This document shows, piece after piece, positions 1-64,000 of a stretch of 64,000 nt of DNA. The position numbers and the translations under genes are program-made. Source of the DNA: Ornithinicoccus hortensis (lineage in GTDB: Bacteria > Actinomycetota > Actinomycetes > Actinomycetales > Dermatophilaceae); assembly GCF_006716185.1 (NCBI RefSeq), contig NZ_VFOP01000001.1:3720001-3784000 (forward strand), written 5' to 3'. Every line of letters begins with the position of its first letter. The first letter of the stretch is position 1. Below the pieces are notes generated by a model. The model saw only the letters and a program-made list of their open reading frames with translations. It made no database searches and was not told where the DNA came from.

Positions 1-362
1 TGGTAGCGGTCGGTGACCATCGCGCCGCGCCGGTTCCAGCGGCGCCGCCCGACGATGTGGAAGGCCGCGGCGTTGAACGCGTTGGCGGTGCGGATCACCG
101 ACCCGATGTTGAAGTCGTGTCCCCAGTTCTCGACGGCCACGTGGAAGCCGTGCCGGCGGGTGTCGAGGTCGGCGACGACGGCCTCGTGCCGCCAGTAGCG
201 GAACCGGTCGGTGACGTTGCGCCGGTCGCCCTCACGCAGCAGATCCGGGTCGAGGTGCCCGGGCAGCTCCCCGTCCGGGCCCACCGGCCAGGCGCCCTCC
301 CACGGGCCGACGCCGACCCTCGGCATACCGTCGCCGTGCTGCGCCCCCTCGTCCGGGCTCAC
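1..362 (-). CDS. TrmH-family (SpoU-type) RNA methyltransferase, C-terminal part cut by window edge
   Basis: The reverse-strand frame reads into the window edge, so only about 120 N-terminal residues are seen. It contains NWGHDFNIGSVIRTANAF followed by GRRRWNRRGAMVTDRY, the typical N(x)GxxxRTA beginning of the SpoU/TrmH SAM-dependent 2'-O-ribose methyltransferase fold, which methylates tRNA or rRNA. The chosen GTG start at 362 overlaps the TGA stop of the DedA gene by 4 nt (GTGA), so the two are probably translationally coupled. An ATG at 326 is a weaker alternative. The SAM-binding knot is outside the window, so the target RNA cannot be inferred. Confidence 0.8.
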   Translation of the reverse strand, partial: MSPDEGAQHGDGMPRVGVGPWEGAWPVGPDGELPGHLDPDLLREGDRRNVTDRFRYWRHEAVVADLDTRRHGFHVAVENWGHDFNIGSVIRTANAFNAAAFHIVGRRRWNRRGAMVTDRY

Positions 363-994
363 ACCGGCTCGGCCCGGCGCGAACGCAACCGGTTGACCAG
401 CCACCAGGCGAGCAGCAGCACCACGACGACGATGACGACCTTCTGGAAGATGCCGGCGTAGTCCTCGACCAGGTGCCAGCGCTCCCCCAGGTGGTAGCCG
501 GCGAAGACGAAGATGCTGTTCCAGACCAGGCTCCCGGCCAGGGTCAGCACGGTGAAGGTCAGGACCGGCATCCGTTCCACGCCGGCCGGGATCGAGATCA
601 GGCTGCGGAAGATCGGGATCATCCGGCCGAAGAAGACGGCCTTGCGGCCGTGCCGCTCGAACCACGCCTCGGTGCGGTCCAGGTCGTTCATGTTGGTCAG
701 CGGCAGCCGGGCCCAGATCGCCCGGAGCCGGTCCCGACCGAGGGCGACCCCGAGCGCATACAGCGCGAGCGCACCCACCACCGAGCCCGCCGTCGTCCAG
801 AACAGTGCCTCGGCGACGCTGAACTGGTCCCCCCGGCTGGCGGTGAACCCGGCCAGCGGCAGGATCACCTCGCTGGGCAGCGGCGGGAAGAGGTTCTCCA
901 GGGCGATCGCCAGGCCGGCCCCGGGACCGCCGAGGGTCTCCATCAGGTCGACGGCCCAGCCGGCGACGCCGGTGAGCTCCTCACCGTTGCTCAT
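359..994 (-). CDS. DedA family integral membrane protein
   Basis: A 211-residue polytopic membrane protein with the DedA/SNARE-associated hallmarks: an N-terminal re-entrant ENLFPPLPSEVILPLAG segment and a central FGRMIPIFRSLISIPAG motif carrying the conserved arginine, followed by hydrophobic helices and a basic tail. DedA proteins are now viewed as phospholipid scramblases or flippases needed for envelope homeostasis; the substrate here is unknown. I chose the ATG at 994 because GGAG lies 6 nt upstream. A TTG four codons earlier keeps the frame open but would sit on top of that ribosome-binding site. It is the first gene of a two-gene unit with the TrmH-type methyltransferase. Confidence 0.88.
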   Translation of the reverse strand: MSNGEELTGVAGWAVDLMETLGGPGAGLAIALENLFPPLPSEVILPLAGFTASRGDQFSVAEALFWTTAGSVVGALALYALGVALGRDRLRAIWARLPLTNMNDLDRTEAWFERHGRKAVFFGRMIPIFRSLISIPAGVERMPVLTFTVLTLAGSLVWNSIFVFAGYHLGERWHLVEDYAGIFQKVVIVVVVLLLAWWLVNRLRSRRAEPV

Positions 995-1347
995 CACGTT
1001 CTCCAAGTGTGCGGGTGGTCAGTCTCGGTTCAGGGCAGGGTCAAGGTCGGCGCAAATCTTCGTCGGCACGCACGTCCGTCACAAGGACAAGACTAGGGAT
1101 CGACCGCGACCCCGGGCAGTGTGGCTGTCCCCCGGTTTCCCCGTGGGATGGCACCCTGCACCGGCTGGGCAACCCTGCCGACAACGGACGATGCCGGGCG
1201 GGGAGTTCCCCGCCGGGCCCCGTCAACCGTAGTCGGATCGGCGGATTCGCACTAACGTGAGTGACAGACGTGCCTCGACAGCTGTCGGGGGGCTCCTCGC
1301 GGCGGCGTCCCTGACGCTGCCGCCCGAGAGAAGAGGACGGAAGAGTT
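995..1347. other. Intergenic region between divergent genes
   Basis: About 350 bp separate the DedA gene (reverse) from the low-complexity membrane protein gene (forward). It must hold both promoters. A G+C-rich imperfect hairpin (GCCGGGCGGGG / CCCCGCCGGGC) lies near 1193-1218. I see no convincing gene or RNA here. Confidence 0.5.
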
Positions 1348-3381
1348 ATGGGCGATGTCACGTGGTGGCTCGTACTGGTCCTGCTGCTGGTGCTGATCGG
1401 CGTGGCCGTGTGGCTGTTGTTGCGGCGGCCGGCCGGGGGCGACTCCAGCAAGACCGGTGCCACTGAGTACCCCGACCAGCAGCACCAGGCCGGGCCCGCC
1501 GGCCACGGTGCAGGGGCGGCAGCCGGGCCGGACGCCGGCGCGAGCGGTGCCCCGCCCGCCGGGATGGGCACCCCCGCCTCGGCCGGGGCCGCCGGCGCGG
1601 CCGGTGCGCCGTACGACCAGGCGGCCGAGGACCAGGCTGGCGGGGACCAGACCTACGCGGAGCAGGACTACGGCCAGCAGGACTACGGCCAGCAGGACCA
1701 GGGACAGGACTACCCGCAGCAGGACTACGCGGGCCAGCAGGACTACGCGGGCCAGGAGGCGGAGGCCACCTACACCGACACCGCGACCGGCGAGGACGTG
1801 GCGGTCGGGCCGGAGGCCTCCTACGACGGGGGTCAGGACCACGAGGCTCCGCAGGGCGGGTACCAGCAGGACGACGTCCAGCAGGACGAGTTCCAGCCGG
1901 GCGACGCCCCACAGGATGACTTCCAGCAGGGCGAGACGCCGCAGGGCGACTACGCGCAGGACGCGGGGCAGCAGGACGCCGGGAGCGACCAGTGGGCCGC
2001 CCCGACCGAGGCCCCCGGAGCAGGCGCGGCCACGGAGTCGGACGGCTCCTACGCCGGCGCCGACAGCACCTACGACCCGGCGACGGGCACCGAGGCGACC
2101 TACACGGAGTCGGACTACGCCGAAGCGGACACCGCCGCGGCCGACTACACCGAGGCGGGAGCCCCCGCCGCCGACTACACCGAGGCCGACTACACCGAGG
2201 TGGATGCCCCCGCGACGGCCGACGGGACCGACGGCGGCTACGTCGGCGAGGCAGAGGCTGCTCCCGAGCCCGCCGCCGGGGACACCTGGGCCGCCGGCAC
2301 GGATGCGGGCACCGACCAGGGCGACTACCAGGAGCCCACCGGTGACCAGGAGCCCACGGGCTACCAGGCCGACGCCGGCGCGACGGCCGGCGACTCCTGG
2401 GCGGAGCCGACCGAGACGACCGATGCGGGCGTACCCACCCAGGCGGGCGTGTCCACCGACGCGGGCGTGTCCATCGACGCGGGCGTGTCCACCGACGACG
2501 GTCCCTGGGCGGAGGCCGAGCAGGACCTCACCGGCGCGGGCACCGACTCGGACGCGTGGGCAGCCGGCACCGATGCGGGTGCGCCCACCGACGAGGTGGT
2601 CACCGACGCGGGCGGCGAGGCAGCCGGCGACCCTTGGGCCGCACCGGAGCCCCAGCCCGAGTCCACCCCGGAGACCACCCAGTTCGAGGCCAGCCAGCCC
2701 GAGGCCACGGACGAGGGCGACGGCGGGTTCGGCACGGCGGCGACGGTCGCCGGAGCCGGTGCCGTCGGTGCGGGAGCGGCCGGCGCGGCCTACGCCACGC
2801 GGGACGACGACCCCGAAGGCGCAGCGCCTGCTGACTCCGGCGCCTACCCGACCGATGAGGCAGCCGACCAGACCCAGCAGCCGGCGGATGGGGCATACGA
2901 CAGCCCCGTGCAGACCCAGGCCGACTTCGGCGTCGAGGACTCCACGGCGGTGGACAGCGGTCAGGCGGACAGCGGCGCGACCGACTTCACCTCGACGGAG
3001 GACACCGGCACCGGCTACACCGACGTCGGCACCGCCGAGCAGGTCGGCACGGAGCAGGTGGACGGCGGCCAGGGCGACGCCGTGCAGGCACAAGCCGGTC
3101 AGACCGGCGGCGACTACGGGTATGACGAGGCCCACGAGGGTGCGGATGCCGCCGCCGACGGTGGCGAGTTCCCCCAGGGTTCGTTCGGGCCCGGGTCGGC
3201 CGACCCGGCCGAGGACGGCTCCGGACCCACCGGCTGGGCGATCAAGGGCAACGCCGGGTCGATGCTCTTCCACACCCCGGAGTCGCCCTCCTACGAGGCG
3301 TGCCGCGCCGAGGTCTGGTTCGAGAGCGAGGAGGCCGCCAAGGCGGCCGGGTTCGCCCACTGGGACCGCAAGCAGCGCTGA
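1348..3381 (+). CDS. Single-pass membrane protein with long acidic low-complexity repeat and C-terminal sunset-type domain
   Basis: The ATG at 1348 follows GGAAGAG. Residues about 5-27 form one transmembrane helix. Next come some 580 residues of low complexity, rich in D, E, Q, G, A, T and Y, with repeats such as QQDYGQQDYGQQ and SDYAEADTAAADYTEA. A hydrophobic Ala/Gly/Val stretch lies near residues 465-483. The last ~60 residues are folded-looking, with IKGN, MLFHTPESPSYE and AEVWFESEEAAKAAGF. They match the small C-terminal domain NCBI calls 'sunset', found at the ends of many actinobacterial surface or nuclease-like proteins. Function unknown. The acidic linker suggests a cytoplasmic or periplasmic tether, depending on topology. 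A strong hairpin follows 18 nt after the stop. Confidence 0.85.
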   Translation: MGDVTWWLVLVLLLVLIGVAVWLLLRRPAGGDSSKTGATEYPDQQHQAGPAGHGAGAAAGPDAGASGAPPAGMGTPASAGAAGAAGAPYDQAAEDQAGGDQTYAEQDYGQQDYGQQDQGQDYPQQDYAGQQDYAGQEAEATYTDTATGEDVAVGPEASYDGGQDHEAPQGGYQQDDVQQDEFQPGDAPQDDFQQGETPQGDYAQDAGQQDAGSDQWAAPTEAPGAGAATESDGSYAGADSTYDPATGTEATYTESDYAEADTAAADYTEAGAPAADYTEADYTEVDAPATADGTDGGYVGEAEAAPEPAAGDTWAAGTDAGTDQGDYQEPTGDQEPTGYQADAGATAGDSWAEPTETTDAGVPTQAGVSTDAGVSIDAGVSTDDGPWAEAEQDLTGAGTDSDAWAAGTDAGAPTDEVVTDAGGEAAGDPWAAPEPQPESTPETTQFEASQPEATDEGDGGFGTAATVAGAGAVGAGAAGAAYATRDDDPEGAAPADSGAYPTDEAADQTQQPADGAYDSPVQTQADFGVEDSTAVDSGQADSGATDFTSTEDTGTGYTDVGTAEQVGTEQVDGGQGDAVQAQAGQTGGDYGYDEAHEGADAAADGGEFPQGSFGPGSADPAEDGSGPTGWAIKGNAGSMLFHTPESPSYEACRAEVWFESEEAAKAAGFAHWDRKQR

Positions 3382-3399
3382 CCTGACGTCGCGCCGCAA

Positions 3400-3439
3400 C
3401 GAACGGCCCCGGTCGGATCTCTCCGACCGGGGCCGTTCG
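3400..3439. terminator. Bidirectional terminator between convergent genes
   Basis: A perfect 18-bp stem (3400-3417 CGAACGGCCCCGGTCGGA with 3422-3439) closes a 4-nt loop TCTC. It lies between the 3' ends of the low-complexity protein gene (forward) and pyrE (reverse), so it can stop transcription both ways. There is no clear U tract, as is common in actinobacteria. Confidence 0.9.
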
Positions 3440-3450
3440 GCGTCTCCGGC

Positions 3451-3996
3451 TCAGGCGAGGTCGAGCTCGGTCAGGCCGTATGCCGCCCGGTACTCGATCC
3501 CCTGCTCCCGCACCTTCTCCTCGGCTCCGCTGGCCCGGTCCACGATCACGGCGACCGCCACGACCTCGCCCCCGGCCTCGCGCACCGCCTTGACCGCGGT
3601 CAGCGGCGAGCCGCCGGTGGTGGAGGTGTCCTCGACCACCAGGACCCTCCGGCCGGCGACCGAGGGGCCCTCGATCCGCTGCTGCAGTCCGTGCGCCTTC
3701 TCCGACTTGCGCACGACGAAGGCATCCAGCCTCTCGCCGGCGGCCGCGGCGGCGTGCAGCATGGCCGTCGCCACCGGGTCGGCGCCCATCGTCAGGCCAC
3801 CGACCGCATCAACCTCCAGGTCGGCGACCAGGTCGCGCATCACCTGACCCACCAGCGGGGCGGCCTCGCCGTCCAGGGTGATCCGGCGCAGGTCGACGTA
3901 GTAGTCCGCCTCACGCCCGGAGGACAGCGTCACCCTGCCGTGCACCACGGCCTGGGAGCGGATCAGGTCGAGCAGGCGGTCTCGCGCATTCGTCAC
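3451..3996 (-). CDS. pyrE: Orotate phosphoribosyltransferase
   Basis: This 181-residue protein converts orotate plus PRPP to orotidine 5'-phosphate in de novo pyrimidine synthesis. The PRPP-binding signature VLVVEDTSTTGGSPL is at about residues 112-126. The catalytic loop region contains VVRKSEKAHGLQQ, and the N-terminal HGRVTLSSGREADYYVD matches the family. Length is normal for the short bacterial form. The start is GTG at 3996. It is a single-gene unit ending at the shared terminator. No other pyrimidine genes are adjacent. Confidence 0.96.
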   Translation of the reverse strand: MTNARDRLLDLIRSQAVVHGRVTLSSGREADYYVDLRRITLDGEAAPLVGQVMRDLVADLEVDAVGGLTMGADPVATAMLHAAAAAGERLDAFVVRKSEKAHGLQQRIEGPSVAGRRVLVVEDTSTTGGSPLTAVKAVREAGGEVVAVAVIVDRASGAEEKVREQGIEYRAAYGLTELDLA

Positions 3997-4104
3997 GGCC
4001 GGCAGCCTACCGAGTGCGGCGGCCGTAGGATGCTGCCGACCCCTTCCCAGGGGTCGCGCTCCCGGGGGGAGCGACAGCCCAGACCTACCGCGGAGCCGCA
4101 GTCC

Positions 4105-5004
4105 ATGACCTCATCGCCGTACGACCCGTTCACCGCGCCACCGCCCGGGACCGGGTCGGGCTACCCTGCCGCCGGACCGCCCGACCGGTGGCGACCGAAC
4201 ACCGCCCTGGCGACCGCGCTGGCGGTGCTCTTCGCCCTCCTGGCGCTCTCCCTCGTCCTCAACACCGTCGGTCTGGTCAGGCGGTCGTTGGTGCTGTCCG
4301 ACTCCGCGAACCTGACGGGCCTCAGCCCGGCCGAGCTCGACAGCATCGACCTCTGGGTGAACGCCCCCGTCGTGGTCTACCTCATCCTGGTCCTGTTCAC
4401 GGCGCCCACCTTCATCGTCTGGCAGTACCGGCACGCGAAGAACGCGCGCCTGCTTGGCCAGACCGAGGGGCTCGGGCCGGGGTGGGCCATCGGCGGGTGG
4501 TTCATCCCGATGGCCAACTGCGTGCTCCCCGCGGTGCAGCTGCGGGGCGCGAACCGGTGGTCGCACCCGGCGGGCTCCCGGCCCGGGGGCGCGTCCGCGC
4601 TGATCATCCCCTGGCTCGCCTGCCTCGCCATCGGCAACACGGTGGTCCGCTTGGCCGCGATGGGCGAGCCGGCGGAGTCCGAGGGACTGGGGGCCTACCT
4701 GGACTGGATCGTCACCAGCGACCAGGTCGAGGCCGCGGGCACCGTCCTGATGATCGCGGCGGCCGTGCTGGCCCTGTGCATGGTGCGCACCCTGACGCAG
4801 CAGCAGGAACAGCAGCGGCCCGTCGCCGCCACGCCGTGGTCCTCACCCGAGAGCCCCTGGCAGGGCGCGCCCACCGGGTACGGCCAGCCCTTGGCATACC
4901 CGTGGGGTCCGCCGCCGGCGCAGCAGCACGGCCACCAGCAGCAGGGTCAGCCGTGGCCCGCCCCGCCCTCGGACCAGACCCCACCGCCACCCTTGCCGCG
5001 GTGA
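4105..5004 (+). CDS. DUF4328 domain-containing membrane protein
   Basis: A 299-residue protein with a proline-rich N-terminus (about 1-30), roughly four transmembrane helices (about 33-60, 90-115, 165-185, 210-230) and a Gln/Pro-rich cytoplasmic-type tail. The central WQYRHAKNARLLG and GWFIPMANCVLPAVQLRG are the DUF4328 signature. Its biochemical role is unknown. I chose the ATG at 4105 because the hydrophilic Pro-rich head and the domain begin there, although the frame is open further upstream. The luciferase-like gene starts 18 nt after its stop, so they may be cotranscribed. Confidence 0.85.
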   Translation: MTSSPYDPFTAPPPGTGSGYPAAGPPDRWRPNTALATALAVLFALLALSLVLNTVGLVRRSLVLSDSANLTGLSPAELDSIDLWVNAPVVVYLILVLFTAPTFIVWQYRHAKNARLLGQTEGLGPGWAIGGWFIPMANCVLPAVQLRGANRWSHPAGSRPGGASALIIPWLACLAIGNTVVRLAAMGEPAESEGLGAYLDWIVTSDQVEAAGTVLMIAAAVLALCMVRTLTQQQEQQRPVAATPWSSPESPWQGAPTGYGQPLAYPWGPPPAQQHGHQQQGQPWPAPPSDQTPPPPLPR

Positions 5005-5021
5005 GTCCGCAGACTGGGGGC

Positions 5022-5957
5022 ATGGAACTACGGATCTTCACCGAGCCCCAGCAGGGCGGCGACTACGAGGACCAGTTGCGGCTGGCGCGCACCGCGGAGG
5101 ACTGCGGCTACGGGGCCTTCTTCCGCTCCGACCACTACCTGTCGATGGGCTCGGGCGACGGCCTGCCGGGCCCCACCGACGCCTGGATCACCCTGGCCGG
5201 TCTGGCCCGGGAGACCTCGCGGATCCGGCTCGGGACGCTGGTCAGCTCGGTCACCTTCCGGCACCCCGGACCCACCGCGATCAGCGTGGCCCAGGTGGAC
5301 CGGATGAGCGGCGGACGGGTGGAGTTCGGCCTCGGTGCGGGATGGTTCGAGAGCGAGCACACGGCATACGGGATCCCGTTCCCCGACGTGCGCGGCAGGT
5401 TCGACGCGCTCGAGGACGCCCTCGCGGTCATCACCGGGATGTGGCGCACGCCGGAGGGCCAGACGTTCAGCCATGAGGGGCCGACGGTCACCGTCACCGA
5501 CTCCCCCGCGCTGCCCAAGCCGGCGCAGACGCCCGCGCCACCCGTCGTCATCGGGGGCCACGGCCCCAAGCGGACGCCGCGGCTGGCGGCCCGCTACGCC
5601 GACGAGTTCAACGTCGCGTTCTCCGGCATGGCCGAGTCCGCGGCGCAGTTCGGCCGGGTGGACCAGGCCTGCGCCGACGCCGGGCGTGACCCCGGGTCGC
5701 TGACCCGGTCGGTGGCCCTCACCGCCTGCGTCGGCAAGGACGAGGCGGAGGTGGCCCGGCGGGCGGACGCCATCGGGCGGAACCTGGCGGACCTGCGCGC
5801 CGACGGCCTGGCCGGCAGCCCGGCCGAGGTGGTCGAACGGCTCGGTCGCTGGCGGGAGGAGACGGCCGTGGAGCGGGTCTACCTGCAGCTGCTGGACCAG
5901 GGCGACCTCGCCCACGCGGAACTCATCGCGGCCGAGGTCATGCCCCAACTGGGCTGA
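5022..5957 (+). CDS. LLM-class F420-dependent oxidoreductase
   Basis: A 311-residue TIM-barrel flavin/F420 oxidoreductase of the bacterial luciferase superfamily. Typical features are FFRSDHYLSM near residue 35, TSRIRLGTLVSSVTFRHP (about 67-84), and DRMSGGRVEFGLGAGWFE (about 95-112), the usual cofactor-phosphate-binding region. GGHGPKRTPRLAARYADEFN near 185 is also typical. The family transfers hydride from F420H2 or FMNH2 to diverse substrates, so the substrate cannot be read from sequence. It ends about 43 bp before a 70-bp imperfect inverted repeat that separates it from the convergent peptidase gene. Confidence 0.88.
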   Translation: MELRIFTEPQQGGDYEDQLRLARTAEDCGYGAFFRSDHYLSMGSGDGLPGPTDAWITLAGLARETSRIRLGTLVSSVTFRHPGPTAISVAQVDRMSGGRVEFGLGAGWFESEHTAYGIPFPDVRGRFDALEDALAVITGMWRTPEGQTFSHEGPTVTVTDSPALPKPAQTPAPPVVIGGHGPKRTPRLAARYADEFNVAFSGMAESAAQFGRVDQACADAGRDPGSLTRSVALTACVGKDEAEVARRADAIGRNLADLRADGLAGSPAEVVERLGRWREETAVERVYLQLLDQGDLAHAELIAAEVMPQLG

Positions 5958-6000
5958 CCGCGACCGCGCTTGTCGCCGGACCGTCGCAGCGAGGACCGGC

Positions 6001-6070
6001 ATGCGCCGAATGGACGCCTTGTTGCCGCTCTGGCGGCCAGGAGCGGCAACAACGCGTACATTCGGCGCCT
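6001..6070. repeat. REP-like 70-bp inverted repeat, copy A
   Basis: Two 30-nt arms (6001-6030 and 6041-6070) pair at 27 of 30 positions around the 10-nt loop TGGCGGCCAG. It sits between the 3' ends of the LLM oxidoreductase and the S9 peptidase, so it could act as a bidirectional terminator. A homologous element of the same length is at 28931-29000. Confidence 0.85.
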
Positions 6071-6132
6071 CTCGGGCCCGGACGGGAGGCGTCGGTCGCG
6101 GTCAGCACCCGAGCTGCCGGTCAGCCCGCGGG

Positions 6133-7953
6133 TCAGCGCCCGAGGTGGCTGCGCAGGAAGTCGAGGGCGGCCGGGTAGGCGTCCAGCTTGTTGGCCCGCT
6201 TGGCCAGGCCGTGGCCCTCGTCGTGGTAGACCCGCAGCTCGCACGGCACGCCCTTGCCGTCGAGGGCGGCCTTGATCTGCTCCGCCTCCGACAACGGCAC
6301 GCGAGGGTCGTTGGCGCCGTGGATCACGAACAGCGGGGCCACCACCTGGTCGAGGTAGGTGATGGGTGAGGCCTTGACCAGGAACTCCCGGTCCTTCTCC
6401 AGCGAGCCGTACTCGCGCTCGCGGGCGGCGCGCCGGTAGTCCGAGGTGTTCTCCAGGAAGGTGACCAGCGAGCTGATCCCGACGATGTCGACCCCGGCGG
6501 CCCACAGGTCCGGTTGCATCGCGACCCCGGCGAGGACCATGTAGCCGCCGTACGACCCTCCCCAGAGCGCGGCGCGGTCCGGGTCCAGCCCCAGCTCGGG
6601 GAGCCAGGAGTGCAGCGACCGGAGGTCCTCCACGGAGTCCAGCCGCAGGTCGACGTCGTCCAGGCTGATCCAGCGCTTGCCGTAACCGCGGGAGCCACGC
6701 ACGTTGGGCACCAGGACGGTGAAGCCGGTCGCAGCCAGCGCCTGGATGACGGGGTGGAAGGTCTGCTCCGCCGCCGACTCCGGACCGCCGTGCACGTGGA
6801 GCACGGCGGCGCCCGCCAGCCGCGGGTCGGCCCCCGCGGGCGGGGCGTAGACGAAGCAGGGGACCTGCTCCCCGTCGGGGGTCGGGACCCGGTGCACGGT
6901 GGGGCTGGTCAGGGTCCCCGCCAGGTCGGGCTCCACCTCGGCCGCCGAGGAGGCCACGGTCCGCGCGGTACCCTCGGCCGCGTCCACGAGCAGCACGGCC
7001 CCGGGCTCGGTCGGCGCGCTGAGCGAGACGACGAACCGGGTCGAGTCCGCGGACCACACGACGTCCGGGATCCCGCGGACGCCGGTGTCGAGGCGGTGCC
7101 GGAGCGTGCCGTCGGCATCGTGCAGCGCGAGGTCCATCGCCCCGTCGACCAGGGTGCCGACGACCATGGACGCCCCGTCCGGGGACACCCAGCAGGCGAG
7201 GTCGTGCGCCTCGTCGGCCACCAGCTCGGTCCAGTCCTCACCGTCGCGGCCGACCCGCCAGACGGCGGTGAACTCGCGGCCGGTGTTGCTCGCCATGATC
7301 AGCGCCTCGTCGCCGCTAGCCCACGCGACGTGGTGGTGGGCCGCCAGCTCGTCCGGGTCGGTGATCCCGCCGTCCCCGACCGCGCCGGGCCCGACCAGGT
7401 CGACCACCGTCGAGGCCGGGCGCATGCTCAGCCGGGTGACCGCGGCGCTGCGCCGGTCAGCCGAGACGGCGACCGCCGCGACATACCCGCCGCCGTCGAA
7501 GACCACGGTCTCCGCGCCGGTCTCCAGGTCACGGACCACCACGTCCATGTCGACGCCGTTGCGCCGGTTGGTCGAGTAGGTGAGGGTCGCCCGGTCCACG
7601 TCCTGCAGCACGTGCATGTATGCCGGGTCCGTCACCACCGGCGTCAGGTCGTCCAGCCCGGCGGGCGCGGACCGTTCGGCAGAGAGGTCCAGCAGGGACA
7701 GCTGCATTAGCTCATCACCCCCCTGGTCGTGCTGCACGACCACCTGGCGGCGTCCGGGCAGGTAGCGGCCGGAGCACCGGCCGGGCAGGTCGGTCAGCGG
7801 CGTCCTGGTCCCGTCGGCGGCGATCTCCACCAGCTGGGTGCTGCCCAGTGCGTCGTGACCGGCCAGCACCCGCCCCTCGCCGTCGACGTCGAAGGCGACC
7901 CAGGTACGGATCCCCAGCAGGGCGGCCACGGTGTCGGGGGCGGCAGCAGTCAT
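6133..7953 (-). CDS. S9 family (prolyl oligopeptidase-type) serine peptidase
   Basis: A 606-residue protein with an N-terminal seven-bladed beta-propeller-like region (about 15-350) and a C-terminal alpha/beta hydrolase domain. The nucleophile is Ser467 in WGGSYGGYM. The acid and base are supplied by HGANDPRVPLSE and YHDEGHGL near the C-terminus. The oxyanion region is HVHGGPES. It resembles acylaminoacyl-peptidase/DPP-like enzymes that trim short peptides in the cytoplasm; no signal peptide is visible. The start is ATG at 7953. It is followed upstream, on the same strand, by the Gfo/Idh gene 43 bp away. Confidence 0.92.
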   Translation of the reverse strand: MTAAAPDTVAALLGIRTWVAFDVDGEGRVLAGHDALGSTQLVEIAADGTRTPLTDLPGRCSGRYLPGRRQVVVQHDQGGDELMQLSLLDLSAERSAPAGLDDLTPVVTDPAYMHVLQDVDRATLTYSTNRRNGVDMDVVVRDLETGAETVVFDGGGYVAAVAVSADRRSAAVTRLSMRPASTVVDLVGPGAVGDGGITDPDELAAHHHVAWASGDEALIMASNTGREFTAVWRVGRDGEDWTELVADEAHDLACWVSPDGASMVVGTLVDGAMDLALHDADGTLRHRLDTGVRGIPDVVWSADSTRFVVSLSAPTEPGAVLLVDAAEGTARTVASSAAEVEPDLAGTLTSPTVHRVPTPDGEQVPCFVYAPPAGADPRLAGAAVLHVHGGPESAAEQTFHPVIQALAATGFTVLVPNVRGSRGYGKRWISLDDVDLRLDSVEDLRSLHSWLPELGLDPDRAALWGGSYGGYMVLAGVAMQPDLWAAGVDIVGISSLVTFLENTSDYRRAAREREYGSLEKDREFLVKASPITYLDQVVAPLFVIHGANDPRVPLSEAEQIKAALDGKGVPCELRVYHDEGHGLAKRANKLDAYPAALDFLRSHLGR

Positions 7954-7996
7954 CCGGCCACGATAGGCGGCACCCGTCGCGGCAGGTCGGGGGGTG

Positions 7997-9181
7997 TCAC
8001 CCGGCGCCGGCGGATCCCGGGCCGGCCGGCTGTCCGGCCTCGAAGTACTCCCGGAGCTCCGCCGGCAGTTCGGGCACGGCGAGTGTCGAGCCGTCGCCGC
8101 GCAGCGACCGGGTGGCCATGACGCCCGCGGCCACCGCCTCCCGGGCCGCGACCGGGCTCGTCTCGGTGGGACCCCCCGACGCCGCGAACCGGAGGAACTC
8201 GGCGATCAGCAGCGGGTCCGCCCCGCCGTGGCCACCGTCGCCGGCCCCGATGTCGACGACCCGGTCGGGCTCGGCATACCCCTCGGTCCGGGTGGTCCAC
8301 ACGTGGATCCGCCCGCCCGGGCCGTCCCCGAGGTTCTCCACCCGTCCCTCCGTGCCGATCACCGTGTAGTTGCGCCAGTAGTCCGGGGTGAAGTGGCACT
8401 GCTGGTAGGAGGCCAGCACCCCGTTGTCCAACCGCATCTGCATCATCGAGATGTCCTCGACGTCGATGACCGGGTTGAGGTCCCGCTGGCGCAGCGGCGG
8501 CCAGTTCTCCAGCGAGTACCAGTCGCCCATCCGGCGGTCGGAGTTGTCGCGGCGGTCGCCGACCCGGCCGTAGACCGCGAGGTCGCCGACGGCCGACACG
8601 GTCCGGGTGTAGCCGCCGGCCAGCCAGTGGATCACGTCGAGGTCGTGGGCGCCCTTCTGCAGCAACAGCCCCGTGGTGTTGGCCCGCTCGGCGTGCCAGT
8701 CCTTGAAGTAGAAGTCCCCGCCGTGGCCCACGAAGTGCCGGCACCAGATGGCCCGGACCTCCCCGATCGTCCCGGCCTCGATGATCTCCCGCAGTTGCCG
8801 GATCACCGGCATGTGCCGCATGTTGTGGCCGACGTACAGCCGGGTCCGGGTGCGGTAGGCCGTCGCGAGGATCTCGTCGGCATCCTGGACGGTCACCGCC
8901 ATCGGTTTCTCGCAGAAGGTGGGTATGCCGGCCGCCAGGGTCCGCAGGGCGACGTCGGCGTGGGCGTGGTCCGGGGTGAGCACCAGCACGGCACCGGGCC
9001 GGCGGTCGATGAGTTCCTGGAGGTCGTCGGTGACCAGGGCGTCCGGCAGCCGCTCGGCCGCCGTCGCTCGCCCGCGCGGGCTGGTGTCGCAGACGACGCC
9101 CACCCGGGCGCCCTGCCGTTCGACGTGCTCGGCCAGGCCTGCCCGCAGGCCGAAGCCCACGATCCCCACGTCCAGGTCCAT
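7997..9181 (-). CDS. Gfo/Idh/MocA family oxidoreductase
   Basis: A 394-residue NAD(P)-dependent sugar- or inositol-type dehydrogenase. The Rossmann start is DVGIVGFGLRAGLAEH, with the second-domain signature TFCEKPMAV (the lysine that positions substrate and cofactor) and the active-site segment GAHDLDVIHWLAGG. The domain near residues 130-300 is the usual alpha/beta C-terminal fold. The substrate is probably a sugar, sugar acid or glycosyl unit but cannot be specified. The ArsR-type repressor gene stops 7 nt upstream, so the two are probably cotranscribed, although no functional link to metal homeostasis is evident. Confidence 0.9.
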   Translation of the reverse strand: MDLDVGIVGFGLRAGLAEHVERQGARVGVVCDTSPRGRATAAERLPDALVTDDLQELIDRRPGAVLVLTPDHAHADVALRTLAAGIPTFCEKPMAVTVQDADEILATAYRTRTRLYVGHNMRHMPVIRQLREIIEAGTIGEVRAIWCRHFVGHGGDFYFKDWHAERANTTGLLLQKGAHDLDVIHWLAGGYTRTVSAVGDLAVYGRVGDRRDNSDRRMGDWYSLENWPPLRQRDLNPVIDVEDISMMQMRLDNGVLASYQQCHFTPDYWRNYTVIGTEGRVENLGDGPGGRIHVWTTRTEGYAEPDRVVDIGAGDGGHGGADPLLIAEFLRFAASGGPTETSPVAAREAVAAGVMATRSLRGDGSTLAVPELPAELREYFEAGQPAGPGSAGAG

Positions 9182-9188
9182 CGGCCGG

Positions 9189-9542
9189 CTACGCGCGGTA
9201 GGCGTGCGGGTCGTCCCCCGTCGCGACGCCGCTCTCGTGCTCGGCGTGCGAGAGCGCCTCGCCGAGCAGCCGGTGGACGTGCGCGTCCCGCGCCGAGTAG
9301 TGGATGAACGTCCCCTCCCGCCGCGACTGGACCAGGCCAGCGAGGCGCAGCTTGGCCAGGTGCTGGCTGACCGCCGTCGCCGAGGACCCCACCAGCTCGG
9401 CCAGGGCCGCGACGCTGCTCTCCCCCTGCAACAGGGCCCAGAGGATCTTCACCCGGGTCGGGTCGGCGAGCAGCCGGAAGGTCCCCGCGGCCAGTTCCGC
9501 GTGGTCGTCGTCCGGGACGGGCAGGATCGGTCGGTCGTGCAC
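9189..9542 (-). CDS. ArsR/SmtB-family metal-sensing repressor
   Basis: A 117-residue winged-helix repressor. The HTH is VAALAELVGSSATAVSQHLAKLRLAG (its recognition part is TAVSQHLAKLRLAG). The C-terminal helix carries DAHVHRLLGEALSHAEHE, with Asp, His, His and Glu/His spaced as in the alpha5 metal sites of CzrA, SmtB and NmtR. It likely senses Zn(II), Co(II) or Ni(II). It starts with GTG at 9542 and faces the cation-efflux gene across 57 bp that contain an inverted repeat. It should therefore repress itself and the exporter until metal rises. Confidence 0.93.
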   Translation of the reverse strand: MHDRPILPVPDDDHAELAAGTFRLLADPTRVKILWALLQGESSVAALAELVGSSATAVSQHLAKLRLAGLVQSRREGTFIHYSARDAHVHRLLGEALSHAEHESGVATGDDPHAYRA

Positions 9543-9567
9543 GCCACCATCCTAGGCCGCCCCTGCA

Positions 9568-9589
9568 TACCTGCATGGATACGCAGGTA
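9568..9589. promoter_or_regulatory. Putative ArsR-family operator
   Basis: An inverted repeat, TACCTGC-N8-GCAGGTA, lies 25 nt upstream of the repressor's GTG and 10 nt upstream of the transporter's ATG. Its size and location fit an SmtB/CzrA-type operator covering both promoters. The closeness to the ATG suggests a very short or leaderless transporter mRNA. Confidence 0.75.
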
Positions 9590-9599
9590 CGATGGGATC

Positions 9600-10655
9600 A
9601 TGCAGGACCACGGTCACGAGCACCCGCACCCGCACCCGCACCCGCACGCACGCGCGCATCCGCGGCCGCATCCGCATCGGCACGAGCACGGCAGCACCCG
9701 TCTGACCCGGCTCCGACACGCGCTGACCCCGCACAGCCACGACCACTCCGCGGCCATCCGGACCGCCGACGAGGCTAGCCGGGAGGGCACCCGTGCGGCC
9801 TGGTTCAGCCTGGCGGGGATGGGTGCCACGGCACTGCTGCAGGTCGTCATCGTGGCGCTCAGCGGGTCGATCGCCCTCCTGGCGGACACGGTCCACAACC
9901 TGGGTCACCTGGCGACCACGATCCCGCTGATCATCGTCTTCCGGTTGGGGCGCCGGCCGCCGACCCGGCGGTACAGCTACGGCTACCGGCGCGCCGAGGA
10001 CCTGGTCGGCCTGCTGATCGGCCTGGTCATCGCCCTCTCGGCCGCGCTGATCGTCTGGGAGTCCCTCCGGGCCCTGGCACAGCCCCGCGAGCTCACCCAC
10101 CTGGGCTGGGTGCTGGCGGCCGCCCTGGTGGGCGCCCTCGGCAACGAACTGGTCGCCGGCTACCGCATCCGCGCCGGGCGACGGATCGGATCGGCCGCAC
10201 TGATCGCCGAGGGCCAGCACGCCCGCACCGACGCCCTGACCTCGCTCGCCGTGGTCCTCGGGGTCGGCGGGGCCTGGCTGGGACTGCCGCAGCTGGACGC
10301 GATCGTCGGGCTCTGCATCGCCGCGGTCATCATCGGCGTCCTGGTCTCCACCATGAGGACGGTCGTTCGTCGGCTGATGGACGGGGTCGACGACGGGACC
10401 GTGGAGCAGGTCGAGTCGGCCGCCGCAGGCGTCCTGGGCGTTGTTACCGTCGACCGGTGCCGAGCCCGCTGGGCCGGGCACCGGCTGGAGGCCGACCTGG
10501 ACGTCGGCGTGGACCCGCAACTGACGGTCGAGCAGGGCCACGCCATCGCCCACGAGGTGCACCACACCCTGGTGCGGGCCGTGCCCCACCTGGACCGCGC
10601 CACGGTGCACGTCAACCCCGCCGGTGTCCGGACGGCGCACCAACCCGTGGGCTGA
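9600..10655 (+). CDS. Cation diffusion facilitator (CDF) heavy-metal efflux protein
   Basis: A 351-residue proton-coupled exporter with six predicted transmembrane helices (about 60-290) and a C-terminal cytoplasmic domain. The N-terminus is a striking His-rich tail (HGHEHPHPHPHPHARAHPR) that can buffer metal. TM2 has ADTVHNLGH and TM5 has HARTDALTS. The TM5 His/Asp pair is canonical, but TM2 shows HxxxH where zinc CDFs usually have HxxxD. Zinc or cobalt are the likely substrates given the divergent SmtB-like repressor. The ATG at 9600 begins the His tail. No clear ribosome-binding site is present. Confidence 0.93.
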   Translation: MQDHGHEHPHPHPHPHARAHPRPHPHRHEHGSTRLTRLRHALTPHSHDHSAAIRTADEASREGTRAAWFSLAGMGATALLQVVIVALSGSIALLADTVHNLGHLATTIPLIIVFRLGRRPPTRRYSYGYRRAEDLVGLLIGLVIALSAALIVWESLRALAQPRELTHLGWVLAAALVGALGNELVAGYRIRAGRRIGSAALIAEGQHARTDALTSLAVVLGVGGAWLGLPQLDAIVGLCIAAVIIGVLVSTMRTVVRRLMDGVDDGTVEQVESAAAGVLGVVTVDRCRARWAGHRLEADLDVGVDPQLTVEQGHAIAHEVHHTLVRAVPHLDRATVHVNPAGVRTAHQPVG

Positions 10656-10676
10656 CGCTCCCGGGCTGACGCTCCC

Positions 10677-10717
10677 GCGGGTCTCCTCCCGAGCCGGGGT
10701 GTCCAAAGGAGACCCGC
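10677..10717. terminator. Terminator between convergent CDF and aminotransferase genes
   Basis: An 11-bp perfect stem GCGGGTCTCCT / AGGAGACCCGC with a 19-nt loop lies between the stop of the CDF gene (10655) and the stop of the convergent aminotransferase gene (10728). Confidence 0.7.
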
Positions 10718-10727
10718 GTCCCTTGCG

Positions 10728-11975
10728 TCAGACCGCTGCGACGGTCTCCTGCCACACGCCCACGGCCTCTTCGACCTGCTCCTCGTCGACCACGAGCGCC
10801 GGGATGAAGCGGACCACCTGGCCCCACGCGCCGCAGGTGAGCAGCAGCAGGCCGCGCCGCGCCGCCTCCTGCTGCGCCGCTGCGGCGGCCGCGCCGTCCG
10901 GGTTGCCGTCGGCGTCGCGGAACTCGTTGCCCAGCATCAGGCCCAGGCCGCGCACGTCGGTGATCCGGTCGTCGCCCGCGGCGACCTTCTCGAGGCCGGC
11001 CCGCAGCTGCTCGCCGCGCGCGGCGGCGTTCTCGACCAGCCTCTCCTCCTGGATCACGTCCAGGGTGGCGATGGCCGCGGCGCAGGCGACGGCGTTGGCA
11101 CCGTAGGTGCCGCCCTGGGAGCCCGGCCAGGCCTTGGCCATCAGCTCCTCGGAGGCGGCGATGCCGGAGAGCGGGAAGCCGGAGGCCAGCCCCTTGGCGG
11201 TGATGACCACGTCCGGCTTGCCGTCGAAGTGGTCGTGGCCCCAGAACTTCCCGGTGCGCCCGAACCCGGTCTGCACCTCGTCCAGGATCAGCAGGATGCC
11301 GTGCTTGTCGGCCCGCTCGCGCAGGCCGGCCAGGAACTCGGCGTTGGCCGGGACGTAGCCGCCCTCCCCGAGCACCGGCTCGACCAGGAAGGCCGCCGTG
11401 TCGGCGGGGGCGCTGACCGTCTGCAGCGTGTAGTCGAGCTGGGCCAGCGCGAACTTCGTGGCCTCCTGCTGACTCCACCCGAAGTGCGTGGGGTCCGGGA
11501 ACGGGGAGATCGCCACGCCGGCCATCAGCGGGGAGAAGCCCGAGCGGAACTTGGTGCCGGAGGTGGTCAGCGACGCGGCGGCGACGGTCCGGCCGTGGAA
11601 CCCGCCGTGGAAGACCACGATGTTGGGCCGGCCGGTGGCCTGGCGGACCAGTCGCAGGGACGCCTCCACGGCCTCGGACCCCGAGTTGGCGAAGAAGACG
11701 CGGTTCAACCCGGCCGGCAGGACCTCACCGAGCCGCTCGGTGAGGGTGAGCAGCGGGCGGTGCATCACGGTGGTGTACTGCGCGTGGATGATCTTGCCGA
11801 CCTGCTCCTGGGCGGCGGCCACCACCTTCGGGTGGGCGTGCCCGGTGCTGGTGACGCCGATGCCCGCGGTGAAGTCCAAGTAGCGGCGATCGTCCTCGTC
11901 GAAGATGAGCGCTCCCTCGCCGCGTGCTGCAATGACTCCAGTGGCTTGCTTTAGAACCGGTGACAACGTCGCCAC
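10728..11975 (-). CDS. Class III PLP aminotransferase (GABA/diaminobutyrate type, DoeD-like)
   Basis: A 415-residue fold-type I transaminase. The PLP lysine is in ITAKGLASGFPLS, preceded by LILDEVQTGFGRTGKFW with the cofactor Asp. The N-terminal FTAGIGVTSTGHAHP and FANSGSEAVEASLRL match omega-amino-acid aminotransferases such as GabT. In the island context the best guess is the L-2,4-diaminobutyrate transaminase step of ectoine breakdown (DoeD role), with a GABA aminotransferase as the alternative. GTG at 11975 follows AAAGGAGG by 7 nt. The gene is divergent from the aldehyde dehydrogenase, and an ATTGTCGACAAT palindrome lies between them. Confidence 0.88.
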   Translation of the reverse strand: MATLSPVLKQATGVIAARGEGALIFDEDDRRYLDFTAGIGVTSTGHAHPKVVAAAQEQVGKIIHAQYTTVMHRPLLTLTERLGEVLPAGLNRVFFANSGSEAVEASLRLVRQATGRPNIVVFHGGFHGRTVAAASLTTSGTKFRSGFSPLMAGVAISPFPDPTHFGWSQQEATKFALAQLDYTLQTVSAPADTAAFLVEPVLGEGGYVPANAEFLAGLRERADKHGILLILDEVQTGFGRTGKFWGHDHFDGKPDVVITAKGLASGFPLSGIAASEELMAKAWPGSQGGTYGANAVACAAAIATLDVIQEERLVENAAARGEQLRAGLEKVAAGDDRITDVRGLGLMLGNEFRDADGNPDGAAAAAAQQEAARRGLLLLTCGAWGQVVRFIPALVVDEEQVEEAVGVWQETVAAV

Positions 11976-11994
11976 GGCGGGCCTCCTTTTGGTA

Positions 11995-12008
11995 GATTGT
12001 CGACAATC
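11995..12008. promoter_or_regulatory. GntR/FCD-type operator, copy 1 (GATTGTCGACAATC)
   Basis: A perfect 14-bp palindrome lies between the divergent aminotransferase (start 11975) and aldehyde dehydrogenase (start 12050) genes. The core TTGTCGACAA fits the TNGTNNNACNA pattern known for FadR-subfamily GntR regulators. The same core is found at 15025-15036 and, with one change, at 19728-19739. The GntR/FCD gene at 13550-14272 is the obvious candidate binder. Confidence 0.85.
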
Positions 12009-12049
12009 AGAGCGTAACCCACTGCAACGTCTTTGAGGAGTAGTGCGCC

Positions 12050-13516
12050 GTGAAGGATTCCACCCGGTCTGTCGTCCAGGACGTGCCCAAGCAGTTGTTC
12101 ATCGGCGGCGAATGGTCCGACGCCTCCGGCGGCGCCACCTTCGCCGTGCTGAACCCCGCGACCGGGGAGGAGATCTGCCAGGTCGCCGACGCCACGCCGG
12201 AGGACGCCCGCCGCGCGCTGGACGCCGCGGTCGCCGCCCAGCCGGCGTTCGCGAGGACGACCGCGATGCAGCGCCACGAGATCCTGATGACCGCGTTCCG
12301 GCTGCTCCACGAGCGGATCGAGGACCTGGCGCTGCTGATGACCACCGAGATGGGCAAGCCGTTGGCCGAGGCGCGCGGTGAGATCAGCTACGCCGCGGAG
12401 TTCCTGCGCCACTTCGCCGGCGAGGCGCTGCGGATCGACGGCGGCTACCAGTCCGCACCGCAGGGCAACGCCCGCTTCCTGGTCGCCAAGCAACCGGTCG
12501 GGCCGTGCCTGCTGATCACCCCCTGGAACTTCCCGATGGCGATGGGCACCCGCAAGATCGGCCCGGCCATCGCGGCCGGCTGCACCAGCGTGATCAAGCC
12601 GGCGCACCAGACGCCGCTGTCGATGCTGGCCTTCGTGGACATCCTGCGGGAGGCCGGGCTCCCCGACGGCGTGGTCAACTGCGTCGCCGCCACCGACTCC
12701 GGCGGCACCATGGAGCCGCTGATCCGCTCGGGGCTGGCCCGCAAGCTCTCCTTCACCGGCTCGACCCGGGTCGGCAAGATCCTGCTCGAGCAGTGCGCCG
12801 ACAAGGTGCTGCGCACCTCCATGGAGCTGGGCGGCAACGCCCCGTTCGTGGTGTTCGAGGACGCCGACCTGGACGAGGCGGTCGCCGGGGCGATGGCGGC
12901 CAAGATGCGCAACATGGGCGAGGCCTGCACGGCGGCCAACCGGATCTACGTGCACGAGTCGGTCATCGAGGAGTTCGGCGCCAAGCTCGCCGCGAAGATG
13001 GGCGCGCTCACCGTCGGCGACGGGGCGGAGGACGGGACCGACGTCGGGCCGCTCATCGACGAGGCCGGCCTGGGCAAGGTCCGCACCCTGGTGTCCGACG
13101 CCGTGGACCGGGGTGCGACCGTGCTCACCGGCGGGGACCCGGTCGAGGGCCCCGGCTACTTCTACCGCCCGACGGTACTGACCGGCGTCCCGAGGGATGC
13201 CCGGATGTCGGCGGAGGAGATCTTCGGACCGGTCGCCCCGCTCACCCCCTTCACCACGGAGGAGGAGGCGGTCGCGCTGGCCAACGACACGCCATACGGG
13301 CTCGTCTCGTATGTCTTCACCAACGACCTGCGCCGGGCGCTGCGGATGGCCGAGGCGATCGAGAGCGGCATGGTCGGGCTGAACCAGGGTGTGGTGTCCA
13401 ACCCCTACGCCCCGTTCGGCGGGATGAAGGAGTCCGGGCTGGGCCGCGAGGGCGGGTCGGTCGGGATCGAGGAGTTCCTGGAGACCAAGTACATCGGGAT
13501 CGCGCTGGCCGACTGA
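12050..13516 (+). CDS. NAD(P)-dependent semialdehyde dehydrogenase (succinate- or aspartate-semialdehyde, GabD/DoeC-like)
   Basis: A 488-residue aldehyde dehydrogenase. The catalytic Cys293 lies in GEACTAANR, the general base Glu259 in MELGGNAPF, and the oxyanion Asn in TPWNFPMAMGTRK. SFTGSTRVGK is the Rossmann phosphate-binding turn. Sequence style and length match succinate-semialdehyde dehydrogenases. It would oxidise the semialdehyde made by the divergent aminotransferase: aspartate semialdehyde in an ectoine-type route, or succinate semialdehyde in a GABA route. The start is GTG at 12050, 42 nt from the shared GntR-type palindrome. It ends 33 bp before the convergent regulator gene. Confidence 0.92.
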   Translation: MKDSTRSVVQDVPKQLFIGGEWSDASGGATFAVLNPATGEEICQVADATPEDARRALDAAVAAQPAFARTTAMQRHEILMTAFRLLHERIEDLALLMTTEMGKPLAEARGEISYAAEFLRHFAGEALRIDGGYQSAPQGNARFLVAKQPVGPCLLITPWNFPMAMGTRKIGPAIAAGCTSVIKPAHQTPLSMLAFVDILREAGLPDGVVNCVAATDSGGTMEPLIRSGLARKLSFTGSTRVGKILLEQCADKVLRTSMELGGNAPFVVFEDADLDEAVAGAMAAKMRNMGEACTAANRIYVHESVIEEFGAKLAAKMGALTVGDGAEDGTDVGPLIDEAGLGKVRTLVSDAVDRGATVLTGGDPVEGPGYFYRPTVLTGVPRDARMSAEEIFGPVAPLTPFTTEEEAVALANDTPYGLVSYVFTNDLRRALRMAEAIESGMVGLNQGVVSNPYAPFGGMKESGLGREGGSVGIEEFLETKYIGIALAD

Positions 13517-13549
13517 CCCCGTCGCGGTCCGGGCCTGCGCGCGGGCTGG

Positions 13550-14272
13550 TCAGCCCTCGGTGTCCGGGTCCTCGGCGGCGAGCGCCTCCTCGCTCATCCC
13601 GACCAGCTCGCTGACCGCGTCGGCCATGTGCTTGACGATGAGCTCGTCCAGCAGGTCGGCGTCGCCGTCGCGCAGCGCCCGGGCGATGGCCTGGTGCTCG
13701 CGCACCCGCACCTTGTCGTTCTCGTAGGTGCTGCCCAGTGCATGGATGCAGATCCGGGCCTCCGCCGCCTGGGTCTGGTGGATCCGTCGCAGCCGCTCGC
13801 TCTCGGTGAGTTCGACGAGCAGCACGTGGAAGGCGATGTCGGCCTCGGCCACGCCGTGGGAGTCCCCGGCCTCGGTGGACTCGGTCATCGCCTCGACCGC
13901 ACCCTCCAGGGCGTCGGCGGCCGCGGACCGGTCGGCGGGGTCGGACCGGACCAGCACCCCCGCGGCGCACCGCTCGATGGCCTCCCGGGCGAGGTACATG
14001 TCCCGCACGTTCTCCGGGGTGAGGTCGACCACGAACAGGCCGCGGTTGCGGATCGAGGTGAGCAGGCCCTCCTGGGTGAGACGCTGCAGGCCCTCGCGCA
14101 ACGGGCCGCGGCTCACCCCGAGCTGGCGGGCCAGCTCGGCCTCGTGCAGCTGGGCACCGGGCGGGAAGTCGCCCCGGGCGATGGCCTCCCGGACCCGGGT
14201 CGCGATCCGGCTCGGGGTCGACTGCTGGACCAGCGGCGCGAGCACCGTCGTGGCGCCGTCGTCCCCGTTCAC
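13550..14272 (-). CDS. GntR family regulator with FCD ligand-binding domain
   Basis: A 240-residue protein. The winged HTH (about 15-80) includes QLHEAELARQLGVSRGPLRE and LTQEGLLTSIRNRGLFV. It is followed by an all-helical FCD domain (about 90-225) with AREAIERCAAGVLV, ADIAFHVLLVELTES and VREHQAIARALRDGD, which supply the Asp and His residues that often bind a metal and a carboxylate ligand. Members usually repress catabolic operons until an organic-acid inducer binds. The GTG start at 14272 overlaps the stop of the upstream EutA-like gene by 4 nt (GTGA). It is therefore cotranscribed with that gene and probably autoregulated through the palindrome at 15025-15036. Confidence 0.93.
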   Translation of the reverse strand: MNGDDGATTVLAPLVQQSTPSRIATRVREAIARGDFPPGAQLHEAELARQLGVSRGPLREGLQRLTQEGLLTSIRNRGLFVVDLTPENVRDMYLAREAIERCAAGVLVRSDPADRSAAADALEGAVEAMTESTEAGDSHGVAEADIAFHVLLVELTESERLRRIHQTQAAEARICIHALGSTYENDKVRVREHQAIARALRDGDADLLDELIVKHMADAVSELVGMSEEALAAEDPDTEG

Positions 14273-15003
14273 CGGGCCACCCGGGGGCGGAACAGGGTGC
14301 CTAGGCCGGTGAGGTCGTCCGGGACCCCGCGACCGGTCAACCGCAGGCCCTCCCAGACCGTCACCTGGTTGGCGGTGAGCACCGGCATCCCGGCGACCTC
14401 CTCCAGGTGGTCCAGCCAGGCCAGCGTGTGCATCGCGGTGTCCGGGACCAGCACCGCGTCGGCGCCCTCCCGGTCCGCCCCGGCGACGATGGCTGCGACC
14501 TGCTCGCGACCCAGGGTCCCGACCTCGGCGGCGGTGACGATGCCGTGGCTGCCCATCGAGAGCACCTCGATCCCACCGCGCTGTAGGAAGCTCACGAAGT
14601 GCTCCGCGACATCCTGCGGGTAGGAGGCGGCCACCGCCACGCGGCGCAGCCCCAGGTCGTGGGCCGCGTTCACGAACGCGATCGAGGTCGACGACGTGGG
14701 CAGCCCGGTGGCCTGTGCGAGACGGTCCACCTGCTCCCGCGCGCCGTCCCAGCCGAAGACAAATGACCCGGACGTGCAGGCCCACATGACCGCGTCCGGC
14801 CGGTGCGCGCTGGTCAGTTCCCGGGCGCCCTCGACCAACCGGTCGTGACCCCCCAGGTCGAGCAGCGCGTCCACCCGGTGCGCGTCCTCCCCGACCGAGG
14901 TGTGCACGAGGGGCAGCCGGATGCGGTCCCCGAGACGGGCCTGGAGCGCCGGGAAATCGTCCTCGGCGCTGTGGCCGGGATACAGCAGTCCCACCGTGGT
15001 CAT
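14269..15003 (-). CDS. EutA-like Asp/Glu racemase-fold protein (maleate isomerase/arylmalonate decarboxylase family), paralogue 1
   Basis: A 244-residue two-domain racemase-fold protein. The first catalytic cysteine is present as Cys76 in WACTSGSF. At the second catalytic position the sequence reads VPDTAMH (Asp188) instead of the usual cysteine. HLEEVAGMPVLTANQVTVWE is the conserved C-terminal end of the EutA/maleate cis-trans isomerase group. The family includes EutA of ectoine-utilisation loci, maleate isomerase and arylmalonate decarboxylase. It is the first gene of the pair with the GntR regulator and lies directly downstream of the second palindrome. Its paralogue at 18912-19703 keeps both cysteines, so this copy may have different chemistry. 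Confidence 0.85.
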   Translation of the reverse strand: MTTVGLLYPGHSAEDDFPALQARLGDRIRLPLVHTSVGEDAHRVDALLDLGGHDRLVEGARELTSAHRPDAVMWACTSGSFVFGWDGAREQVDRLAQATGLPTSSTSIAFVNAAHDLGLRRVAVAASYPQDVAEHFVSFLQRGGIEVLSMGSHGIVTAAEVGTLGREQVAAIVAGADREGADAVLVPDTAMHTLAWLDHLEEVAGMPVLTANQVTVWEGLRLTGRGVPDDLTGLGTLFRPRVAR

Positions 15004-15024
15004 CGGGCGCCTTCCCTTCCGGAG

Positions 15025-15036
15025 ATTGTCGACAAT
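15025..15036. promoter_or_regulatory. GntR/FCD-type operator, copy 2 (ATTGTCGACAAT)
   Basis: A perfect 12-bp palindrome lies 21 nt upstream of the EutA-like/gntR operon start at 15003. It is identical in its core to copy 1. Placement this close to the ATG suggests it overlaps the promoter and gives negative autoregulation. Confidence 0.85.
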
Positions 15037-15096
15037 ACTAACCTAGCGAGGCGTGATCGCGGCTCGGATCGTGGCTGGTGGACCGTCCGATCACGA

Positions 15097-15164
15097 CTGG
15101 TAGACGGTTTGGGGCACTGGTGGCATGTCCGGACATGCCACCAGTGCCCCGCAGCGTCTACCAG
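15097..15164. repeat. 68-bp near-perfect palindrome in the gap between two operons
   Basis: Positions 15111-15130 and 15131-15150 form a perfect 40-bp palindrome (half: GGGGCACTGGTGGCATGTCC). It is flanked by a further 10-bp perfect stem (CTGGTAGACG / CGTCTACCAG) across a 4-nt bulge on each side. It lies between the end of the M20 gene (15239) and the palindrome/promoter of the eutA-like gene. It may act as a terminator or a REP-like element. A weaker partial match is at 46075-46103. Confidence 0.9.
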
Positions 15165-15238
15165 TGGCGGCGCCCAGACGTGGAGCAGCGGGGGCACCTG
15201 TGGCGCCAGCGTCGCAGGCAGCGGAGTCGGCACGGTCG

Positions 15239-16432
15239 TCACGGGCCGAGCAGCCGCAGCGCCGCGAGCGCATAGGCCCGGGCGGCCACGAGCAGTTCGT
15301 CGACCCCGACCGACTCGTCCGGGCGGTGCGCCTGGTCCGCGACCGAGCCGGGGCCCAGCACCACGACCGGCACCCCGGCGTCGCGGGCCAGGAAGCCGCC
15401 GTCGCAGGCCGCCGTCCACCCGGCGAGCGGCAGCCCCGGGCCGCCGGCGGTGGCCAGCGCCGAGTCGGCCGCCCGCACCAACGGGTGGTCGGCGGAGGTC
15501 TCGAAGCCGGGCATGTCCATCGGCATGGTGACCTCGATCCCCAGGCCGCGGGCGGGCAGGTCCAGCAGGTCGAGCCGCGCCCGGATCGCGGCGAGCACCT
15601 CGGCGGGGTCCTCCTCCGGCAGCAGCCTCCGGTCGGCCGCGATGTGGCAGCGGGCGGGCACCGTCGAGCCGCCGCTGCCGCCCGTGACGACGCCGACGTT
15701 CCAGGTCGCCGGGCCCACCAGCGGGTGCGCATCGGCCGCGAGCTCGTGGTGCCACCGCTCCAGCTCGGTGACGACCGCGGCCGCGCCGTAGATGGCGTTG
15801 CGGCCGTCGTCGGGGTTGCCGGCGTGCGCCGCGACCCCCTCGATCTCCACCTCGACGTAGGAGGCCCCGCGGGCGGCGATGATCAGTTGCAGGTCGGTGG
15901 GTTCGGCGACGATGCACCCGGCCAGCCGGAGCCGACCCGGGTCCCGCACGTAGTCCCGGATCCCCAGACCCATCATCTCCTCGTCGACGACCGCGGCCAG
16001 TTCCAGCGGCCCGGCGAGGGCGACGCCCGCCCGGCGCAAGGCGTCCATGGCCACCACGGACGCGGCCAGTCCCCCGAGCATGTCGGTCGACCCGCGGCCG
16101 TAGACGCGCCCGTCCCGCAGCTCGCCGCCGAACGGGTCGACGGTCCACCCCTCGCCCAGCGGGACGACGTCGGTGTGCCCTAGCAGCAGCAGGCCGGAGC
16201 CGTCCCCACCGGGCAGGACGGCGCTGACGTTCGGCCGGCCGGGCGCCACCTCGGTGACGTCGACGGAGAAGCCGCGCTCCCGGCATACGGAGGCCAGCAG
16301 CTCGGCCCGGCCCTGCTCCTCCCCCGGCGGGTTGGTGCCCGGCACGCGGACCAGCGCCCGGGTCAGCGCGACCAGGTCTGCGGGGTCGATGAGGTCCAGG
16401 ACCTCCTGCTCCCGCGGGGTGGGGCCGGCCAC
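15239..16432 (-). CDS. M20 family metallohydrolase/deacylase (ArgE/DapE-like)
   Basis: A 397-residue di-zinc hydrolase. LLLLGHTDVVP and GRGSTDMLGG hold the first metal ligands and the bridging Asp. VVDEEMMG holds the catalytic and ligand glutamates, and the dimerisation domain contains GVAAHAGNPDDGRNAIY. Family members remove acyl groups from amino acids (ArgE, DapE, carboxypeptidase G2). Here it could deacetylate N-acetyl-2,4-diaminobutyrate, taking the place of DoeB/EutE, which belong to another fold; that is inference from context. GTG at 16432 follows the stop of the upstream aminotransferase by 1 nt, indicating coupling. An in-frame ATG at 16483 would overlap that gene by 50 nt. Confidence 0.88.
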   Translation of the reverse strand: MAGPTPREQEVLDLIDPADLVALTRALVRVPGTNPPGEEQGRAELLASVCRERGFSVDVTEVAPGRPNVSAVLPGGDGSGLLLLGHTDVVPLGEGWTVDPFGGELRDGRVYGRGSTDMLGGLAASVVAMDALRRAGVALAGPLELAAVVDEEMMGLGIRDYVRDPGRLRLAGCIVAEPTDLQLIIAARGASYVEVEIEGVAAHAGNPDDGRNAIYGAAAVVTELERWHHELAADAHPLVGPATWNVGVVTGGSGGSTVPARCHIAADRRLLPEEDPAEVLAAIRARLDLLDLPARGLGIEVTMPMDMPGFETSADHPLVRAADSALATAGGPGLPLAGWTAACDGGFLARDAGVPVVVLGPGSVADQAHRPDESVGVDELLVAARAYALAALRLLGP

Positions 16433-16433
16433 C

Positions 16434-17648
16434 TCAGCCCTCGGCACGTTGCCGGTCGACGGCCGCCCGCAGCCGGCGCACACCCTCGCGGATCCGGTCC
16501 GGCGGCGTCGAGGCGAAGCAGAGCCGCAGGGCGTCCGGGAAGCGGCCCTCGGCGGAGAAGGCGTTGCCCGGGATGTAGGCCACCCCCTCGGCGAGCGCGA
16601 TCTTGAACAGCGCCTCGGTGTCGATCGCCGGCTCGAAGGTCACCCACAGGAAGAAGCCGCCCTCGGGGTCGGTCCACCGGGCGATGTCCCCGAAGTGCTC
16701 GGTGAGCGCCTCCTGCATGGCCTCCTTGCGCTTGCGGTACTGCACCCGCTGGGTGGCCAGGTGCTCCTGCAGGTAGCCACCGCGCAGGAAGCCGGCGACC
16801 AGGCGCTGCATCGGCAGGTTGGTGCAGGTGTCCATCGCCTGCTTGGCGTTGATCAGCAGCTGCCCCAGGCCGGGGTCGGCATCGACCCAGCCGACCCGCA
16901 AGCCGGGGGCGATGATCTTGGAGAAGGTGCGCACCGAGAAGACCAGCGGGCTGCCGGCGGCCAGCTCGTGCAGCGTCGGCAGCTCCTCCCCCGCGAAGCG
17001 CAGCATCCCGTAGGGGTCGTCGTCGATGACCATGCTGCCCCACTCCTGCGCGAGCTCGAGCAGCTCACGGCGGCGGGCCAGCGACATGGTCGCCCCGGAG
17101 GGGTTCTGGAAGGTGGGGATCGTGTAGATCACCTTCGGGCGCCGCCCGGTGCGGGCCGCCTCCTCGCGCAGGTGCTCCACGACCATGCCCTCGTGGTCGA
17201 CCGGCACCTCGAGCAGCTGCGCCTGGTAGGACAGCGCGGTGGCGCTGCCGTTGGTGTAGGTCGGGGACTCCACCGCCACCAGGTCGCCCGGGTCGACGAA
17301 CAGCTTGAAGCCCAGGTCCAGGCCCTGCATGCCACCCGCGGTGATGGTGAGCCGCTCGGGCGTCGTGGCGTCGCTGGTGCCCTCGAGCGTCTCCAGCAGC
17401 GCCTCGCGCAGCGGCGGGTCGCCCTCGGTGGCCGCGTAGTCGTAGGCGTCCGAGGCCCCGACCCCCAGGGCCTGCCTGCCCACCTCGGCCAGCGCCTCGG
17501 TCGGGATCGCCTCGGGGGCCGGGCTGCCCATCGCGAACCGCACGATGTCGTGGGTCTGGCTCGCCAGGAGCGAGGTGCTGGAGTCGATCACCGACCCGAC
17601 CAGGTCCGCCGTGCGGCTCGCCAGGGGGAGGGTGGGCTGGGTGCTCAT
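16434..17648 (-). CDS. PLP-dependent aminotransferase, class I/II (2-aminoadipate/MocR-type catalytic domain)
   Basis: A 404-residue fold-type I aminotransferase without a DNA-binding domain. PLP-binding features are the lysine in VRTFSKIIAPGLRVGW, the Asp/Tyr pair in VIDDDPYGMLRF, and TIPTFQNPSGATMS with the Asn that contacts the pyridine ring. It resembles LysN/2-aminoadipate transaminases and the enzyme half of MocR regulators. In ectoine loci the regulator EnuR carries this fold fused to a GntR head; here the head is missing and a separate GntR/FCD gene is nearby. ATG at 17648 is preceded by GAGAGG. It is the third gene of a four-gene operon. Confidence 0.9.
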   Translation of the reverse strand: MSTQPTLPLASRTADLVGSVIDSSTSLLASQTHDIVRFAMGSPAPEAIPTEALAEVGRQALGVGASDAYDYAATEGDPPLREALLETLEGTSDATTPERLTITAGGMQGLDLGFKLFVDPGDLVAVESPTYTNGSATALSYQAQLLEVPVDHEGMVVEHLREEAARTGRRPKVIYTIPTFQNPSGATMSLARRRELLELAQEWGSMVIDDDPYGMLRFAGEELPTLHELAAGSPLVFSVRTFSKIIAPGLRVGWVDADPGLGQLLINAKQAMDTCTNLPMQRLVAGFLRGGYLQEHLATQRVQYRKRKEAMQEALTEHFGDIARWTDPEGGFFLWVTFEPAIDTEALFKIALAEGVAYIPGNAFSAEGRFPDALRLCFASTPPDRIREGVRRLRAAVDRQRAEG

Positions 17649-17692
17649 CGGGGTGCCTCTCGTTGCGGTGTCTTCGTCGGTATGCAGTGTGC

Positions 17693-18919
17693 TCACTTCT
17701 TCTTCACGACCAGTTCCTGCGGGAGCGGGGCCAGCCGCTCCGGGCCGTCCTCGCCGACCAGGACCGGCTCGGACAGCTCGTAGCCCCAGCCGTCCATCCA
17801 CATCCCCAGGATGACGTGGAAGGCCATCCCGGGCTGGATGAGCGTCAGGTCCTCGGCGCGCAGGCTGATCGTGCGCTCGCCCCAGTCCGGCGGGTAGCCG
17901 ATGCCGATCGAGTAACCGACCCGGGACTCCTTGACGTAGCCGTAACGGGCGATGGTGTCGGCGAACGCCGCCTGGACCTGGCGGCCGGTCGAGCCCGGGC
18001 GGAGCATGTCCAGGGCCGCGTGGAGCCCCTCGGTGACCGCCCCGGCGCAGCGGCGCAGCTCCTTGGGCGGCTTGCCCAGGCTCACCGTGCGGGCCAGCGG
18101 CACGTGGTAGCGGTGGTAGACGCCGGCCAGCTCGATGGTCGTCGCTTCGCCCTTGCGCAGCGGCAGGTCGCTCCAGGTCAGGTGCGGGGTGCCGGCGGTC
18201 TCCCCGGTCGGCAGCATCGGCACGATCGCCGGGTAGTCGCCACCGAGCTTGCGGGCGCCCAGCGCCTGGGCGTACTGGATGTGGGCGACCACGTCGCACT
18301 GCCGCCGGCCCGGCTCCACGTTGTCCAGCGCGATCTGCATGACCGTCTGCGCGATCTCCCCGGCCACCCGCATCTTGTCCTGCTCCAGCGGCGACTTCAC
18401 GATCCGGACCCAGTTGACCAGCTCGAGGCTGTCGACCAGTTCGGCGTGCTGCAGCCGGTCGCGCAGCGCCAGGTAGCTGCGCGCGGAGAAAAAGTGCGCG
18501 TCCGTCTCCGCCGCGACCCGGCTGCCGCGAGCGTCCTCCAGCACCCCGACCTCCAGCGCCTTCTCCGCGATCCAGTCGAACGGGTGCACGTCGGGGCGGT
18601 GCACCAGCTCCTCCGGGTAGCCGTGGATCAGGTCGGTCGACAGGTATGCAGTGTAGTGCGCGCCCTGGGCGTCCATCGCCCGCATGAACAGCTGCGGCTC
18701 CCCGGTCGCCGGCACGATCAGGCACTGCGGCGTGTAGAACGACCAGGCGTTGTAGCCGGTCAGGTAGTAGAGGTTGGCCGGGTCGGCCACCACCAGGGAG
18801 GAGATCTCCCGCCGGGCCATCGACTCCTGCACGCGGGCGAGCCGGTCGCGGTACTCCCGGACCGGGAAGGGACGGGACTCGATGTTCTCCCACTCGACGA
18901 GGACGCCGCCGTCAGCCAT
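17693..18919 (-). CDS. M24-family hydrolase closely resembling ectoine hydrolase DoeA/EutD
   Basis: A 408-residue creatinase-fold protein. Several segments recall the DoeA/EutD group as I know it: DPANLYYLTGYNAWSFY near residue 45, GGDYPAIVPMLPTGE near 228, ELAGVYHRYHVPLARTVSLG near 265, and GYSIGIGYPPDWGE and FHVILGMWMDGWG near the C-terminus. Ectoine hydrolases open the ectoine ring to N-acetyl-2,4-diaminobutyrate. Xaa-Pro peptidase is a less likely alternative because the metal-dependent peptidase signature is absent. ATG at 18919 overlaps the stop of the upstream EutA-like gene by 8 nt. The C-terminus ends in a Lys run. Confidence 0.85.
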   Translation of the reverse strand: MADGGVLVEWENIESRPFPVREYRDRLARVQESMARREISSLVVADPANLYYLTGYNAWSFYTPQCLIVPATGEPQLFMRAMDAQGAHYTAYLSTDLIHGYPEELVHRPDVHPFDWIAEKALEVGVLEDARGSRVAAETDAHFFSARSYLALRDRLQHAELVDSLELVNWVRIVKSPLEQDKMRVAGEIAQTVMQIALDNVEPGRRQCDVVAHIQYAQALGARKLGGDYPAIVPMLPTGETAGTPHLTWSDLPLRKGEATTIELAGVYHRYHVPLARTVSLGKPPKELRRCAGAVTEGLHAALDMLRPGSTGRQVQAAFADTIARYGYVKESRVGYSIGIGYPPDWGERTISLRAEDLTLIQPGMAFHVILGMWMDGWGYELSEPVLVGEDGPERLAPLPQELVVKKK

Positions 18920-19703
18920 GGCCGTCCATCTCGCCGACGACCGGTGCCACGCTCCGCGCCCGCCGGCGCCGCCCGCCCAGCAGTGACTGCCCGGGGCCCT
19001 TGGCCCGCAGCCCCATCCGGGCCATGGCGGCCCACATGGTGACCTGGTTCGCGGTGAGCACCGGCACCCCCAGCTCGGCCTCCATCGGCGCGATCAGGTC
19101 GTAGCACATCAGGTTGGTGCAGGAGACGAAGACCGCGTCGCAGGAGTTGACCGCGGCGGCCCGGACCAGGGCCACCGTCTCCTCGTAGGGCACCCGCCAG
19201 ATCTGACCGGACAGGCCGAACGAGGACACCCCGGTCACCTCGATGCCGGCCTCGGCCAGGAACGCCTCGAGGCGCAGCGTGATCGCCTCGTCATACGGCG
19301 TGGCGACCGCCAACCGCCGGATGCCGAGGTGACGCAGCGCCTCGACGAGGGCGCCGCTGGTGGTCACGGCGGCGGGCGCGCCGGCCCCCAGCATGGCCTC
19401 GACGAGGGAGCGCTCCCCCTCGAGCCCGCCGACGAAGCTGCCGGAGGTGCAGCCGTAGGCCACCACCCTCGGCTCGGGAACCAGCAGTTCCCGGGTGCAG
19501 GCGGCCACCATGTCGTGGTCGGAGACCAGCACGGCCTGGTCCACGGTGACCGGCACCGCGGCATACGGCGTGCGGGTGATCATCAGGTTGGCGCCCTTGG
19601 GCACCCAGCGCCAGAGCTCCCGGTCCAGCGCGAAGTCGTAGGGCACCACGACACCGACCGCGGGACCCGCGGTCGAGGTGGCGCTCAGACGATGAGTGGT
19701 CAT
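18912..19703 (-). CDS. EutA-like Asp/Glu racemase-fold protein, paralogue 2
   Basis: A 263-residue racemase-fold protein with both catalytic cysteines: Cys85 in YGCTSGSF and Cys195 in VSCTNLMCYD. The C-terminal ELGVPVLTANQVTMWAA matches EutA and maleate cis-trans isomerases, which act on small dicarboxylic or acylated amino acids. In ectoine-utilisation operons EutA accompanies the hydrolase EutD, and here the M24 hydrolase follows directly with an 8-nt overlap. ATG at 19703 was chosen because the family N-terminus begins shortly after it. It is the first gene of the four-gene reverse operon (EutA-like, M24, aminotransferase, M20). Confidence 0.88.
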   Translation of the reverse strand: MTTHRLSATSTAGPAVGVVVPYDFALDRELWRWVPKGANLMITRTPYAAVPVTVDQAVLVSDHDMVAACTRELLVPEPRVVAYGCTSGSFVGGLEGERSLVEAMLGAGAPAAVTTSGALVEALRHLGIRRLAVATPYDEAITLRLEAFLAEAGIEVTGVSSFGLSGQIWRVPYEETVALVRAAAVNSCDAVFVSCTNLMCYDLIAPMEAELGVPVLTANQVTMWAAMARMGLRAKGPGQSLLGGRRRRARSVAPVVGEMDGHG

Positions 19704-19727
19704 GCTGCATGGTGCCTCACCACGTCG

Positions 19728-19739
19728 ATTGTTGACAAT
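19728..19739. promoter_or_regulatory. GntR/FCD-type operator, copy 3 (ATTGTTGACAAT)
   Basis: A 12-bp near-palindrome, differing from copies 1 and 2 by one central base, lies between the divergent EutA-like operon (start 19703) and the hydroxyacid dehydrogenase operon (start 19768). It would let one regulator control both directions. Confidence 0.8.
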
Positions 19740-19767
19740 AAGACACTCGCTTCCTACCGTGACTTTG

Positions 19768-20757
19768 GTGACCCAGCCCCGGCCCGTGGTGGCCGTCCTC
19801 TGCGCCCAGACCGACGACGCACCGCCGTTCCTCGACGAGCTGGCCGACCGCATCGACTTCCGGCTGACCGACGCGGCCGGGCTCGCGCAGGCCCTGCCCG
19901 GGGCCGACGGGCTGTTCCTGTGGGACTTCTTCTCCACCGCGCTGCGCGACGCCTGGGGGGCGCGCGACCGGTTGCGCTGGATCCACGTCGCCGCCGCGGG
20001 GGTGGACACCCTGCTGTTCGACGACCTGCGCACCTCCGACGTGATGGTGACCAACGCCCACGGCACCTTCGACCGGCCGATCGCCGAGTACGTCCTGGGC
20101 GCGGTCCTGGCCCACGCCAAGCTGGTCCACGAGAGCCACGACCTGCAGCGGGAACGCACCTGGAAGCACCGCGAGACCCGCAGCGTCCAGGGGTCGCGGG
20201 CCCTCGTGGTCGGCACCGGCGGCATCGGCCGGGAGATCGCCCGGCTGCTCACCGCCGTGGGCGTGCGGGTCGGCGGCGCCGGCAGCCGGGCCCGCGACGG
20301 CGACCCCGACTTCGGTGCGGTGGTGGACAGCGCCGAGCTCGCCGCCCACGTAGGCGGGGTCGACTACCTGATCAACGCCGCGCCGCTCACCCCCGCCACG
20401 GCGGGCCTGATCGACGCCGCGGTGCTGGCCGCGCTGCCCGCCCACGCCCACCTGGTGAACATCGGCCGCGGACCCACGGTCGTCGAGGACGACCTGGTGG
20501 CGGCGCTGCGCGCGGGCGAGCTGGACGGCGCCACGCTGGACGTCTTCACCACCGAGCCGCTGCCCCCGGAGTCACCGCTGTGGGACGCCCCCGGCGTGGT
20601 GGTGACCGCCCACATGTCCGGCGACGTCCTGGGCTGGCGGGACACCCTGGCCCGCCAGTTCGTGGACAACGCCCGGCGCTGGGTGGACGGTGCGCCGCTG
20701 GCCAACGTCGTCGACAAGGAGCGTGGCTACGTGCACAAGGAGGGAGGCGTCCGATGA
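19768..20757 (+). CDS. D-isomer-specific 2-hydroxyacid dehydrogenase family protein
   Basis: A 329-residue NAD(P)-dependent dehydrogenase. The nucleotide-binding turn is VVGTGGIGREIARLL. The catalytic arginine is in NIGRGPTVVEDD, the glutamate lies in TTEPLPPESPLW, and the histidine is in VVTAHMSGD. It interconverts a 2-oxoacid and a D-2-hydroxyacid; the substrate in this operon is unknown. The start is uncertain: GTG at 19768, TTG at 19765 or GTG at 19759. None has a clear ribosome-binding site, so the mRNA may be near-leaderless. Its stop overlaps the amidase ATG (ATGA). Confidence 0.9.
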   Translation: MTQPRPVVAVLCAQTDDAPPFLDELADRIDFRLTDAAGLAQALPGADGLFLWDFFSTALRDAWGARDRLRWIHVAAAGVDTLLFDDLRTSDVMVTNAHGTFDRPIAEYVLGAVLAHAKLVHESHDLQRERTWKHRETRSVQGSRALVVGTGGIGREIARLLTAVGVRVGGAGSRARDGDPDFGAVVDSAELAAHVGGVDYLINAAPLTPATAGLIDAAVLAALPAHAHLVNIGRGPTVVEDDLVAALRAGELDGATLDVFTTEPLPPESPLWDAPGVVVTAHMSGDVLGWRDTLARQFVDNARRWVDGAPLANVVDKERGYVHKEGGVR

Positions 20758-22193
20758 GTGACACCGACCTGTCGATGCTCACCGCGACCGAGCTGGCGCA
20801 AGGTTACGAGCAGGGCCGCTTCACCCCGGTCGAGGCCACCGAGGCGGCGCTCGCCGCGGTCGCCGAGCGCAACGGCCCGGTCAACGCGATGCTCTTCGTG
20901 GACGAGGAGGCCGCCCTGGCCGCGGCGCGCGAGTCGACCACCCGCTGGGCGGAGGGCAGACCACTCGGCCCGGCTGACGGCATACCGACGGCGCTGAAGG
21001 ACCTGCTGCTGACCAAGGGCTGGCCCACCCTGCGCGCCAGCACCCTGATCCCCGACACGGGACCGTGGGACGTCGACTCCCCCGCGACGGCCCGGCTGCG
21101 CGAGGGCGGGGCGGTGCTGTTCGGCAAGACCACGACCCCGGAGTTCGGGTGGAAGGGGGTCACCGACTCGATCCGGCACGGCGCCACCGGCAACCCGTGG
21201 GACCCGGGGCTGACGGCCGGCGGGTCCAGCGGCGGTTCGGCGGCGGCGGTCGGGCTCGGGATGGGGCCCTGGTCGGTGGGCACCGACGGCGGGGGCTCGG
21301 TGCGGATCCCGGCGGCGTTCACCGGGACGGTCGCGCTCAAGCCGACCTTCGGGCAGATCCCGATCTTCCCGCCGAGCCCCTACGGCACGCTCTCGCACGC
21401 CGGCCCGATGACCCGCTCCGTGCGCGACGCCGCGCTGCTGATGGACCTGCTCACCCTCCCGGACAGCCGGGACTGGCACGCGCTGGCCACGCCGACGCGG
21501 TCGTATGTCGACGGGCTGGACGACGGCGTCGCCGGGCTGCGGATCGCCTACTCCCCCACCCTCGGCTACGGCACCAACGACCCGGAGGTCGAGGCCGCCG
21601 TGACCGCCGCCGTGCAGGTGCTGGCCGAGGCCGGGGCGCGCGTGGAGCAGGTCGACCCGGGGGTGCAGGACCCGGTCGACGCCTTCCACGTGCTGTGGTT
21701 CACCGGCGCGGCCAAGGTCGTCGAGCACTACGGGCCGGACGCGCTGGAGCAGATCGACCCGGGCCTGGCCGACGCGATCCGCCGGCACGGGCTGGGGGCC
21801 AGCGCCTCCGACTACCTCGACGCCACGGCGGTCCGGATGGACCTCGGCGTGCGGATGGGCGCCTTCCACGAGGAGTGGGACCTGCTGCTCACCCCGACGA
21901 TGCCGATCCCGGCCTTCCCGGTCGGTCAGCCCGCCCCCGACGGGTGGCCCTCCGACCTGTGGACCTCGTGGACGCCCTACACCTACCCGTTCAACATGAC
22001 CCAGCAGCCCGCGCTCAGCCTCCCCTGCGGGTTCACCGGCGACGGGCGTCCGGTGGGCCTGCAGGTGGTGGGCCCGCGGCACGCCGACGCCCTGGTGCTG
22101 CGCGCCGGGCAGGCCTACCAGGAGCGCACCGACTGGCACCGGCGGGTGCCGCCGCTGGTGCACCCACCCCACCCCACGACGGAGGAAGCATGA
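20754..22193 (+). CDS. Amidase (amidase signature family)
   Basis: A 479-residue amidase-signature hydrolase with the Ser-cisSer-Lys triad. The lysine is in IPTALKDLLL, the cis-serine in LTAGGSSGGSAAA, and the nucleophilic serine in TDGGGSVRIPAAF. It hydrolyses a carboxamide to acid and ammonia. The substrate is unknown but it sits between a hydroxyacid dehydrogenase and a DUF3830 protein, all joined by ATGA overlaps, so they probably act in one route. AAGGAGGGA precedes the ATG. Expression should respond to the same palindrome as the EutA/DoeA-like operon. Confidence 0.93.
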   Translation: MSDTDLSMLTATELAQGYEQGRFTPVEATEAALAAVAERNGPVNAMLFVDEEAALAAARESTTRWAEGRPLGPADGIPTALKDLLLTKGWPTLRASTLIPDTGPWDVDSPATARLREGGAVLFGKTTTPEFGWKGVTDSIRHGATGNPWDPGLTAGGSSGGSAAAVGLGMGPWSVGTDGGGSVRIPAAFTGTVALKPTFGQIPIFPPSPYGTLSHAGPMTRSVRDAALLMDLLTLPDSRDWHALATPTRSYVDGLDDGVAGLRIAYSPTLGYGTNDPEVEAAVTAAVQVLAEAGARVEQVDPGVQDPVDAFHVLWFTGAAKVVEHYGPDALEQIDPGLADAIRRHGLGASASDYLDATAVRMDLGVRMGAFHEEWDLLLTPTMPIPAFPVGQPAPDGWPSDLWTSWTPYTYPFNMTQQPALSLPCGFTGDGRPVGLQVVGPRHADALVLRAGQAYQERTDWHRRVPPLVHPPHPTTEEA

Positions 22194-22696
22194 GCCGGTT
22201 CATCACCATCGGGTTGGAGTCCCGGGGCGTCACCGCGCGCGCCCGGCTGCTCGACGACGCCGCACCCCGCACCTGCGCCGCGGTCTGGGACGCGCTGCCG
22301 CTGGGCGGGCAGGTCTACCACGGCAAGTACGCCCGCAACGAGATCTACACCCTGCTCGAGACGTTCAGCCCCCGGGACCCGGGCCGGGAGAACACCACGG
22401 TCACCCCGATCCCCGGTGACGTCTGCTGGTTCACCTTCTCCGGCGACGACCTCGGCAACCCGGCCTACGGGTACGAGACGGAGGAGGAGCACCGCCAGCA
22501 GGGAGCGATCATCGACCTGGCGGTCTTCTACGGCCGCAACAACCTGCTGATCAACGGCGACCAGGGCTGGGTCCCCGGCAACGTCTTCGCCACGATCACC
22601 GAGGGCCTGGACGAGCTGGCCGCCGCCTGCCAGGACATCTGGATGGGCGGCGCCCGCGGCGAGTCCCTCACCTTCGCCCGCGCCACCACTCCCTAA
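22190..22696 (+). CDS. DUF3830 family protein (cyclophilin-like fold)
   Basis: A 168-residue protein of DUF3830, a family with a cyclophilin-like barrel and no assigned activity. Recognisable parts are AAVWDALPLGGQVYHGKYARNE (its WDALPLGGQVYHGKYARN core), PIPGDVCWFTFSG and FYGRNNLLINGDQGWVPGN. It starts with an ATGA overlap after the amidase and GGAGGAAGC as ribosome-binding site. DUF3830 genes often travel with amidases and racemase-fold proteins in catabolic loci, suggesting substrate binding or a small isomerase step. It is the last gene of the forward operon. Confidence 0.85.
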   Translation: MSRFITIGLESRGVTARARLLDDAAPRTCAAVWDALPLGGQVYHGKYARNEIYTLLETFSPRDPGRENTTVTPIPGDVCWFTFSGDDLGNPAYGYETEEEHRQQGAIIDLAVFYGRNNLLINGDQGWVPGNVFATITEGLDELAAACQDIWMGGARGESLTFARATTP

Positions 22697-22700
22697 ACCG

Positions 22701-22985
22701 ACCGGACGCGCGACCTGGCGGCGTTCCACCCCCACCAGACGCGTCACCGGTCGGCGTCCCACCCCCACCAGATGCGCCATCGGTCGGCGTCCCACTCCAC
22801 CGAACGCGTCAACGGTCGACGAGCAGGCCTCGACCTACGTCGAGTATCCGGCGGACCGCCAGCCGACGCGTTCGGTCAGGGTCAGGAACCGCCCGACCAC
22901 GCGTCCGGTCAGGGTCAGGAACCGCCCGGTCACGCGCTCGGTCGGGGTCCGGGACCGCCACATGACGCGTCCGGTCGCGGGGTAG
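22701..22985. repeat. 33-bp minisatellite, two subfamilies, about 8 units
   Basis: Subfamily 1 has a partial unit at 22701-22723 and units at 22724, 22757 and 22790 (33, 33 and 32 bp), with core ACGCGTCACCGGTCGGCGTC. Subfamily 2 has units at 22858, 22891, 22924 and 22957 (33 bp each), with core ACGCGTCCGGTCAGGGTCAG. Both share ACGCGT followed by CCGGTC. Units adjoin directly without spacers, so this is not CRISPR. The last two units overlap the 3' end of the GH15-like gene and so encode part of its C-terminal tail. Confidence 0.88.
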
Positions 22986-24387
22986 CCGACGGAGAGGCCA
23001 GCTCGTCGAGGCTGATGAGCACCAGCGCGGAGGTCCAGGCCAGGGGCGCGACGGCGGCGGGCTGGCCGTCGAAGAGCACCTTCTCCGGCAGCGAGCCCGC
23101 CTCGGTGCGGTGTGCGTCGAGCCAGTCCAGCCAGGCCAGGGCGGAGGCGCGGTCACCGGTGGCCGCCGAGGCCAGCGCCTGGAGCGCCGTCTGCGGGGTC
23201 CAGGAGATCCCGTCCCGCCGCCACCCGGCACCGGGCGCGACGCCGCCGGCGGGACGCTCCATCTCCGGCAGGGCGGCCAGCCGCGCCGCATCGGCCCCGG
23301 GGAGCGGACAGCGGGTGAACGGCGGCAACAGGAACGTCACGGCGGCGTCGGGACGACCGCCGGCGTGCCGCGGGAACTCCGGCCCGAACGCCGCCTCGAC
23401 CGCGACCCGCAGGTCGGCCGCCCGCCGGTCCAGAGACGAGGGGTCGACGCCGACCTCGGCCCAGGCGGCCGGATCGATCAGGCCCGCCGCGTCCAGCTCG
23501 GCGGCCGCCTCCAGCCCGGCCAGCGAGGTGGCCGCGATGCCCAGCGTCAGACGCCGCTCCGGCACCTCCCAATAGTCCGGCGAGGGCAGCGGCAGCCCCG
23601 TCACGGGGTCGAGCTGCCCCAGGATCCGCGCGGTCGAGCGGGTGACCAGCGGCGTCAGGGTGGTCGCCACCGAGCGGCGGGTCGCGGGCGCCTCGGCCTC
23701 CAGCACCTCCCGCGCCGCCCACAGGCTCCAGCCCGGCCCGTCCTCCTGCAGTCCGCGGCCGTCCGGCACCGGACCCGACCCGTCCGGCAGGTAGCGCGCG
23801 TGCATGCTGCCGTCCGCAGCCTGCTGTCGCTGCACGAACTGCAGCACGTCGAGCGACTCCTGCCGGTGCCCCGTCCGCGCGTAGGCGACCGCGACGAACG
23901 CGGCGTCCCTGGGCCACACGTAGTCCCACCCCCGCGAGCCCGCGGCCAGGACCGCACCAGGCTCGGCACCCTCCGGGCCGGTCAGCGCGCGCAGGTCCAG
24001 CAGGGCGCGCCGCGCCATCTCCTCGTATGCCGTGCCCTCCCCCGGCAGGTCACCGCGCCTCAACCAGAGCCAGTCCGCGGTGGCCCGGGCCGTCCCCGTC
24101 CCGAGCCCCAGGGACACCGCCTCGTCGCTCGCCGAGCCCGGGGGTGGCAGCACCCTGGAGGAGCCGATCAGGTCGGCCCGCTCGGCCTCCCACCGCTCCC
24201 GCGGCAGCGCCACCAGCCCGCCGTCGGACTCCCGCACCACGGTCACCTGGTAGAGCGGGTAGGTGGCGTGCTCGTTCCGCCAGAACTGGCCCGACAGGAC
24301 CCCGGCCACGACCAGGACGGCGACCACCAGGGCAGCCAGGTGGGTCCGGCGGACCCGCCGCCGGAGCGCCTGTGGTCCGGACGTCAC
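22930..24387 (-). CDS. GH15-like (alpha/alpha)6-barrel protein with N-terminal membrane anchor
   Basis: A 485-residue protein. Residues about 15-35 form a transmembrane or signal-anchor helix, so the barrel is probably outside the cell. Barrel segments such as GSRGWDYVWPRDAAFVAVAY and VLQFVQRQQAADGSMHARY resemble glucoamylase/glucodextranase-type GH15 enzymes acting on alpha-glucans. The usual second catalytic Glu is not obvious to me, so activity is uncertain. The C-terminal tail (SPSATPRPDASCGG) is encoded within the 33-bp minisatellite, meaning its length may vary between strains. It starts 7 nt after the stop of the SDR gene, so they form one unit. Confidence 0.75.
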   Translation of the reverse strand: MTSGPQALRRRVRRTHLAALVVAVLVVAGVLSGQFWRNEHATYPLYQVTVVRESDGGLVALPRERWEAERADLIGSSRVLPPPGSASDEAVSLGLGTGTARATADWLWLRRGDLPGEGTAYEEMARRALLDLRALTGPEGAEPGAVLAAGSRGWDYVWPRDAAFVAVAYARTGHRQESLDVLQFVQRQQAADGSMHARYLPDGSGPVPDGRGLQEDGPGWSLWAAREVLEAEAPATRRSVATTLTPLVTRSTARILGQLDPVTGLPLPSPDYWEVPERRLTLGIAATSLAGLEAAAELDAAGLIDPAAWAEVGVDPSSLDRRAADLRVAVEAAFGPEFPRHAGGRPDAAVTFLLPPFTRCPLPGADAARLAALPEMERPAGGVAPGAGWRRDGISWTPQTALQALASAATGDRASALAWLDWLDAHRTEAGSLPEKVLFDGQPAAVAPLAWTSALVLISLDELASPSATPRPDASCGGPGPRPSA

Positions 24388-24394
24388 CCGGCGA

Positions 24395-25180
24395 TCACCC
24401 GGAGCGGTCCACGGTGCGGCGCCGCCGGGCGATCATCCCCGAGACACCCCGCACGGCACGGCGCGGCAGGACCCGGACCCCGCCCGTGACCAGCCGGTAC
24501 TGCCAGGACGGCACGGAGACCACCTTCCCGGCGGCGGCGTCGGCCAGGCCTTGCGCGACGACGTCTCGAGCCTGCAACCACAGCATCTCGGGCAGCGCCG
24601 ACATGTCCATCTTGGCCCGGTCGTGGAACTCGGTGTGCGTGTAGCCGGGGCACACGGCGGTGACCGTGACGCCGGTGCCGGACAGCTCGGTGGCCAGCGC
24701 CTCGGAGAAGACGGTGACCCACGACTTGAGCGCCGAGTAGGTGCCCATCACGACGAACCCGGCCACCGACGACACGTTCACGATCGCGCCGTGGCCGCGA
24801 CCCCGCATACTGCGTCCGGCGGCGTGGCTGAGCACCAGCACCGCCCGCACCATCACGTCGAGCGCGAGCTCCTCCTCGGCGACGTCGCCGGAGAGGAAGC
24901 CGCGCTCCTGCCCGAACCCCGCGTTGTTGACGAGCAGGTCGACCGGGCGGGCCCCGTCGGAGAGCCGGTCGGCGACCCGCTGCAGCTGCGCCCGGTCGGC
25001 CAGGTCGGCCGGCAGCACCTCGACGTCGATGCCGTGCGCGGCGCCCAGTTCCGTCGCCATCGCCTCCAGCCGGTCCCGACCCCGCGCGACGAGGACCAGG
25101 TCGTGGCCGCGGTCGGCCAGCTGCCGGGCGAACTCGGCACCCAGGCCGGCGGACGCCCCGGTGATCAGTGCGGTTGCCAT
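24395..25180 (-). CDS. Short-chain dehydrogenase/reductase (SDR) family protein
   Basis: A 261-residue classical SDR. TGASAGLG near residue 8 is the nucleotide-binding motif, NNAGFGQ follows beta4, and YSALKSW provides the catalytic Tyr and Lys with the Ser in NVSSVAG upstream. A C-terminal VPSWQYRLVTGGVRVLPRR tail is typical of the DltE-like/acyl-reductase SDRs. NADP is likely, and the substrate is unknown. It is the first gene of a two-gene unit with the GH15-like gene and is divergent from exonuclease III, with about 44 bp between starts. Confidence 0.92.
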   Translation of the reverse strand: MATALITGASAGLGAEFARQLADRGHDLVLVARGRDRLEAMATELGAAHGIDVEVLPADLADRAQLQRVADRLSDGARPVDLLVNNAGFGQERGFLSGDVAEEELALDVMVRAVLVLSHAAGRSMRGRGHGAIVNVSSVAGFVVMGTYSALKSWVTVFSEALATELSGTGVTVTAVCPGYTHTEFHDRAKMDMSALPEMLWLQARDVVAQGLADAAAGKVVSVPSWQYRLVTGGVRVLPRRAVRGVSGMIARRRRTVDRSG

Positions 25181-25224
25181 GCCCGGCAGCCTACGTGTCG
25201 GGGCCGCCTCCTAGGGTTGGGCAG

Positions 25225-26016
25225 GTGCGCATCGCTACCTGGAACGTCAACAGCATCCGCGCCCGCGTCGACCGGGTGACCGCCTTCCTGGAGCGCCACG
25301 ACGTCGACGTGCTCGCGATCCAGGAGACCAAGTGCCGGGACGACCAGTTCCCGCACCTGCCGTTCGAGGCGCTGGGCTACGAGGTCGCCCACGTGGGCCA
25401 CAACCAGTGGAACGGCGTGGCCGTCGTCTCCCGGGTGGGGCTGGAGGACGTGCAGGTGGGCTTCGCCGGGATGCCGGGGTGGGGTGAGCCGGTCGCGGCG
25501 GAGGCCCGCGCGCTGTCGGCCGTATGCCGTGGGGTCCGGATCGTCTCGCTCTACGTCCCGAACGGGCGCGGCCTGGACGACCCCCACATGGTTTACAAGC
25601 TGGACTGGCTGGCCCGGCTGCGGGACGCCGCCCACGGCTGGCTGGAGGAGGACCCGCAGGCCCAGGTCGCGCTGATGGGCGACTGGAACATCGCGCCGCA
25701 GGACGAGGACGTCTGGTCGATGGAGTACTACCTCGACAAGAGCCACGTCAGCCCGCCGGAGCGGGCGGCCTTCCAGGCCGTCCTCGACGCCGGCTACACC
25801 GACGTGGTCCGGCCGCACACGCCCGGACCGGGCACCTACACCTACTGGGACTACACCCAGCTGCGGTTCCCCAAGCGGCAGGGGATGCGGATCGACTTCG
25901 CGCTCGCCACCCCCGCCCTGGCGGAGCGGGTCGAGCACGCCGAGATCGACCGGGAGGAGCGCAAGGGCAAGGGCGCCTCGGACCACGCACCGGTCATCGT
26001 CGACCTGCGGGCCTGA
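25225..26016 (+). CDS. xth: Exodeoxyribonuclease III / AP endonuclease
   Basis: A 263-residue EEP-fold nuclease that cleaves DNA at abasic sites and trims 3' ends in base excision repair. Motifs in order are ATWNVNSIRARV, AIQETKCRD, GDWNIAPQDEDVW, and GASDHAPVIVDL, giving the Asn, Glu, Asp/Asn and Asp-His catalytic set. The start is GTG at 25225, immediately before the conserved first strand. The length is normal. The 3' end overlaps the convergent MFS gene by 23 bp. An HhH-GPD glycosylase-like gene lies 1.2 kb away, giving a loose repair neighbourhood. Confidence 0.96.
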   Translation: MRIATWNVNSIRARVDRVTAFLERHDVDVLAIQETKCRDDQFPHLPFEALGYEVAHVGHNQWNGVAVVSRVGLEDVQVGFAGMPGWGEPVAAEARALSAVCRGVRIVSLYVPNGRGLDDPHMVYKLDWLARLRDAAHGWLEEDPQAQVALMGDWNIAPQDEDVWSMEYYLDKSHVSPPERAAFQAVLDAGYTDVVRPHTPGPGTYTYWDYTQLRFPKRQGMRIDFALATPALAERVEHAEIDREERKGKGASDHAPVIVDLRA

Positions 26017-27142
26017 GCAGCGCCAGCGGCAGGGTCGCCAGCGAGAAGGCCGCCGCCACGAGCAGCGCCGTGCTGAAGGACGTGCCCGCAGCGACCATCC
26101 CCACGAGCACCGACCCCAGCCCGGTGCCGGCGTCGAACCCGATGTTCCACACCGCGCTCGCCTGCCCGTAGTGCCGCCGGGACACCGCCTCGAAGGTCAC
26201 CACCAGGGTGAGGTTCTGCAGCGCGCCGTAGGCGAGACCGACGAGGAACAGGCCGACCAGCAGGGCTGCCGCGGCCGTGGCCAACGGGTCCCGGACCGCC
26301 CAGGCCACCACGCTCATCCCAGCGACCGTGGTCAGGACCAGCGGCCAGATGAAGGGCTGGGCGCCGAACCGGTCGGCGAGCGCACCGACCCGCCACCGGG
26401 TGAGGGCGGCACTGACGTTCATCACCATCAGGCCCACGAGGGTCAGCGACGCGCTCGAGCTCATCTGCGCCGTGAAGGTCAGGAGCGCGCCGCCGGCCAG
26501 GGTGACCCCCAGCAGCAGCGCCATGGGGCGTAGCAGCGCGAGCCACGGCACGGGCTCGCCGGTGTCCTCGGCCTCGGGGGCCTGCCGCAGCACGTGCGCC
26601 AGCCGCCAGGCCGGGAACACCCCCAGCAGGGGCAGCGCCCCGACGACGAAGACCACCCAGTAACCCAGCGTCTCGGCCACCCACGGGGCGGCGGGCAGCA
26701 GGACCACCTGCGCCCCGGCAATGGCCAGGCCGTAGGCGCCGACAGCCCGGCCCCGCTGGGCCGCCGGGACCAGCTCGGCCACGGCCGCGCTCCCGGTCAC
26801 CGTGAGCACCCCGAAGCCGAGTCCCCGGATCGCAGAGAGCACCAGGATCGTGCCCAGCCCGTCGCCGAGCATGAAGAGCAGTGACGGCACCCCCATCAGC
26901 ACCATGCCGGCGACCAGCACCGGGCCCCAGCCAAACCGGCGCAGGGAGCCCGGCACGAACGGCTGGGTGAGCACGGTGAACAGCATCAGCACGCCGTTGA
27001 CCAGGCCCGCCCCGCCCTCACCGGCGCCCCCGTGCACCGCCCACAGCGGCGCGACCGGCATGAGCGCGGCATACCCGGCGAAGCCCAGGACGGTCGCCCC
27101 GAGGAGCGCCGACACCCCGGGGGCCCGCCACACCGAACTCAT
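25994..27142 (-). CDS. MFS transporter, 12-TM type
   Basis: A 382-residue major facilitator with about 12 hydrophobic helices. Between helices 2 and 3 it reads FVPGSLRRFGWGPVL, a weak version of the MFS A-motif. The substrate is unknown; drug or metabolite efflux is likely for this subgroup. The start is ATG at 27142, 60 bp from the HhH-GPD gene stop. Its 3' end overlaps the xth gene on the other strand. Confidence 0.88.
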   Translation of the reverse strand: MSSVWRAPGVSALLGATVLGFAGYAALMPVAPLWAVHGGAGEGGAGLVNGVLMLFTVLTQPFVPGSLRRFGWGPVLVAGMVLMGVPSLLFMLGDGLGTILVLSAIRGLGFGVLTVTGSAAVAELVPAAQRGRAVGAYGLAIAGAQVVLLPAAPWVAETLGYWVVFVVGALPLLGVFPAWRLAHVLRQAPEAEDTGEPVPWLALLRPMALLLGVTLAGGALLTFTAQMSSSASLTLVGLMVMNVSAALTRWRVGALADRFGAQPFIWPLVLTTVAGMSVVAWAVRDPLATAAAALLVGLFLVGLAYGALQNLTLVVTFEAVSRRHYGQASAVWNIGFDAGTGLGSVLVGMVAAGTSFSTALLVAAAFSLATLPLALLRPAGRR

Positions 27143-27202
27143 CCGGTGGACGCTACCCGTGGGGTGGCCACGGGACCCCGCCGGGTCCGGCCACGAGGCG
27201 GC

Positions 27203-27784
27203 TCAGCCCTTGGCGGCTTTCGCCGCGGCCTTCTTCTCCTGCTTGTAGGCCCGCACCGCCTTGAGCGAGGCCTCGTCGACGACGTCGGCGATGGACATCG
27301 TCACCCCGTCCTTGCCGTAGTCGCCGGCGGCCTCGCGCCAGCCCGCGGCGGGCAGCTCGAACTGCTTGCCGAGCAGGGCCAGGAAGATGCGCGCCTTCTG
27401 GTCACCGAAGCCGGGCAGCGCCTTCAGCCGCTTGAGGACCTCGCGGCCGTCCGGGTCCCCCTCGGTCCAGATCGCCGCGGCGTCCCCTCCATAGGTGCCG
27501 GCCACCTCGGCGGCCAGGTCGTGGATCCGCTGGCCCATCGACTTGGGGAAGCGGTGCACGGCCGGCGGCGTGGCGCAGACGGCGATGAAGTCGTCCGGGT
27601 CCATCGCCGCGATCTGGCCCGGGTCGACCGCACCCAGCCGCTCCTCCAGCTTGCGCGGCCCGGAGAAGGCCACCTCCATCGGGATCTGCTGGTCCAGCAG
27701 CATGCCGACCAGCACGGCGAAAGGGTTGTCGGCCAGCAGCCGGTCGGCCGCGGTGTCCCCGGCCAGGTGCAGTTGCGCAGTCAT
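27203..27784 (-). CDS. HhH-GPD-type base excision repair protein
   Basis: A 193-residue all-helical protein. A helix-hairpin-helix LKALPGFGDQKARIFLALLG lies near residues 118-137, and LVGMLLDQQIPMEVAFSGP near 26-44 resembles the start of endonuclease III-like glycosylases. It lacks the C-terminal 4Fe-4S cysteines and is shorter than Nth. It is best called an HhH-GPD-fold protein with possible DNA glycosylase activity. A Lys/Ala-rich tail ends the protein. The GNAT gene stops 15 nt upstream on the same strand. Confidence 0.85.
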   Translation of the reverse strand: MTAQLHLAGDTAADRLLADNPFAVLVGMLLDQQIPMEVAFSGPRKLEERLGAVDPGQIAAMDPDDFIAVCATPPAVHRFPKSMGQRIHDLAAEVAGTYGGDAAAIWTEGDPDGREVLKRLKALPGFGDQKARIFLALLGKQFELPAAGWREAAGDYGKDGVTMSIADVVDEASLKAVRAYKQEKKAAAKAAKG

Positions 27785-27799
27785 GACCCCGATCCTGCC

Positions 27800-28870
27800 T
27801 CACAGCCCGGTCAGCTGCCACCCGCCCTCGGCGCTGCGGTCGGTGAACCCGAGGGCGTGGTTGATCGCCAGCATGTGCGCGTTCTCCGTGGCGTTCCAGG
27901 TGTGCACCCGCGCCACGTCGGGCAGCTCCCGGGCGAGCACGGCCAGGTTGGCCGCCTTGACCAGCATCCCGAGCCGGTGACCCCGGTGCCCCGCGTGGAC
28001 CAGCGTGTCCTCCTGGTAGGCGACCTGCGGCTTGTCGCCCGGCTGGACGAACTCGGTGTAGGCCACCGGCTGCCCGGTCGCGACCTCGCGGGCGATGCTG
28101 GTGACCTTGCGTCGCCCCAGCGCTGCCGCGACCCGGTCCCCCGTGGCCACCCGCTCCGCGTCCCACTCCTCCGGCTCCAGCTCGAGGTCCCCGGACGGCA
28201 CGTCGGTGCTCATCCGGGCCATCAGGTCGGCCATCCCGGCCCGCAGGTCCTCGGGGGTCGGCCCCACCCAACTCAACACCTCGTATGCCGATCCGGCCAC
28301 CTCGCGCGCCCGCGCGGCCTCGGTGGCTGCCCGCGGGAGGGCCGCCGCGACGTCCAGGACGCTGTGCCGCTCCACCTGCTCGAGCTCGAAGCCCAGCTCC
28401 AGGAGCGTGCCGGCCACCTTGTCCCGCGGCAGCCGCCCGGCACCGGTCCGCGGCACGAGGAGCTCACCGTCGCCACCGAGCGGGTGGGACATCCACACCT
28501 GGGCGGTCCGACGCCCGGCCGCGACGACCTCGGCCCGCACCTGCTCCCAGACCGCGGGCAGGACCGTGCCGGGGTCCGCGTCGGGGTCGACCGCGAAGTC
28601 CCCCTCGGCGAGGGTGGTGTTGTCCTTCAGCGGCATCCCGAAGGAGGCGCCGCCCACGACGCGCTCCCCGTCCAGCGCCACGACCAGCAGCTTGCGTCGG
28701 TAGGTCTGCTCGGCATACGCCGTAGCGGTCACCTCGGCGGAGTCGGCCAGGTCGTCGTCACCGAAGGTCGCCACGCAGTGCCGCCGGTAGACCTCGGCGA
28801 ATGCCGCGACCAGCGGGGACGTCGCCTCCCCGCCCCGGGGCGGCGGCACGGTGCGCACGGACAGGTCCAT
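27800..28870 (-). CDS. Two-domain GNAT-family N-acetyltransferase
   Basis: A 356-residue protein with two GNAT-like halves. The C-terminal half contains VHAGHRGHRLGMLVKAANL, the acetyl-CoA pyrophosphate-binding motif A (R/QxxGxG/A type), and ENAHMLAINHALGFTDR, the typical C-terminal strand-helix. The N-terminal half is a degenerate copy. The layout resembles actinobacterial mycothiol-synthase-like or tandem GNAT proteins of unknown substrate. The start is ATG at 28870. Upstream lies REP-like copy B. Confidence 0.82.
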   Translation of the reverse strand: MDLSVRTVPPPRGGEATSPLVAAFAEVYRRHCVATFGDDDLADSAEVTATAYAEQTYRRKLLVVALDGERVVGGASFGMPLKDNTTLAEGDFAVDPDADPGTVLPAVWEQVRAEVVAAGRRTAQVWMSHPLGGDGELLVPRTGAGRLPRDKVAGTLLELGFELEQVERHSVLDVAAALPRAATEAARAREVAGSAYEVLSWVGPTPEDLRAGMADLMARMSTDVPSGDLELEPEEWDAERVATGDRVAAALGRRKVTSIAREVATGQPVAYTEFVQPGDKPQVAYQEDTLVHAGHRGHRLGMLVKAANLAVLARELPDVARVHTWNATENAHMLAINHALGFTDRSAEGGWQLTGL

Positions 28871-28930
28871 GCCGTCAGTGTCCGGCTGACGGCCGCCCCC
28901 GGACAAGGGGTTTACCGGCCGCCGCGCCAC

Positions 28931-29000
28931 GGCGCCGAGTGGACGCGGTTTTCGCGCATTTGCGGCCAGGACCGTGCACGAGGCGTGCACTCGGCGCGAG
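28931..29000. repeat. REP-like 70-bp inverted repeat, copy B
   Basis: This 70-bp element is homologous to 6001-6070: both begin (T/G)GCGCCGA(A/G)TGGACGC, have GCGGCCAGGA in the centre and end near CATTCGGCGC or CACTCGGCGC. Outer arms GCGCCGAGTG / CACTCGGCGC pair perfectly. Here the elements lie between two genes read in the same (reverse) direction. Confidence 0.8.
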
Positions 29001-29012
29001 GCTGCCGCCCGG

Positions 29013-30347
29013 TCAGCCGCCCAGCACCCGCTCCAGGTAGTCGTTGGCGAACACCCGGTCGGGGTCCAGGTCGTCCCGCACCGCCAGGAAGTCGCCGAAC
29101 CGGGGGTATGCCGGGGCCAGGTCGGCGGCGGTCCGGCCGTGCATCTTGCCCCAGTGGGGACGGCCGTCGTGGGCCTGCAGCAGCGCCTCGACCTCGGGGA
29201 AGTAGTCGTCGTCGCGGTCCCGCCAGTAGCGGTGCACCGCGACGTAGCCGCTGTCCCGCCCGTATGCCGTGGAGAGCCACCGGTCGTCGGCGGCGGCCGC
29301 GCGGAACTCCAGCGGGAAGGAGATCCGCCACCGGCGGCGCTCGATCAGGGCCATCACCTCCCGGGCGACCTCCGGGAGCGCGGCGACCGGCACGGCATAC
29401 TCCATCTCCCGGAACCGCACCGCCCGGCGGGTGGTGAACACGGCCGGAGACAGGTCGCGGAAGGACCGGTGCCCGGTGACCCGGTCGGCCACCCGGTTGA
29501 CCAGCGGCGCGACGGCAGGCACCCGGGTGGCCAGGCCGCAGGTGAGGCCGAACAGCCCGTTGGCGACCAGGTCGTCGTCGAGCCGGCGCCGCCACCCGGG
29601 CAGCGGTCGGCGGGGCCGGTCGGCGGGGAGGCGGGTGTTCGTCTTGGTCAGCGCGGTGCCGGTGTGCGGGAACCAGTAGAACTCCACGTGGTCGCGCGTG
29701 CGGACCCGCTCCATCCACTGCGCCAGGACCGCGTCGACCGGCTCGGGCGCCTCGACCGCGTCCAGCAGGAACTCAGGGACGCACTGCAGGGTGATCTCGG
29801 TGATCACGCCGAGCGCTCCGAGGCCGAGCGCGGCCGCCGGCAGGAGATCCGGCCGGTGCTCGGCGTCGATCACCACCACGTCCCCGCGCCCGTCGACCAG
29901 CCGCAGGCCGACCACCTGGGTCGCCAGCCCGCCGAAGCCCAGGCCGGTCCCGTGCGTGCCGGTGGACACGGCGCCGCTGACCGACTGCGCGTCGATGTCG
30001 CCGAGGTTCGGCATGGCCAGCCGGTGCGGGGCGAGCAGCCCGGGTATGTCGTGCAGCCGGGTGCCCGCCGCCACCGTCACCCGGCCGGTGGTCGGGTCGG
30101 CGTGGCGCAGCCCGGTGAGGCCGGCCAGGTCGAGCTGGAGGTCGGGGGCGACGGCGATGGCGCTGAAGCTGTGCCCGGCGCCGACGGGCTTGACCCGCAG
30201 CCCCTCGTCGGCGGCCTCCCGGACGGCGGCGACCACCTCGTCCTCGGTGGTGGGGGCGAGCACCCGCACCGGTTCGGCGGTCTCGGTGCGACCCCAGGTG
30301 CGCCAGGTGGCGCCGGCCCCGGGCCGGAGTGTGGCGGTGGTGCTCAT
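29013..30347 (-). CDS. D-arabinono-1,4-lactone oxidase-type FAD-linked oxidoreductase
   Basis: A 444-residue VAO/PCMH-type flavoprotein. The FAD-binding domain has VKPVGAGHSFSAIA, where the His is the usual site of covalent FAD attachment in this group, and GAVSTGTHGTGLGFGGLATQ. The C-terminal ALO domain ends with GRPHWGKMHGRTAADL and FANDYLERVLG. Members oxidise aldonolactones or alditols with O2, forming peroxide. ATG at 30347 overlaps the stop of the upstream D-threonine-aldolase-like gene (ATGA), so the two are coupled. An upstream in-frame extension to 30437 overlaps that gene and is rejected. Confidence 0.9.
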   Translation of the reverse strand: MSTTATLRPGAGATWRTWGRTETAEPVRVLAPTTEDEVVAAVREAADEGLRVKPVGAGHSFSAIAVAPDLQLDLAGLTGLRHADPTTGRVTVAAGTRLHDIPGLLAPHRLAMPNLGDIDAQSVSGAVSTGTHGTGLGFGGLATQVVGLRLVDGRGDVVVIDAEHRPDLLPAAALGLGALGVITEITLQCVPEFLLDAVEAPEPVDAVLAQWMERVRTRDHVEFYWFPHTGTALTKTNTRLPADRPRRPLPGWRRRLDDDLVANGLFGLTCGLATRVPAVAPLVNRVADRVTGHRSFRDLSPAVFTTRRAVRFREMEYAVPVAALPEVAREVMALIERRRWRISFPLEFRAAAADDRWLSTAYGRDSGYVAVHRYWRDRDDDYFPEVEALLQAHDGRPHWGKMHGRTAADLAPAYPRFGDFLAVRDDLDPDRVFANDYLERVLGG

Positions 30348-31585
30348 CCGTACGTCTTCCCCTCTCCCCGGTAGGTCGGCCAGGCCTGCGTGACGCGGTC
30401 GCCCTCGACGACGTGCAGCTCGGTGACGCGTTCGCACAGCTCGCCGGCCTTGGCGTGGCGGAACCAGACCCGGTCGCCGACCCGCAGCCGGTCGGCGCCG
30501 GGGCCGGTCAGCGGGGTCTGCACCTCACCGGCGGCCTCGTTGGCCAGGTAGCCCAGCCCCGGCGGCCAGGCGATGGTCGGCAACCGGTCCGGGCCGGGCG
30601 GCCCCGAGGCGACCCAGCCGGCGCCGCCGACGGTCACCATCCCCGGGGCCGGCGTCCGGACCACGTCGAGGGCGAAAGCCACCGCCGGGCGTGGTTGGAA
30701 CGCCCCGTACCCGTCGAACAGGCCGGGCCCGAACAGCCCGCTGCCCGCGGCGACCTCGGTGACGCTGGGGTCGGTGCGGGTGCGCTCCAGGGACCCGGTG
30801 CCCCCGGCGTTGACGAACTCCAGGTCCGCGACCTCGCGGACGGCGGCGACCGCCTCGGCGCGGCGACCGGGCAGCTCGCGCCAGGAGAGTGCCTGCAGCC
30901 GGCGGACGGCGACCGCGCGGGCCCGGGCGGACCGCGGTGCCGCGGCGGGTGGACGGTCGCCGAGCCCGGCCAGCTGCGCCTCGTAGGACATGACCCCGAC
31001 CAGGGCGAACCCGGGGCGCGCGGCGATGGCCCGCGCGGCCGCCCCGGCCCGGTCGGCGGTGCGCAGCGGGGACCGGCGGACCCCGACCCAGAGACCGGGC
31101 AGCGCCAGCGAGGCGTCCAGCTCCAGGCACAGCCGCACCGTCTCCCGCTCCCCCGGCGCTGCGACGGTGTCGACCAGGTCGAGGTGGGCGGGGTCGTCCA
31201 CGACGAGGGTGATCGCCGCGGCGGCCCGGGGGTCGTGCACCAGGTCCCGGAGGGCGGCCCGGTCCACCGTCGGGTAGGCGACGACCACGTCGTCGGACAC
31301 TCCCTCCCGGACCAACCACAGTGCCTCGGGCAGCGAGTAGGCCAGCACCCCGGCATACCCGGGCAGTGCGAGCACCCGCTCCAGGACCGCGCGGACCCGG
31401 ACCGACTTGCTGGCCACCCGGACCGGCTTGCCCGCGGCCCGGGCGGTGAGGTCGGCGGCGTTGCGGTCGAGCGCGGCCAGGCCCAGGGCGGCGAGCGGGG
31501 TGTCCAGGTGGGCCGTGGCGGCGCTGAGCCGGGGCCAGGTCCCTGCGGGGGTCGGCTGCTCGGGGGCGGGGTGCGGCACGGTCAT
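30344..31585 (-). CDS. Alanine-racemase-fold PLP enzyme (amino acid deaminase / D-threonine aldolase-like)
   Basis: A 413-residue fold-type III PLP enzyme. The N-terminal barrel has the PLP lysine in RVASKSVRVRAV near residue 60. FVNAGGTGSLERT and EVAAGSGLFGPGLFDGY are typical of D-threonine aldolase/D-serine dehydratase-like proteins. The C-terminal domain ends with GDRVWFRHAKAGELCERVTE, where the His (and normally a Cys/Asp) binds a divalent metal. It probably splits or deaminates a beta-hydroxy-D-amino acid. It is translationally coupled to the lactone-oxidase gene downstream and starts 4 nt after the MFS gene stop, so it is part of a long reverse operon. Confidence 0.87.
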   Translation of the reverse strand: MTVPHPAPEQPTPAGTWPRLSAATAHLDTPLAALGLAALDRNAADLTARAAGKPVRVASKSVRVRAVLERVLALPGYAGVLAYSLPEALWLVREGVSDDVVVAYPTVDRAALRDLVHDPRAAAAITLVVDDPAHLDLVDTVAAPGERETVRLCLELDASLALPGLWVGVRRSPLRTADRAGAAARAIAARPGFALVGVMSYEAQLAGLGDRPPAAAPRSARARAVAVRRLQALSWRELPGRRAEAVAAVREVADLEFVNAGGTGSLERTRTDPSVTEVAAGSGLFGPGLFDGYGAFQPRPAVAFALDVVRTPAPGMVTVGGAGWVASGPPGPDRLPTIAWPPGLGYLANEAAGEVQTPLTGPGADRLRVGDRVWFRHAKAGELCERVTELHVVEGDRVTQAWPTYRGEGKTYG

Positions 31586-31588
31586 CGG

Positions 31589-33349
31589 TCAGGACCGGAT
31601 CGAGTCCAGTTGGCTCTCCCGGTCGACCTTGGCGACCCGGTGCCAGCCCAGGAGCACGGCCACGGCGGCGGCGACGACCGAGCAGATCCCGGCACCCAGG
31701 AAGACGGTGTGCACCTGGACGACGGCGGCGTCCAGCACCGCGTTGCTGTCGCCCGGGTCGGGCAGCGCGGCCACCGCTTCGTGGAACCGGCGCAGCCCGA
31801 CCGCGGTGAGCAGCGCCAGCCCGACGACCATCCCGACCATCCGGGCGACGACCACCAGCGAGCTCACCGTGCCGTGGGCGTGCTCGACCGCGTCGGCGAG
31901 CGCGGCGTCGTTGACCGGGGCGATCGCCAGCCCCACCCCGAGGCCGGCCAGGACCAGCACGATGGTGGTGGGGACCGTGTCGGCCAGGGAGGTCCGGTCC
32001 CAACCGGCCATCACGAACAGGCAGATACCGGCGAGCAGCAGCCCGGGGGCGGCCACCACCCCGGGGCCGAGGCGGCGCAGCGCCACCCCGCCGGCGACCG
32101 CCCCGACGGGGACCGCCACCAGGAAGCGGACCAGCTCGAAGGCGGCGTCGGTCTGGGTGGTGCCCGGCGACAGGCGCGCCAACAGCGGCACGTCGACCAC
32201 GATCGCCACGATCGCGGCCCCCACCAGCAGGCTGACCACCAGGGCCGGCGTCACCCGGCCGCGGACGACCCCGGCCTGGATCAGCGGGTTGGCCGCGGTG
32301 CGCTGCCGGATCCAGAAGGCCAGCAGGGCGACCGCACCGACCGGCAGCAGCCACAACCCCCAGGGCCCGAGCACCTCGCTCTCCGGGTCGGCGGTGGAGA
32401 AGGTGAGGACCAGCGCGCCCAGCGCGAGGGCGACGAACGCGGCGCCGAGCACGTCGGCGCGCAGCAGCACCGGGAGCCAGCGGCGGGCGGTGACGACCGC
32501 GAGCAGGAGCACCGCCACCGTGGCCGCGGCACCGATCGGGGTGGCCACCCGCGAGGAGGAGTCCTCCGCGAACGGGATGAACGGCTCGCCGTACTCGATC
32601 GAGGTGACCAGGGCGTCCGGCGCCCAGAGGGTGAGCGTCCACAGTCCCGCCGCGGCCAGGGCCAGCACCGCGGCCAGCAGCGAGACGGCCCGCGAGTGCC
32701 CTGCGGCGGAGCGCGGCACGGTCCCCTCGGGCACCGGCTGCAGCTGGCCGGCCGGCATCAGCCGCCCGACCAGCCAGACCCCGAGGAAGAAGAGCAGGCC
32801 GAGCACCACGTTGAGCCAGAAGATCCCCCGCCAGCTGGACACCAGCAGGATCGCCGCGCCGAGCAGGGGCCCGAGCACCGAGCCCAATTCCTGGACGGCC
32901 CCGACGATCCCCAGCGGGGTGCCGCGGCGGCCGGGCGGCCACAGGTCGGCGACCAGCGCCAGGGTGGCCGGCACCAGCCCGCCCCCGCCGAGTCCCTGAA
33001 GTACCCGCCCGCCGATCATCACCGGCAGGTCGACGGCGGCCGCGGTCACGGCCGAGCCGACCACGAAGATGAGCAGGCAGGCCAGCAGGATCCGGCGGCG
33101 TTCGACCAGGTCGGAGAGCCGGCCGATCAGCGGCAGCACCGCGATGTACCCCAGCAGGAAGCCGGAGATGATCGGGGCGCCCTTCTGCAGGGACTCGATG
33201 CCCAGTCCCGCCCCGGCCATCATGTCCGGCAGCGCCAACACCACGACATACGTGTCGGCCGCGGCCAGCGCGACCGCGGTGGAGGCGACGCCGAGCAGCG
33301 CCCGCGCGCCGCGCGGTTGGTCGGAGGTCACCGGTGGGGTGTCGGTCAC
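31589..33349 (-). CDS. 14-TM MFS drug:H+ antiporter-2 family protein (P55-like)
   Basis: A 586-residue transporter of the EmrB/QacA type with about 14 helices. GYIAVLPLIGRLSDLVERRR is motif A, and GRVLQGLGGGGLVPATLALV is the antiporter motif C region. A large loop near residues 200-260 separates the halves. The start is GTG at 33349, only 4 nt after the stop of an LppX/LprAFG lipoprotein gene. That pairing mirrors the mycobacterial lprG-Rv1410c (P55) operon, whose products move triacylglycerol-type lipids and drugs across the envelope. The lipid role here is inferred from that synteny. Confidence 0.9.
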   Translation of the reverse strand: MTDTPPVTSDQPRGARALLGVASTAVALAAADTYVVVLALPDMMAGAGLGIESLQKGAPIISGFLLGYIAVLPLIGRLSDLVERRRILLACLLIFVVGSAVTAAAVDLPVMIGGRVLQGLGGGGLVPATLALVADLWPPGRRGTPLGIVGAVQELGSVLGPLLGAAILLVSSWRGIFWLNVVLGLLFFLGVWLVGRLMPAGQLQPVPEGTVPRSAAGHSRAVSLLAAVLALAAAGLWTLTLWAPDALVTSIEYGEPFIPFAEDSSSRVATPIGAAATVAVLLLAVVTARRWLPVLLRADVLGAAFVALALGALVLTFSTADPESEVLGPWGLWLLPVGAVALLAFWIRQRTAANPLIQAGVVRGRVTPALVVSLLVGAAIVAIVVDVPLLARLSPGTTQTDAAFELVRFLVAVPVGAVAGGVALRRLGPGVVAAPGLLLAGICLFVMAGWDRTSLADTVPTTIVLVLAGLGVGLAIAPVNDAALADAVEHAHGTVSSLVVVARMVGMVVGLALLTAVGLRRFHEAVAALPDPGDSNAVLDAAVVQVHTVFLGAGICSVVAAAVAVLLGWHRVAKVDRESQLDSIRS

Positions 33350-33353
33350 CGGG

Positions 33354-34103
33354 TCAGGGTGCCTCGATGGTCACCGGGGTGCCGAAGTCGTCGAGCGTCA
33401 GCGCGTAGGTCGAGTCGGCCGGCGGGTAGAACGGTCCGGTGATGGTGACGGTCCGGGCCTCCCAGCTCTCCTCGACCAGGCCGTAGGTGACCTCGAAGGT
33501 GCCCTCGGCGTCACCGACCCCGAGCAGGTCGACGACCGCCTGGCCGGGCAGCGTCCCGGTGACCTGCTGCACGATCTCGCGGCCCTCCCGCGACTGGTCG
33601 CCGAAGGCGGCGTCCTCGGTTGTGGTCAGCAGGCTGACGATCCCCTCCTCGGGGTCGAACAGCTTGGCCGGGTCGGGGACGTTGAGGTCCTCGGGCTTGG
33701 TGGTGATGTAGTCGGGCGTGAACGGCAGCTGGACGTGGAGCTCGCCGGCGAAGGCGATCGTCGGGACGTCGGCCTGGATGCCCGAGACGTTGGCGGTGAT
33801 CGTGCCCTCGAACGCCGGCGGGTCCATGGTGCCCGAACCGACCGCCTTGATGATGTAGTTGTCGAGGTCCTCGGGCAGGTTGCTGCCGGTCATCTCCAGC
33901 GAGACCGACCCGGCGTCCGTGAGCACCTCGCGGGCCTGGGCCAGCCGGTCCTCCGGGGTCGGCGCCTCGGTCGTCTCGACCGGGTCGTCGGTGTCGGGCT
34001 CGTCGTCGCCGCTGCACGCCGCGCTGCCCAGCAGTGCCGCCAGCGACACAGCAGCGGCCAGGGTTCGCCCGCGTCCCCGGCCGGTGTGAAGGCTGCTCAT
34101 CAT
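33354..34103 (-). CDS. LppX/LprAFG-family lipoprotein (LprG-like)
   Basis: A 249-residue lipoprotein. A twin-Arg-like basic start and hydrophobic stretch lead to the lipobox LLGSAAC (Cys near residue 30), followed by an acidic linker. The mature domain shows the LppX_LprAFG pattern: LAQAREVLTDAGSVSLEMTG, GTITANVSG, GELHVQLPF and a C-terminal TYGLVEESWEARTVTITGPF (its VEESWEARTVTITGPF part). Such proteins have a half-barrel cavity that carries acylated lipids. ATG at 34103 follows AGGGAGGGAACG. It precedes the P55-like transporter by 4 nt, supporting a joint lipid-export function. Confidence 0.9.
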   Translation of the reverse strand: MMSSLHTGRGRGRTLAAAVSLAALLGSAACSGDDEPDTDDPVETTEAPTPEDRLAQAREVLTDAGSVSLEMTGSNLPEDLDNYIIKAVGSGTMDPPAFEGTITANVSGIQADVPTIAFAGELHVQLPFTPDYITTKPEDLNVPDPAKLFDPEEGIVSLLTTTEDAAFGDQSREGREIVQQVTGTLPGQAVVDLLGVGDAEGTFEVTYGLVEESWEARTVTITGPFYPPADSTYALTLDDFGTPVTIEAP

Positions 34104-34140
34104 CGTTCCCTCCCTGGAGGCGGACCTGTCGGGACTCAAC

Positions 34141-34827
34141 CTATCCGGCCCGGCGGGCGACGAGGTAACCCTGCGGCTGCGGCTCGCCGTCCCGGCCCGG
34201 GCGGCCGCCCCAGAAGACCACCTCGAAGCCGGCGTCGGTGACCCGGCGCTCCATCTCCTGCGGGGAGTGCCAGTAGATGTCGAAGGCGATGCCGAGGTCG
34301 AGCGTGCCGCCGCCCCGACGCGGGCTGTCGTCGCCGACCTTGAAGGCGGTGGCCAGGTAGCCACCCGGCCGGACCACGCGGGCCAACTCGGCGAAGGCCC
34401 GCGGCGCGTCCTCCGGCGGCAGGTACATCAGCGAGTACCACCCGAGGACCCCGGCCAGCGAGGCGTCGTCGAACGGCAGCCGGCGCAGGTCGGCCACCTC
34501 GAAGGGGTATGCCGGATGGTCCCGTCGCGCGACCCGCACCATCTCCTCGGACAGGTCGACTCCGTGCGGCTGCAGGCCCTGGTCTGCCAGGTAGGGCGCG
34601 AGCCGGCCCGACCCGCTGCCGATGTCGCCGACCGTCGTGCCGAGTCCGGCGTCGCGCACCAGCCGGCAGAACAGGTCGAGGACGGCCCGGTCCTCCGGGA
34701 TCTCCTCGAGCGCGTCGGCCAGCCGTTCGGCATACAGCTCGGCGAGCACGTCGTGCGCCTCGCGCAGCTCCTGGGTCCTGCGGTCCACCCCGTCACGGTA
34801 GGTCAGGGCACCGACGGGACGGACCAC
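34141..34827 (-). CDS. Class I SAM-dependent methyltransferase
   Basis: A 228-residue Rossmann-fold methyltransferase. Motif I is VGDIGSGSGRLAPYL, followed by GVDLSEEMVRVAR and the motif IV region ADLRRLPFDDASLAGVLG. The post-motif segment is ELARVVRPGGYLATAF. The substrate cannot be predicted, as the family covers ubiquinone/menaquinone and small-molecule methylation. The start is GTG at 34827. It lies between clpB and the lipoprotein gene, all on the same strand, 37 bp from the lipoprotein start. Confidence 0.85.
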   Translation of the reverse strand: MVRPVGALTYRDGVDRRTQELREAHDVLAELYAERLADALEEIPEDRAVLDLFCRLVRDAGLGTTVGDIGSGSGRLAPYLADQGLQPHGVDLSEEMVRVARRDHPAYPFEVADLRRLPFDDASLAGVLGWYSLMYLPPEDAPRAFAELARVVRPGGYLATAFKVGDDSPRRGGGTLDLGIAFDIYWHSPQEMERRVTDAGFEVVFWGGRPGRDGEPQPQGYLVARRAG

Positions 34828-34861
34828 GGCGCGGGCCGTGATCCGTCCCCGGTGGCGCAGG

Positions 34862-37429
34862 TCAGGCCAGCCGCAGCTCGTCTGCGTCGGGGTCGAGGTC
34901 CACGGACACCGTCTGGCCGTCGCGGACCTCGCCGGCGAGCAGGGCCCTGGCCAGCCGGTCGCCGATCTGGGTCTGCACCAGCCGGCGCAGCGGCCGGGCG
35001 CCGTAGGCCGGGTCGTAGCCCCGGTCGGCGAGCCACGCGGTCGCGGCGTCGGTGACCTCCAGCTCGATCCGGCGGTCGGCCAGCCGGCGGGCCAGCTGCT
35101 GCACCTGCAGCCCCACGATGGTGGCCAGCTCGTCCCTGGTCAGCGCGTCGAAGATGACGACCTCGTCGAGCCGGTTGAGGAACTCGGGCTTGAACGCGGT
35201 GCGCACCGTGGCCATCACCTGCTCCCGCTTGGTCTCCCGGTCCGAGAGCGGGTCCACCAGGAACTGGCTGCCCAGGTTGGAGGTCATCACCAGGATGACG
35301 TTGCGGAAGTCGACCGTGCGTCCCTGGCCGTCGGTGAGCCGGCCGTCGTCGAGCACCTGCAGCAGGATGTCGAACGTCTCCGGGTGGGCCTTCTCCACCT
35401 CGTCCAGCAGCACCACGGAATACGGCCGTCGCCGGACCGCCTCGGTGAGCTGGCCGCCCTCCTCGTAGCCCACGTAGCCGGGCGGCGCGCCGATCAACCG
35501 GGCGACCGCGTGCCGCTCGGAGTACTCGCTCATGTCGATGCGGACCATCGCCCGCTCGTCGTCGAACAGGAAGTCGGCCAGCGCCTTGGCCAGCTCGGTC
35601 TTCCCGACGCCCGTCGGGCCGAGGAACAGGAAGGACCCGGTCGGCCGGTCCGGGTCGGAGATGCCCGCCCGCGAGCGCCGCACCGCGTCGCTCACCGCGC
35701 GCACCGCCTCGGTCTGCCCGATCAGGCGCCGGCCGAGGAACTCCTCCATCCGGAGCAGCTTCTCGGTCTCCCCCTCCAGCAGCCGGCCGGCGGGGATGCC
35801 GGTCCAGGCCGAGATGACCTCGGCGATGTCGTCCGCCCCGACCTCGTCCTTGACCATGGGGTCACCGGAGCCCTCGGTGTCCTCCGAGCTGCGCTCGGCC
35901 TCCTGGGCCGCCTCGAGCTCCTGCTCGGCGGTCGGGATCTCGCCATAGAGCAGCCGGGAGGCCGACTCGTAGTCGCCCTCGCGCTGCAGCTTCTCGGCGC
36001 GGGTGCGCAGCTCGTCCAGGCGGGCCTTGAGCTCACCGACCCGGTTCAGGCCGGACTTCTCCGCCTCCCAGCGGGCGTTGAGCGCGGCCAGCTGCTCCTG
36101 CTTGTCGGCCAGGTCGGCCCGGAGCCGGGCGAGCCGCTCGCGAGAGGCGTCGTCGGTCTCCTTGGTCAGGTGCAGCTCCTCCATCCGGAGCCGGTCCACG
36201 GCGCGCTGCAGCTCGTCGATCTCCACCGGCGAGGAGTCGATCTCCATCCGCAGCCGGGACGCGGCCTCGTCGACCAGGTCGATCGCCTTGTCCGGCAGCT
36301 TGCGGCCGGTGATGTAACGGTCGGACAGCGAGGCGGCCGCGACCAGCGCTGAGTCGGCGATGGCCACCTTGTGGTGCGCCTCGTAACGCTCCTTGAGCCC
36401 GCGCAGGATAGCCACGGAGTCCTCGACGCTCGGCTCGCCCACGAAGACCTGCTGGAAGCGGCGCTCCAGGGCGGGGTCCTTCTCGATGTGCTCGCGGTAC
36501 TCGTCCAGCGTCGTGGCACCGACCATCCGGAGCTCCCCGCGGGCCAGCAGCGGCTTGAGCATGTTGCCCGCGTCCATCGACCCCTCGGCGGCACCGGCCC
36601 CGACGACGGTGTGCAGCTCGTCGATGAAGGTGACGATCTGGCCGTTGCTGGCCTTGATCTCCCCGAGCACCGCCTTGAGCCGCTCCTCGAACTCGCCGCG
36701 GTACTTCGCGCCGGCCACCATCGCCCCCAGGTCGAGGGAGATGAGCCGCTTGTCGCGCAGCGACTCCGGCACGTCACCGGCGACGATCCGCTGCGCCAGG
36801 CCCTCGACGACGGCGGTCTTGCCGACACCGGGGTCCCCGATCAGGACCGGGTTGTTCTTGGTCCGGCGGGACAGCACCTGCACCACCCGCCGGATCTCGG
36901 AGTCGCGGCCGATGACGGGGTCCAGGCTTCCCTCGCGGGCGGCCTCGGTCAGGTCGTTGCCGTACTTGCCCAGCGCGTCATAGGTGCCCTCGGGGTCGGC
37001 GGAGTCGACGGCGGCACCTCCCCGCAGGGCCGGGATCCGCTGTGCGATCGCCTCGGCATCCAGCCCGAACGTCCCGGTCCGCGCCAGCGCCAGCAGCAGG
37101 TGGTCGGTCGACACGAAGGTGTCGCCCATCGACTGCATCTCCTGCTGCGCGGCCGTGAGCACCGCCAGGGTCTGGCGGGAGAGCTGCGGCGTGCCGACGG
37201 TCGACCCGGACACGGACGGCAGACCGGACAGCGCGGTGTCCGCGGCCTGGGTCGCGCTCGCCGCGGAGCTCCCGACCGCGTCGAGCAGCGGCCCCGTCGT
37301 GGTGTCCCCCTGCTGGGCGAGCGCCCGCAGCAGGTGCGCGGGCTCGACCTGCGCGTGCCCGGCCGCCGCGGCTTCCCGCACCGCGGTCGAGAGGGCCTCC
37401 TGTGCCTTCGTGGTCAACTGCAGATCCAT
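34862..37429 (-). CDS. clpB: ATP-dependent disaggregase ClpB
   Basis: An 855-residue Hsp100 that rescues aggregated proteins together with DnaK. It has the double Clp N-domain (1-150), NBD1 with [14 protein letters not shown] (near 200), a coiled-coil middle domain (about 395-520, rich in L, R, E) and NBD2 with [15 protein letters not shown] (near 598). The C-terminal D2 small domain has [13 protein letters not shown]. The middle domain distinguishes it from ClpC/ClpA. The start is ATG at 37429. A HAIR element 70 nt upstream predicts HspR control shared with the dnaK operon at 55-57 kb. Confidence 0.97.
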
Positions 37430-37498
37430 CGGTATGCCGTCCCCTTCCGTTCGTGTGCAGACTCGTCCGAATCTCTGGTTGCGTCAACTACCCCAAAG

Positions 37499-37517
37499 TT
37501 GAGTCTATTCCGCTCAA
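37499..37517. promoter_or_regulatory. HAIR element (HspR operator) upstream of clpB
   Basis: TTGAGT-N7-GCTCAA matches the HAIR consensus CTTGAGT-N7-ACTCAAG at 11 of 12 core positions. It lies 70 bp upstream of clpB and 64 bp upstream of the divergent metallo-beta-lactamase gene, so HspR may affect both. Confidence 0.9.
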
Positions 37518-37580
37518 CCCTAGGTCTTGCGAGCCGATGCCCCGGACCTCGTGCCCCCGGGCGCCCGCTAGGTTGGGCGG

Positions 37581-38282
37581 GTGCTGATCTCCGCCTTCCC
37601 CGCCGGGCCGCTGGCCGCCAACTGCTACGCCGTCGCCGCCGGCCGCGACCGCGAGTGCGTCATCATCGACCCCGGCCAGGACAGCGCCGACGGCATCGAG
37701 GCGATGCTGGTCGAGCACGGGCTGACCCTCCGGGCGGTGCTGGTCACCCACGGGCACTTCGACCACATGTGGCAGGCGCAGGAGGTGGCCGATCGCCATA
37801 CCGTCCCGGTGTGGATCCACCCCGCGGACCGCCACCTGCTCAGCGACCCGATGGCGGCCATCTCCACCGAGTCCGCCGCCATGCTCCGCGCGCAGCTCGG
37901 CCTCACCGAGGTCGGGGAGTTCCGCGAGCCGCAGCAGGTGCGGGACGCGGTGGCCGGTGCGCGGATCGAGATCGACGGGCTGACCCTGACCGTGGACCAC
38001 GTGCCGGGCCACACCCCGGGGACGGTGGCCTACCGGGCGGACTACGACGGGCCCGAAGAGTTCTCCCAGGTGTGGTTCACCGGCGACTTCCTCTTCGCCG
38101 GCTCGATCGGCCGCACCGACCTCACCGGCGGCGACCACCCGACGATGCAGCAGAGCCTGGCCCAGGCGGTGCTCCCGCTCCCCGACGACGTCGTGGTCTT
38201 CCCCGGCCACGGCCCGCACACCACCGTGGGTCGCGAGCGTGCCCAGAACCCCTTCCTCCGGGACCTCCCACCCACCTCCTGA
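37581..38282 (+). CDS. MBL-fold metallohydrolase (glyoxalase II-like)
   Basis: A 233-residue metallo-beta-lactamase-fold hydrolase. The metal motif is [10 protein letters not shown] (HxHxDH), with [13 protein letters not shown] giving the next His, [15 protein letters not shown] the bridging Asp, and FPGHGPHTT the last His. [20 protein letters not shown] is the usual N-terminal part. It probably hydrolyses a thioester such as S-lactoyl- or S-acyl-mycothiol, as proposed for actinobacterial relatives; the substrate is inference. GTG at 37581 begins at the conserved N-terminus. It is divergent from clpB. Confidence 0.92.
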
Positions 38283-38353
38283 CCCCGGCATACCGGATCG
38301 ACCCCCGGCGTACCTGCTCTCCTGCGCACCAACCCCCGCGCCGCTCCGACATC

Positions 38354-38677
38354 AGCGCCTTCCTGCCCCGCGAGCGGCAAAGTGCCCCCGAAGCGGCAAA
38401 TGTCGCGACATTTGCCGCTCGCAGGGAGATTTGCCGCTCGCAGGGAGATTTGCCGCGCACCGGGACATTTACCGCGCGCAGGCACGTATGCCGCCCGCGT
38501 CGCCGGGAGCGGCCAGCTCGCGCCAGACAGCCACCAAGCACCGAGCCCCCGACGCAAGCGCCGTCCTGCCCCGCAAGCGGCAGAGTGCCCCATAAGCGCC
38601 AAATGTCGCGACATTTGCCGCACGCCGGGACATTTGCCGCCTCCCGAGAAATTTGCCGCGCACAGGCACGTATGCCG
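38354..38677. repeat. Two tandem copies of a palindromic, ATTTGCCGC-rich block upstream of amylosucrase
   Basis: Copy 1 is at 38354-38493 and copy 2 at 38557-38677, with equivalent points 203 bp apart. Each starts AGCGCC(T/G)TCCTGCCCCGC, holds a palindrome (38393-38418, perfect over 26 bp, half GCGGCAAATGTCG; 38596-38621, one mismatch), and continues with 19-20-bp units beginning ATTTGCCGC (four in copy 1, three in copy 2). Each ends CAGGCACGTATGCCG. The block fills most of the 437-bp gap between the MBL gene and the amylosucrase gene. No gene is visible in it. Confidence 0.9.
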
Positions 38678-38719
38678 TGCACGGTGACGCTGCGGGCACC
38701 CGGGTGGCATGCTGCCGCC

Positions 38720-40615
38720 ATGGAGAGCGACCACGACCTGCGGGATCAGGTCCTCGCCGCCCGCATCGAGCGGTGGCGCCCCGACCTGCTCGAGGCCCTC
38801 GCCGAGCTCTACCCGGACCCGGACGCCGTCGCCGACCGGCTGCTCGAGCTGGCGGCGCGCGCCTACCGGGAACGCCCGGAGGACCTGCACGCGCTCGACC
38901 TGGCCCGCAGCCTGCGACCGGACTGGTTCCAGCAACCCTCGATGCTGGGTTACGCCTGCTATGCCGACCGGTTCGCGGGTGACCTGCGAGGGGTCGCCCG
39001 GCACACGGCATACCTGAAGGAGCTCGGGGTCACCTACCTGCACCTGATGCCCCTGCTCACGCCCCGGCCCAAGCCCAACGACGGGGGCTACGCGGTGCAG
39101 GACTACCGCAGCGTGCGGCCGGACCTGGGCACCATGGAGGACCTGGCCGAGCTCACCCAGGTGCTGCGGGCCGAGGGGATCAGCCTGTGCCTGGACCTGG
39201 TGCTCAACCACGTCGCGGCGGAGCACGAGTGGGCGCAGCGGGCACGGGCGGGCGAGCGGCGCTACCTGGACTACTTCCTCACCTTCGCCGACCGGGACCT
39301 GCCCGACGCCTACGAGCGGACGCTGCCGGAGGTCTTCCCCGACTTCGCGCCGGGCAACTTCACCTTCGACGAGGACCTCGGCCGCTGGGTGTGGACCACC
39401 TTCAACGCCTGGCAGTGGGACGTGAACTGGGCCAACCCCGACGTCCTGGTGGAGTACGCCGACACCGTCTGCTTCCTGGCCAACCAGGGCGTCGAGGTGC
39501 TGCGGCTGGACGCGATCGCGTTCACCTGGAAGCGGATGGGCACCGACTGCCAGAACCAACCGGAGGTCCACGCGCTGACCCAGGCGCTGCGGACCGTGGC
39601 CCGGATCGTGGCCCCCGCGGTCGTCTTCAAGGCCGAGGCGATCGTCGGGCCGCGCGAACTGCTGCCCTACCTGGGGCAGGGGCGGCACCACGGCAAGGTG
39701 TCCGACCTCGCCTACCACAACGGGCTCATGGTGCAGGTCTGGAACATGCTGGCCACCGGCGACGTGCGCCTCACCGCCCACGCGCTCGCGCAGCTCCCAC
39801 AGGCCCCGAGCACCACCGCCTGGATCACCTACGCCCGGTGCCACGACGACATCGGGTGGGCGATCGACGACCGGGACGCCGCCGCGCTCGGGCTGCACGG
39901 CTGGTCGCACCGCCGCTACCTCGCCGACTTCTACGCCGGTGACGTCCCGGGGTCCTTCGCCCGGGGGCTGCTGTTCCAGGAGAACGAGCAGACCGGGGAC
40001 CGCCGCACCTCCGGGATGCTGGCCTCGCTCGCCGGGCTCGAGACCGAGGACCCCTATGCCGTATGGCGTGTCCTCCTGGTCCATGCGGTGATCCTTGGCT
40101 TCGGTGGGGTGCCCGTCCTCTGGATGGGCGACGAGCTGGGCCTGACCAACGACTGGGCCTGGGACCGGGACCCCGACCACGCCGACGACAACCGGTGGCT
40201 GCACCGGCCCCGGTTGCCGTGGGACGCGGCCGGCGAAGACGGGTCCGGGCCGGCGGGCAACCACGAGGTGCGCGCGGGCCTGGGTCACCTGGTCAGGGTC
40301 CGCCAGGACCTGCCGCACCTGCACGCGTCGACCCCCTCGACGCCGATGCTGACCCGGGACCCCGGCGTCCTGCTGTTGCGGCGCGACCACCCGCTCGGCC
40401 CGATGGTGGCCGCCTACAACGTCACGGCCGAGCACCGCCCGGTCCCCGAGAGCGTGCTCCGGGAGGCCGGACTGGACCCGGACCGGTGCGTGGACCGGAT
40501 CTCCGGCACCCGCCCGACCTGGCACCCGGGGGCCGGCGAGCGCTCGCTGTGGCTCACGGAATACCAACCGGTGTGGCTGGTCGCCACCGAGACCGCCGCG
40601 CACTCGCTCGGGTAG
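38720..40615 (+). CDS. Amylosucrase (GH13 subfamily 4)
   Basis: A 631-residue GH13 enzyme whose signatures match amylosucrase better than amylase. The nucleophile Asp264 lies in [16 protein letters not shown], the acid/base Glu306 in [11 protein letters not shown], and the third acid Asp376 in [20 protein letters not shown] and [20 protein letters not shown] are also amylosucrase-like. Such enzymes use sucrose to extend alpha-1,4-glucan and release fructose. No signal peptide is seen, so it acts in the cytoplasm on imported sucrose. ATG at 38720 starts the helical N-domain. The upstream repeat block likely contains or flanks its promoter. Confidence 0.93.
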
Positions 40616-40810
40616 CCAAGTCCAGCCAGGCCCGTTACCGTGGACGGCCGTTGTGCCCACCGTTGCGCACGACGTTGCCCGCAGCGTCGCCGCGGAGGCG
40701 GCCCCCTGCCCCCGCCGAGCGACCTTGCCCCCGACCTCACCCGAAAGGCGTGAGCCCGCCGGGTGGCCGCGGCCCACACGTGGTCGGCCAACCGGCACCG
40801 AGGAGAGTTC

Positions 40811-41482
40811 ATGAACCGCTCCACGCACACCCCTGCCCGCTCCCGCCACACCCGCAGCCGGGTCGCCACCCGCCTCGTGGGTGCCGGCGCCGCCGCGATG
40901 GTCGCCGTCGGACTCGGCGCCGCGAGCGCCAGCGCCTCCGGCTACGACCCCGGCGTCTGGGACGACGTCGCGCAGTGCGAGTCCAGTGGCGACTGGCACA
41001 TCAACACCGGCAACGGCTTCTACGGCGGCCTGCAGTTCCACCCCGCCACCTGGAACGGTTTCGGCGGCGGCGAGTACGCCGGCTACGCCCACCAGGCCAG
41101 CAAGGCCGAGCAGATCGCGGTCGCCCGGCGGGTGCTCTACACCCAGGGCCCGGGCGCCTGGCCGGTGTGCTCGGTGCAGGCCGGCCTCACCACGACCAAC
41201 GGCGGCGCCGACCCGGACGCCCAGCCCGGCGACGGCGGCACCCCGCCCGAGGAGCCGGCTCCGCCGGAGGACCCGCCGGCCACCCCGCCCGGTGAGGTGA
41301 CCCGCTACGTCAGCGCCAACTACGCGGCCAACGTGCGCTCCGGCCCCGGCGAGCAGTATGCCGTCGTGGGCTCCGAGCCGCGTGGGACCGAGGTCTCCGG
41401 GGAACTGCACTCCTCCGGCTGGCTGAACCTCGGCGACGACCGCTGGATCGGCCCGGCCGTGCTCTCCGAGTACCCCGTGTGA
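40811..41482 (+). CDS. Resuscitation-promoting factor-like transglycosylase with C-terminal SH3 domain
   Basis: A 223-residue secreted protein. Residues 1-43 form a long signal peptide ending ASASASG. The Rpf domain (about 44-120) contains [20 protein letters not shown], in which Glu57 is the catalytic residue, and [18 protein letters not shown] Pro/Glu-rich linker (about 140-165) leads to an SH3_3-like domain with [14 protein letters not shown] and [11 protein letters not shown]. It should cleave peptidoglycan and support regrowth from dormancy. GAGGAGAG precedes the ATG. The next gene overlaps its stop by 4 nt (GTGA). Confidence 0.94.
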
Positions 41483-42339
41483 CCCGACCCGACGACCCGC
41501 TTCCCGGGCTGACCCCCGAGCAGCGCGCCCGGGTGGCCGGCTGGCTCCCGGGTGCGCGGCTCGTGCGGGACCACAGCTGGGGACTCGTCGACACCGCCGT
41601 GCGGCAGCTGCGGCACGGCGGTGTCGACGTCGTGGTCAAGGCGGCCGGCCCGGACAACCACCACATCGGCCGGGAGCTCACCGCCCACGAGACGATGCTC
41701 GCGCCGTGGACGGCCATCGGCCGGGCCCCGCGGCTGCTGCACGGCGACCGCGACCTCAACATCCTGGTCGCCAGCTACCTGCCCGGGGACCTGGTGCAGG
41801 ACACCCCGGCCGCCGCCGACCCGGACACCTACCGGCAGGCGGGGGAGTTGCTCGCGGCCCTCCACCAGCAGGGCTCCCGGACGGACGAGTGCTACGAGGC
41901 CCGGATGGACGCCGCTGCGCTGACCTGGCTGGACCGGCCGCACCGGATCGACCCTGATACCTGCGGGGCACTGCGGGAGGCCATCGCCGGCCACCGGCAC
42001 GAACCGGTCGAGGTGGTCCCGACCCACGGCGACTACCAGACCCGCAACTGGCTGGTGGCCGACGGCACCGTGTCCGTCATCGACTTCGGGCGGGCGCAGT
42101 GGCGCCCCGCGCACACCGACCTGGCCCGGCTCGCCACCCGGGAGTTCCCCGGGCACCCCGAGCGCGAGGAGGCGTTCCTCCAGGGCTACGGCAGCGACCC
42201 GCGCGAGCCCGCGGCGTGGCGGCGGACGACGCTGCGCGAGGCGATCGGCACGGCCGCCTGGGCCTACCAGGTCGGCGACCGGCCGTTCGAGGAGCAGGGC
42301 CACCGGATGATCGCCGCCGCGCTCCGCACCGCGGGCTGA
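41479..42339 (+). CDS. Aminoglycoside phosphotransferase (APH)-fold protein
   Basis: A 286-residue protein-kinase-like fold. The catalytic loop is [15 protein letters not shown] (Brenner motif HxDxxxxN) and the metal motif is [12 protein letters not shown]. The N-lobe lysine is likely the one in DVVVKAAG. The family phosphorylates small hydroxyl compounds, and resistance cannot be assumed. It is translationally coupled to the Rpf gene by a GTGA overlap, an odd pairing of a secreted muralytic enzyme and a cytosolic kinase. Confidence 0.87.
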
Positions 42340-42343
42340 TCGC

Positions 42344-43240
42344 CTATTCGGTCCCGCCACCCCCGACGAAGGCCTGCGGCACGTGGAACAACTGGCTCTG
42401 GTCGTCCCGGGCCAGCGGCCAGTCCCCCAGCCACCCGTAGTGCGCCGGGAACGCCCCGCCATCCCCGAACGCCGCCTCGGCGGCCCCGTCACTGACCCGC
42501 GACTCCGATGCCCCGGCGTCCGCGGCCCGACAGGTGGCGTAGGCCTGCACCGGCGCCAGGTCCGCGGCCCGGATGATCGCCGCGACCGCCGCGTGGTCCG
42601 GGTGCGGGTAGGAGAAGCACCCGTCCGCCTCCCCCGGGAAGTAGTAGGCGCCCAGCACCCGGTCCGGCGCGCGGTCCAGCAGGCCGAACTCCGCGGGGTC
42701 GGTGATCACCTGTTCCGCCGCCCAGGTGGCCTCCTGCTCGGTCAGGTCCCCGTCCCCCAGGTCGAAGGCGACCAGGGCGCCGCGCCCCTCGGCGTCGCGC
42801 CACACCAGGGCGTCGGCGTCGACGGTCACCTCACCGTCGTCGTCGCGTCCGACCGCGACGTCGTCGGGGTCGAGGCCGGTCACCCGCTCGGGCTCGGCCG
42901 GCAGGGCACCGGGCAGCGTGGCGTCCTGCTCCCCCATCTGCTCGAAGAAGCCGGTCCAGGACGCGAGCCGGGCGTCGGCGCAGGTGGACGTCCACCGTCC
43001 GCCGCCGGTCTCGGAGTCGCAGTAGGAGCTCTGCTCACCGCGGGTCATCAGCACGAAGACGGTGTAGGAGTCCTCCCTGCCCTCCACCTGGCTCCAGACC
43101 TGGAACTCGTCGTCGGGGTGCGGCAGCAGCACGTAGGTGACCTCGGCGACCGGGTCGGCCCCGTCGTCGGGGGCGGCGCCCGAGCAGGCCGCCAGGGTGA
43201 GGCCGAGGCAGGCCACCGCGACCCACCGCACCCCGTTCAC
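42344..43240 (-). CDS. PIG-L family deacetylase lipoprotein
   Basis: A 298-residue protein. A short signal with lipobox LTLAAC (Cys near residue 14) anchors it to the membrane outer face. The PIG-L/LmbE motif YVLLPHPDDEFQVW gives metal-binding His and Asp-Asp, and SYPHPDHAAVAAI provides a further His. Members remove N-acetyl groups from GlcNAc-like sugars. GTG at 43240 places the lipobox correctly; an upstream in-frame ATG at 43267 would put charged sequence ahead of it. It is divergent from an acetyltransferase-like membrane protein, with 38 bp between starts. Confidence 0.86.
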   Translation of the reverse strand: MNGVRWVAVACLGLTLAACSGAAPDDGADPVAEVTYVLLPHPDDEFQVWSQVEGREDSYTVFVLMTRGEQSSYCDSETGGGRWTSTCADARLASWTGFFEQMGEQDATLPGALPAEPERVTGLDPDDVAVGRDDDGEVTVDADALVWRDAEGRGALVAFDLGDGDLTEQEATWAAEQVITDPAEFGLLDRAPDRVLGAYYFPGEADGCFSYPHPDHAAVAAIIRAADLAPVQAYATCRAADAGASESRVSDGAAEAAFGDGGAFPAHYGWLGDWPLARDDQSQLFHVPQAFVGGGGTE

Positions 43241-43278
43241 GGGGCCAGGATACGCAGCCCACGACATACACTCCCGGG

Positions 43279-44394
43279 GTGACGCACGCGACCATGGTCT
43301 CGGGGACGAAACTCCACCGAGTCGCCTCGCTCGACGTGGTCCGGGGGTTGATGCTCGTCGCGAGCGTGGGGGTCAACTCGGTGATCAACGCCTCCGGGCA
43401 GAGCGAGCACCACCCGTGGAACGGCGTGCACCTGATCGACCTGATCTTCCCCATCTTCGTCACCCTCACCGGGGCCGGCATCGCCTTCGCCTACGTCCGC
43501 GGCATCAGCAACCCGCGCCGCCTGGTGCGCAGGGTCGTCGTGCTCACCACGGCCGGCTTCGTCTACGGGGCGCTCACCACCGCCAACTGGGATCCCGCGA
43601 CCACCCGGGTCTTCGGCATCCTGCAGCTGTATGCCGTGGTGATCCTCCTCGTCTGCCTGGCCCACATCTGGATCCGGACGACGCTGGGCTGGGTCGTCGT
43701 GGTGCTGGTGCTCACCGCCGGCCTGACCCTGCTGCACACGGTGTTCATGGTGCACTGCGGCGGGATGGTGACGCGGGAGTGCAACCCGTCGCTGACCATC
43801 GACCTCCAACAGGCCTGGCTGGCGCACACCTACCACCTGGGCGAGTCCGGCCACGACCCGGAGGGGCTGGTGTCCATGGCCGGGGCGACCCTGCAGGCCT
43901 CCGTCGGCGCCCTGTTCGGTCACGTCATCCTGAACGCCCGGGCGGCCCAGGACCGGGTGACCGTGGTGCGACGCCTCGGCACCGCGGTGAGCCTGGGCCT
44001 GGTGGTCCTCGCCGCCGCCTCGATCCTGCTCCCGGTGTTGGTGGGTGCCGAGCCGCTGCCGGTGATGAAGCGGCTGTGGACCCCGCCGTTCGCCGTGCTG
44101 ACCGGCGCGGGCACCGGGGTCGTCCTGCTGCTCGCGTACCTGCTGATCGACCACGGCGACTCGCAGGAGCGGGCCGCCCGGCTCCGGCCGCTGGAGCCGT
44201 TGCTGGCGCTGGGACGCAACTCGCTGCTCGTCTACTTCGGCTCGCACGTGCTCAACGCGCTGTTCCGGCAGTGGGGCTGGGTGCAGCCGCTCACCGGCAC
44301 GCCCTGGGAGCACCTCTTCCCCGTCCTATCCATCCTGGCGTGGACGGCCCTGGCCATGGTGCTCAACCGGCACCGGCTCTACCTGCGCGCCTGA
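43279..44394 (+). CDS. Heparan-alpha-glucosaminide N-acetyltransferase-like membrane protein (DUF5009/DUF1624 type)
   Basis: A 371-residue polytopic protein with about ten helices. The N-terminal HRVASLDVVRGLMLVAS and PWNGVHLIDLIFPIFVTLTG are the HGSNAT/YeiB-like signature, and the C-terminal LALGRNSLLVYFGSHVLNAL is also typical. Relatives move an acetyl group across the membrane onto an amino sugar. The facing gene encodes a PIG-L-type deacetylase lipoprotein, so the two could add and remove acetyl groups on a surface glycan; that link is inference. Starts with GTG at 43279; ATG six codons later is possible. Confidence 0.85.
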   Translation: MTHATMVSGTKLHRVASLDVVRGLMLVASVGVNSVINASGQSEHHPWNGVHLIDLIFPIFVTLTGAGIAFAYVRGISNPRRLVRRVVVLTTAGFVYGALTTANWDPATTRVFGILQLYAVVILLVCLAHIWIRTTLGWVVVVLVLTAGLTLLHTVFMVHCGGMVTRECNPSLTIDLQQAWLAHTYHLGESGHDPEGLVSMAGATLQASVGALFGHVILNARAAQDRVTVVRRLGTAVSLGLVVLAAASILLPVLVGAEPLPVMKRLWTPPFAVLTGAGTGVVLLLAYLLIDHGDSQERAARLRPLEPLLALGRNSLLVYFGSHVLNALFRQWGWVQPLTGTPWEHLFPVLSILAWTALAMVLNRHRLYLRA

Positions 44395-44951
44395 CCGCCG
44401 ATCCGCTCGCGGGCCAGCCGCACCAGCGCGGTCATCTCCTCCGTGGCACCCGGTATGCCGTCCGCCGGCCACCACCGCACGTCGAGGGACTCCTCGCTCA
44501 CCACGGGCCGGGCCCCGCCGCGGGCCACCGCGAGGAAGCGCACGTCCAGGTGGTGCACGTCGCCGCGCTCGCCGCAGAACGGCACCTCGTGCTCGTCCAG
44601 GTGGACCGGGACCGGGTCGAGGTCGAGCTCGTCGGCGGCCAGGCCGGACTCCTCGACCGCCTCGCGCAGGGCGGCACCGGCCAGCGTCTCGTCGCCGGGC
44701 TCGCAGTGGCCGCCGAACTGGAACCAGCGCCCGGCCTTGCGGTGCAGCGTGAGCAGCACCTGGCCACCGTCCGGGGACACCACGAGCACGCTGGCGGTGA
44801 GGTGGTCGGGGTGGCACTCCCGGCTCAGGCCGTCGTCGTAGTCGTACAGGTGCCCACCGAACCGGTCCCGCAGCAGGGCCTGCTCCGGGGTCGGCGGCAC
44901 CCAGGCGGTGAGGGTGCGGAGCGCGTCACGGTGCAGCGATCGGGAAGTCAC
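44379..44951 (-). CDS. Nudix hydrolase
   Basis: A 190-residue Nudix protein. The box GHCEPGDETLAGAALREAV followed by EESGL matches GX5EX7REUXEEXGU. RKAGRWFQFGGHCEPGDET is the lead-in strand, and a C-terminal RFLAVARGGARPVVSEESLD continues the fold. It hydrolyses a nucleoside diphosphate-X compound, substrate unknown. GTG at 44951 was chosen because the fold begins soon after; the frame is open to 44984. The 3' end overlaps the convergent acyltransferase gene by 16 bp. Confidence 0.9.
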   Translation of the reverse strand: MTSRSLHRDALRTLTAWVPPTPEQALLRDRFGGHLYDYDDGLSRECHPDHLTASVLVVSPDGGQVLLTLHRKAGRWFQFGGHCEPGDETLAGAALREAVEESGLAADELDLDPVPVHLDEHEVPFCGERGDVHHLDVRFLAVARGGARPVVSEESLDVRWWPADGIPGATEEMTALVRLARERIGGQARR

Positions 44952-45034
44952 CGGACCAGTCTGCCCCGAACCCACCCGGATCAACCGGCCACGCCCTCCC
45001 CGGGTGCGGGCCCCGTCCGTGTCACAGTGACCGG

Positions 45035-45898
45035 ATGCGACCGATCCCGCGGTTCTGGACCACCGCCGACGCCGACGTGCCCGGACCGGACGGCGGCAAC
45101 CTCGCCCTCCGCGTCTGGGGCTGGTCGACCACCTCCCTGGCGGACGCGGCCAGGGTCGCCGCGGACCGTCTCGCCCAGGTGCGGCGCAAGGCCGAGGTCG
45201 GCGAGCCCCTGCAGCGCGGGCAGTACTACCCGCGCCTCCCGCTGCGCGAGGAGACGCTGGCCGAGGTCACGGCCGAGGACGGCACGCTCCTGGCGGTCGT
45301 CACCCGCAACCGCTACGGCGCCGAGGTCCTCAACACCGACGCCCTCCTGATCGCCGACATCGACCTGCCCGAGCCCACCCGGCCGAGCGGCGGCGGCCTG
45401 CTCGGGCGCTTCCTCGGTCGTGGCGGTACGAAGGCCGGACCCGACCCGCAGGAGGACGCCCTGCACCGGATCGACCAGTTCGCCCGGGCACACCCCGACC
45501 TGGGCGTGCACACCTACCGGACGGCCGCCGGCCTGCGGGTCCTGGTGACCGGTGGGGACCTGCCACCGGGCACGAAGGCCGCCGAGCAGGTGCTCAGGGA
45601 GCTGGACTCCGACCCCGTCTACATCCTGCTGTGCACGACCCACGAGACCTACCGGGCCCGGCTGACGCCGAAACCGTGGCGCTGCGGGCACGCGGCCAAG
45701 AGTGTCGGGTGGCCCTACCCCGAGGACCGCGTCGGGTATGCCGAACAGTGGGTGGACAGGTACAACGAGCTCGCCACCGGGTACAGCTCGACGCACCACC
45801 TGACCTCGGTCGGGCCCGCACCAACACCGCAGGAGCAGCAGGTCATCCAGACCCACGACTGGGTGTCCAGGGCCACCGAGAGCCTCCCCCTGGCCTGA
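45035..45898 (+). CDS. Unrecognised protein, possibly a diverged primase-polymerase-like fold
   Basis: I do not recognise this 287-residue protein by name. It has no signal peptide or membrane segment. Features seen are TDALLIADIDLPEPTRP near residue 104 (a hydrophobic-strand DxD), VHTYRTAAGLRVLVTGG near 158, YILLCTTHETYRARLTPKPWRCG near 195 (its HETYRARLTPKPWRCG part) and WPYPEDRVGYAEQWVDRYNE near 222. A DxD strand followed by an xRTAxGxR strand is reminiscent of the archaeo-eukaryotic primase fold, but the catalytic histidine is not evident. It is a stand-alone gene starting with ATG at 45035, 83 bp from the divergent Nudix gene. Confidence 0.75.
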   Translation: MRPIPRFWTTADADVPGPDGGNLALRVWGWSTTSLADAARVAADRLAQVRRKAEVGEPLQRGQYYPRLPLREETLAEVTAEDGTLLAVVTRNRYGAEVLNTDALLIADIDLPEPTRPSGGGLLGRFLGRGGTKAGPDPQEDALHRIDQFARAHPDLGVHTYRTAAGLRVLVTGGDLPPGTKAAEQVLRELDSDPVYILLCTTHETYRARLTPKPWRCGHAAKSVGWPYPEDRVGYAEQWVDRYNELATGYSSTHHLTSVGPAPTPQEQQVIQTHDWVSRATESLPLA

Positions 45899-46308
45899 CC
45901 CCCGCTCGACGAGAGCGACGTGCGGGACGAACGGGACGTGCAGCACCGCGGTTACCTGCCGCCTGTCCTCGTGGTGGGGACACGTTCGCGGGCGGGGAGC
46001 CGGGGGTGCGGCCGGCCGCCGGGCCTAGTGGCACCGGTACCCGGCCTGGCCGACTCGTGCCCGCCGTGTCGGCGGCTACCAGTCAGACAAACCGGGTACC
46101 AGTGGGCACGCTGCCTGCATGGACGGGCCGGGCCAAGCTGTCCCCATTTCGAGGACACCGCAGGTCAGGCCCGCCATTTCCGGACGGCACTAGGGGGTCG
46201 GCAGCACAACCGCAACGAAAAGACGTGTCAGGACGACAAAACCGCTACGAAAACTGGTGGCGAGTCGGTCGCCGCCAGGCGTCCCACATCCCGTCGCGGG
46301 CTGCTCGA
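45899..46308. other. Intergenic region with local G+C dip and a partial palindrome copy
   Basis: This 410-bp gap between the unrecognised gene and the convergent ZIP gene holds no convincing gene. Bases about 46190-46260 are notably less G+C-rich than the surroundings, with AACGAAAAGACGTGTCAGG and ACAAAACCGCTACGAAAAC. At 46075-46103, reverse strand, 22 of 29 bases match the left arm of the palindrome at 15097-15164 (ACTGGTA..CGGTTTG....ACTGGT.GC). It may be a degraded insertion. Confidence 0.5.
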
Positions 46309-47103
46309 TCAGCCGATCTGCAGGCTGACCCAGATCACCAGACCGCCGGCCACGAGGCCGCCCAGCCCCTGGGCCCAGTGGGTCTGGTAGCGCCGCGCCG
46401 CGGGGAGCAGCTCGCGCAGGCTGAGCGCGATCATCATCCCGGCGACCAGCGCCAGGGTGAGCACGAGCAGCTCGTCGGGCAGCAGCGCCCGGAGCAGGAA
46501 GTAGCCGACCAGGGCCCCGACCGGCTCGGCGAGCCCGGACAGGGCGGCCCAGGTGAGCGCCCGCTGCCGGCTGCCCGTCGCCGCGTAGATCGGGGCCGCG
46601 ACCGCCATCCCCTCGGGGATGTTGTGGATCGCGATCGCCACGACCAGGGTGGCGCCGAGCTGCGGGGACTCCAGGGTGGCCAGGAAGGTCATCAACCCCT
46701 CGGGCAGGTTGTGCGCCCCGACGATGAGGGCCACCAGCAGGCCGCTGCGCAGCAGCCGCTGGTTGGCCAGCAGGTCCGCCGGGCCCTGCCGCTCCTCCCC
46801 GCCCGCGATGTCGGCCGGGTTGATGCTGTGCGGCAGCAGCGCGTCGATCAGGAAGACGAGGCCGACCCCGGCGGCCAGCACACCGGCTGTCCACCAGCTG
46901 GACCCGGAGACCTCCGAGGCACGCAGGGTGCGCAACGTCAGGGGCAGGATCTCCACGACCGACAGCACGATCATGATGCCGGCCGCGAAGGCCAGCCCGA
47001 CGGCCAGCGGACCCCGCCGGCGCATCCCGGGGTGCAGCGCCAGCGCACCGCCGACGATCGTCGCCGCCCCGGCCAGGGTGGCGGCCGCGATCGCCCAGAG
47101 CAT
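46309..47103 (-). CDS. ZIP family metal transporter (ZupT-like)
   Basis: A 264-residue divalent metal importer with about eight helices. TM4 contains GAHNLPEGLMTFL and TM5 contains AIHNIPEGMAVAAP, the paired HNxPEG motifs forming the binuclear metal site. The loop near residues 95-110 is short and lacks the usual His-rich stretch. Zn(II), Fe(II) or Mn(II) are possible substrates. The start is ATG at 47103, 9 nt after the stop of the acyl-CoA dehydrogenase gene, so it may be cotranscribed from the latter's promoter. Confidence 0.94.
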   Translation of the reverse strand: MLWAIAAATLAGAATIVGGALALHPGMRRRGPLAVGLAFAAGIMIVLSVVEILPLTLRTLRASEVSGSSWWTAGVLAAGVGLVFLIDALLPHSINPADIAGGEERQGPADLLANQRLLRSGLLVALIVGAHNLPEGLMTFLATLESPQLGATLVVAIAIHNIPEGMAVAAPIYAATGSRQRALTWAALSGLAEPVGALVGYFLLRALLPDELLVLTLALVAGMMIALSLRELLPAARRYQTHWAQGLGGLVAGGLVIWVSLQIG

Positions 47104-47112
47104 CCGCGGCGG

Positions 47113-48312
47113 TCAGCCGCGGAAGGCGGCGTGCCCGGTGAGCGCCTGCCCCAGGACCAGGGTGTGCATCTCCGTGGTGCCCTCGTAGGTGAGCACGGAC
47201 TCCAGGTTCGCGGCGTGCCGCAGCGGCGCGTACTCCGAGCTGATCCCGTTGGCCCCGAGCACGCTGCGGCACTCGCGGGCGATCGCCAGCGCGCGGCGCA
47301 CGTTGTTCAGTTTGCCCAGGCTCACCTGCTGCGGCGTGATCTGACCGGCGTCCTTGAGCCGGCCCAACTGCAGCGCCAGCAGCATCCCGGTGATGTAGTC
47401 GGTCCCGAGGTCGACCAGCTTGGCCTGGGTCAGCTGGAAGCCGGCGATCGGCCGGCCGAACTGCTCGCGCGAGCCGGCGTAGTCGATCGCGGTCGTCAGC
47501 GCGTCCCGCGCGGCACCCATGGCGCCGAAGACGATGCCGTAGCGGGCCTCGGACAGCGCCCCCAGCGGGCCGGACAGGCCCTTCGCGCCGGGCAGCATGG
47601 CCGAGTCCGGCAGCCGCACCCCCTCCAGCACCAGCTCGCTAGTGACCGAGGCACGCAGCGACAGCTTGCCCTTGATCTCCGGCGCCGAGAACCCCTTGGT
47701 GTCGGTCGGGACGACGAACCCGCGGATGCCGTCCTCGGTCTGCGCCCACACCACGGCCACCGACGCGACCGAGCCGTTGGTGATCCACATCTTGGTGCCG
47801 TCCAGCACCCAGTCGTCCCCGTCCCGCCGGGCGCGGGTGCGCATGTTGCCGGGGTCCGATCCCTGGTCCGGCTCGGTCAGGCCGAAGCACCCGATGGCCT
47901 CACCGGTCGCCATCCGGGGCAGCCACTCCTGCTTCTGCTCCTCGCTGCCGTAGGCGTGGATGGAGAACATCGCCAAGGAGCCCTGCACGCTCACCAGGGA
48001 GCGCAGCCCGGAGTCGACCGCCTCCACCTCGGCGCAGACCAGGCCGTATGCCGTGGCGCTGGTCCCCGCGCAGCCGTAGCCGTCCAGGTGCATCCCGAGG
48101 AGCCCGAGGGAGCCCAGCTCCTTGGCCAGGTCGCGCACCGGGAGCGCCCCGTCGAGGTACCACTGGGCCACGTGCGGCCGGGCCAGGTCGGCCAGCGCCT
48201 TGCGGGTGGTGTCCCGGATCGCCAGGTCCTCCTCGGCGACACCGAGATCCAGGGCGCCGAGCTGGTCGAGGGTCCAGACCTTCTTGGTGGTCCTGTCGGT
48301 GGACGGGGACAT
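47113..48312 (-). CDS. Acyl-CoA dehydrogenase, glutaryl-CoA dehydrogenase-like
   Basis: A 399-residue flavoprotein. [20 protein letters not shown] is the FAD/substrate-binding loop and [20 protein letters not shown] follows. The catalytic base lies in [20 protein letters not shown], as in glutaryl-CoA and short-chain dehydrogenases. [16 protein letters not shown] and [19 protein letters not shown] fit the GCDH subgroup. It would oxidise glutaryl-CoA to crotonyl-CoA in lysine or aromatic catabolism; other acyl substrates are possible. The start is ATG at 48312. It is divergent from the HAD gene with 86 bp between. Confidence 0.92.
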
Positions 48313-48398
48313 GCGTGACCTCCACGGTGAGACGGGACACCCACTCTACGGGCGGCACGTGCGGACCGGGAGGCGGGCGGTGCTGGCACGATAGACCC

Positions 48399-49199
48399 AT
48401 GACCGAACGGATCCCGGTGGACTGCTGGCTGACCGACATGGACGGCGTCCTGGTGCACGAGGAGCGGGCGCTGCCCGGCGCCGCCGACTTCATCGCCACC
48501 CTCATCGACACCGGGACCCGGTTCCAGGTGCTCACCAACAACTCGATCTACACCCCCAGGGACCTCCGGGCGCGGTTGCTCTCCGGCGGGATCGACGTGC
48601 CCGAGGACAACATCTGGACCTCCGCCCTGGCGACCGCCACCTTCCTGCACGCCCAGCGGGAGGGCGGCACGGCATACGTGATCGGCGAGGCCGGTCTGAC
48701 GACCGCGCTGCACGACGTGGGCTACGTGCTCACCGACCGCGACCCCGACTACGTCGTCCTCGGGGAGACCCGCACCTACTCCTTCGAGGCGATCACCCGC
48801 GCGATCCGCCTCGTGGTCGGGGGCGCCCGGTTCATCGCCACGAACCCGGACCCGACCGGCCCCTCGGCCGACGGGCCGCTGCCGGCCACCGGGTCGGTGG
48901 CCGCGCTGATCACCCGGGCGACCGGGATCACCCCCTACTACGTGGGCAAGCCCAACCCGCTGATGATGCGCAGCGCGCTGAACCGGATCGACGCCCACTC
49001 CGAGCACACGGTGATGATCGGGGACCGGATGGACACCGACATCGTCAGCGGGCTCGAGGCCGGCCTGCGCACCGTCCTGGTCCTCACCGGGTCGACGTCC
49101 GCCGCCGAGGTGGAGCGTTTCCCCTACCGCCCGACCGCGGTGCACGACTCGATCGAGAGCGTCGTCCCACTCGTCCGGGAGTTCTACCCCGAGGGGTGA
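48399..49199 (+). CDS. HAD-IIA family phosphatase (NagD-like)
   Basis: A 266-residue haloacid dehalogenase-superfamily hydrolase. Motif I is [13 protein letters not shown] with nucleophile and acid Asp. Motif II is VLTNNS, the C2a cap spans about residues 85-180, the motif III lysine is in [11 protein letters not shown], and motif IV is [13 protein letters not shown]. NagD-type enzymes dephosphorylate nucleotides or sugar phosphates. ATG at 48399 starts just before the conserved strand. The gene is alone, followed by about 200 bp before the subtilase gene. Confidence 0.93.
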
Positions 49200-49405
49200 C
49201 GCCCCGCGGCAAGCATTGCGACTGTTGACCATTCGCGGGGAAAGTCTTTACCACAGTGACGCGTGTGATCCGCGTTGCGCCGCGCCCAAAAGGTTGTCAG
49301 GCGCCTCAACCTGTCGGTAGGTTTCCCCTCGGACGTCCATGGGGGGCGTCCGCACCGAGCTGGATGTCGGCGGTGTCAACCCGATGCCGACCGCCCCGGC
49401 GCACA

Positions 49406-51835
49406 ATGGAATGGGGAAACGTGTCACACACACAGAAGAGGACGCGCGGCCGCATTGTTGCGGCTGTCGCGGGTCTCGGCATGGTGGCCAGCGCGCTGCC
49501 TGCCGTTGCCGCGAGCGCCTCGTCGGTCTCCGCTGACAAGCAGGCCGACAAGGTGACCAGCGAGGTCCAGGCCGACCTCGACAAGAACGGTGAGGCCAAC
49601 GTCTGGGTTCACTTCAGCAACCGTCCCGACCTGTCGCAGTTCGAGGGACTCAACTGGTCCGACCGCGGCAAGGCGGTCAACGCCGCGCTGCGTGCGGCCG
49701 CCGACGAGAGCCAGGCCGACCTCCGCGCCCAGCTCGACGCGGCCGGTGTGGACTACAAGTCCTTCTACATCACCAACGCGATCAAGGTGAACTCGGCCGA
49801 CCTGGACCTGGTCAAGTCGATGGCCGCGGACGCTGGCGTGGACAAGATCTACCCCGAGTTCGAGGTCGTGCAGCAGGAGCCGGTGTCCAAGACCGCCACC
49901 GACATGGCTCCCCACGCCACCGAGTGGGGCCTGGACAACATCAACGCCCCGGCCGTCTGGGACCTGGGGTACACCGGTGAGGGCATCGTGGTCGCCACGG
50001 TCGACACCGGTGTGGCCGGTGAGCACCCGGCCCTGGCCGAGCACTACCGTGGCACCGAGACCGGCAGCGACGACTACAACTGGTTCGACCCGCAGGGCGG
50101 CGCCGACAGCCCGACCGACTACGACGAGCACGGCACCCACGTGACCGGCACGATGGTCGGCGACGACGGCTCCGGCAACCAGATCGGTGTCGCTCCCGGC
50201 GCCAAGTGGATCGCCGCCGCGGGCTGCTGCCCCGACGACGAGGCCCTGCTCTCCTCCATGGAGTGGATGCTGGCCCCGACCCCGGTCGGTGGCGGCGAGG
50301 GCGACACGGACATGCGTCCGCACATCGTGAACAACTCCTGGGGCACCACCGCCCCCTCGAACGACCCGTTCGGTGAGGAGATCCAGGAGGCCTGGGCCGC
50401 CGAGGGCATCTTCGGCGTGTGGTCCAACGGCAACAACGGCCCGGAGTGCAACACCTCCGGCTCCCCGGGCAGCCGTACGCTGAACTACTCGGTCGGCGCC
50501 TACGACGTGAACAACACGATCGGCGACTTCTCCTCGCGCGGTCCGGGTCAGGACGGCGAGATCAAGCCGAACATCTCGGCCCCCGGCGTGAACGTCCGGT
50601 CCTCCGTGCCGGGTGACGGTTACGCCAACTTCAACGGCACCTCGATGGCCGCCCCGCACGTTTCGGGCGCCATCGCGCTGCTGTGGTCCTCCAACCCCGA
50701 CCTGGTCGGTGACATCGAGGCCACGACCGAGCTGCTGAACACCACCGCGATCGACACCGCGGACGACCAGTGTGGCGGCACCGCCGAGGACAACCCGGTC
50801 TACGGTGAGGGTCGTCTCGACGCCCTGGCCCTGGTCGAGGCCGGCGCCGGCGAGGAGCCGGAGCCCCCGGCCCTGGAGGTCGTGCGCTACCAGGGTGAGC
50901 ACCGTTACGACACCGCCGCGGAGATCTCCACCTACTACGGTGGCGACATCGACACGGTCTACGTGACCACCGGTCAGGGCTTCGCCGACGCGCTGGCTGG
51001 CGGCTCCGCCGCCTCCAACGGCCTGTTCGGCACCATGGAGACCCCGGAGGGCAACCCCGCTCCGGTGCTGCTGGTGCGCGGCCAGGACGACAACCTGGAC
51101 TCGGCGAAGTTCCACACGATGTTCAAGGAGCAGCTGACCAACATCGACCCCGAGAACATCGTGGTCCTGGGTGGCACCGGCGTGGTCTCCGAGGGCATCG
51201 AGGCCGAGCTGGGTGACTACGCCCCGAACGTGCGCCGCATCGGTGGTGCCGACCGTTACGAGACGGCCGCGCTGCTGGCCGCCGAGTTCGACTCCCCCGA
51301 CACCATCTACGTGGCCCGCGGCAACGGGGACAAGGCCTTCGCCGACGCCCTCGCGGGCTCGGCCGCGGCCGGCCGGGACAACGCCCCGGTCCTGCTGGTG
51401 AAGGACACCGAGGTTCCCCCGGCTGCTGCCGAGGTCCTCGCCGACAACCCGGACGCCACCGTCGTGGTCCTGGGTGGCACCGCCGCCGTGTCCGACGCGG
51501 TCTACGCCGAGGTCGGCGCCTCCGAGCGCCTCTCCGGTGACAACCGCTACGAGACCGGCCTGGCCGTGTCCGCCGGGTACGAGGCCGCCGACGTGGTCTA
51601 CGTGGCCACCGGCCAGCAGTACGCCGACGCCCTCGCCGGTGGTGCTCTCGCCGGCTCCGAGGACGTCCCGGTCCTGCTGGTCCGCGGTAGCGACGACAAC
51701 CTGTCCGGCAAGTTCGGTGCCGGCATCGAGGAAGAGATCGCTCGCCTCGGCGCCAGCAAGGTCGTCATCCTCGGCGGTACCTCCGCGGTGTCCCAGGGCA
51801 TCGAGGACGACATCGCCGACGGCGTCGACGACTGA
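49406..51835 (+). CDS. Secreted S8 subtilisin-like protease with three C-terminal cell-wall-binding repeats (CWB2)
   Basis: An 809-residue secreted protease. A signal peptide ends near ALPAVAASASS (about residue 38), an I9-like propeptide spans about 40-165, and the catalytic domain about 175-480. The triad is Asp200 (ATVDTGV), His242 (EHGTHVTG) and Ser413 (NGTSMAAPHV). Three CWB2 repeats follow from about 492, each beginning with R(I/L/Y)xGxxRYxTA-type sequence and ending VV(I/V)LGGTxxVS, which tether proteins to wall polymers. ATG at 49406 or GTG at 49421 could start it; GGGGA favours the GTG. Codons GGT and CGT are much commoner than in neighbours, suggesting high expression. A hairpin follows. 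Confidence 0.95.
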   Translation: MEWGNVSHTQKRTRGRIVAAVAGLGMVASALPAVAASASSVSADKQADKVTSEVQADLDKNGEANVWVHFSNRPDLSQFEGLNWSDRGKAVNAALRAAADESQADLRAQLDAAGVDYKSFYITNAIKVNSADLDLVKSMAADAGVDKIYPEFEVVQQEPVSKTATDMAPHATEWGLDNINAPAVWDLGYTGEGIVVATVDTGVAGEHPALAEHYRGTETGSDDYNWFDPQGGADSPTDYDEHGTHVTGTMVGDDGSGNQIGVAPGAKWIAAAGCCPDDEALLSSMEWMLAPTPVGGGEGDTDMRPHIVNNSWGTTAPSNDPFGEEIQEAWAAEGIFGVWSNGNNGPECNTSGSPGSRTLNYSVGAYDVNNTIGDFSSRGPGQDGEIKPNISAPGVNVRSSVPGDGYANFNGTSMAAPHVSGAIALLWSSNPDLVGDIEATTELLNTTAIDTADDQCGGTAEDNPVYGEGRLDALALVEAGAGEEPEPPALEVVRYQGEHRYDTAAEISTYYGGDIDTVYVTTGQGFADALAGGSAASNGLFGTMETPEGNPAPVLLVRGQDDNLDSAKFHTMFKEQLTNIDPENIVVLGGTGVVSEGIEAELGDYAPNVRRIGGADRYETAALLAAEFDSPDTIYVARGNGDKAFADALAGSAAAGRDNAPVLLVKDTEVPPAAAEVLADNPDATVVVLGGTAAVSDAVYAEVGASERLSGDNRYETGLAVSAGYEAADVVYVATGQQYADALAGGALAGSEDVPVLLVRGSDDNLSGKFGAGIEEEIARLGASKVVILGGTSAVSQGIEDDIADGVDD

Positions 51836-51876
51836 GGTAGTCACCACCTGAGCAGCACACGCTGACTCACACCGAG

Positions 51877-51913
51877 GCCGCCGGGCCGGGGAACCACTCC
51901 CCGACCCGGCGGC
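51877..51913 (+). terminator. Terminator downstream of the subtilase gene
   Basis: A 15-bp stem (GCCGCCGGGCCGGGG with CCCCGACCCGGCGGC, one G-U pair) around a 7-nt loop lies 42 bp after the stop, followed by TTCGTCAT. Confidence 0.88.
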
Positions 51914-52120
51914 TTCGTCATACCCCCTGGCTGCAGGATTCTCGGGTCACCCGATAATCCTGACCTTCGACCCAGAACCTTCCCGGGACGAAGCGTCAGG
52001 TTCCGGGGTGAAGCACCCCCAGGGCAGCAAGAAGCAGCACACTCGGGCCACGATCGAAGCACCGACCCGGTCATCGACGGAAGCGAGACGACCTCACGGC
52101 CGAGCGCATACCCTGACACC

Positions 52121-52213
52121 GTGATCAGTGTCGAGCGCGTCGCCGAGTTCGCGGCTGCCCTGGCCGTCCCCGCTCACGCACCGACCGGTGACCAGGTGGC
52201 CGCGCAGCGATGA
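52121..52213 (+). other. Short frame, 30 codons, overlapping the GyrI-like pseudogene start
   Basis: A GTG-started frame of 30 residues (VISVERVAEFAAALAVPAH then PTGDQVAAQR) ends in a TGA that overlaps the ATG of the GyrI-like frame (ATGA). Its sequence recalls the first helix of MmcQ/YjbR-type proteins, so it may be a gene remnant, or a short leader coupled to the next frame. The 374 bp between the subtilase stop and the GyrI-like frame otherwise show only the terminator and no clear gene. Confidence 0.35.
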
Positions 52214-52839
52214 AGATCGACCTGAAAAGGGAGCGTCCGGACCTGTACCGACCACCGACCACGGAGTTCACCGAGGTCGACGTCCCACCGATCACCTAGC
52301 TGGCCATCGACGGTCACGGCGATCCCAACACCTCGCCGGCCTACACGGCGGCGGTCGGCGCCCTCTACGCCAGCGCCTACGCCACCAAGTTCGCGTTTCG
52401 CGACCGCACGGGCGAGGACTTCGTGGTCAGCCCGCTCGAGGGCCTGTGGTCCAGCGAGGACCCCACGACGTTCACGGAGCGCCGCAAGGACGAGTGGGAC
52501 TGGACGATGCTCATCGCCTTCCCGGAACCCGTCGACCGGGAAGACCTGGCGCAGGGACTGGCCCGCGCGGCACACAAGAAGCCGGAGCTACCGGTCTCGG
52601 ACGTGCGGGTGCTGGAGCTGACCGAGGGACGGTCCCTGCAGATCATGAACGTGGGCAGCTACGACGATGAGGGCCCGACCCTGGCCCGGCTGCACCATGA
52701 GGTGATGCCCGAGCGGGGGTTGACGTTCAACGGGCCGCACCACGAGATCTACCTGGGCGACCCGCGCAGGGCGGCCCCGGAGACGTTGCGGACGGTGTTG
52801 CGTCAGCCGGTCCGTCCGTTGGGCAACGCGCCGACCTAG
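52210..52839 (+). pseudogene. GyrI-like small-molecule-binding domain protein, interrupted by in-frame TAG
   Basis: The frame from ATG 52210 to 52839 would give about 209 residues matching GyrI-like proteins: MKIDLKRERPDLYRPPTTEF, then DVPPIT-stop-LAIDGHGDPNTSPAY, EGLWSSEDPTTF, RKDEWDWTMLIAFPEPVDRE, and a C-terminal HHEIYLGDPRRAAPETLRTV. The TAG at 52297-52299 (codon 30) stands where relatives have an aromatic residue, so TAC to TAG is the likely change. All sequence after the stop is intact, meaning the mutation is recent, an assembly error, or bypassed by a downstream GTG (52423) that would delete the first strand. It overlaps the convergent hspR gene by 4 bp. Confidence 0.85.
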
Positions 52840-53294
52840 GACCAGTCCTCGTCGGACCGCGGACGCCACAGCACCAGCGCGGTCGACGGGGCGACCTGAC
52901 GGGGACGCCGCCCGGGCGGGAGCACGGTCACCTCGCCGGCCGCGCCGGCGGCGAACACCCGCCGCGCGGACCGGACGGTCCGCTCGAGCTCCTCGTTCTG
53001 GGCGGTGAGCTCCGCCACCCGGGACCGCAGGGCGTCCAGCTGCAGCTCCAGCTGCATGATCCGCTCGATCCCCGCCAGGCTGATGCCCTCCTCCTGGGAG
53101 AGCCGCTGGACCTCGCGCAGCCGGGAGACGTCCCGGGCGGAGTAGCGCCGCCCGCCGCCGCGGGTGCGCTGCGGCGTGACCAGGCCGAGCCGGTCGTACT
53201 GCCGCAGCGTCTGGGCGTGCATCCCGGCGAGCTCGGCCGCGACCGAGATGACGAACACCGGGGTGTCGTCGTCGTGGTGTCCCCGCCTGCCCAT
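52836..53294 (-). CDS. hspR: HspR, MerR-type repressor of heat-shock genes
   Basis: A 152-residue repressor. The MerR HTH FVISVAAELAGMHAQTLRQY is near residues 14-33, followed by the wing GGGRRYSARDVSRLREVQRL and a leucine-rich coiled coil (about 75-115). HspR binds HAIR repeats with DnaK as corepressor. The HAIR elements found at 37499-37517 and 57216-57236 are its likely targets. ATG at 53294 was preferred over GTG at 53303 because GGAGG sits 8 nt before the ATG and would touch the GTG. It is the last gene of the dnaK operon. Confidence 0.94.
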   Translation of the reverse strand: MGRRGHHDDDTPVFVISVAAELAGMHAQTLRQYDRLGLVTPQRTRGGGRRYSARDVSRLREVQRLSQEEGISLAGIERIMQLELQLDALRSRVAELTAQNEELERTVRSARRVFAAGAAGEVTVLPPGRRPRQVAPSTALVLWRPRSDEDWS

Positions 53295-53362
53295 CGTGCT
53301 CACCTCCGTCGGTGTCGGTCCGGATCGATGTCTGCTGCCGGGGCGGGTGCCTCCGGCTGGGG

Positions 53363-54370
53363 TCAGGTGCGCGCCCTGGCGTAGATGTCCTCGCGGGGCC
53401 CGGGGCCGTCGGCCTCGTCGGCCTGCAACGCCTCGACCGCCTCGCGCGCCGTGTCGCTGAGCCGTTGCGGCACCACGACCTGCACCTTGGCGAGCAGGTC
53501 ACCTGTGCCGGACTTGCCGGCGATGCCACGGCCCTTGACCCGCAGCACCCGGCCCGAGGGGGTCCCCGGCGCCACCTTGACCTTCACCCGGGCACCCTCC
53601 AGCGTCGGGACCTCCACGGTGGCGCCCAGCGCGGCCTCCGAGAAGGTGACCGGCAGGTCCACCGTGAGGTTGAGCCCGTCCCGGCCGAAGACCGGGTGCG
53701 GCTGGACCGTCACGTGCAGCAGCAGGTCGCCCTGGGGCGCACCGGGGTCGCCGGCCATGCCCTTGCCGCGCAGCCTGATCTTCTGCCCGTCCTTGACCCC
53801 GGCCGGGATCCGGGTGGTGACCCGGCCGCCCTCGGGGGTCTGCAGGGTCACCGTGTCACCGGTGGCCGCCTGCCGGAAGCTGATCGTGGTCCGGGCCTCC
53901 ACGTCCCGACCCCGGCGCGGCCCACGGGTCGCACCGTAGCCACCGAAGCCGCCCGGGCCGAAGCCCCCGCCGAGCAGGTCCTCCAGGTTGACGCCACCGG
54001 ACCCGCCCCCGCCGGTGCTGAACCGGACGTTCTGCGCCCCGCCACCCCCGCCGCCGAACATCTGGGCGAAGACGTCCTCGAAGCCGGCACCCCCGCCGGC
54101 ACCGCCCCCACCGGCGGTGAACCGCGCACCGCCCCGGGACATCTGCCGGATCGCGTCGTACTGCTGGCGCTCCTCGGGGTCGGACAGCACCGCGTTGGCT
54201 TCGCCGATCTCCTTGAACCGTTGCTCGGCCGCGGCGTCCCCCGGGTTCTTGTCCGGGTGGTACGTGCGCGCCAGCTTGCGGTAGGCCTTCTTGATCTCCG
54301 CGGCGTCGGCGTCACTGCTCACCCCGAGCACGGCATAGAAGTCCTTGTCGAACCAGTCCTGACTGGCCAC
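53363..54370 (-). CDS. dnaJ: DnaJ-family co-chaperone lacking the zinc-finger domain (CbpA-like)
   Basis: A 335-residue Hsp40. The J domain (about 8-75) has TYHPDKNPGD with the HPD triad that stimulates DnaK. A Gly-rich region (about 80-150) with runs of glycine follows, then two C-terminal beta domains (about 155-320) with IPAGVKDGQKIRLRGKGM. The four CxxCxGxG zinc motifs of classical DnaJ are absent, so this is a type II Hsp40, although it occupies the position of zinc-finger DnaJ1 in the mycobacterial operon. The start is GTG at 54370, after GAGGTGAGGA. It lies 159 bp from grpE with a hairpin between. Confidence 0.93.
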   Translation of the reverse strand: MASQDWFDKDFYAVLGVSSDADAAEIKKAYRKLARTYHPDKNPGDAAAEQRFKEIGEANAVLSDPEERQQYDAIRQMSRGGARFTAGGGGAGGGAGFEDVFAQMFGGGGGGAQNVRFSTGGGGSGGVNLEDLLGGGFGPGGFGGYGATRGPRRGRDVEARTTISFRQAATGDTVTLQTPEGGRVTTRIPAGVKDGQKIRLRGKGMAGDPGAPQGDLLLHVTVQPHPVFGRDGLNLTVDLPVTFSEAALGATVEVPTLEGARVKVKVAPGTPSGRVLRVKGRGIAGKSGTGDLLAKVQVVVPQRLSDTAREAVEALQADEADGPGPREDIYARART

Positions 54371-54476
54371 CTGTCCTCACCTCCCACACATTGTCGTAGC
54401 AATCTCCGCGTCCCCCGCACTCTTCGTCGGGGTCGGGTCGTTCCCATCATCCACCGGCCGGTCCGCCCCGGCCGGC

Positions 54477-54515
54477 GGTGGGGCCGCGCGCCGCGAAGGC
54501 TGCCGCGGCCCCACC
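54477..54515 (-). terminator. Hairpin between grpE and dnaJ (attenuator or partial terminator)
   Basis: A perfect 12-bp stem GGTGGGGCCGCG / CGCGGCCCCACC with a 15-nt loop lies 14 bp after the grpE stop, in the 159-bp gap before dnaJ. There is no U tract. It could reduce read-through or stabilise the dnaK-grpE message. Confidence 0.6.
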
Positions 54516-54529
54516 GGGGCTCCGGTCGG

Positions 54530-55191
54530 TCAGCTGGCCGGGTCGGCCACGGCCACCCGGGCCGCCCGCACCAGACGCTCCCCGACCAGGAAGCCGGGCT
54601 GCATGACCTGGACGATGGTCGTCTCGGTCGCACCCTCGGGCAGCTCGGCCTCGGGCAGGTGCATCAGCGCCTCGTGCACGGTCGGGTCGAAGACCTCACC
54701 CACGGCGCCGACCTCCTGCACGCCGAAGCGCCCCAGGACGCCGGTCAGCTTGTCGGCGATCGCGGCCATCGGCCCGTCGGTCAGGTCGCCGTGCGCCCGC
54801 GCGGAGTGGATGTCGTCCAGCACCGGCAGCAGCGCCTCGACGACGCTGCCCACGGCCGCCTCGGTGTCCCGCACCCGGTCCCGGTCGACCCGCCGCTTGT
54901 AGTTGACGTACTCGGCCTGCAGCCGGCGCAGGTCCTCGAGGCGGTCGGCCGCGAGCTGGGTGTCCGGGTGCGCCTCCTCGGCACCCCCGTCGCCCTGCTC
55001 GTATGCCGTCCGCTCGCCGTCCGCGGGCGCCTCCCCCTCGGTGGTGGTCTCCTCGCGGGCCGGGCCGGGGGTGGTCCCCTCACGGACCTGACCGGTCTCC
55101 GGGTCGAGCCGGCGCTTGTCCCGGATCACCGGGCCGGTGGCCTCCTGCTCGTCCTCCCCGGGGCCCTGCCCCGGGGAGGCGTTGACGTCGG

Positions 55192-55195
<4 letters not shown>
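54530..55195 (-). CDS. grpE: Nucleotide exchange factor GrpE
   Basis: A 221-residue protein. A charged disordered N-terminus of about 75 residues leads to a long coiled-coil helix ([20 protein letters not shown], about 83-102) and a C-terminal beta domain with [20 protein letters not shown] and [20 protein letters not shown]. It releases ADP from DnaK. GTG at 55195 overlaps the dnaK stop by 4 nt (GTGA), so translation is coupled and stoichiometry linked. The order dnaK-grpE is the actinobacterial standard. Confidence 0.96.
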
Positions 55196-57099
<1,904 letters not shown>

Positions 57100-57215
57100 G
57101 TGTGTTCTCCCTGTATGCGGTGTGGTCCGGCCTGCAGCCGAGACCGGGTGGTCTGTGGTTCCGTCGCCCAACTTGCATCCGCAGACCCGACCCTGTCAAA
57201 TCGAGACTCAGTGAA

Positions 57216-57236
57216 GTTGAGTACATCTGACTCAAC
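57216..57236. promoter_or_regulatory. HAIR element (HspR operator) upstream of dnaK
   Basis: GTTGAGT-N7-ACTCAAC has a perfect core TTGAGT-N7-ACTCAA. It lies 117 bp upstream of the dnaK ATG. The last five bases overlap the stop end of the toxin-like frame, so the toxin gene's 3' end runs through the dnaK promoter. Confidence 0.95.
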
Positions 57237-57696
57237 TCCGACCAGGGCCCGATTGTTCCCGGGGTTGGCACGCGCCCGACAGGCAGAAGGGTGCCTCGGG
57301 ACATGACCTGCTGGACGCCGCGCTGTTCTCGGTCGCACTACCGATCTGCGCCGCGGACACCGGCGCCGGGCGCGCGGCCGCGGATGAGTCCCTGTCCGCC
57401 CAGCACAGCGGCCTCCGCCGCTGGTGAGCGACCGCAACTACTTTCAAGACGTCGTCCGCGACGTAGAAGACGAACCGGTAGTGGGACCGCGGTACTCGTG
57501 CGTGGCGGAAGGTCCTGTCGGACCCTGGAACCGGCACAACCGGTGCTGATTCACGCCACTCCATGCAGCGGTCGACGACCTGGTCGTAATCAGCGCGGAA
57601 CCGTGCACCCCGGCCCTGCCCGCCCTTGTCGTACCACTGGATCGCGTCGTCCAACTCGCGGAGCGCCTCGGGATGGAACCCGGCGCGGAGGATCAA
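57232..57696 (-). CDS. ParE/RelE-superfamily toxin with abnormal C-terminal extension
   Basis: A 154-residue frame. The first ~100 residues match a type II toxin of the plasmid-stabilisation/RelE-ParE fold: FHPEALRELDDAIQWYDKGG near residue 6, GARFRADYDQVVDRC, and RFVFYVADDVLKVVAVAHQR then RRPLCWADR. Relatives normally end there. Here about 50 further low-complexity residues (Ser/Ala/Pro-rich) follow until a TGA inside the dnaK HAIR element. The native stop has probably been lost. The TTG start at 57696 overlaps the antitoxin stop (TTGA). It would cleave ribosome-bound mRNA or inhibit gyrase; which one is unclear. Confidence 0.75.
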   Translation of the reverse strand: MILRAGFHPEALRELDDAIQWYDKGGQGRGARFRADYDQVVDRCMEWRESAPVVPVPGSDRTFRHARVPRSHYRFVFYVADDVLKVVAVAHQRRRPLCWADRDSSAAARPAPVSAAQIGSATENSAASSRSCPEAPFCLSGACQPREQSGPGRS

Positions 57697-57926
57697 GCGT
57701 CTCTCGCAGCGGCGCGCGCGTCGAGATACGCGTCGGCCTCCTCCCGCGTCAGCGTCCTCACAGCGCCGCTCTCGAGCTCGTCGGCCCGTAGCGCCACGAC
57801 CGAGGCCCACGCCGCGTCGATCGCCGACTGGTCGGCCTCGTCGGCCTCGTAGAGCACGTCGGCGACCCGAGAGCGCTCCTCGGGCGAGAGCGCCATCGCG
57901 GCTCGGATCACCTCGGCCAGGGTCAT
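57693..57926 (-). CDS. Addiction-module antitoxin (PF09720-like)
   Basis: A 77-residue acidic protein with MTLAEVIRAAMALSPEERSR, ADVLYEADEADQSAIDAAWA and a terminal REEADAYLDARAAARDA. This pattern, a helix rich in SPEER followed by an acidic stretch, is that of the short 'addiction module' antitoxins paired with RelE/ParE-type toxins. It lies directly upstream of the toxin with a 4-nt overlap, the usual antitoxin-first order. No separate DNA-binding domain is visible. The start is ATG at 57926. Confidence 0.8.
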   Translation of the reverse strand: MTLAEVIRAAMALSPEERSRVADVLYEADEADQSAIDAAWASVVALRADELESGAVRTLTREEADAYLDARAAARDA

Positions 57927-58072
57927 GCGGCCATTCTATCGATGAGCCCGACATCGCCCCAGATCTTCTCCACAGGCCCGACGGCTCGGCTTGCCGCTGG
58001 CATGCCGGCATCGACCGAAACTCGATTCACGCTTCGCCGCCGACCTCGACGCGGCCTTCGACAACGCCCGTG

Positions 58073-58708
58073 TCATCCTGCGCGCGCGGCGGCGGTGAGC
58101 GCCTCGATCGCGGCGCCGATGGCCGGCCGCTGTGCGGTGTCGGTGCGCCACAGGGCGAAGATGCGCCGGGTGATCGGGGGCTGCACCTCCCGGATCTCCA
58201 CTCCCTCCGGCACCGGCCCCCGTCCGAGCCGCGGCATCAGTGCCATGCCGAGGCCCGCTGCGACCAGGGCCAGGATCGTCTGGTGCTCGCCCGCGGTATG
58301 GGTCAGGCGCAGCCCGGGGTGGTGCTCGACGAGGGCGCCATGCAACCAGTCGTGGCCGAACTCGCCGGCGGTCCAGCTGATCCATTGCTCGTGTGCGCAG
58401 TCGCTCAGGTCGACGGCCGCTCCCGAGGATGTCAGCTCGTGCCCGGCCGGCAGGGCGAGGTCGGCCACGTCGTCGAGCAGGTGGGTCATCTCGACCCCGG
58501 GCGGCGGGGTCGGCTCGCCGTGGAACCACTTGTCCACGATGACCACGTCTACCGCCCCGCGGACGAGCAGGGGCACGGCCTTGGCCGGTTCGCGCTCGTG
58601 GGACTCCACGCTCAGCAGCGGATGGTGGTCCTGGAGGCTACGCAGGGCCGCGGGGAGAAGTCCCCTGGTCGCGGTCGGGAAGGCGGCAATCGCCATCCGG
58701 CCGGACAC
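58073..58708 (-). pseudogene. LysR substrate-binding domain without the DNA-binding head
   Basis: The frame encodes 211 residues that begin at the linker of a LysR regulator (EVSGRMAIAAFPTATRGLLP) and continue through the two-lobed effector domain: LLVRGAVDVVIVDKWFHGEP, VADLALPAGHEL, LALVAAGLGMALMPRLGRG. The roughly 90-residue N-terminal winged HTH and linker helix are missing. Upstream, the frame stays open into the start of the divergent EamA gene (58744) but shows no HTH. The head was probably removed by a deletion that brought the transporter next to it. As it stands it cannot act as a LysR activator. Confidence 0.75.
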
Positions 58709-58743
58709 CTCGCCCCGCTGAGAATCGGGCCGATCATGAGTGG

Positions 58744-59712
58744 ATGAGCACGTCTTCTGCGCCGGGCAGCTCCTCCTTCACCGCCCGCGACTTGTCCCTA
58801 CTTTTGGGCGCGGGTGTGATGTGGGGATCCTCCTACCTGCTGATCAAGATCGGCCTGGAGGGCTTCGCCCCCGAGACGGTTGCTTGGCTGCGGCTGCTCT
58901 TCGGGGTGGCGACCCTGACCATGCTGCCCGGCGCCAGGCGCGGGTTGCAGCACCGGCACGACTGGTGGCTGGTGGCCGTCCTCGGGCTGGTCTGGATGGC
59001 GGTGCCCTTCGTCCTCTTCCCGATCGCCCAGCAGCACATCGACTCCGCTCTGGCCGGGATGGTCAACGGTGCTGCGCCGCTGTTCACCGCACTGATCGCG
59101 GTCCTCTGGTTCCGCAACCGGCCCACGACGCAGGTGACCGCCGGGCTGCTGGTCGGCTTCCTCGGTGTCGTCGCTATCGCCGACCCCTCGGTCACCGGGC
59201 GGGCCACCCTCCTGGGCATCCTCCTGGTACTCGCCGCCACCGTGTTCTTCGGAGTGGCGTTCAACCTCTCCGGCCCGCTGCAGGGCCGTAACGGTGCCCT
59301 CTCGGTGATCTGGCGGGCCGAGCTCGTCGCCCTGGCCGCGACCACGCCGACCGGCGTCTACGGGCTGACCGACTCCACGCCGACCTGGGCCAGCCTCGCT
59401 GCCATGGTGGCGCTCGGCGCGCTCTGCACCGGGGTGGCCTTCTACTTCTTCGTCACCCTCGTCGGCCGGGTCGGAGCCACCCGCGCCTCGGTCACGGTCT
59501 ACCTGGGCCCGGTGGTCGCCATCGCCCTCGGCGCGTTGCTCGCCGGCGAACGGGTGCATCCAGTCGCCCTGGGCGGAGCCGCACTCGTGTTGCTCGGGGC
59601 CTACCTCACCTCACGCGGAACCCGGGCGCGAAGCCGCCCGTTGGCGCAGGATGGCGTGCGTCTCCTCGGGACCAGTCGCGCGAGAACCGACAGATCATCG
59701 ACGGCATCATGA
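58744..59712 (+). CDS. EamA-family (DMT superfamily) transporter
   Basis: A 322-residue membrane protein with two EamA repeats, about ten helices (residues 15-295). GAGVMWGSSYLLIKIGLEGF begins the first repeat and SVTVYLGPVVAIALGALLAG is the conserved part of the second. The family exports amino acids or metabolites. The last ~25 residues are basic and hydrophilic. The start is ATG at 58744, 36 bp from the headless LysR frame. LysR regulators often control a divergent EamA exporter, so the pair was probably regulator and target before the deletion. Confidence 0.92.
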   Translation: MSTSSAPGSSSFTARDLSLLLGAGVMWGSSYLLIKIGLEGFAPETVAWLRLLFGVATLTMLPGARRGLQHRHDWWLVAVLGLVWMAVPFVLFPIAQQHIDSALAGMVNGAAPLFTALIAVLWFRNRPTTQVTAGLLVGFLGVVAIADPSVTGRATLLGILLVLAATVFFGVAFNLSGPLQGRNGALSVIWRAELVALAATTPTGVYGLTDSTPTWASLAAMVALGALCTGVAFYFFVTLVGRVGATRASVTVYLGPVVAIALGALLAGERVHPVALGGAALVLLGAYLTSRGTRARSRPLAQDGVRLLGTSRARTDRSSTAS

Positions 59713-59716
59713 CGTC

Positions 59717-60280
59717 ATGAATGCCACCCCGTTCGAGTCCAAGCCCACGCTGACCGGTGAGCTCGTCACGTTGCGCCCCATCCGGGCCGAGGACGCCGAC
59801 GTCATCGACGTCATCATCCGCACGGACCCGGAGGTCGCCATCCTCACCGGATCGGTCCACTCCAGCAGCGATGAGCCTGAGGACATGCCGCTGGAGGACC
59901 TGCGCGCCGTCTACCGGCAATGGGCCGAGGCGGACGACCGGCTCGTCCTCGCCGTCATCGACAACGCCGACGGCCAGATGGTCGGTGAGGTCATCCTCAA
60001 CGAGTGGGACAAGGGCAACCGGTCCTGTGGCTTCCGCACGCTGATCGGCGCGGCAGGTCGGGGACGAGGGCTCGGCACCGAGGCCACCCGTCTCATCGTC
60101 GAGCACGGTCTCACCACGATGGGCCTGCACCGCATCAGCCTCGAGGTCTATGACTTCAACCCCCGGGCCCGCCGCGTCTACGAGAAGGTCGGTTTCGTCC
60201 ACGAAGGCACCGGTCGCGAAGCACTCCGCTTCGACGACGAGTGGATCGACGTGCACTACATGGCCATCCTGGCGCCCTGA
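59717..60280 (+). CDS. GNAT family N-acetyltransferase (RimJ/RimL-like)
   Basis: A 187-residue acetyltransferase. LTGELVTLRPIRAEDADVID is the RimJ/RimL N-terminal strand, and GAAGRGRGLGTEATRLIVEH is motif A for acetyl-CoA. LHRISLEVYDFNPRARRVYE then KVGFVHEGTGREA is the conserved C-terminal part. Substrates in this subgroup include protein N-termini and small amines; none can be assigned. ATG at 59717 starts 4 nt after the EamA stop, and its own stop overlaps the Fic start (TGATG), so the three form one transcription unit. Confidence 0.93.
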   Translation: MNATPFESKPTLTGELVTLRPIRAEDADVIDVIIRTDPEVAILTGSVHSSSDEPEDMPLEDLRAVYRQWAEADDRLVLAVIDNADGQMVGEVILNEWDKGNRSCGFRTLIGAAGRGRGLGTEATRLIVEHGLTTMGLHRISLEVYDFNPRARRVYEKVGFVHEGTGREALRFDDEWIDVHYMAILAP

Positions 60281-61373
60281 TGCCCCGCGCAACGTACCGC
60301 CATCGACATCCCACGCATACCCTCAAGCATTCGTTCGCCAACCTCGACCGGGTCCTCGGCGCTGTGCCAGCGCCCTTGGTCATGACGTTGCGCGACGTCG
60401 ACCGCGGTCAGGGCAGCGAGGACCTCTACCTGCACCAGGTCCCCGACTTGCTCACCGAGTTGGCTCACCGCGCGCGCGTGGCGAGCATCACTGCGTCGTC
60501 CGCCCTCGAGGGCGTTGTCGTCAAGGACCGCGGCCGCGCCGCCGCCATCATCGCTAACAAACCTATCGAGCTGCGCACCCGAAACGAACGAGAGTTCGCT
60601 GGATACCGTGCTGCCCTCGACGACCTCTTCGCCGAGGACTGGGGCCCCCTGAACGTCGGGCTGCTCCTACACCTGCACCGGCTACTGCTCGGGGAGACCA
60701 AGGCCAGTGGGACCTTCAAGCAGAGCGACGACCTTGTCGTCGACCGGTCCCCCGACGGCATCCGACCGTGCGATTCAAGCCAGTCCCCGCCGTTCGCACC
60801 GAGTCCTATACAGCGGACCTCATCGACCGGTACACCGAGGCTGTCAAGGAAAACAAGCACCACCCCGTACTCCTCGTCGGTCTGTTCGTGCTGGATCTGC
60901 TCATCATCCACCCGTTCGACGACGGCAACGGTCGTGTAGCACGAGCACTGACGAACGCCCTCCTCGCCGAGGCCGGGTACGGGGTCGGCCGCTACGTCTC
61001 GCTCGAGCAACTCATCGCCGAATCTGCCGACGATTACTACCAGACATTGCTTGACTCAACCCAGGGCTGGAACAACTACGCCCATGATCCGTGGCCCTGG
61101 TTGGCGTACTTCAGCACGCTCCTCGCTCGCAGCTACGCCCGATTGGCTGAGGGCGTCTCGGCAGACAGGTCTGGAGGCACGAAATCGGAGCGCGTCCGTG
61201 AGCACGTCCTGAGGCACGGCGCACCCGTCTTTGCCATCTCCGACGTCAGGGCCGCCCTCCCCGGAATCAGTGATCCCACCATCCGACTCGTTCTCAATCA
61301 ACTGAAGAACGAAGGGTTCCTCAAGCCCCAGGGCACAGGACGCTCGGCCGTGTGGTTGCGTGTCACCCCATGA
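60280..61373 (+). pseudogene. Fic/DOC-type AMPylase, split by a single-base frameshift
   Basis: Two frames together make a complete class II Fic protein. The first (60280 to about 60767) carries the N-terminal inhibitory motif ITASSALEGVVV (S-x3-E-G) and KASGTFKQSDDLVVDRSPDG. The second (from about 60768) resumes VRFKPVPAVRTESYTADLID and has the catalytic HPFDDGNGRVARAL (HPFxxGNGRxxR) and a C-terminal winged helix (DVRAALPGISDPTIRLVLNQ). The break is at CCGACCGTG, where one base appears to be missing. G+C is lower than in neighbours, hinting at transfer. Fic enzymes AMPylate target proteins. Either a decayed gene or a sequencing error. Confidence 0.88.
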
Positions 61374-61504
61374 GGCCGCTCTCGACGTCTCGTGACCCGC
61401 AGCACGGTATGTCGTGAGACCCGTGGTGAGGAGTGTCGATTCCGTCGGGGCACGCCCGTCATGGGCGTGAGGCCCGCACAGTGCGGGCAGAAGAGGAGGA
61501 AGCC
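61374..61504. other. Spacer with two small hairpins before the YciI-like gene
   Basis: It contains CGCCCGTCATGGGCG and GCCCGCACAGTGCGGGC, two small stem-loops in tandem, directly before the GAGGAGGAAGCC ribosome-binding site of the next gene. No gene is visible. Confidence 0.5.
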
Positions 61505-61849
61505 ATGAAGTACCTGATGCTGCTGATGTCGGAGGGCGAGCGGCCACCGTGGGACGAGCAGACGCCGGCGGAGCAGGCCGCCGCGTTGCAGCAGCACGAC
61601 GACTTCGGGGCGGCATGCGAGGCCCGCGAGGGCGTGCGCATCCTGGCGGCCGAGGCGCTCGACGGCCAGCCCACGGTCGTGCGCACGCGCGGGGGCGAGC
61701 GCAGCGTGACGGCGGGACCGTATGCCGAGTCGGTCGAACAGCTCGGCGGGTTCTACCTGATCGAGACCCCCGACCTGGAGACGCTCCTGGACCTGGCCCA
61801 GAGCCTGCCGCCCTACGACCTCCAGTTCAGCCCGGTGGGAGTGGCCTGA
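61505..61849 (+). CDS. YciI-related (DGPF domain) protein
   Basis: A 114-residue dimeric alpha/beta-barrel protein: KYLMLLMSEGERPPWDEQ at the N-terminus, ALDGQPTVVRTRGGERSVTA in the centre, then the DGPF-type motif as TAGPYAESVEQLGGFYLIET. These proteins often accompany ECF sigma factors; none is seen here. Function unknown. A strong GAGGAGGAAGCC precedes the ATG. Confidence 0.9.
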   Translation: MKYLMLLMSEGERPPWDEQTPAEQAAALQQHDDFGAACEAREGVRILAAEALDGQPTVVRTRGGERSVTAGPYAESVEQLGGFYLIETPDLETLLDLAQSLPPYDLQFSPVGVA

Positions 61850-61869
61850 GCGTCCGGTGACGGAGGCAC

Positions 61870-62694
61870 CTAGGACCGCGGGGCGCAGGGACCGTTCGGC
61901 AGGTCTCGGACCGGCGCCTGCAGGACGACCCCGCCGGCACGCGGCAAGGTCTGTCGGTAGACGCCCGTCGTCTCCCGGCCGGACTCCCCGAGGGCGGCAT
62001 CCATCGCGATCCACGCGTCGCCGATGTCCGGGGGCGCGGAGTCGAAGCGGACGCTGGCGCCCCGGTCGGCGCCCTCCACCAGGACCGTGTCGAGGCCCGG
62101 GACGGCACCGTCCGGGGCGGGAGTCCCGGCCGTGACCACGATGGTGTCCTCGGCGGTCCCGTCGTAGGTCAGCACGAGGTCGACCTCATCCAGACCGTGG
62201 CTGGCCAGCTGGTCCCGCAGCCGCGGCAGCAGGTCGGCGACCGCACCACCGATCTCCGACTCGTCGTCCACGTGCGCCTGCAGCGCCGCCAGGCGCAGGG
62301 TCGGCAGCGTGCTGATCTCAAGGTTGCTGCTCATCGTGTGGTGTCCTCTCTGGAGCGCGGTGAGGCGCGTGCGCACCTCCTGCAGACGTGTTGTCGCCTC
62401 GTCGATCTGGTCCACGAGCTCGCGCTCCCGGTCCCGGAGGAGCCGGGTGAGCCGCTGCTGCGAGAGCTGGCCGCCGAGCAGGTCCCCGATCGCCTCGAGG
62501 CTGAACCCGACGGCCCGCAGCGAGGCGATCGCCCGGACCCGCCCGACCTGGTGCCGCGCGTACCGGCGGTAGCCGGTGAACTCGTCGACCGAGGAGGGGG
62601 CCAGCAGGCCCACCTCCTCCCAGTGCCGCAGCATCCGCCGGGACACCCCAGTCGCGTGCGCCATCTCTCCGATGCTCAACATGTCAGGACCCAT
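61870..62694 (-). CDS. MerR-family regulator with C-terminal GyrI-like effector domain
   Basis: A 274-residue regulator of BmrR-like layout. The MerR HTH MLSIGEMAHATGVSRRMLRH is near residues 5-24 with the wing FTGYRRYARHQVGRVRAIAS. A coiled coil spans about 85-120, and the C-terminal domain (about 130-270) has the GyrI/BmrR ligand-binding pattern. It likely activates an efflux or detoxification gene on binding a hydrophobic cation. ATG at 62694 was chosen because GGGAGGG lies 6 nt upstream. ATG at 62682 is closer to the family start. The convergent YciI gene ends 21 bp away. Confidence 0.88.
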   Translation of the reverse strand: MGPDMLSIGEMAHATGVSRRMLRHWEEVGLLAPSSVDEFTGYRRYARHQVGRVRAIASLRAVGFSLEAIGDLLGGQLSQQRLTRLLRDRERELVDQIDEATTRLQEVRTRLTALQRGHHTMSSNLEISTLPTLRLAALQAHVDDESEIGGAVADLLPRLRDQLASHGLDEVDLVLTYDGTAEDTIVVTAGTPAPDGAVPGLDTVLVEGADRGASVRFDSAPPDIGDAWIAMDAALGESGRETTGVYRQTLPRAGGVVLQAPVRDLPNGPCAPRS

Positions 62695-62782
62695 CGCAGA
62701 CCCTCCCACCGTGTCAAGGTCAATCGCCGGTCAGGTCGCGCAGCCCGGGTGTCGTCATACCCCCATCCTGCGCTAACCCGGC

Positions 62783-63946
62783 TCACAGGCTGCGCGAGAT
62801 GAGTTCCTTCATGATCTCGTTGGTCCCGCCGTAGATCTTCTGCACGCGGGCACCGGCATACAGGCGGGCGATCGGGTACTCCATCATGTAGCCGTAGCCG
62901 CCGAAGATCTGCAGGCACCGGTCGGCGACCTCGCACTGCAGGTCGGTGCTCCAGTACTTCACCCGGGAGGCCGTCGCGGCGTCCAGCCTCCCGTCGAGGT
63001 GCAGCCCGATGCAGTAGTCGAGGAAGGTGCGTCCCGCGAGCACGTCCGTGCTCACCTCCGCCAGGGTGAAGCGGGTGTGCTGGAAGGTCGCGATGGGGGC
63101 ACCGAAGGCCTCCCGCTCCTTGGCGTAGGCCACCGCCAGTTCCACGGCGAGGTCGGCCGACCCGACGGCGCTGATCGCGATCGCCAACCGTTCCTGCGGC
63201 AGTTGGCGCATCAGCTGGTAGAAGCCCTGCCCCTCCTGCTCGCCCAGCAGGTTCTCGACCGGCACCCGCAGGTCCGTGAAGGAGAGCTCGCGGGTGTCCT
63301 GACCGTGCTGCCCGATCTTCTCCAGCACCCGTCCCCGCTGGTAGCCGTCGGCGCCCTCGACCTCAGCCAGGATCAGCGAGATGCCCCGTGCGCCCTCCCC
63401 GCCGGTGCGGGCGACGATCACGACCAGCCCGGCGTGCGAGGCGTTGGTGATGAACGTCTTGCTGCCGTTGATCACGTAGTGGTCGCCCTCCCGGCGGGCG
63501 GTGGTGCGAATCCGTTGCAGGTCGGACCCGGTCGACGGCTCGGTCATCGCGATCGCCCCGATCAGCTCGCCGGCGGCCATCCGTGGCAGCCAGCGCTGCT
63601 TCTGCTCCTCGGAGCCGTAGGCGAGCAGGTAGTGCGCCACGATCGAGGAGTGCACGGCATAGCCCAGCGCGTCGTCGCCGGAACGCCCCTGCTCCCAGAG
63701 CACCGCGGCCTCGTGGGCGAAGCTGCCGCCGCCACCGCCGTACTCCTCGGGCACCGAGACGCACAGCAGGCCGGCCGCACCGGCCGCCCGCCACGTCTCC
63801 GCGTCGACCTGGTGCTGCGCGGCGAACCGCTCGGCGTGCGGCGTCACCTCGCGCTCGAAGAAGGTCCGGGCGAGTGCCGCGACGTCGGCGACCTCGTCCT
63901 CCATCCAGGGCGAACGGTAGCTCGGGGACTGCACGGGCTCGGGCAC
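62783..63946 (-). CDS. Acyl-CoA dehydrogenase, isovaleryl/long-chain-type
   Basis: A 387-residue flavoprotein. IAMTEPSTGSDLQRIRTTAR is the FAD/substrate loop, and HYVINGSKTFITNASHAGLV follows. At the usual C-terminal catalytic position it reads KIYGGTNEIMKELISRSL, with Gly instead of Glu. In isovaleryl- and long-chain enzymes the base is instead in helix G, and here LPQERLAIAIS supplies a Glu there, so it belongs to that subgroup. It probably acts in branched-chain amino acid or fatty acid oxidation. GTG at 63946 follows GGAGAG. Confidence 0.92.
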   Translation of the reverse strand: MPEPVQSPSYRSPWMEDEVADVAALARTFFEREVTPHAERFAAQHQVDAETWRAAGAAGLLCVSVPEEYGGGGGSFAHEAAVLWEQGRSGDDALGYAVHSSIVAHYLLAYGSEEQKQRWLPRMAAGELIGAIAMTEPSTGSDLQRIRTTARREGDHYVINGSKTFITNASHAGLVVIVARTGGEGARGISLILAEVEGADGYQRGRVLEKIGQHGQDTRELSFTDLRVPVENLLGEQEGQGFYQLMRQLPQERLAIAISAVGSADLAVELAVAYAKEREAFGAPIATFQHTRFTLAEVSTDVLAGRTFLDYCIGLHLDGRLDAATASRVKYWSTDLQCEVADRCLQIFGGYGYMMEYPIARLYAGARVQKIYGGTNEIMKELISRSL

Positions 63947-64000
63947 GGGGCTCTCCTTCGGTGGGTCCGGGTGGGGGGTTCGGTCGTCGGTCAGTGGGGT

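Follow-up and report, generated by a model that had tools for sequence, protein, structure and literature searches.

A predicted operator-linked gene island of Ornithinicoccus hortensis, probably for the consumption of ectoine and/or 5-hydroxyectoine

What substrate is served by a group of catabolic genes in Ornithinicoccus hortensis that recalls the ectoine clusters of Proteobacteria in part of its gene content and departs from them in the rest? Ectoine and hydroxyectoine are common salt-stress protectants. A passage in PMC5924519 holds the use of ectoine as a nutrient to be confined to Proteobacteria, and one in PMC8739950 calls the activities of EutABC in hydroxyectoine use uncertain. In the window, i.e. 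the whole stretch of 64,000 nucleotides that was analysed, we found 11 catabolic and regulatory genes at 10.7-22.7 kb, that share the palindromic operator ATTGTYGACAAT, present at three promoters. This island is probably a substrate-induced regulon for consuming ectoine and/or 5-hydroxyectoine. Gene content, synteny, the operator, family membership, catalytic residues and osmolyte-type transporters in orthologous loci were observed, and from these we infer the individual reactions, the inducer and the binding of the regulator to DNA. The regulon, whose predicted operator recurs in dozens of loci across actinobacteria, makes Gram-positive ectoine consumption directly testable and, if the reading is true, would alter predictions of which soil bacteria recycle ectoine osmolytes.

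At the left end, a DoeD/GabT/ArgD-like class III aminotransferase (ATIII; 10728-11975, minus strand, PF00202) is divergent from a succinate-semialdehyde-dehydrogenase-like aldehyde dehydrogenase in a DoeC-like slot (SSADH; 12050-13516, plus strand, TIGR01780 and PF00171), with the operator ATTGTCGACAAT at 11996-12007 between them. A GntR/FCD transcriptional regulator that probably represses the regulon (13550-14272, minus strand, PF00392 and PF07729 over cut-off), and a first EutA/arylmalonate-decarboxylase-like protein (AGR1; 14269-15003, minus strand) follow, with the same operator, ATTGTCGACAAT, upstream of AGR1 at 15025-15036. Then comes a 35-nt inverted repeat with no spacer and 91% complementarity (15096-15165), where transcription of the M20 operon may end. 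The next genes, all on the minus strand, encode an M20 deacylase of the ArgE/DapE family (15239-16483, TIGR01910; its start, which is uncertain, overlaps the aminotransferase stop), a fold-type I aminotransferase of MocR/LysN type lacking a DNA-binding domain (16434-17648), an M24 protein closely related to ectoine hydrolase DoeA/EutD (17693-18919) and a second EutA-like protein (AGR2; 18912-19703). The third operator, ATTGTTGACAAT at 19728-19739, lies between AGR2 and the divergent D-2-hydroxyacid dehydrogenase (DHDH; 19759-20757, start GTG at 19759 or 19768), which is followed on the same plus strand by an amidase-signature hydrolase of PRK06169 type (20754-22193, NF004815) and a DUF3830 protein with a cyclophilin-like fold (22190-22696, PF12903). 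Domain searches recovered the genes named in the preliminary description at the same positions and with the same domains, and the translational coupling of M24 to a EutA-like gene held, the M24 start overlapping the AGR2 end (18912/18919). AGR1, the GntR/FCD regulator and the operator were absent from that description. Domain and profile searches found no EutB, EutC or transporter among the eleven genes, as had been claimed for EutB and EutC. Synteny in related genomes, which the description had proposed to inspect, is retained across many actinobacterial families, so the cluster is not a chance arrangement.

The operator matched three times in window bases 4001-29000, and none of 200 dinucleotide shuffles of these bases gave a match. 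Across 50 related loci the motif occurred 128 times, the reversed pattern not once, and five shuffles gave 0-1 matches. Among M24-type loci, its core stands upstream of DHDH in 43/43, AGR2 in 35/35, ATIII in 26/26, SSADH in 26/27 and AGR1 in 24/28; at the internal MocR-type gene it was found in 0/42 related loci. The GntR/FCD gene, present in 34 of 51 loci, is likely the switch of the regulon, rather than the MocR-type aminotransferase (45 of 51 loci), which had been thought to replace EnuR. That view is dropped, given the GntR/FCD gene and the presence of an operator; the aminotransferase scored 141 against the EhuR model (cut-off 480), short of an EnuR-type (MocR/GabR) regulator, and was rejected as a regulator since it has no HTH. 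The GntR/FCD protein would bind GATTGTYGACAATC-like sites at the three promoters and be released once an intermediate accumulates.

One further exact operator site was found elsewhere in the 3.94 Mb genome, at 3,870,429. It precedes a GNAT-like gene by 66 bases, with a DHA2-family efflux MFS gene after that (TIGR00711, 310; cut-off 230). As no catabolic gene is found there, the site is either a chance occurrence or an unexplained regulon member. The ectoine-regulon model does not account for this fourth copy, which counts against it.

The M24 protein scored 426 bits against the DoeA model TIGR02993 (425.7 in the genome search), under the cut-off of 613, with DoeA_2 as the next model at 180 bits, and its best PDB matches are the ectoine hydrolase DoeA structures 6twj/6twk (372 bits; next 87). 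Out of 169 columns invariant in DoeA it retains 71%, the same measure being 75% for a Priestia relative, 70% for Halostagnicola and 41-44% for four DoeA_2/Agrobacterium-type rows. Its E263 aligns with Glu 255 of 6twk, which we take to be the nucleophilic catalytic Glu of EutD; this residue is conserved in 49/49 orthologues, and the DoeA motifs PPDWGER and PHLTW are conserved in M24. When aligned to prolidase 1pv9, at positions that are presumably the M24-family metal ligands, the protein lacks four of the five, as does DoeA, and P274 and other residues stand in their place. Ordinary peptide or amino-acid catabolism, with M24 as a Xaa-Pro peptidase and M20 as a dipeptidase, is thereby made very improbable: both superfamilies do include peptidases, but every peptidase model is far more distant from M24 than DoeA is, and the Xaa-Pro peptidase assignment was rejected because of the lost metal ligands.

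In a midpoint-rooted tree with flagged long branches, M24 fell outside the 8-row group holding all six DoeA rows (support 100/100) and was sister to a wider, weakly supported 14-row DoeA-containing clade (80/60); the fork joining M24 to the DoeA-containing rows had 90/87. A place outside the DoeA/EutD clade had been named beforehand as refuting an ectoine-like role, and outside the strict group is where the protein lies. By its sequence, then, M24 is a relative of DoeA/EutD that falls short of the cut-off for the family and branches outside the clade; the likeness first noted stands in the catalytic Glu and the invariant columns, not in membership of the strict group. The evidence of the regulon as a whole favours (hydroxy)ectoine despite this position.

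The remaining enzymes would complete a proposed route from a DoeA-type reaction. The M20 protein scored 243.8 bits against TIGR01910 (cut-off 217.6), and its catalytic residues H, D, D, E, E and H are conserved in 40-41 of 41 orthologues, which by family criteria marks it as an ArgE/DapE-type deacylase; we propose that it is an N-alpha-acetyl-diaminobutyrate (alpha-ADABA) deacylase. The ArgE substrate N-alpha-acetylornithine is one carbon longer than alpha-ADABA. DoeB/EutE (TIGR02994) gave no match anywhere in the genome, which separates the island from the proteobacterial system and upholds the earlier view of an M20 hydrolase in the deacetylase slot. The M20 protein lacks significant similarity to DoeB2 and to M20 of the Priestia type, and both identifications were rejected. 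Five loci (L025, L027, L029, L093 and L094) yielded no M20, which counts against the model. ATIII (PF00202, 394 bits; best specific model PRK08117, 444 bits, cut-off 574) occurs in 28/51 loci, many of which are cut at the edge, and SSADH scored 565 bits against TIGR01780 (cut-off 646). Both thus belong to the superfamilies expected for the DoeD and DoeC steps, as suggested earlier, but no specific DoeD or DoeC model was passed. In the proposed pathway, M24 would open the cyclic amidine through its DoeA-type Glu (E263) to N-acetyl-diaminobutyrate, M20 would take off the acetyl group, and ATIII and the SSADH-like dehydrogenase would convert the terminal amine to a carboxylate. The product would be aspartate or, from hydroxyectoine, 3-hydroxyaspartate, to be processed by the MocR-type aminotransferase and DHDH. 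The amidase, DUF3830, AGR1 and AGR2 may form a second module acting on this substrate or a close relative of it, and in this strain uptake would rely on an unlinked carrier, candidates being an Ehu-like operon at 1.057 Mb and BCCT carriers.

The amidase, DUF3830 and the hydroxyacid dehydrogenase had been regarded as extra genes; they instead belong to a separate module that also occurs in loci without M24. Its five genes (amidase, DUF3830, AGR1, AGR2 and DHDH) are all present in 52 of 58 other DUF3830 loci; M24 occurs in 0/58, and the same 52 also lack the MocR-type gene and M20. Six loci (L025, L029, L030, L032, L057 and L094) have M24 without amidase, DUF3830, AGR1 and AGR2, and among these the MocR-type gene is found in five and M20 in three. 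DHDH conserves its R/E/H catalytic residues, and the amidase its K/S/S, with 708 against NF004815 (cut-off 506). Against the EutA model TIGR02990 (cut-off 318), AGR2 scored 99.8 and AGR1 78.4 bits, and both are far under the EutA and AMDase cut-offs. Within PF17645 (arylmalonate decarboxylase/EutA/maleate isomerase), AGR2 has both active-site Cys, a racemase/epimerase pattern, as in S. medicae EutA; the best PDB match of AGR1, 3ixl, has Cys and Ser at the active-site places, where AGR1 has Cys first and Asp second. The DUF3830 protein (PF12903, 223 bits) aligns over residues 1-166 with 3kop (269 bits), an Arthrobacter structure of cyclophilin-like fold, which Foldseek also retrieved with a structure model of mean pLDDT 67. 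A weak likeness to Pictet-Spenglerases (E about 3e-4) was set aside, both model and match being too poor. DUF3830 had no match in plasmid records. Since two of its short-form relatives sit in urate catabolic clusters, a role in the breakdown of N-heterocycles is possible.

We tentatively read this module, with slightly less than even confidence, as a hitherto undescribed route by which Actinomycetota would use 5-hydroxyectoine (or ectoine) without EutD, carrying the hydroxyl through. The ring would be opened without the M24 enzyme, possibly by DUF3830 and the amidase, a possible second chemistry for this step that suggests roles for both proteins. EutABC is thought to remove the hydroxyl of hydroxyectoine; here, it would instead be kept and end up in a 2-hydroxy acid of D configuration, 3-hydroxyaspartate for example, which D-2-hydroxyacid, tartrate/D-malate or FAD-linked dehydrogenases would then consume. 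The window has the module alongside the DoeA-like one, with one operator for both. A threo-3-hydroxyaspartate ammonia-lyase over cut-off adjoins DUF3830 in L039, tartrate dehydrogenase is over cut-off in L044 and L164, and a tartrate-dehydrogenase-like gene adjoins SSADH on the same strand in L164, L204 and L245. The lyase and the tartrate dehydrogenases of L044 and L164 speak for the main reading, consumption of ectoine and/or 5-hydroxyectoine. D-2-hydroxyacid dehydrogenases, the lyase and the tartrate-dehydrogenase-like gene suit a hydroxylated substrate, and are also evidence for two substrates under one regulator, i.e. ectoine for M24, MocR and M20, and hydroxyectoine or a third osmolyte for the amidase-DUF3830 module, the window having both modules because it can use both. 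The separate occurrence of the modules speaks for this division, which we nevertheless consider doubtful, if possible: DHDH, GntR, ATIII, SSADH and the operator are common to both kinds of loci, and the presence of Ehu, an importer of both ectoines, cannot discriminate between them. In the literature searched, we found no description of DUF3830 and no report of hydroxyectoine together with hydroxyaspartate or of ectoine together with DoeB2; titles and abstract openings held no description of this gene cluster.

Transporters bear on the substrate in both directions. That EhuABCD, TeaABC and UehABC are missing is true of the window, but not of the island type, as some orthologous islands carry EhuABCD. 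All four Ehu proteins are over the NCBIfam cut-offs in the orthologous island of Nonomuraea (L054) and over cut-off in L163, a locus with the amidase-DUF3830 module, as are EhuC and EhuD in L034 and EhuB in Nakamurella (L044). The best PDB match of the latter is 2q88 (219 bits; next 71), presumably the ectoine-bound EhuB of S. meliloti. The operator core precedes EhuB in all three readable loci (L034, L044 and L054; L052 is cut), and a BCCT carrier in L100, of the same genus as the window. ProP-like carriers occur in 12/51 loci, with the motif before ProP in 2/6 M24-type loci; one that was scanned scored 404, under the ProP cut-off of 544. In the O. hortensis genome, the 1.057 Mb operon has EhuA alone over cut-off (351 vs 345), with EhuB at 173, EhuC at 163 and EhuD at 200 (cut-offs 191, 197 and 205), and the 831 bases leading up to and including its start hold no motif. 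Another cyclic or N-acylated diamino acid or osmolyte, imported by Ehu-, ProP- or BCCT-type carriers, is an unlikely substrate. It would agree with the tree position of M24, with the absence of EutB/EutC and DoeB, with the breadth of BCCT and ProP carriers (the BCCT of L169 passes the general model and no specific one) and with the Ehu operons of amidase-DUF3830 genomes described below; the complete EhuABCD sets of L054 and L163 and the DoeA catalytic Glu, PPDWGER and PHLTW kept by M24 argue against it.

In 20 of the 58 DUF3830 loci, all from one genus, the module adjoins EhuABCD. The operator is absent at these 20 sets, and was found at 0/20 unlinked Ehu operons of 20 genomes with the module; both absences count against a (hydroxy)ectoine route for it. 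Fifteen of the 20 unlinked operons adjoin a class III aminotransferase (31-34% identity), putatively the ectoine biosynthesis gene ectB. Among 394 genomes, 43 had both EhuB and DUF3830, 11 DUF3830 only, 21 EhuB only and 319 neither, a co-occurrence that is confounded by kinship and overstates the link because of the 15 operons beside putative ectB.

Under the preferred reading, (hydroxy)ectoine consumption, the island is a variant of known systems. That much of the preliminary description stands, with its DoeA-related hydrolase and substituted deacetylase; its readings of the regulator, transporter and extra genes are corrected here. The proteobacterial cluster, enuR-(ehuABCD or uehABC)-eutABCDE-asnC-ssd-atf, shares a DoeA-related hydrolase, a class III aminotransferase, an SSADH-like enzyme, a EutA-like protein and, with some orthologous islands, EhuABCD. 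Unlike it, the island has GntR/FCD and a conserved palindrome in place of the MocR-type EnuR, an ArgE/DapE-type M20 in place of EutE, and no EutB/EutC, and adds the amidase, DUF3830, a second EutA-like protein, DHDH and a free MocR-type aminotransferase. PMC13188858 describes putative Gram-positive and archaeal ectoine clusters, e.g. pucR-eutBCD-atf-abgB-thrA-adh in Bacillota; these resemble the island in an M24 EutD homologue, an amidohydrolase replacing eutE, and Ehu, Ueh, MFS or BCCT carriers that vary by species, as in the island's relatives. They were sought via EutD and EutB and, unlike the island, carry eutB/eutC and a PucR regulator; the main text searched mentions no amidase or GntR in them. 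The Priestia M20 (L089), putatively of M20D type, had no significant match to that of the window. Lastly, a DoeB2-DoeD-DoeA_2-DoeC cluster lies on a Tsukamurella plasmid (L129), in a stretch with no annotated amidase, DUF3830 or AGR. Its DoeB2 did not align significantly with the window's M20, and its DoeA_2 branches outside and shares 30% identity with the M24 of the window. It is nonetheless, like the island, an actinobacterial cluster that sets a DoeA-type M24 protein beside a non-EutE deacetylase, an aminotransferase and an SSADH.

We found that the island between positions 10,728 and 22,696 of the window, which spans bases 3,720,001-3,784,000 of a one-contig genome of 3.94 Mb, is a real and conserved regulon whose novelty lies in its regulator, its deacylase and its second module, and whose substrate, judged from the sequence, is most probably (hydroxy)ectoine. 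It holds eleven genes, in the order class III aminotransferase (ATIII, minus strand), succinate-semialdehyde-dehydrogenase-like ALDH (SSADH, plus), GntR/FCD regulator (minus), the EutA-like AGR1 (minus), the ArgE/DapE-type deacylase M20 (minus), a MocR-type aminotransferase without HTH (minus), M24 (minus), the EutA-like AGR2 (minus), a D-2-hydroxyacid dehydrogenase (DHDH, plus), amidase (plus) and DUF3830 (plus). The genes named in the preliminary description are all present, but it had omitted GntR/FCD and AGR1. Putative ectoine clusters in Actinomycetota have been retrieved by EutD and EutB queries (PMC13188858), in a paper whose main text does not contain the words amidase, Kribbella or Ornithinimicrobium; elsewhere, ectoine consumers have been regarded as Proteobacteria (PMC5924519).

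The palindrome ATTGTYGACAAT, the predicted operator, occurs at 11,996, 15,025 and 19,728, with two copies separating divergent genes and one preceding AGR1. One further exact copy exists in the genome (G000:C1:3870429; L001 9430), upstream of a GNAT-like gene that has a DHA2-family efflux MFS gene behind it. When window bases 4001-29000 were dinucleotide-shuffled 200 times, the palindrome appeared in none of the 200 shuffles. A survey covering 0.97 Mb in 50 related loci, of which 49 (all but L108) have an M24 orthologue of at least 46% identity, gave 128 occurrences of the motif ATTGTNNACAAT over 42 loci, compared to none for the reversed pattern and 0-1 for each of five shuffles in the same loci. 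The window's genus includes records with the names Ornithinimicrobium, Ornithinicoccus and Serinicoccus, and its genomes G003, G022 and G026 correspond in match position to loci L025, L026 and L049.

Counted from -300 to +30 bases relative to the gene start, the core TTGTNNACAA in M24-type loci precedes DHDH (43/43), AGR2 (35/35), ATIII (26/26), SSADH (26/27), AGR1 (24/28), an FAD-linked oxidase (15/17), EhuB (3/3; L034, L044, L054) and BCCT (1/1; L100, of the window's genus). Operon-internal genes gave 0/42 for MocR-type, 0/33 for GntR, 2/39 for M20 and 1/36 for DUF3830. Results were mixed for M24 (15/48), which mostly lies downstream of AGR2, amidase (7/35), ProP (2/6; L027, L047) and TtuC (0/3). 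Surplus cores were also seen within the coding sequences of M24, amidase, DHDH, MocR-type and DUF3830 in Kribbella L035-L045.

DUF3830 was present in 33 of 296 genomes of the phylum sample and in 64 of 394 of the class sample. We surveyed 58 loci around long-form DUF3830, 12 from the phylum sample and 46 from the 54 long-form class genomes, leaving out the phylum-sample long-form genome G260; the window and G040 (L104), each with M24 next to DUF3830, had been set aside beforehand as M24-type loci. Amidase was found in 56 of these loci, DHDH in 55, AGR1 in 55 and AGR2 in 54, and all five core genes together in 52, while M24, MocR-type and M20 were found in none of the 58 at the score limits used (L168 has a distant M24, of 30-32% identity). 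A whole-genome M24 search at 1e-20 covered 13 DUF3830 genomes (the 12 of the phylum sample and G260) and gave no match in 11 and matches of only 31-32% identity in two. Conversely, M24 occurs without amidase, DUF3830, AGR1 and AGR2 in six loci (L025, L029, L030, L032, L057, L094), five with MocR-type and three with M20. On the evidence of M24-free DUF3830 loci and DUF3830-free M24 loci, the window combines two modules, a DoeA-like one (M24, MocR-type, M20) inserted in a second that also occurs by itself.

The operator was seen in 36 and GntR in 35 of the 58 loci. Here the core TTGTNNACAA precedes ATIII (25/25), SSADH (22/23), DHDH (33/55), DUF3830 (18/58), AGR2 (11/54), a Glu/Leu-dehydrogenase-like gene (4/5), BCCT (2/3) and ProP (2/3), and EhuB in 0/20. 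In L168-L171 and L247, DUF3830 is accompanied by a carrier (BCCT or ProP-like) and a Glu/Leu/Phe/Val-dehydrogenase-like gene; L169 and L170 have the operator in the interval separating carrier and dehydrogenase gene.

The preliminary description had likened M24 to DoeA/EutD. The protein scores 426 bits against the DoeA profile (cut-off 613) and 180 against DoeA_2, and a PDB search gave DoeA at 372 bits, with the next chain at 87. In a 44-row tree (midpoint root, long branches flagged), it groups with 19 close actinobacterial rows (100/100) and next with L103-L105 (96/94), a second actinobacterial M24 clade with mostly different gene neighborhoods. An eight-row group (100/100) that excludes the window M24 unites two rhizobial relatives with the six DoeA rows, namely 6twj and five from plasmid records. 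This group, together with Priestia, Halostagnicola, Shinella and others, makes up a weakly supported 14-row clade (80/60), which a further node (90/87) unites with the window clade; the Tsukamurella DoeA_2 falls outside both. Of the 169 columns invariant in the six DoeA rows, the window M24 retains 71%, Priestia 75%, Halostagnicola 70%, four Agrobacterium/DoeA_2-type rows 41-44% and the own-genome creatinase-like M24 28%. All 49 orthologues retain Glu 263; its aligned counterpart in 6twk is residue 255, taken here as the covalent nucleophile. The likeness thus stands as to the catalytic Glu and the invariant columns, but not as to formal membership, given a score below the DoeA cut-off and a position outside the DoeA clade: the phylogeny places the 17693-18919 protein adjacent to the DoeA/EutD group proper. 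It appears to be a neighbor of DoeA, its precise placement being moderately supported, and probably functions like it. Another locus of this genome, L122 (G000:C1:152000-170000), reads as a creatinine-type cluster with creatininase-like, creatinase-like M24, BCCT, SHMT and sarcosine-oxidase-like genes.

The absence of a transporter, as first described, holds for the island itself, where the M20/AGR1 gap contains no gene, but not for some orthologous loci. In Nonomuraea L054 this gap is filled by EhuABCD (EhuA 370, cut-off 345; EhuB 247, 191; EhuC 258, 197; EhuD 260, 205) and in L044 by Ehu genes (EhuB 264, 191); the cut locus L052 has them downstream of M20 and L034 past ATIII (EhuC 214 and EhuD 252 above cut-off, an EhuB fragment of 188 slightly below). 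Counting the window, an FAD/Fe-S D-2-hydroxyacid-dehydrogenase-like gene, replacing or alongside Ehu genes, occurs in 20 of 51 loci and a ProP-like carrier in 12; one of each was scored, and both fell short of the closest specific model's cut-off (YdiJ 396 against 1350; ProP 404 against 544). The window gap, occupied by Ehu or FAD-oxidase genes in some relatives, carries at 15096-15165 a 35-nt inverted repeat, 91% complementary and without spacer. An amino-acid permease and a DUF1989 gene adjoin the Kribbella islands L035, L036, L043 and L045; L055 and Shinella L087 likewise have DUF1989 next to M24 genes.

Elsewhere in the genome, an Ehu-like operon (1,057,403-1,060,623) has EhuA above its cut-off (351, 345) and EhuB (173), EhuC (163) and EhuD (200) below theirs, and the motif is absent from the 831 bases before and at its start. 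BCCT profile matches occur at three sites; at G000:C1:3795990-3797419 the match is divided over two open frames, with 21-211 in one piece and 219-485 in the neighboring one. The genome can probably also synthesize ectoine, since it has an EctC match. In Nocardiopsis ehuABCD lies downstream of ectD, and in E. coli ProP and ProU import ectoine (PMC5884947).

Among the 58 DUF3830 loci, complete EhuABCD sets adjoin 20, all in genus g31; these are all of the complete linked sets outside M24-type islands. L173, of a different family, has two Ehu subunits at its edge, and the subunits scored in L163, L165 and L173 were above cut-off in 8/8 cases. ProP-like and BCCT carriers occur in three loci each. 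Over 394 genomes, EhuB and DUF3830 were both present in 43, DUF3830 only in 11, EhuB only in 21 and neither in 319, a co-occurrence that is overstated through kinship. Also weighing against the ectoine link, the operator was absent from all 20 g31 loci with EhuABCD, including their linked Ehu sets (0/20), and from the unlinked Ehu operons of DUF3830 genomes (0/20 examined).

As to the chemistry of the second module, AGR2 has the first active-site Cys in 55/55 and the second in 54/55 rows of the DUF3830 loci, and S. medicae EutA likewise has both. For AGR1, the second place is Asp in 55/55 of these rows, and the first is Cys (51) or Ser (4). In 33 rows from M24-type loci, the first place is always Cys and the second Asp in 27, Cys in five and unread in one; the five we take to be AGR2 hits from loci without AGR1. 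The closest PDB match of AGR1, 3ixl, differs in having Cys and Ser. EutABC activities are described as uncertain (PMC8739950).

The proposed route would lead from (4S,5S)-hydroxyectoine through ring opening, deacetylation, transamination and oxidation to (2S,3R)-3-hydroxyaspartate, whose carbinol, reasoning from the structures, presumably has D-malate geometry; we infer that the D-specific dehydrogenases of the clusters would match it. In R. pomeroyi hydroxy-DABA is quickly converted to DABA (PMC8739950), so the proposed hydroxyectoine route would differ. Judging by its neighbors, the DUF3830 family recurs at sites of N-heterocycle breakdown, because short-form DUF3830 lies in urate-catabolism clusters at two of three loci, L174 and L176, with OHCU decarboxylase and urate oxidase, and in L176 also HIUase. 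A tartrate-dehydrogenase-like gene exceeds the cut-off of 470 in L044 (505 bits) and L164 (484 bits), and in L164, L204 and L245 such a gene is the neighbor of SSADH, with both reading in one direction. In L039, DUF3830 is followed by a threo-3-hydroxyaspartate ammonia-lyase gene (539, cut-off 452).
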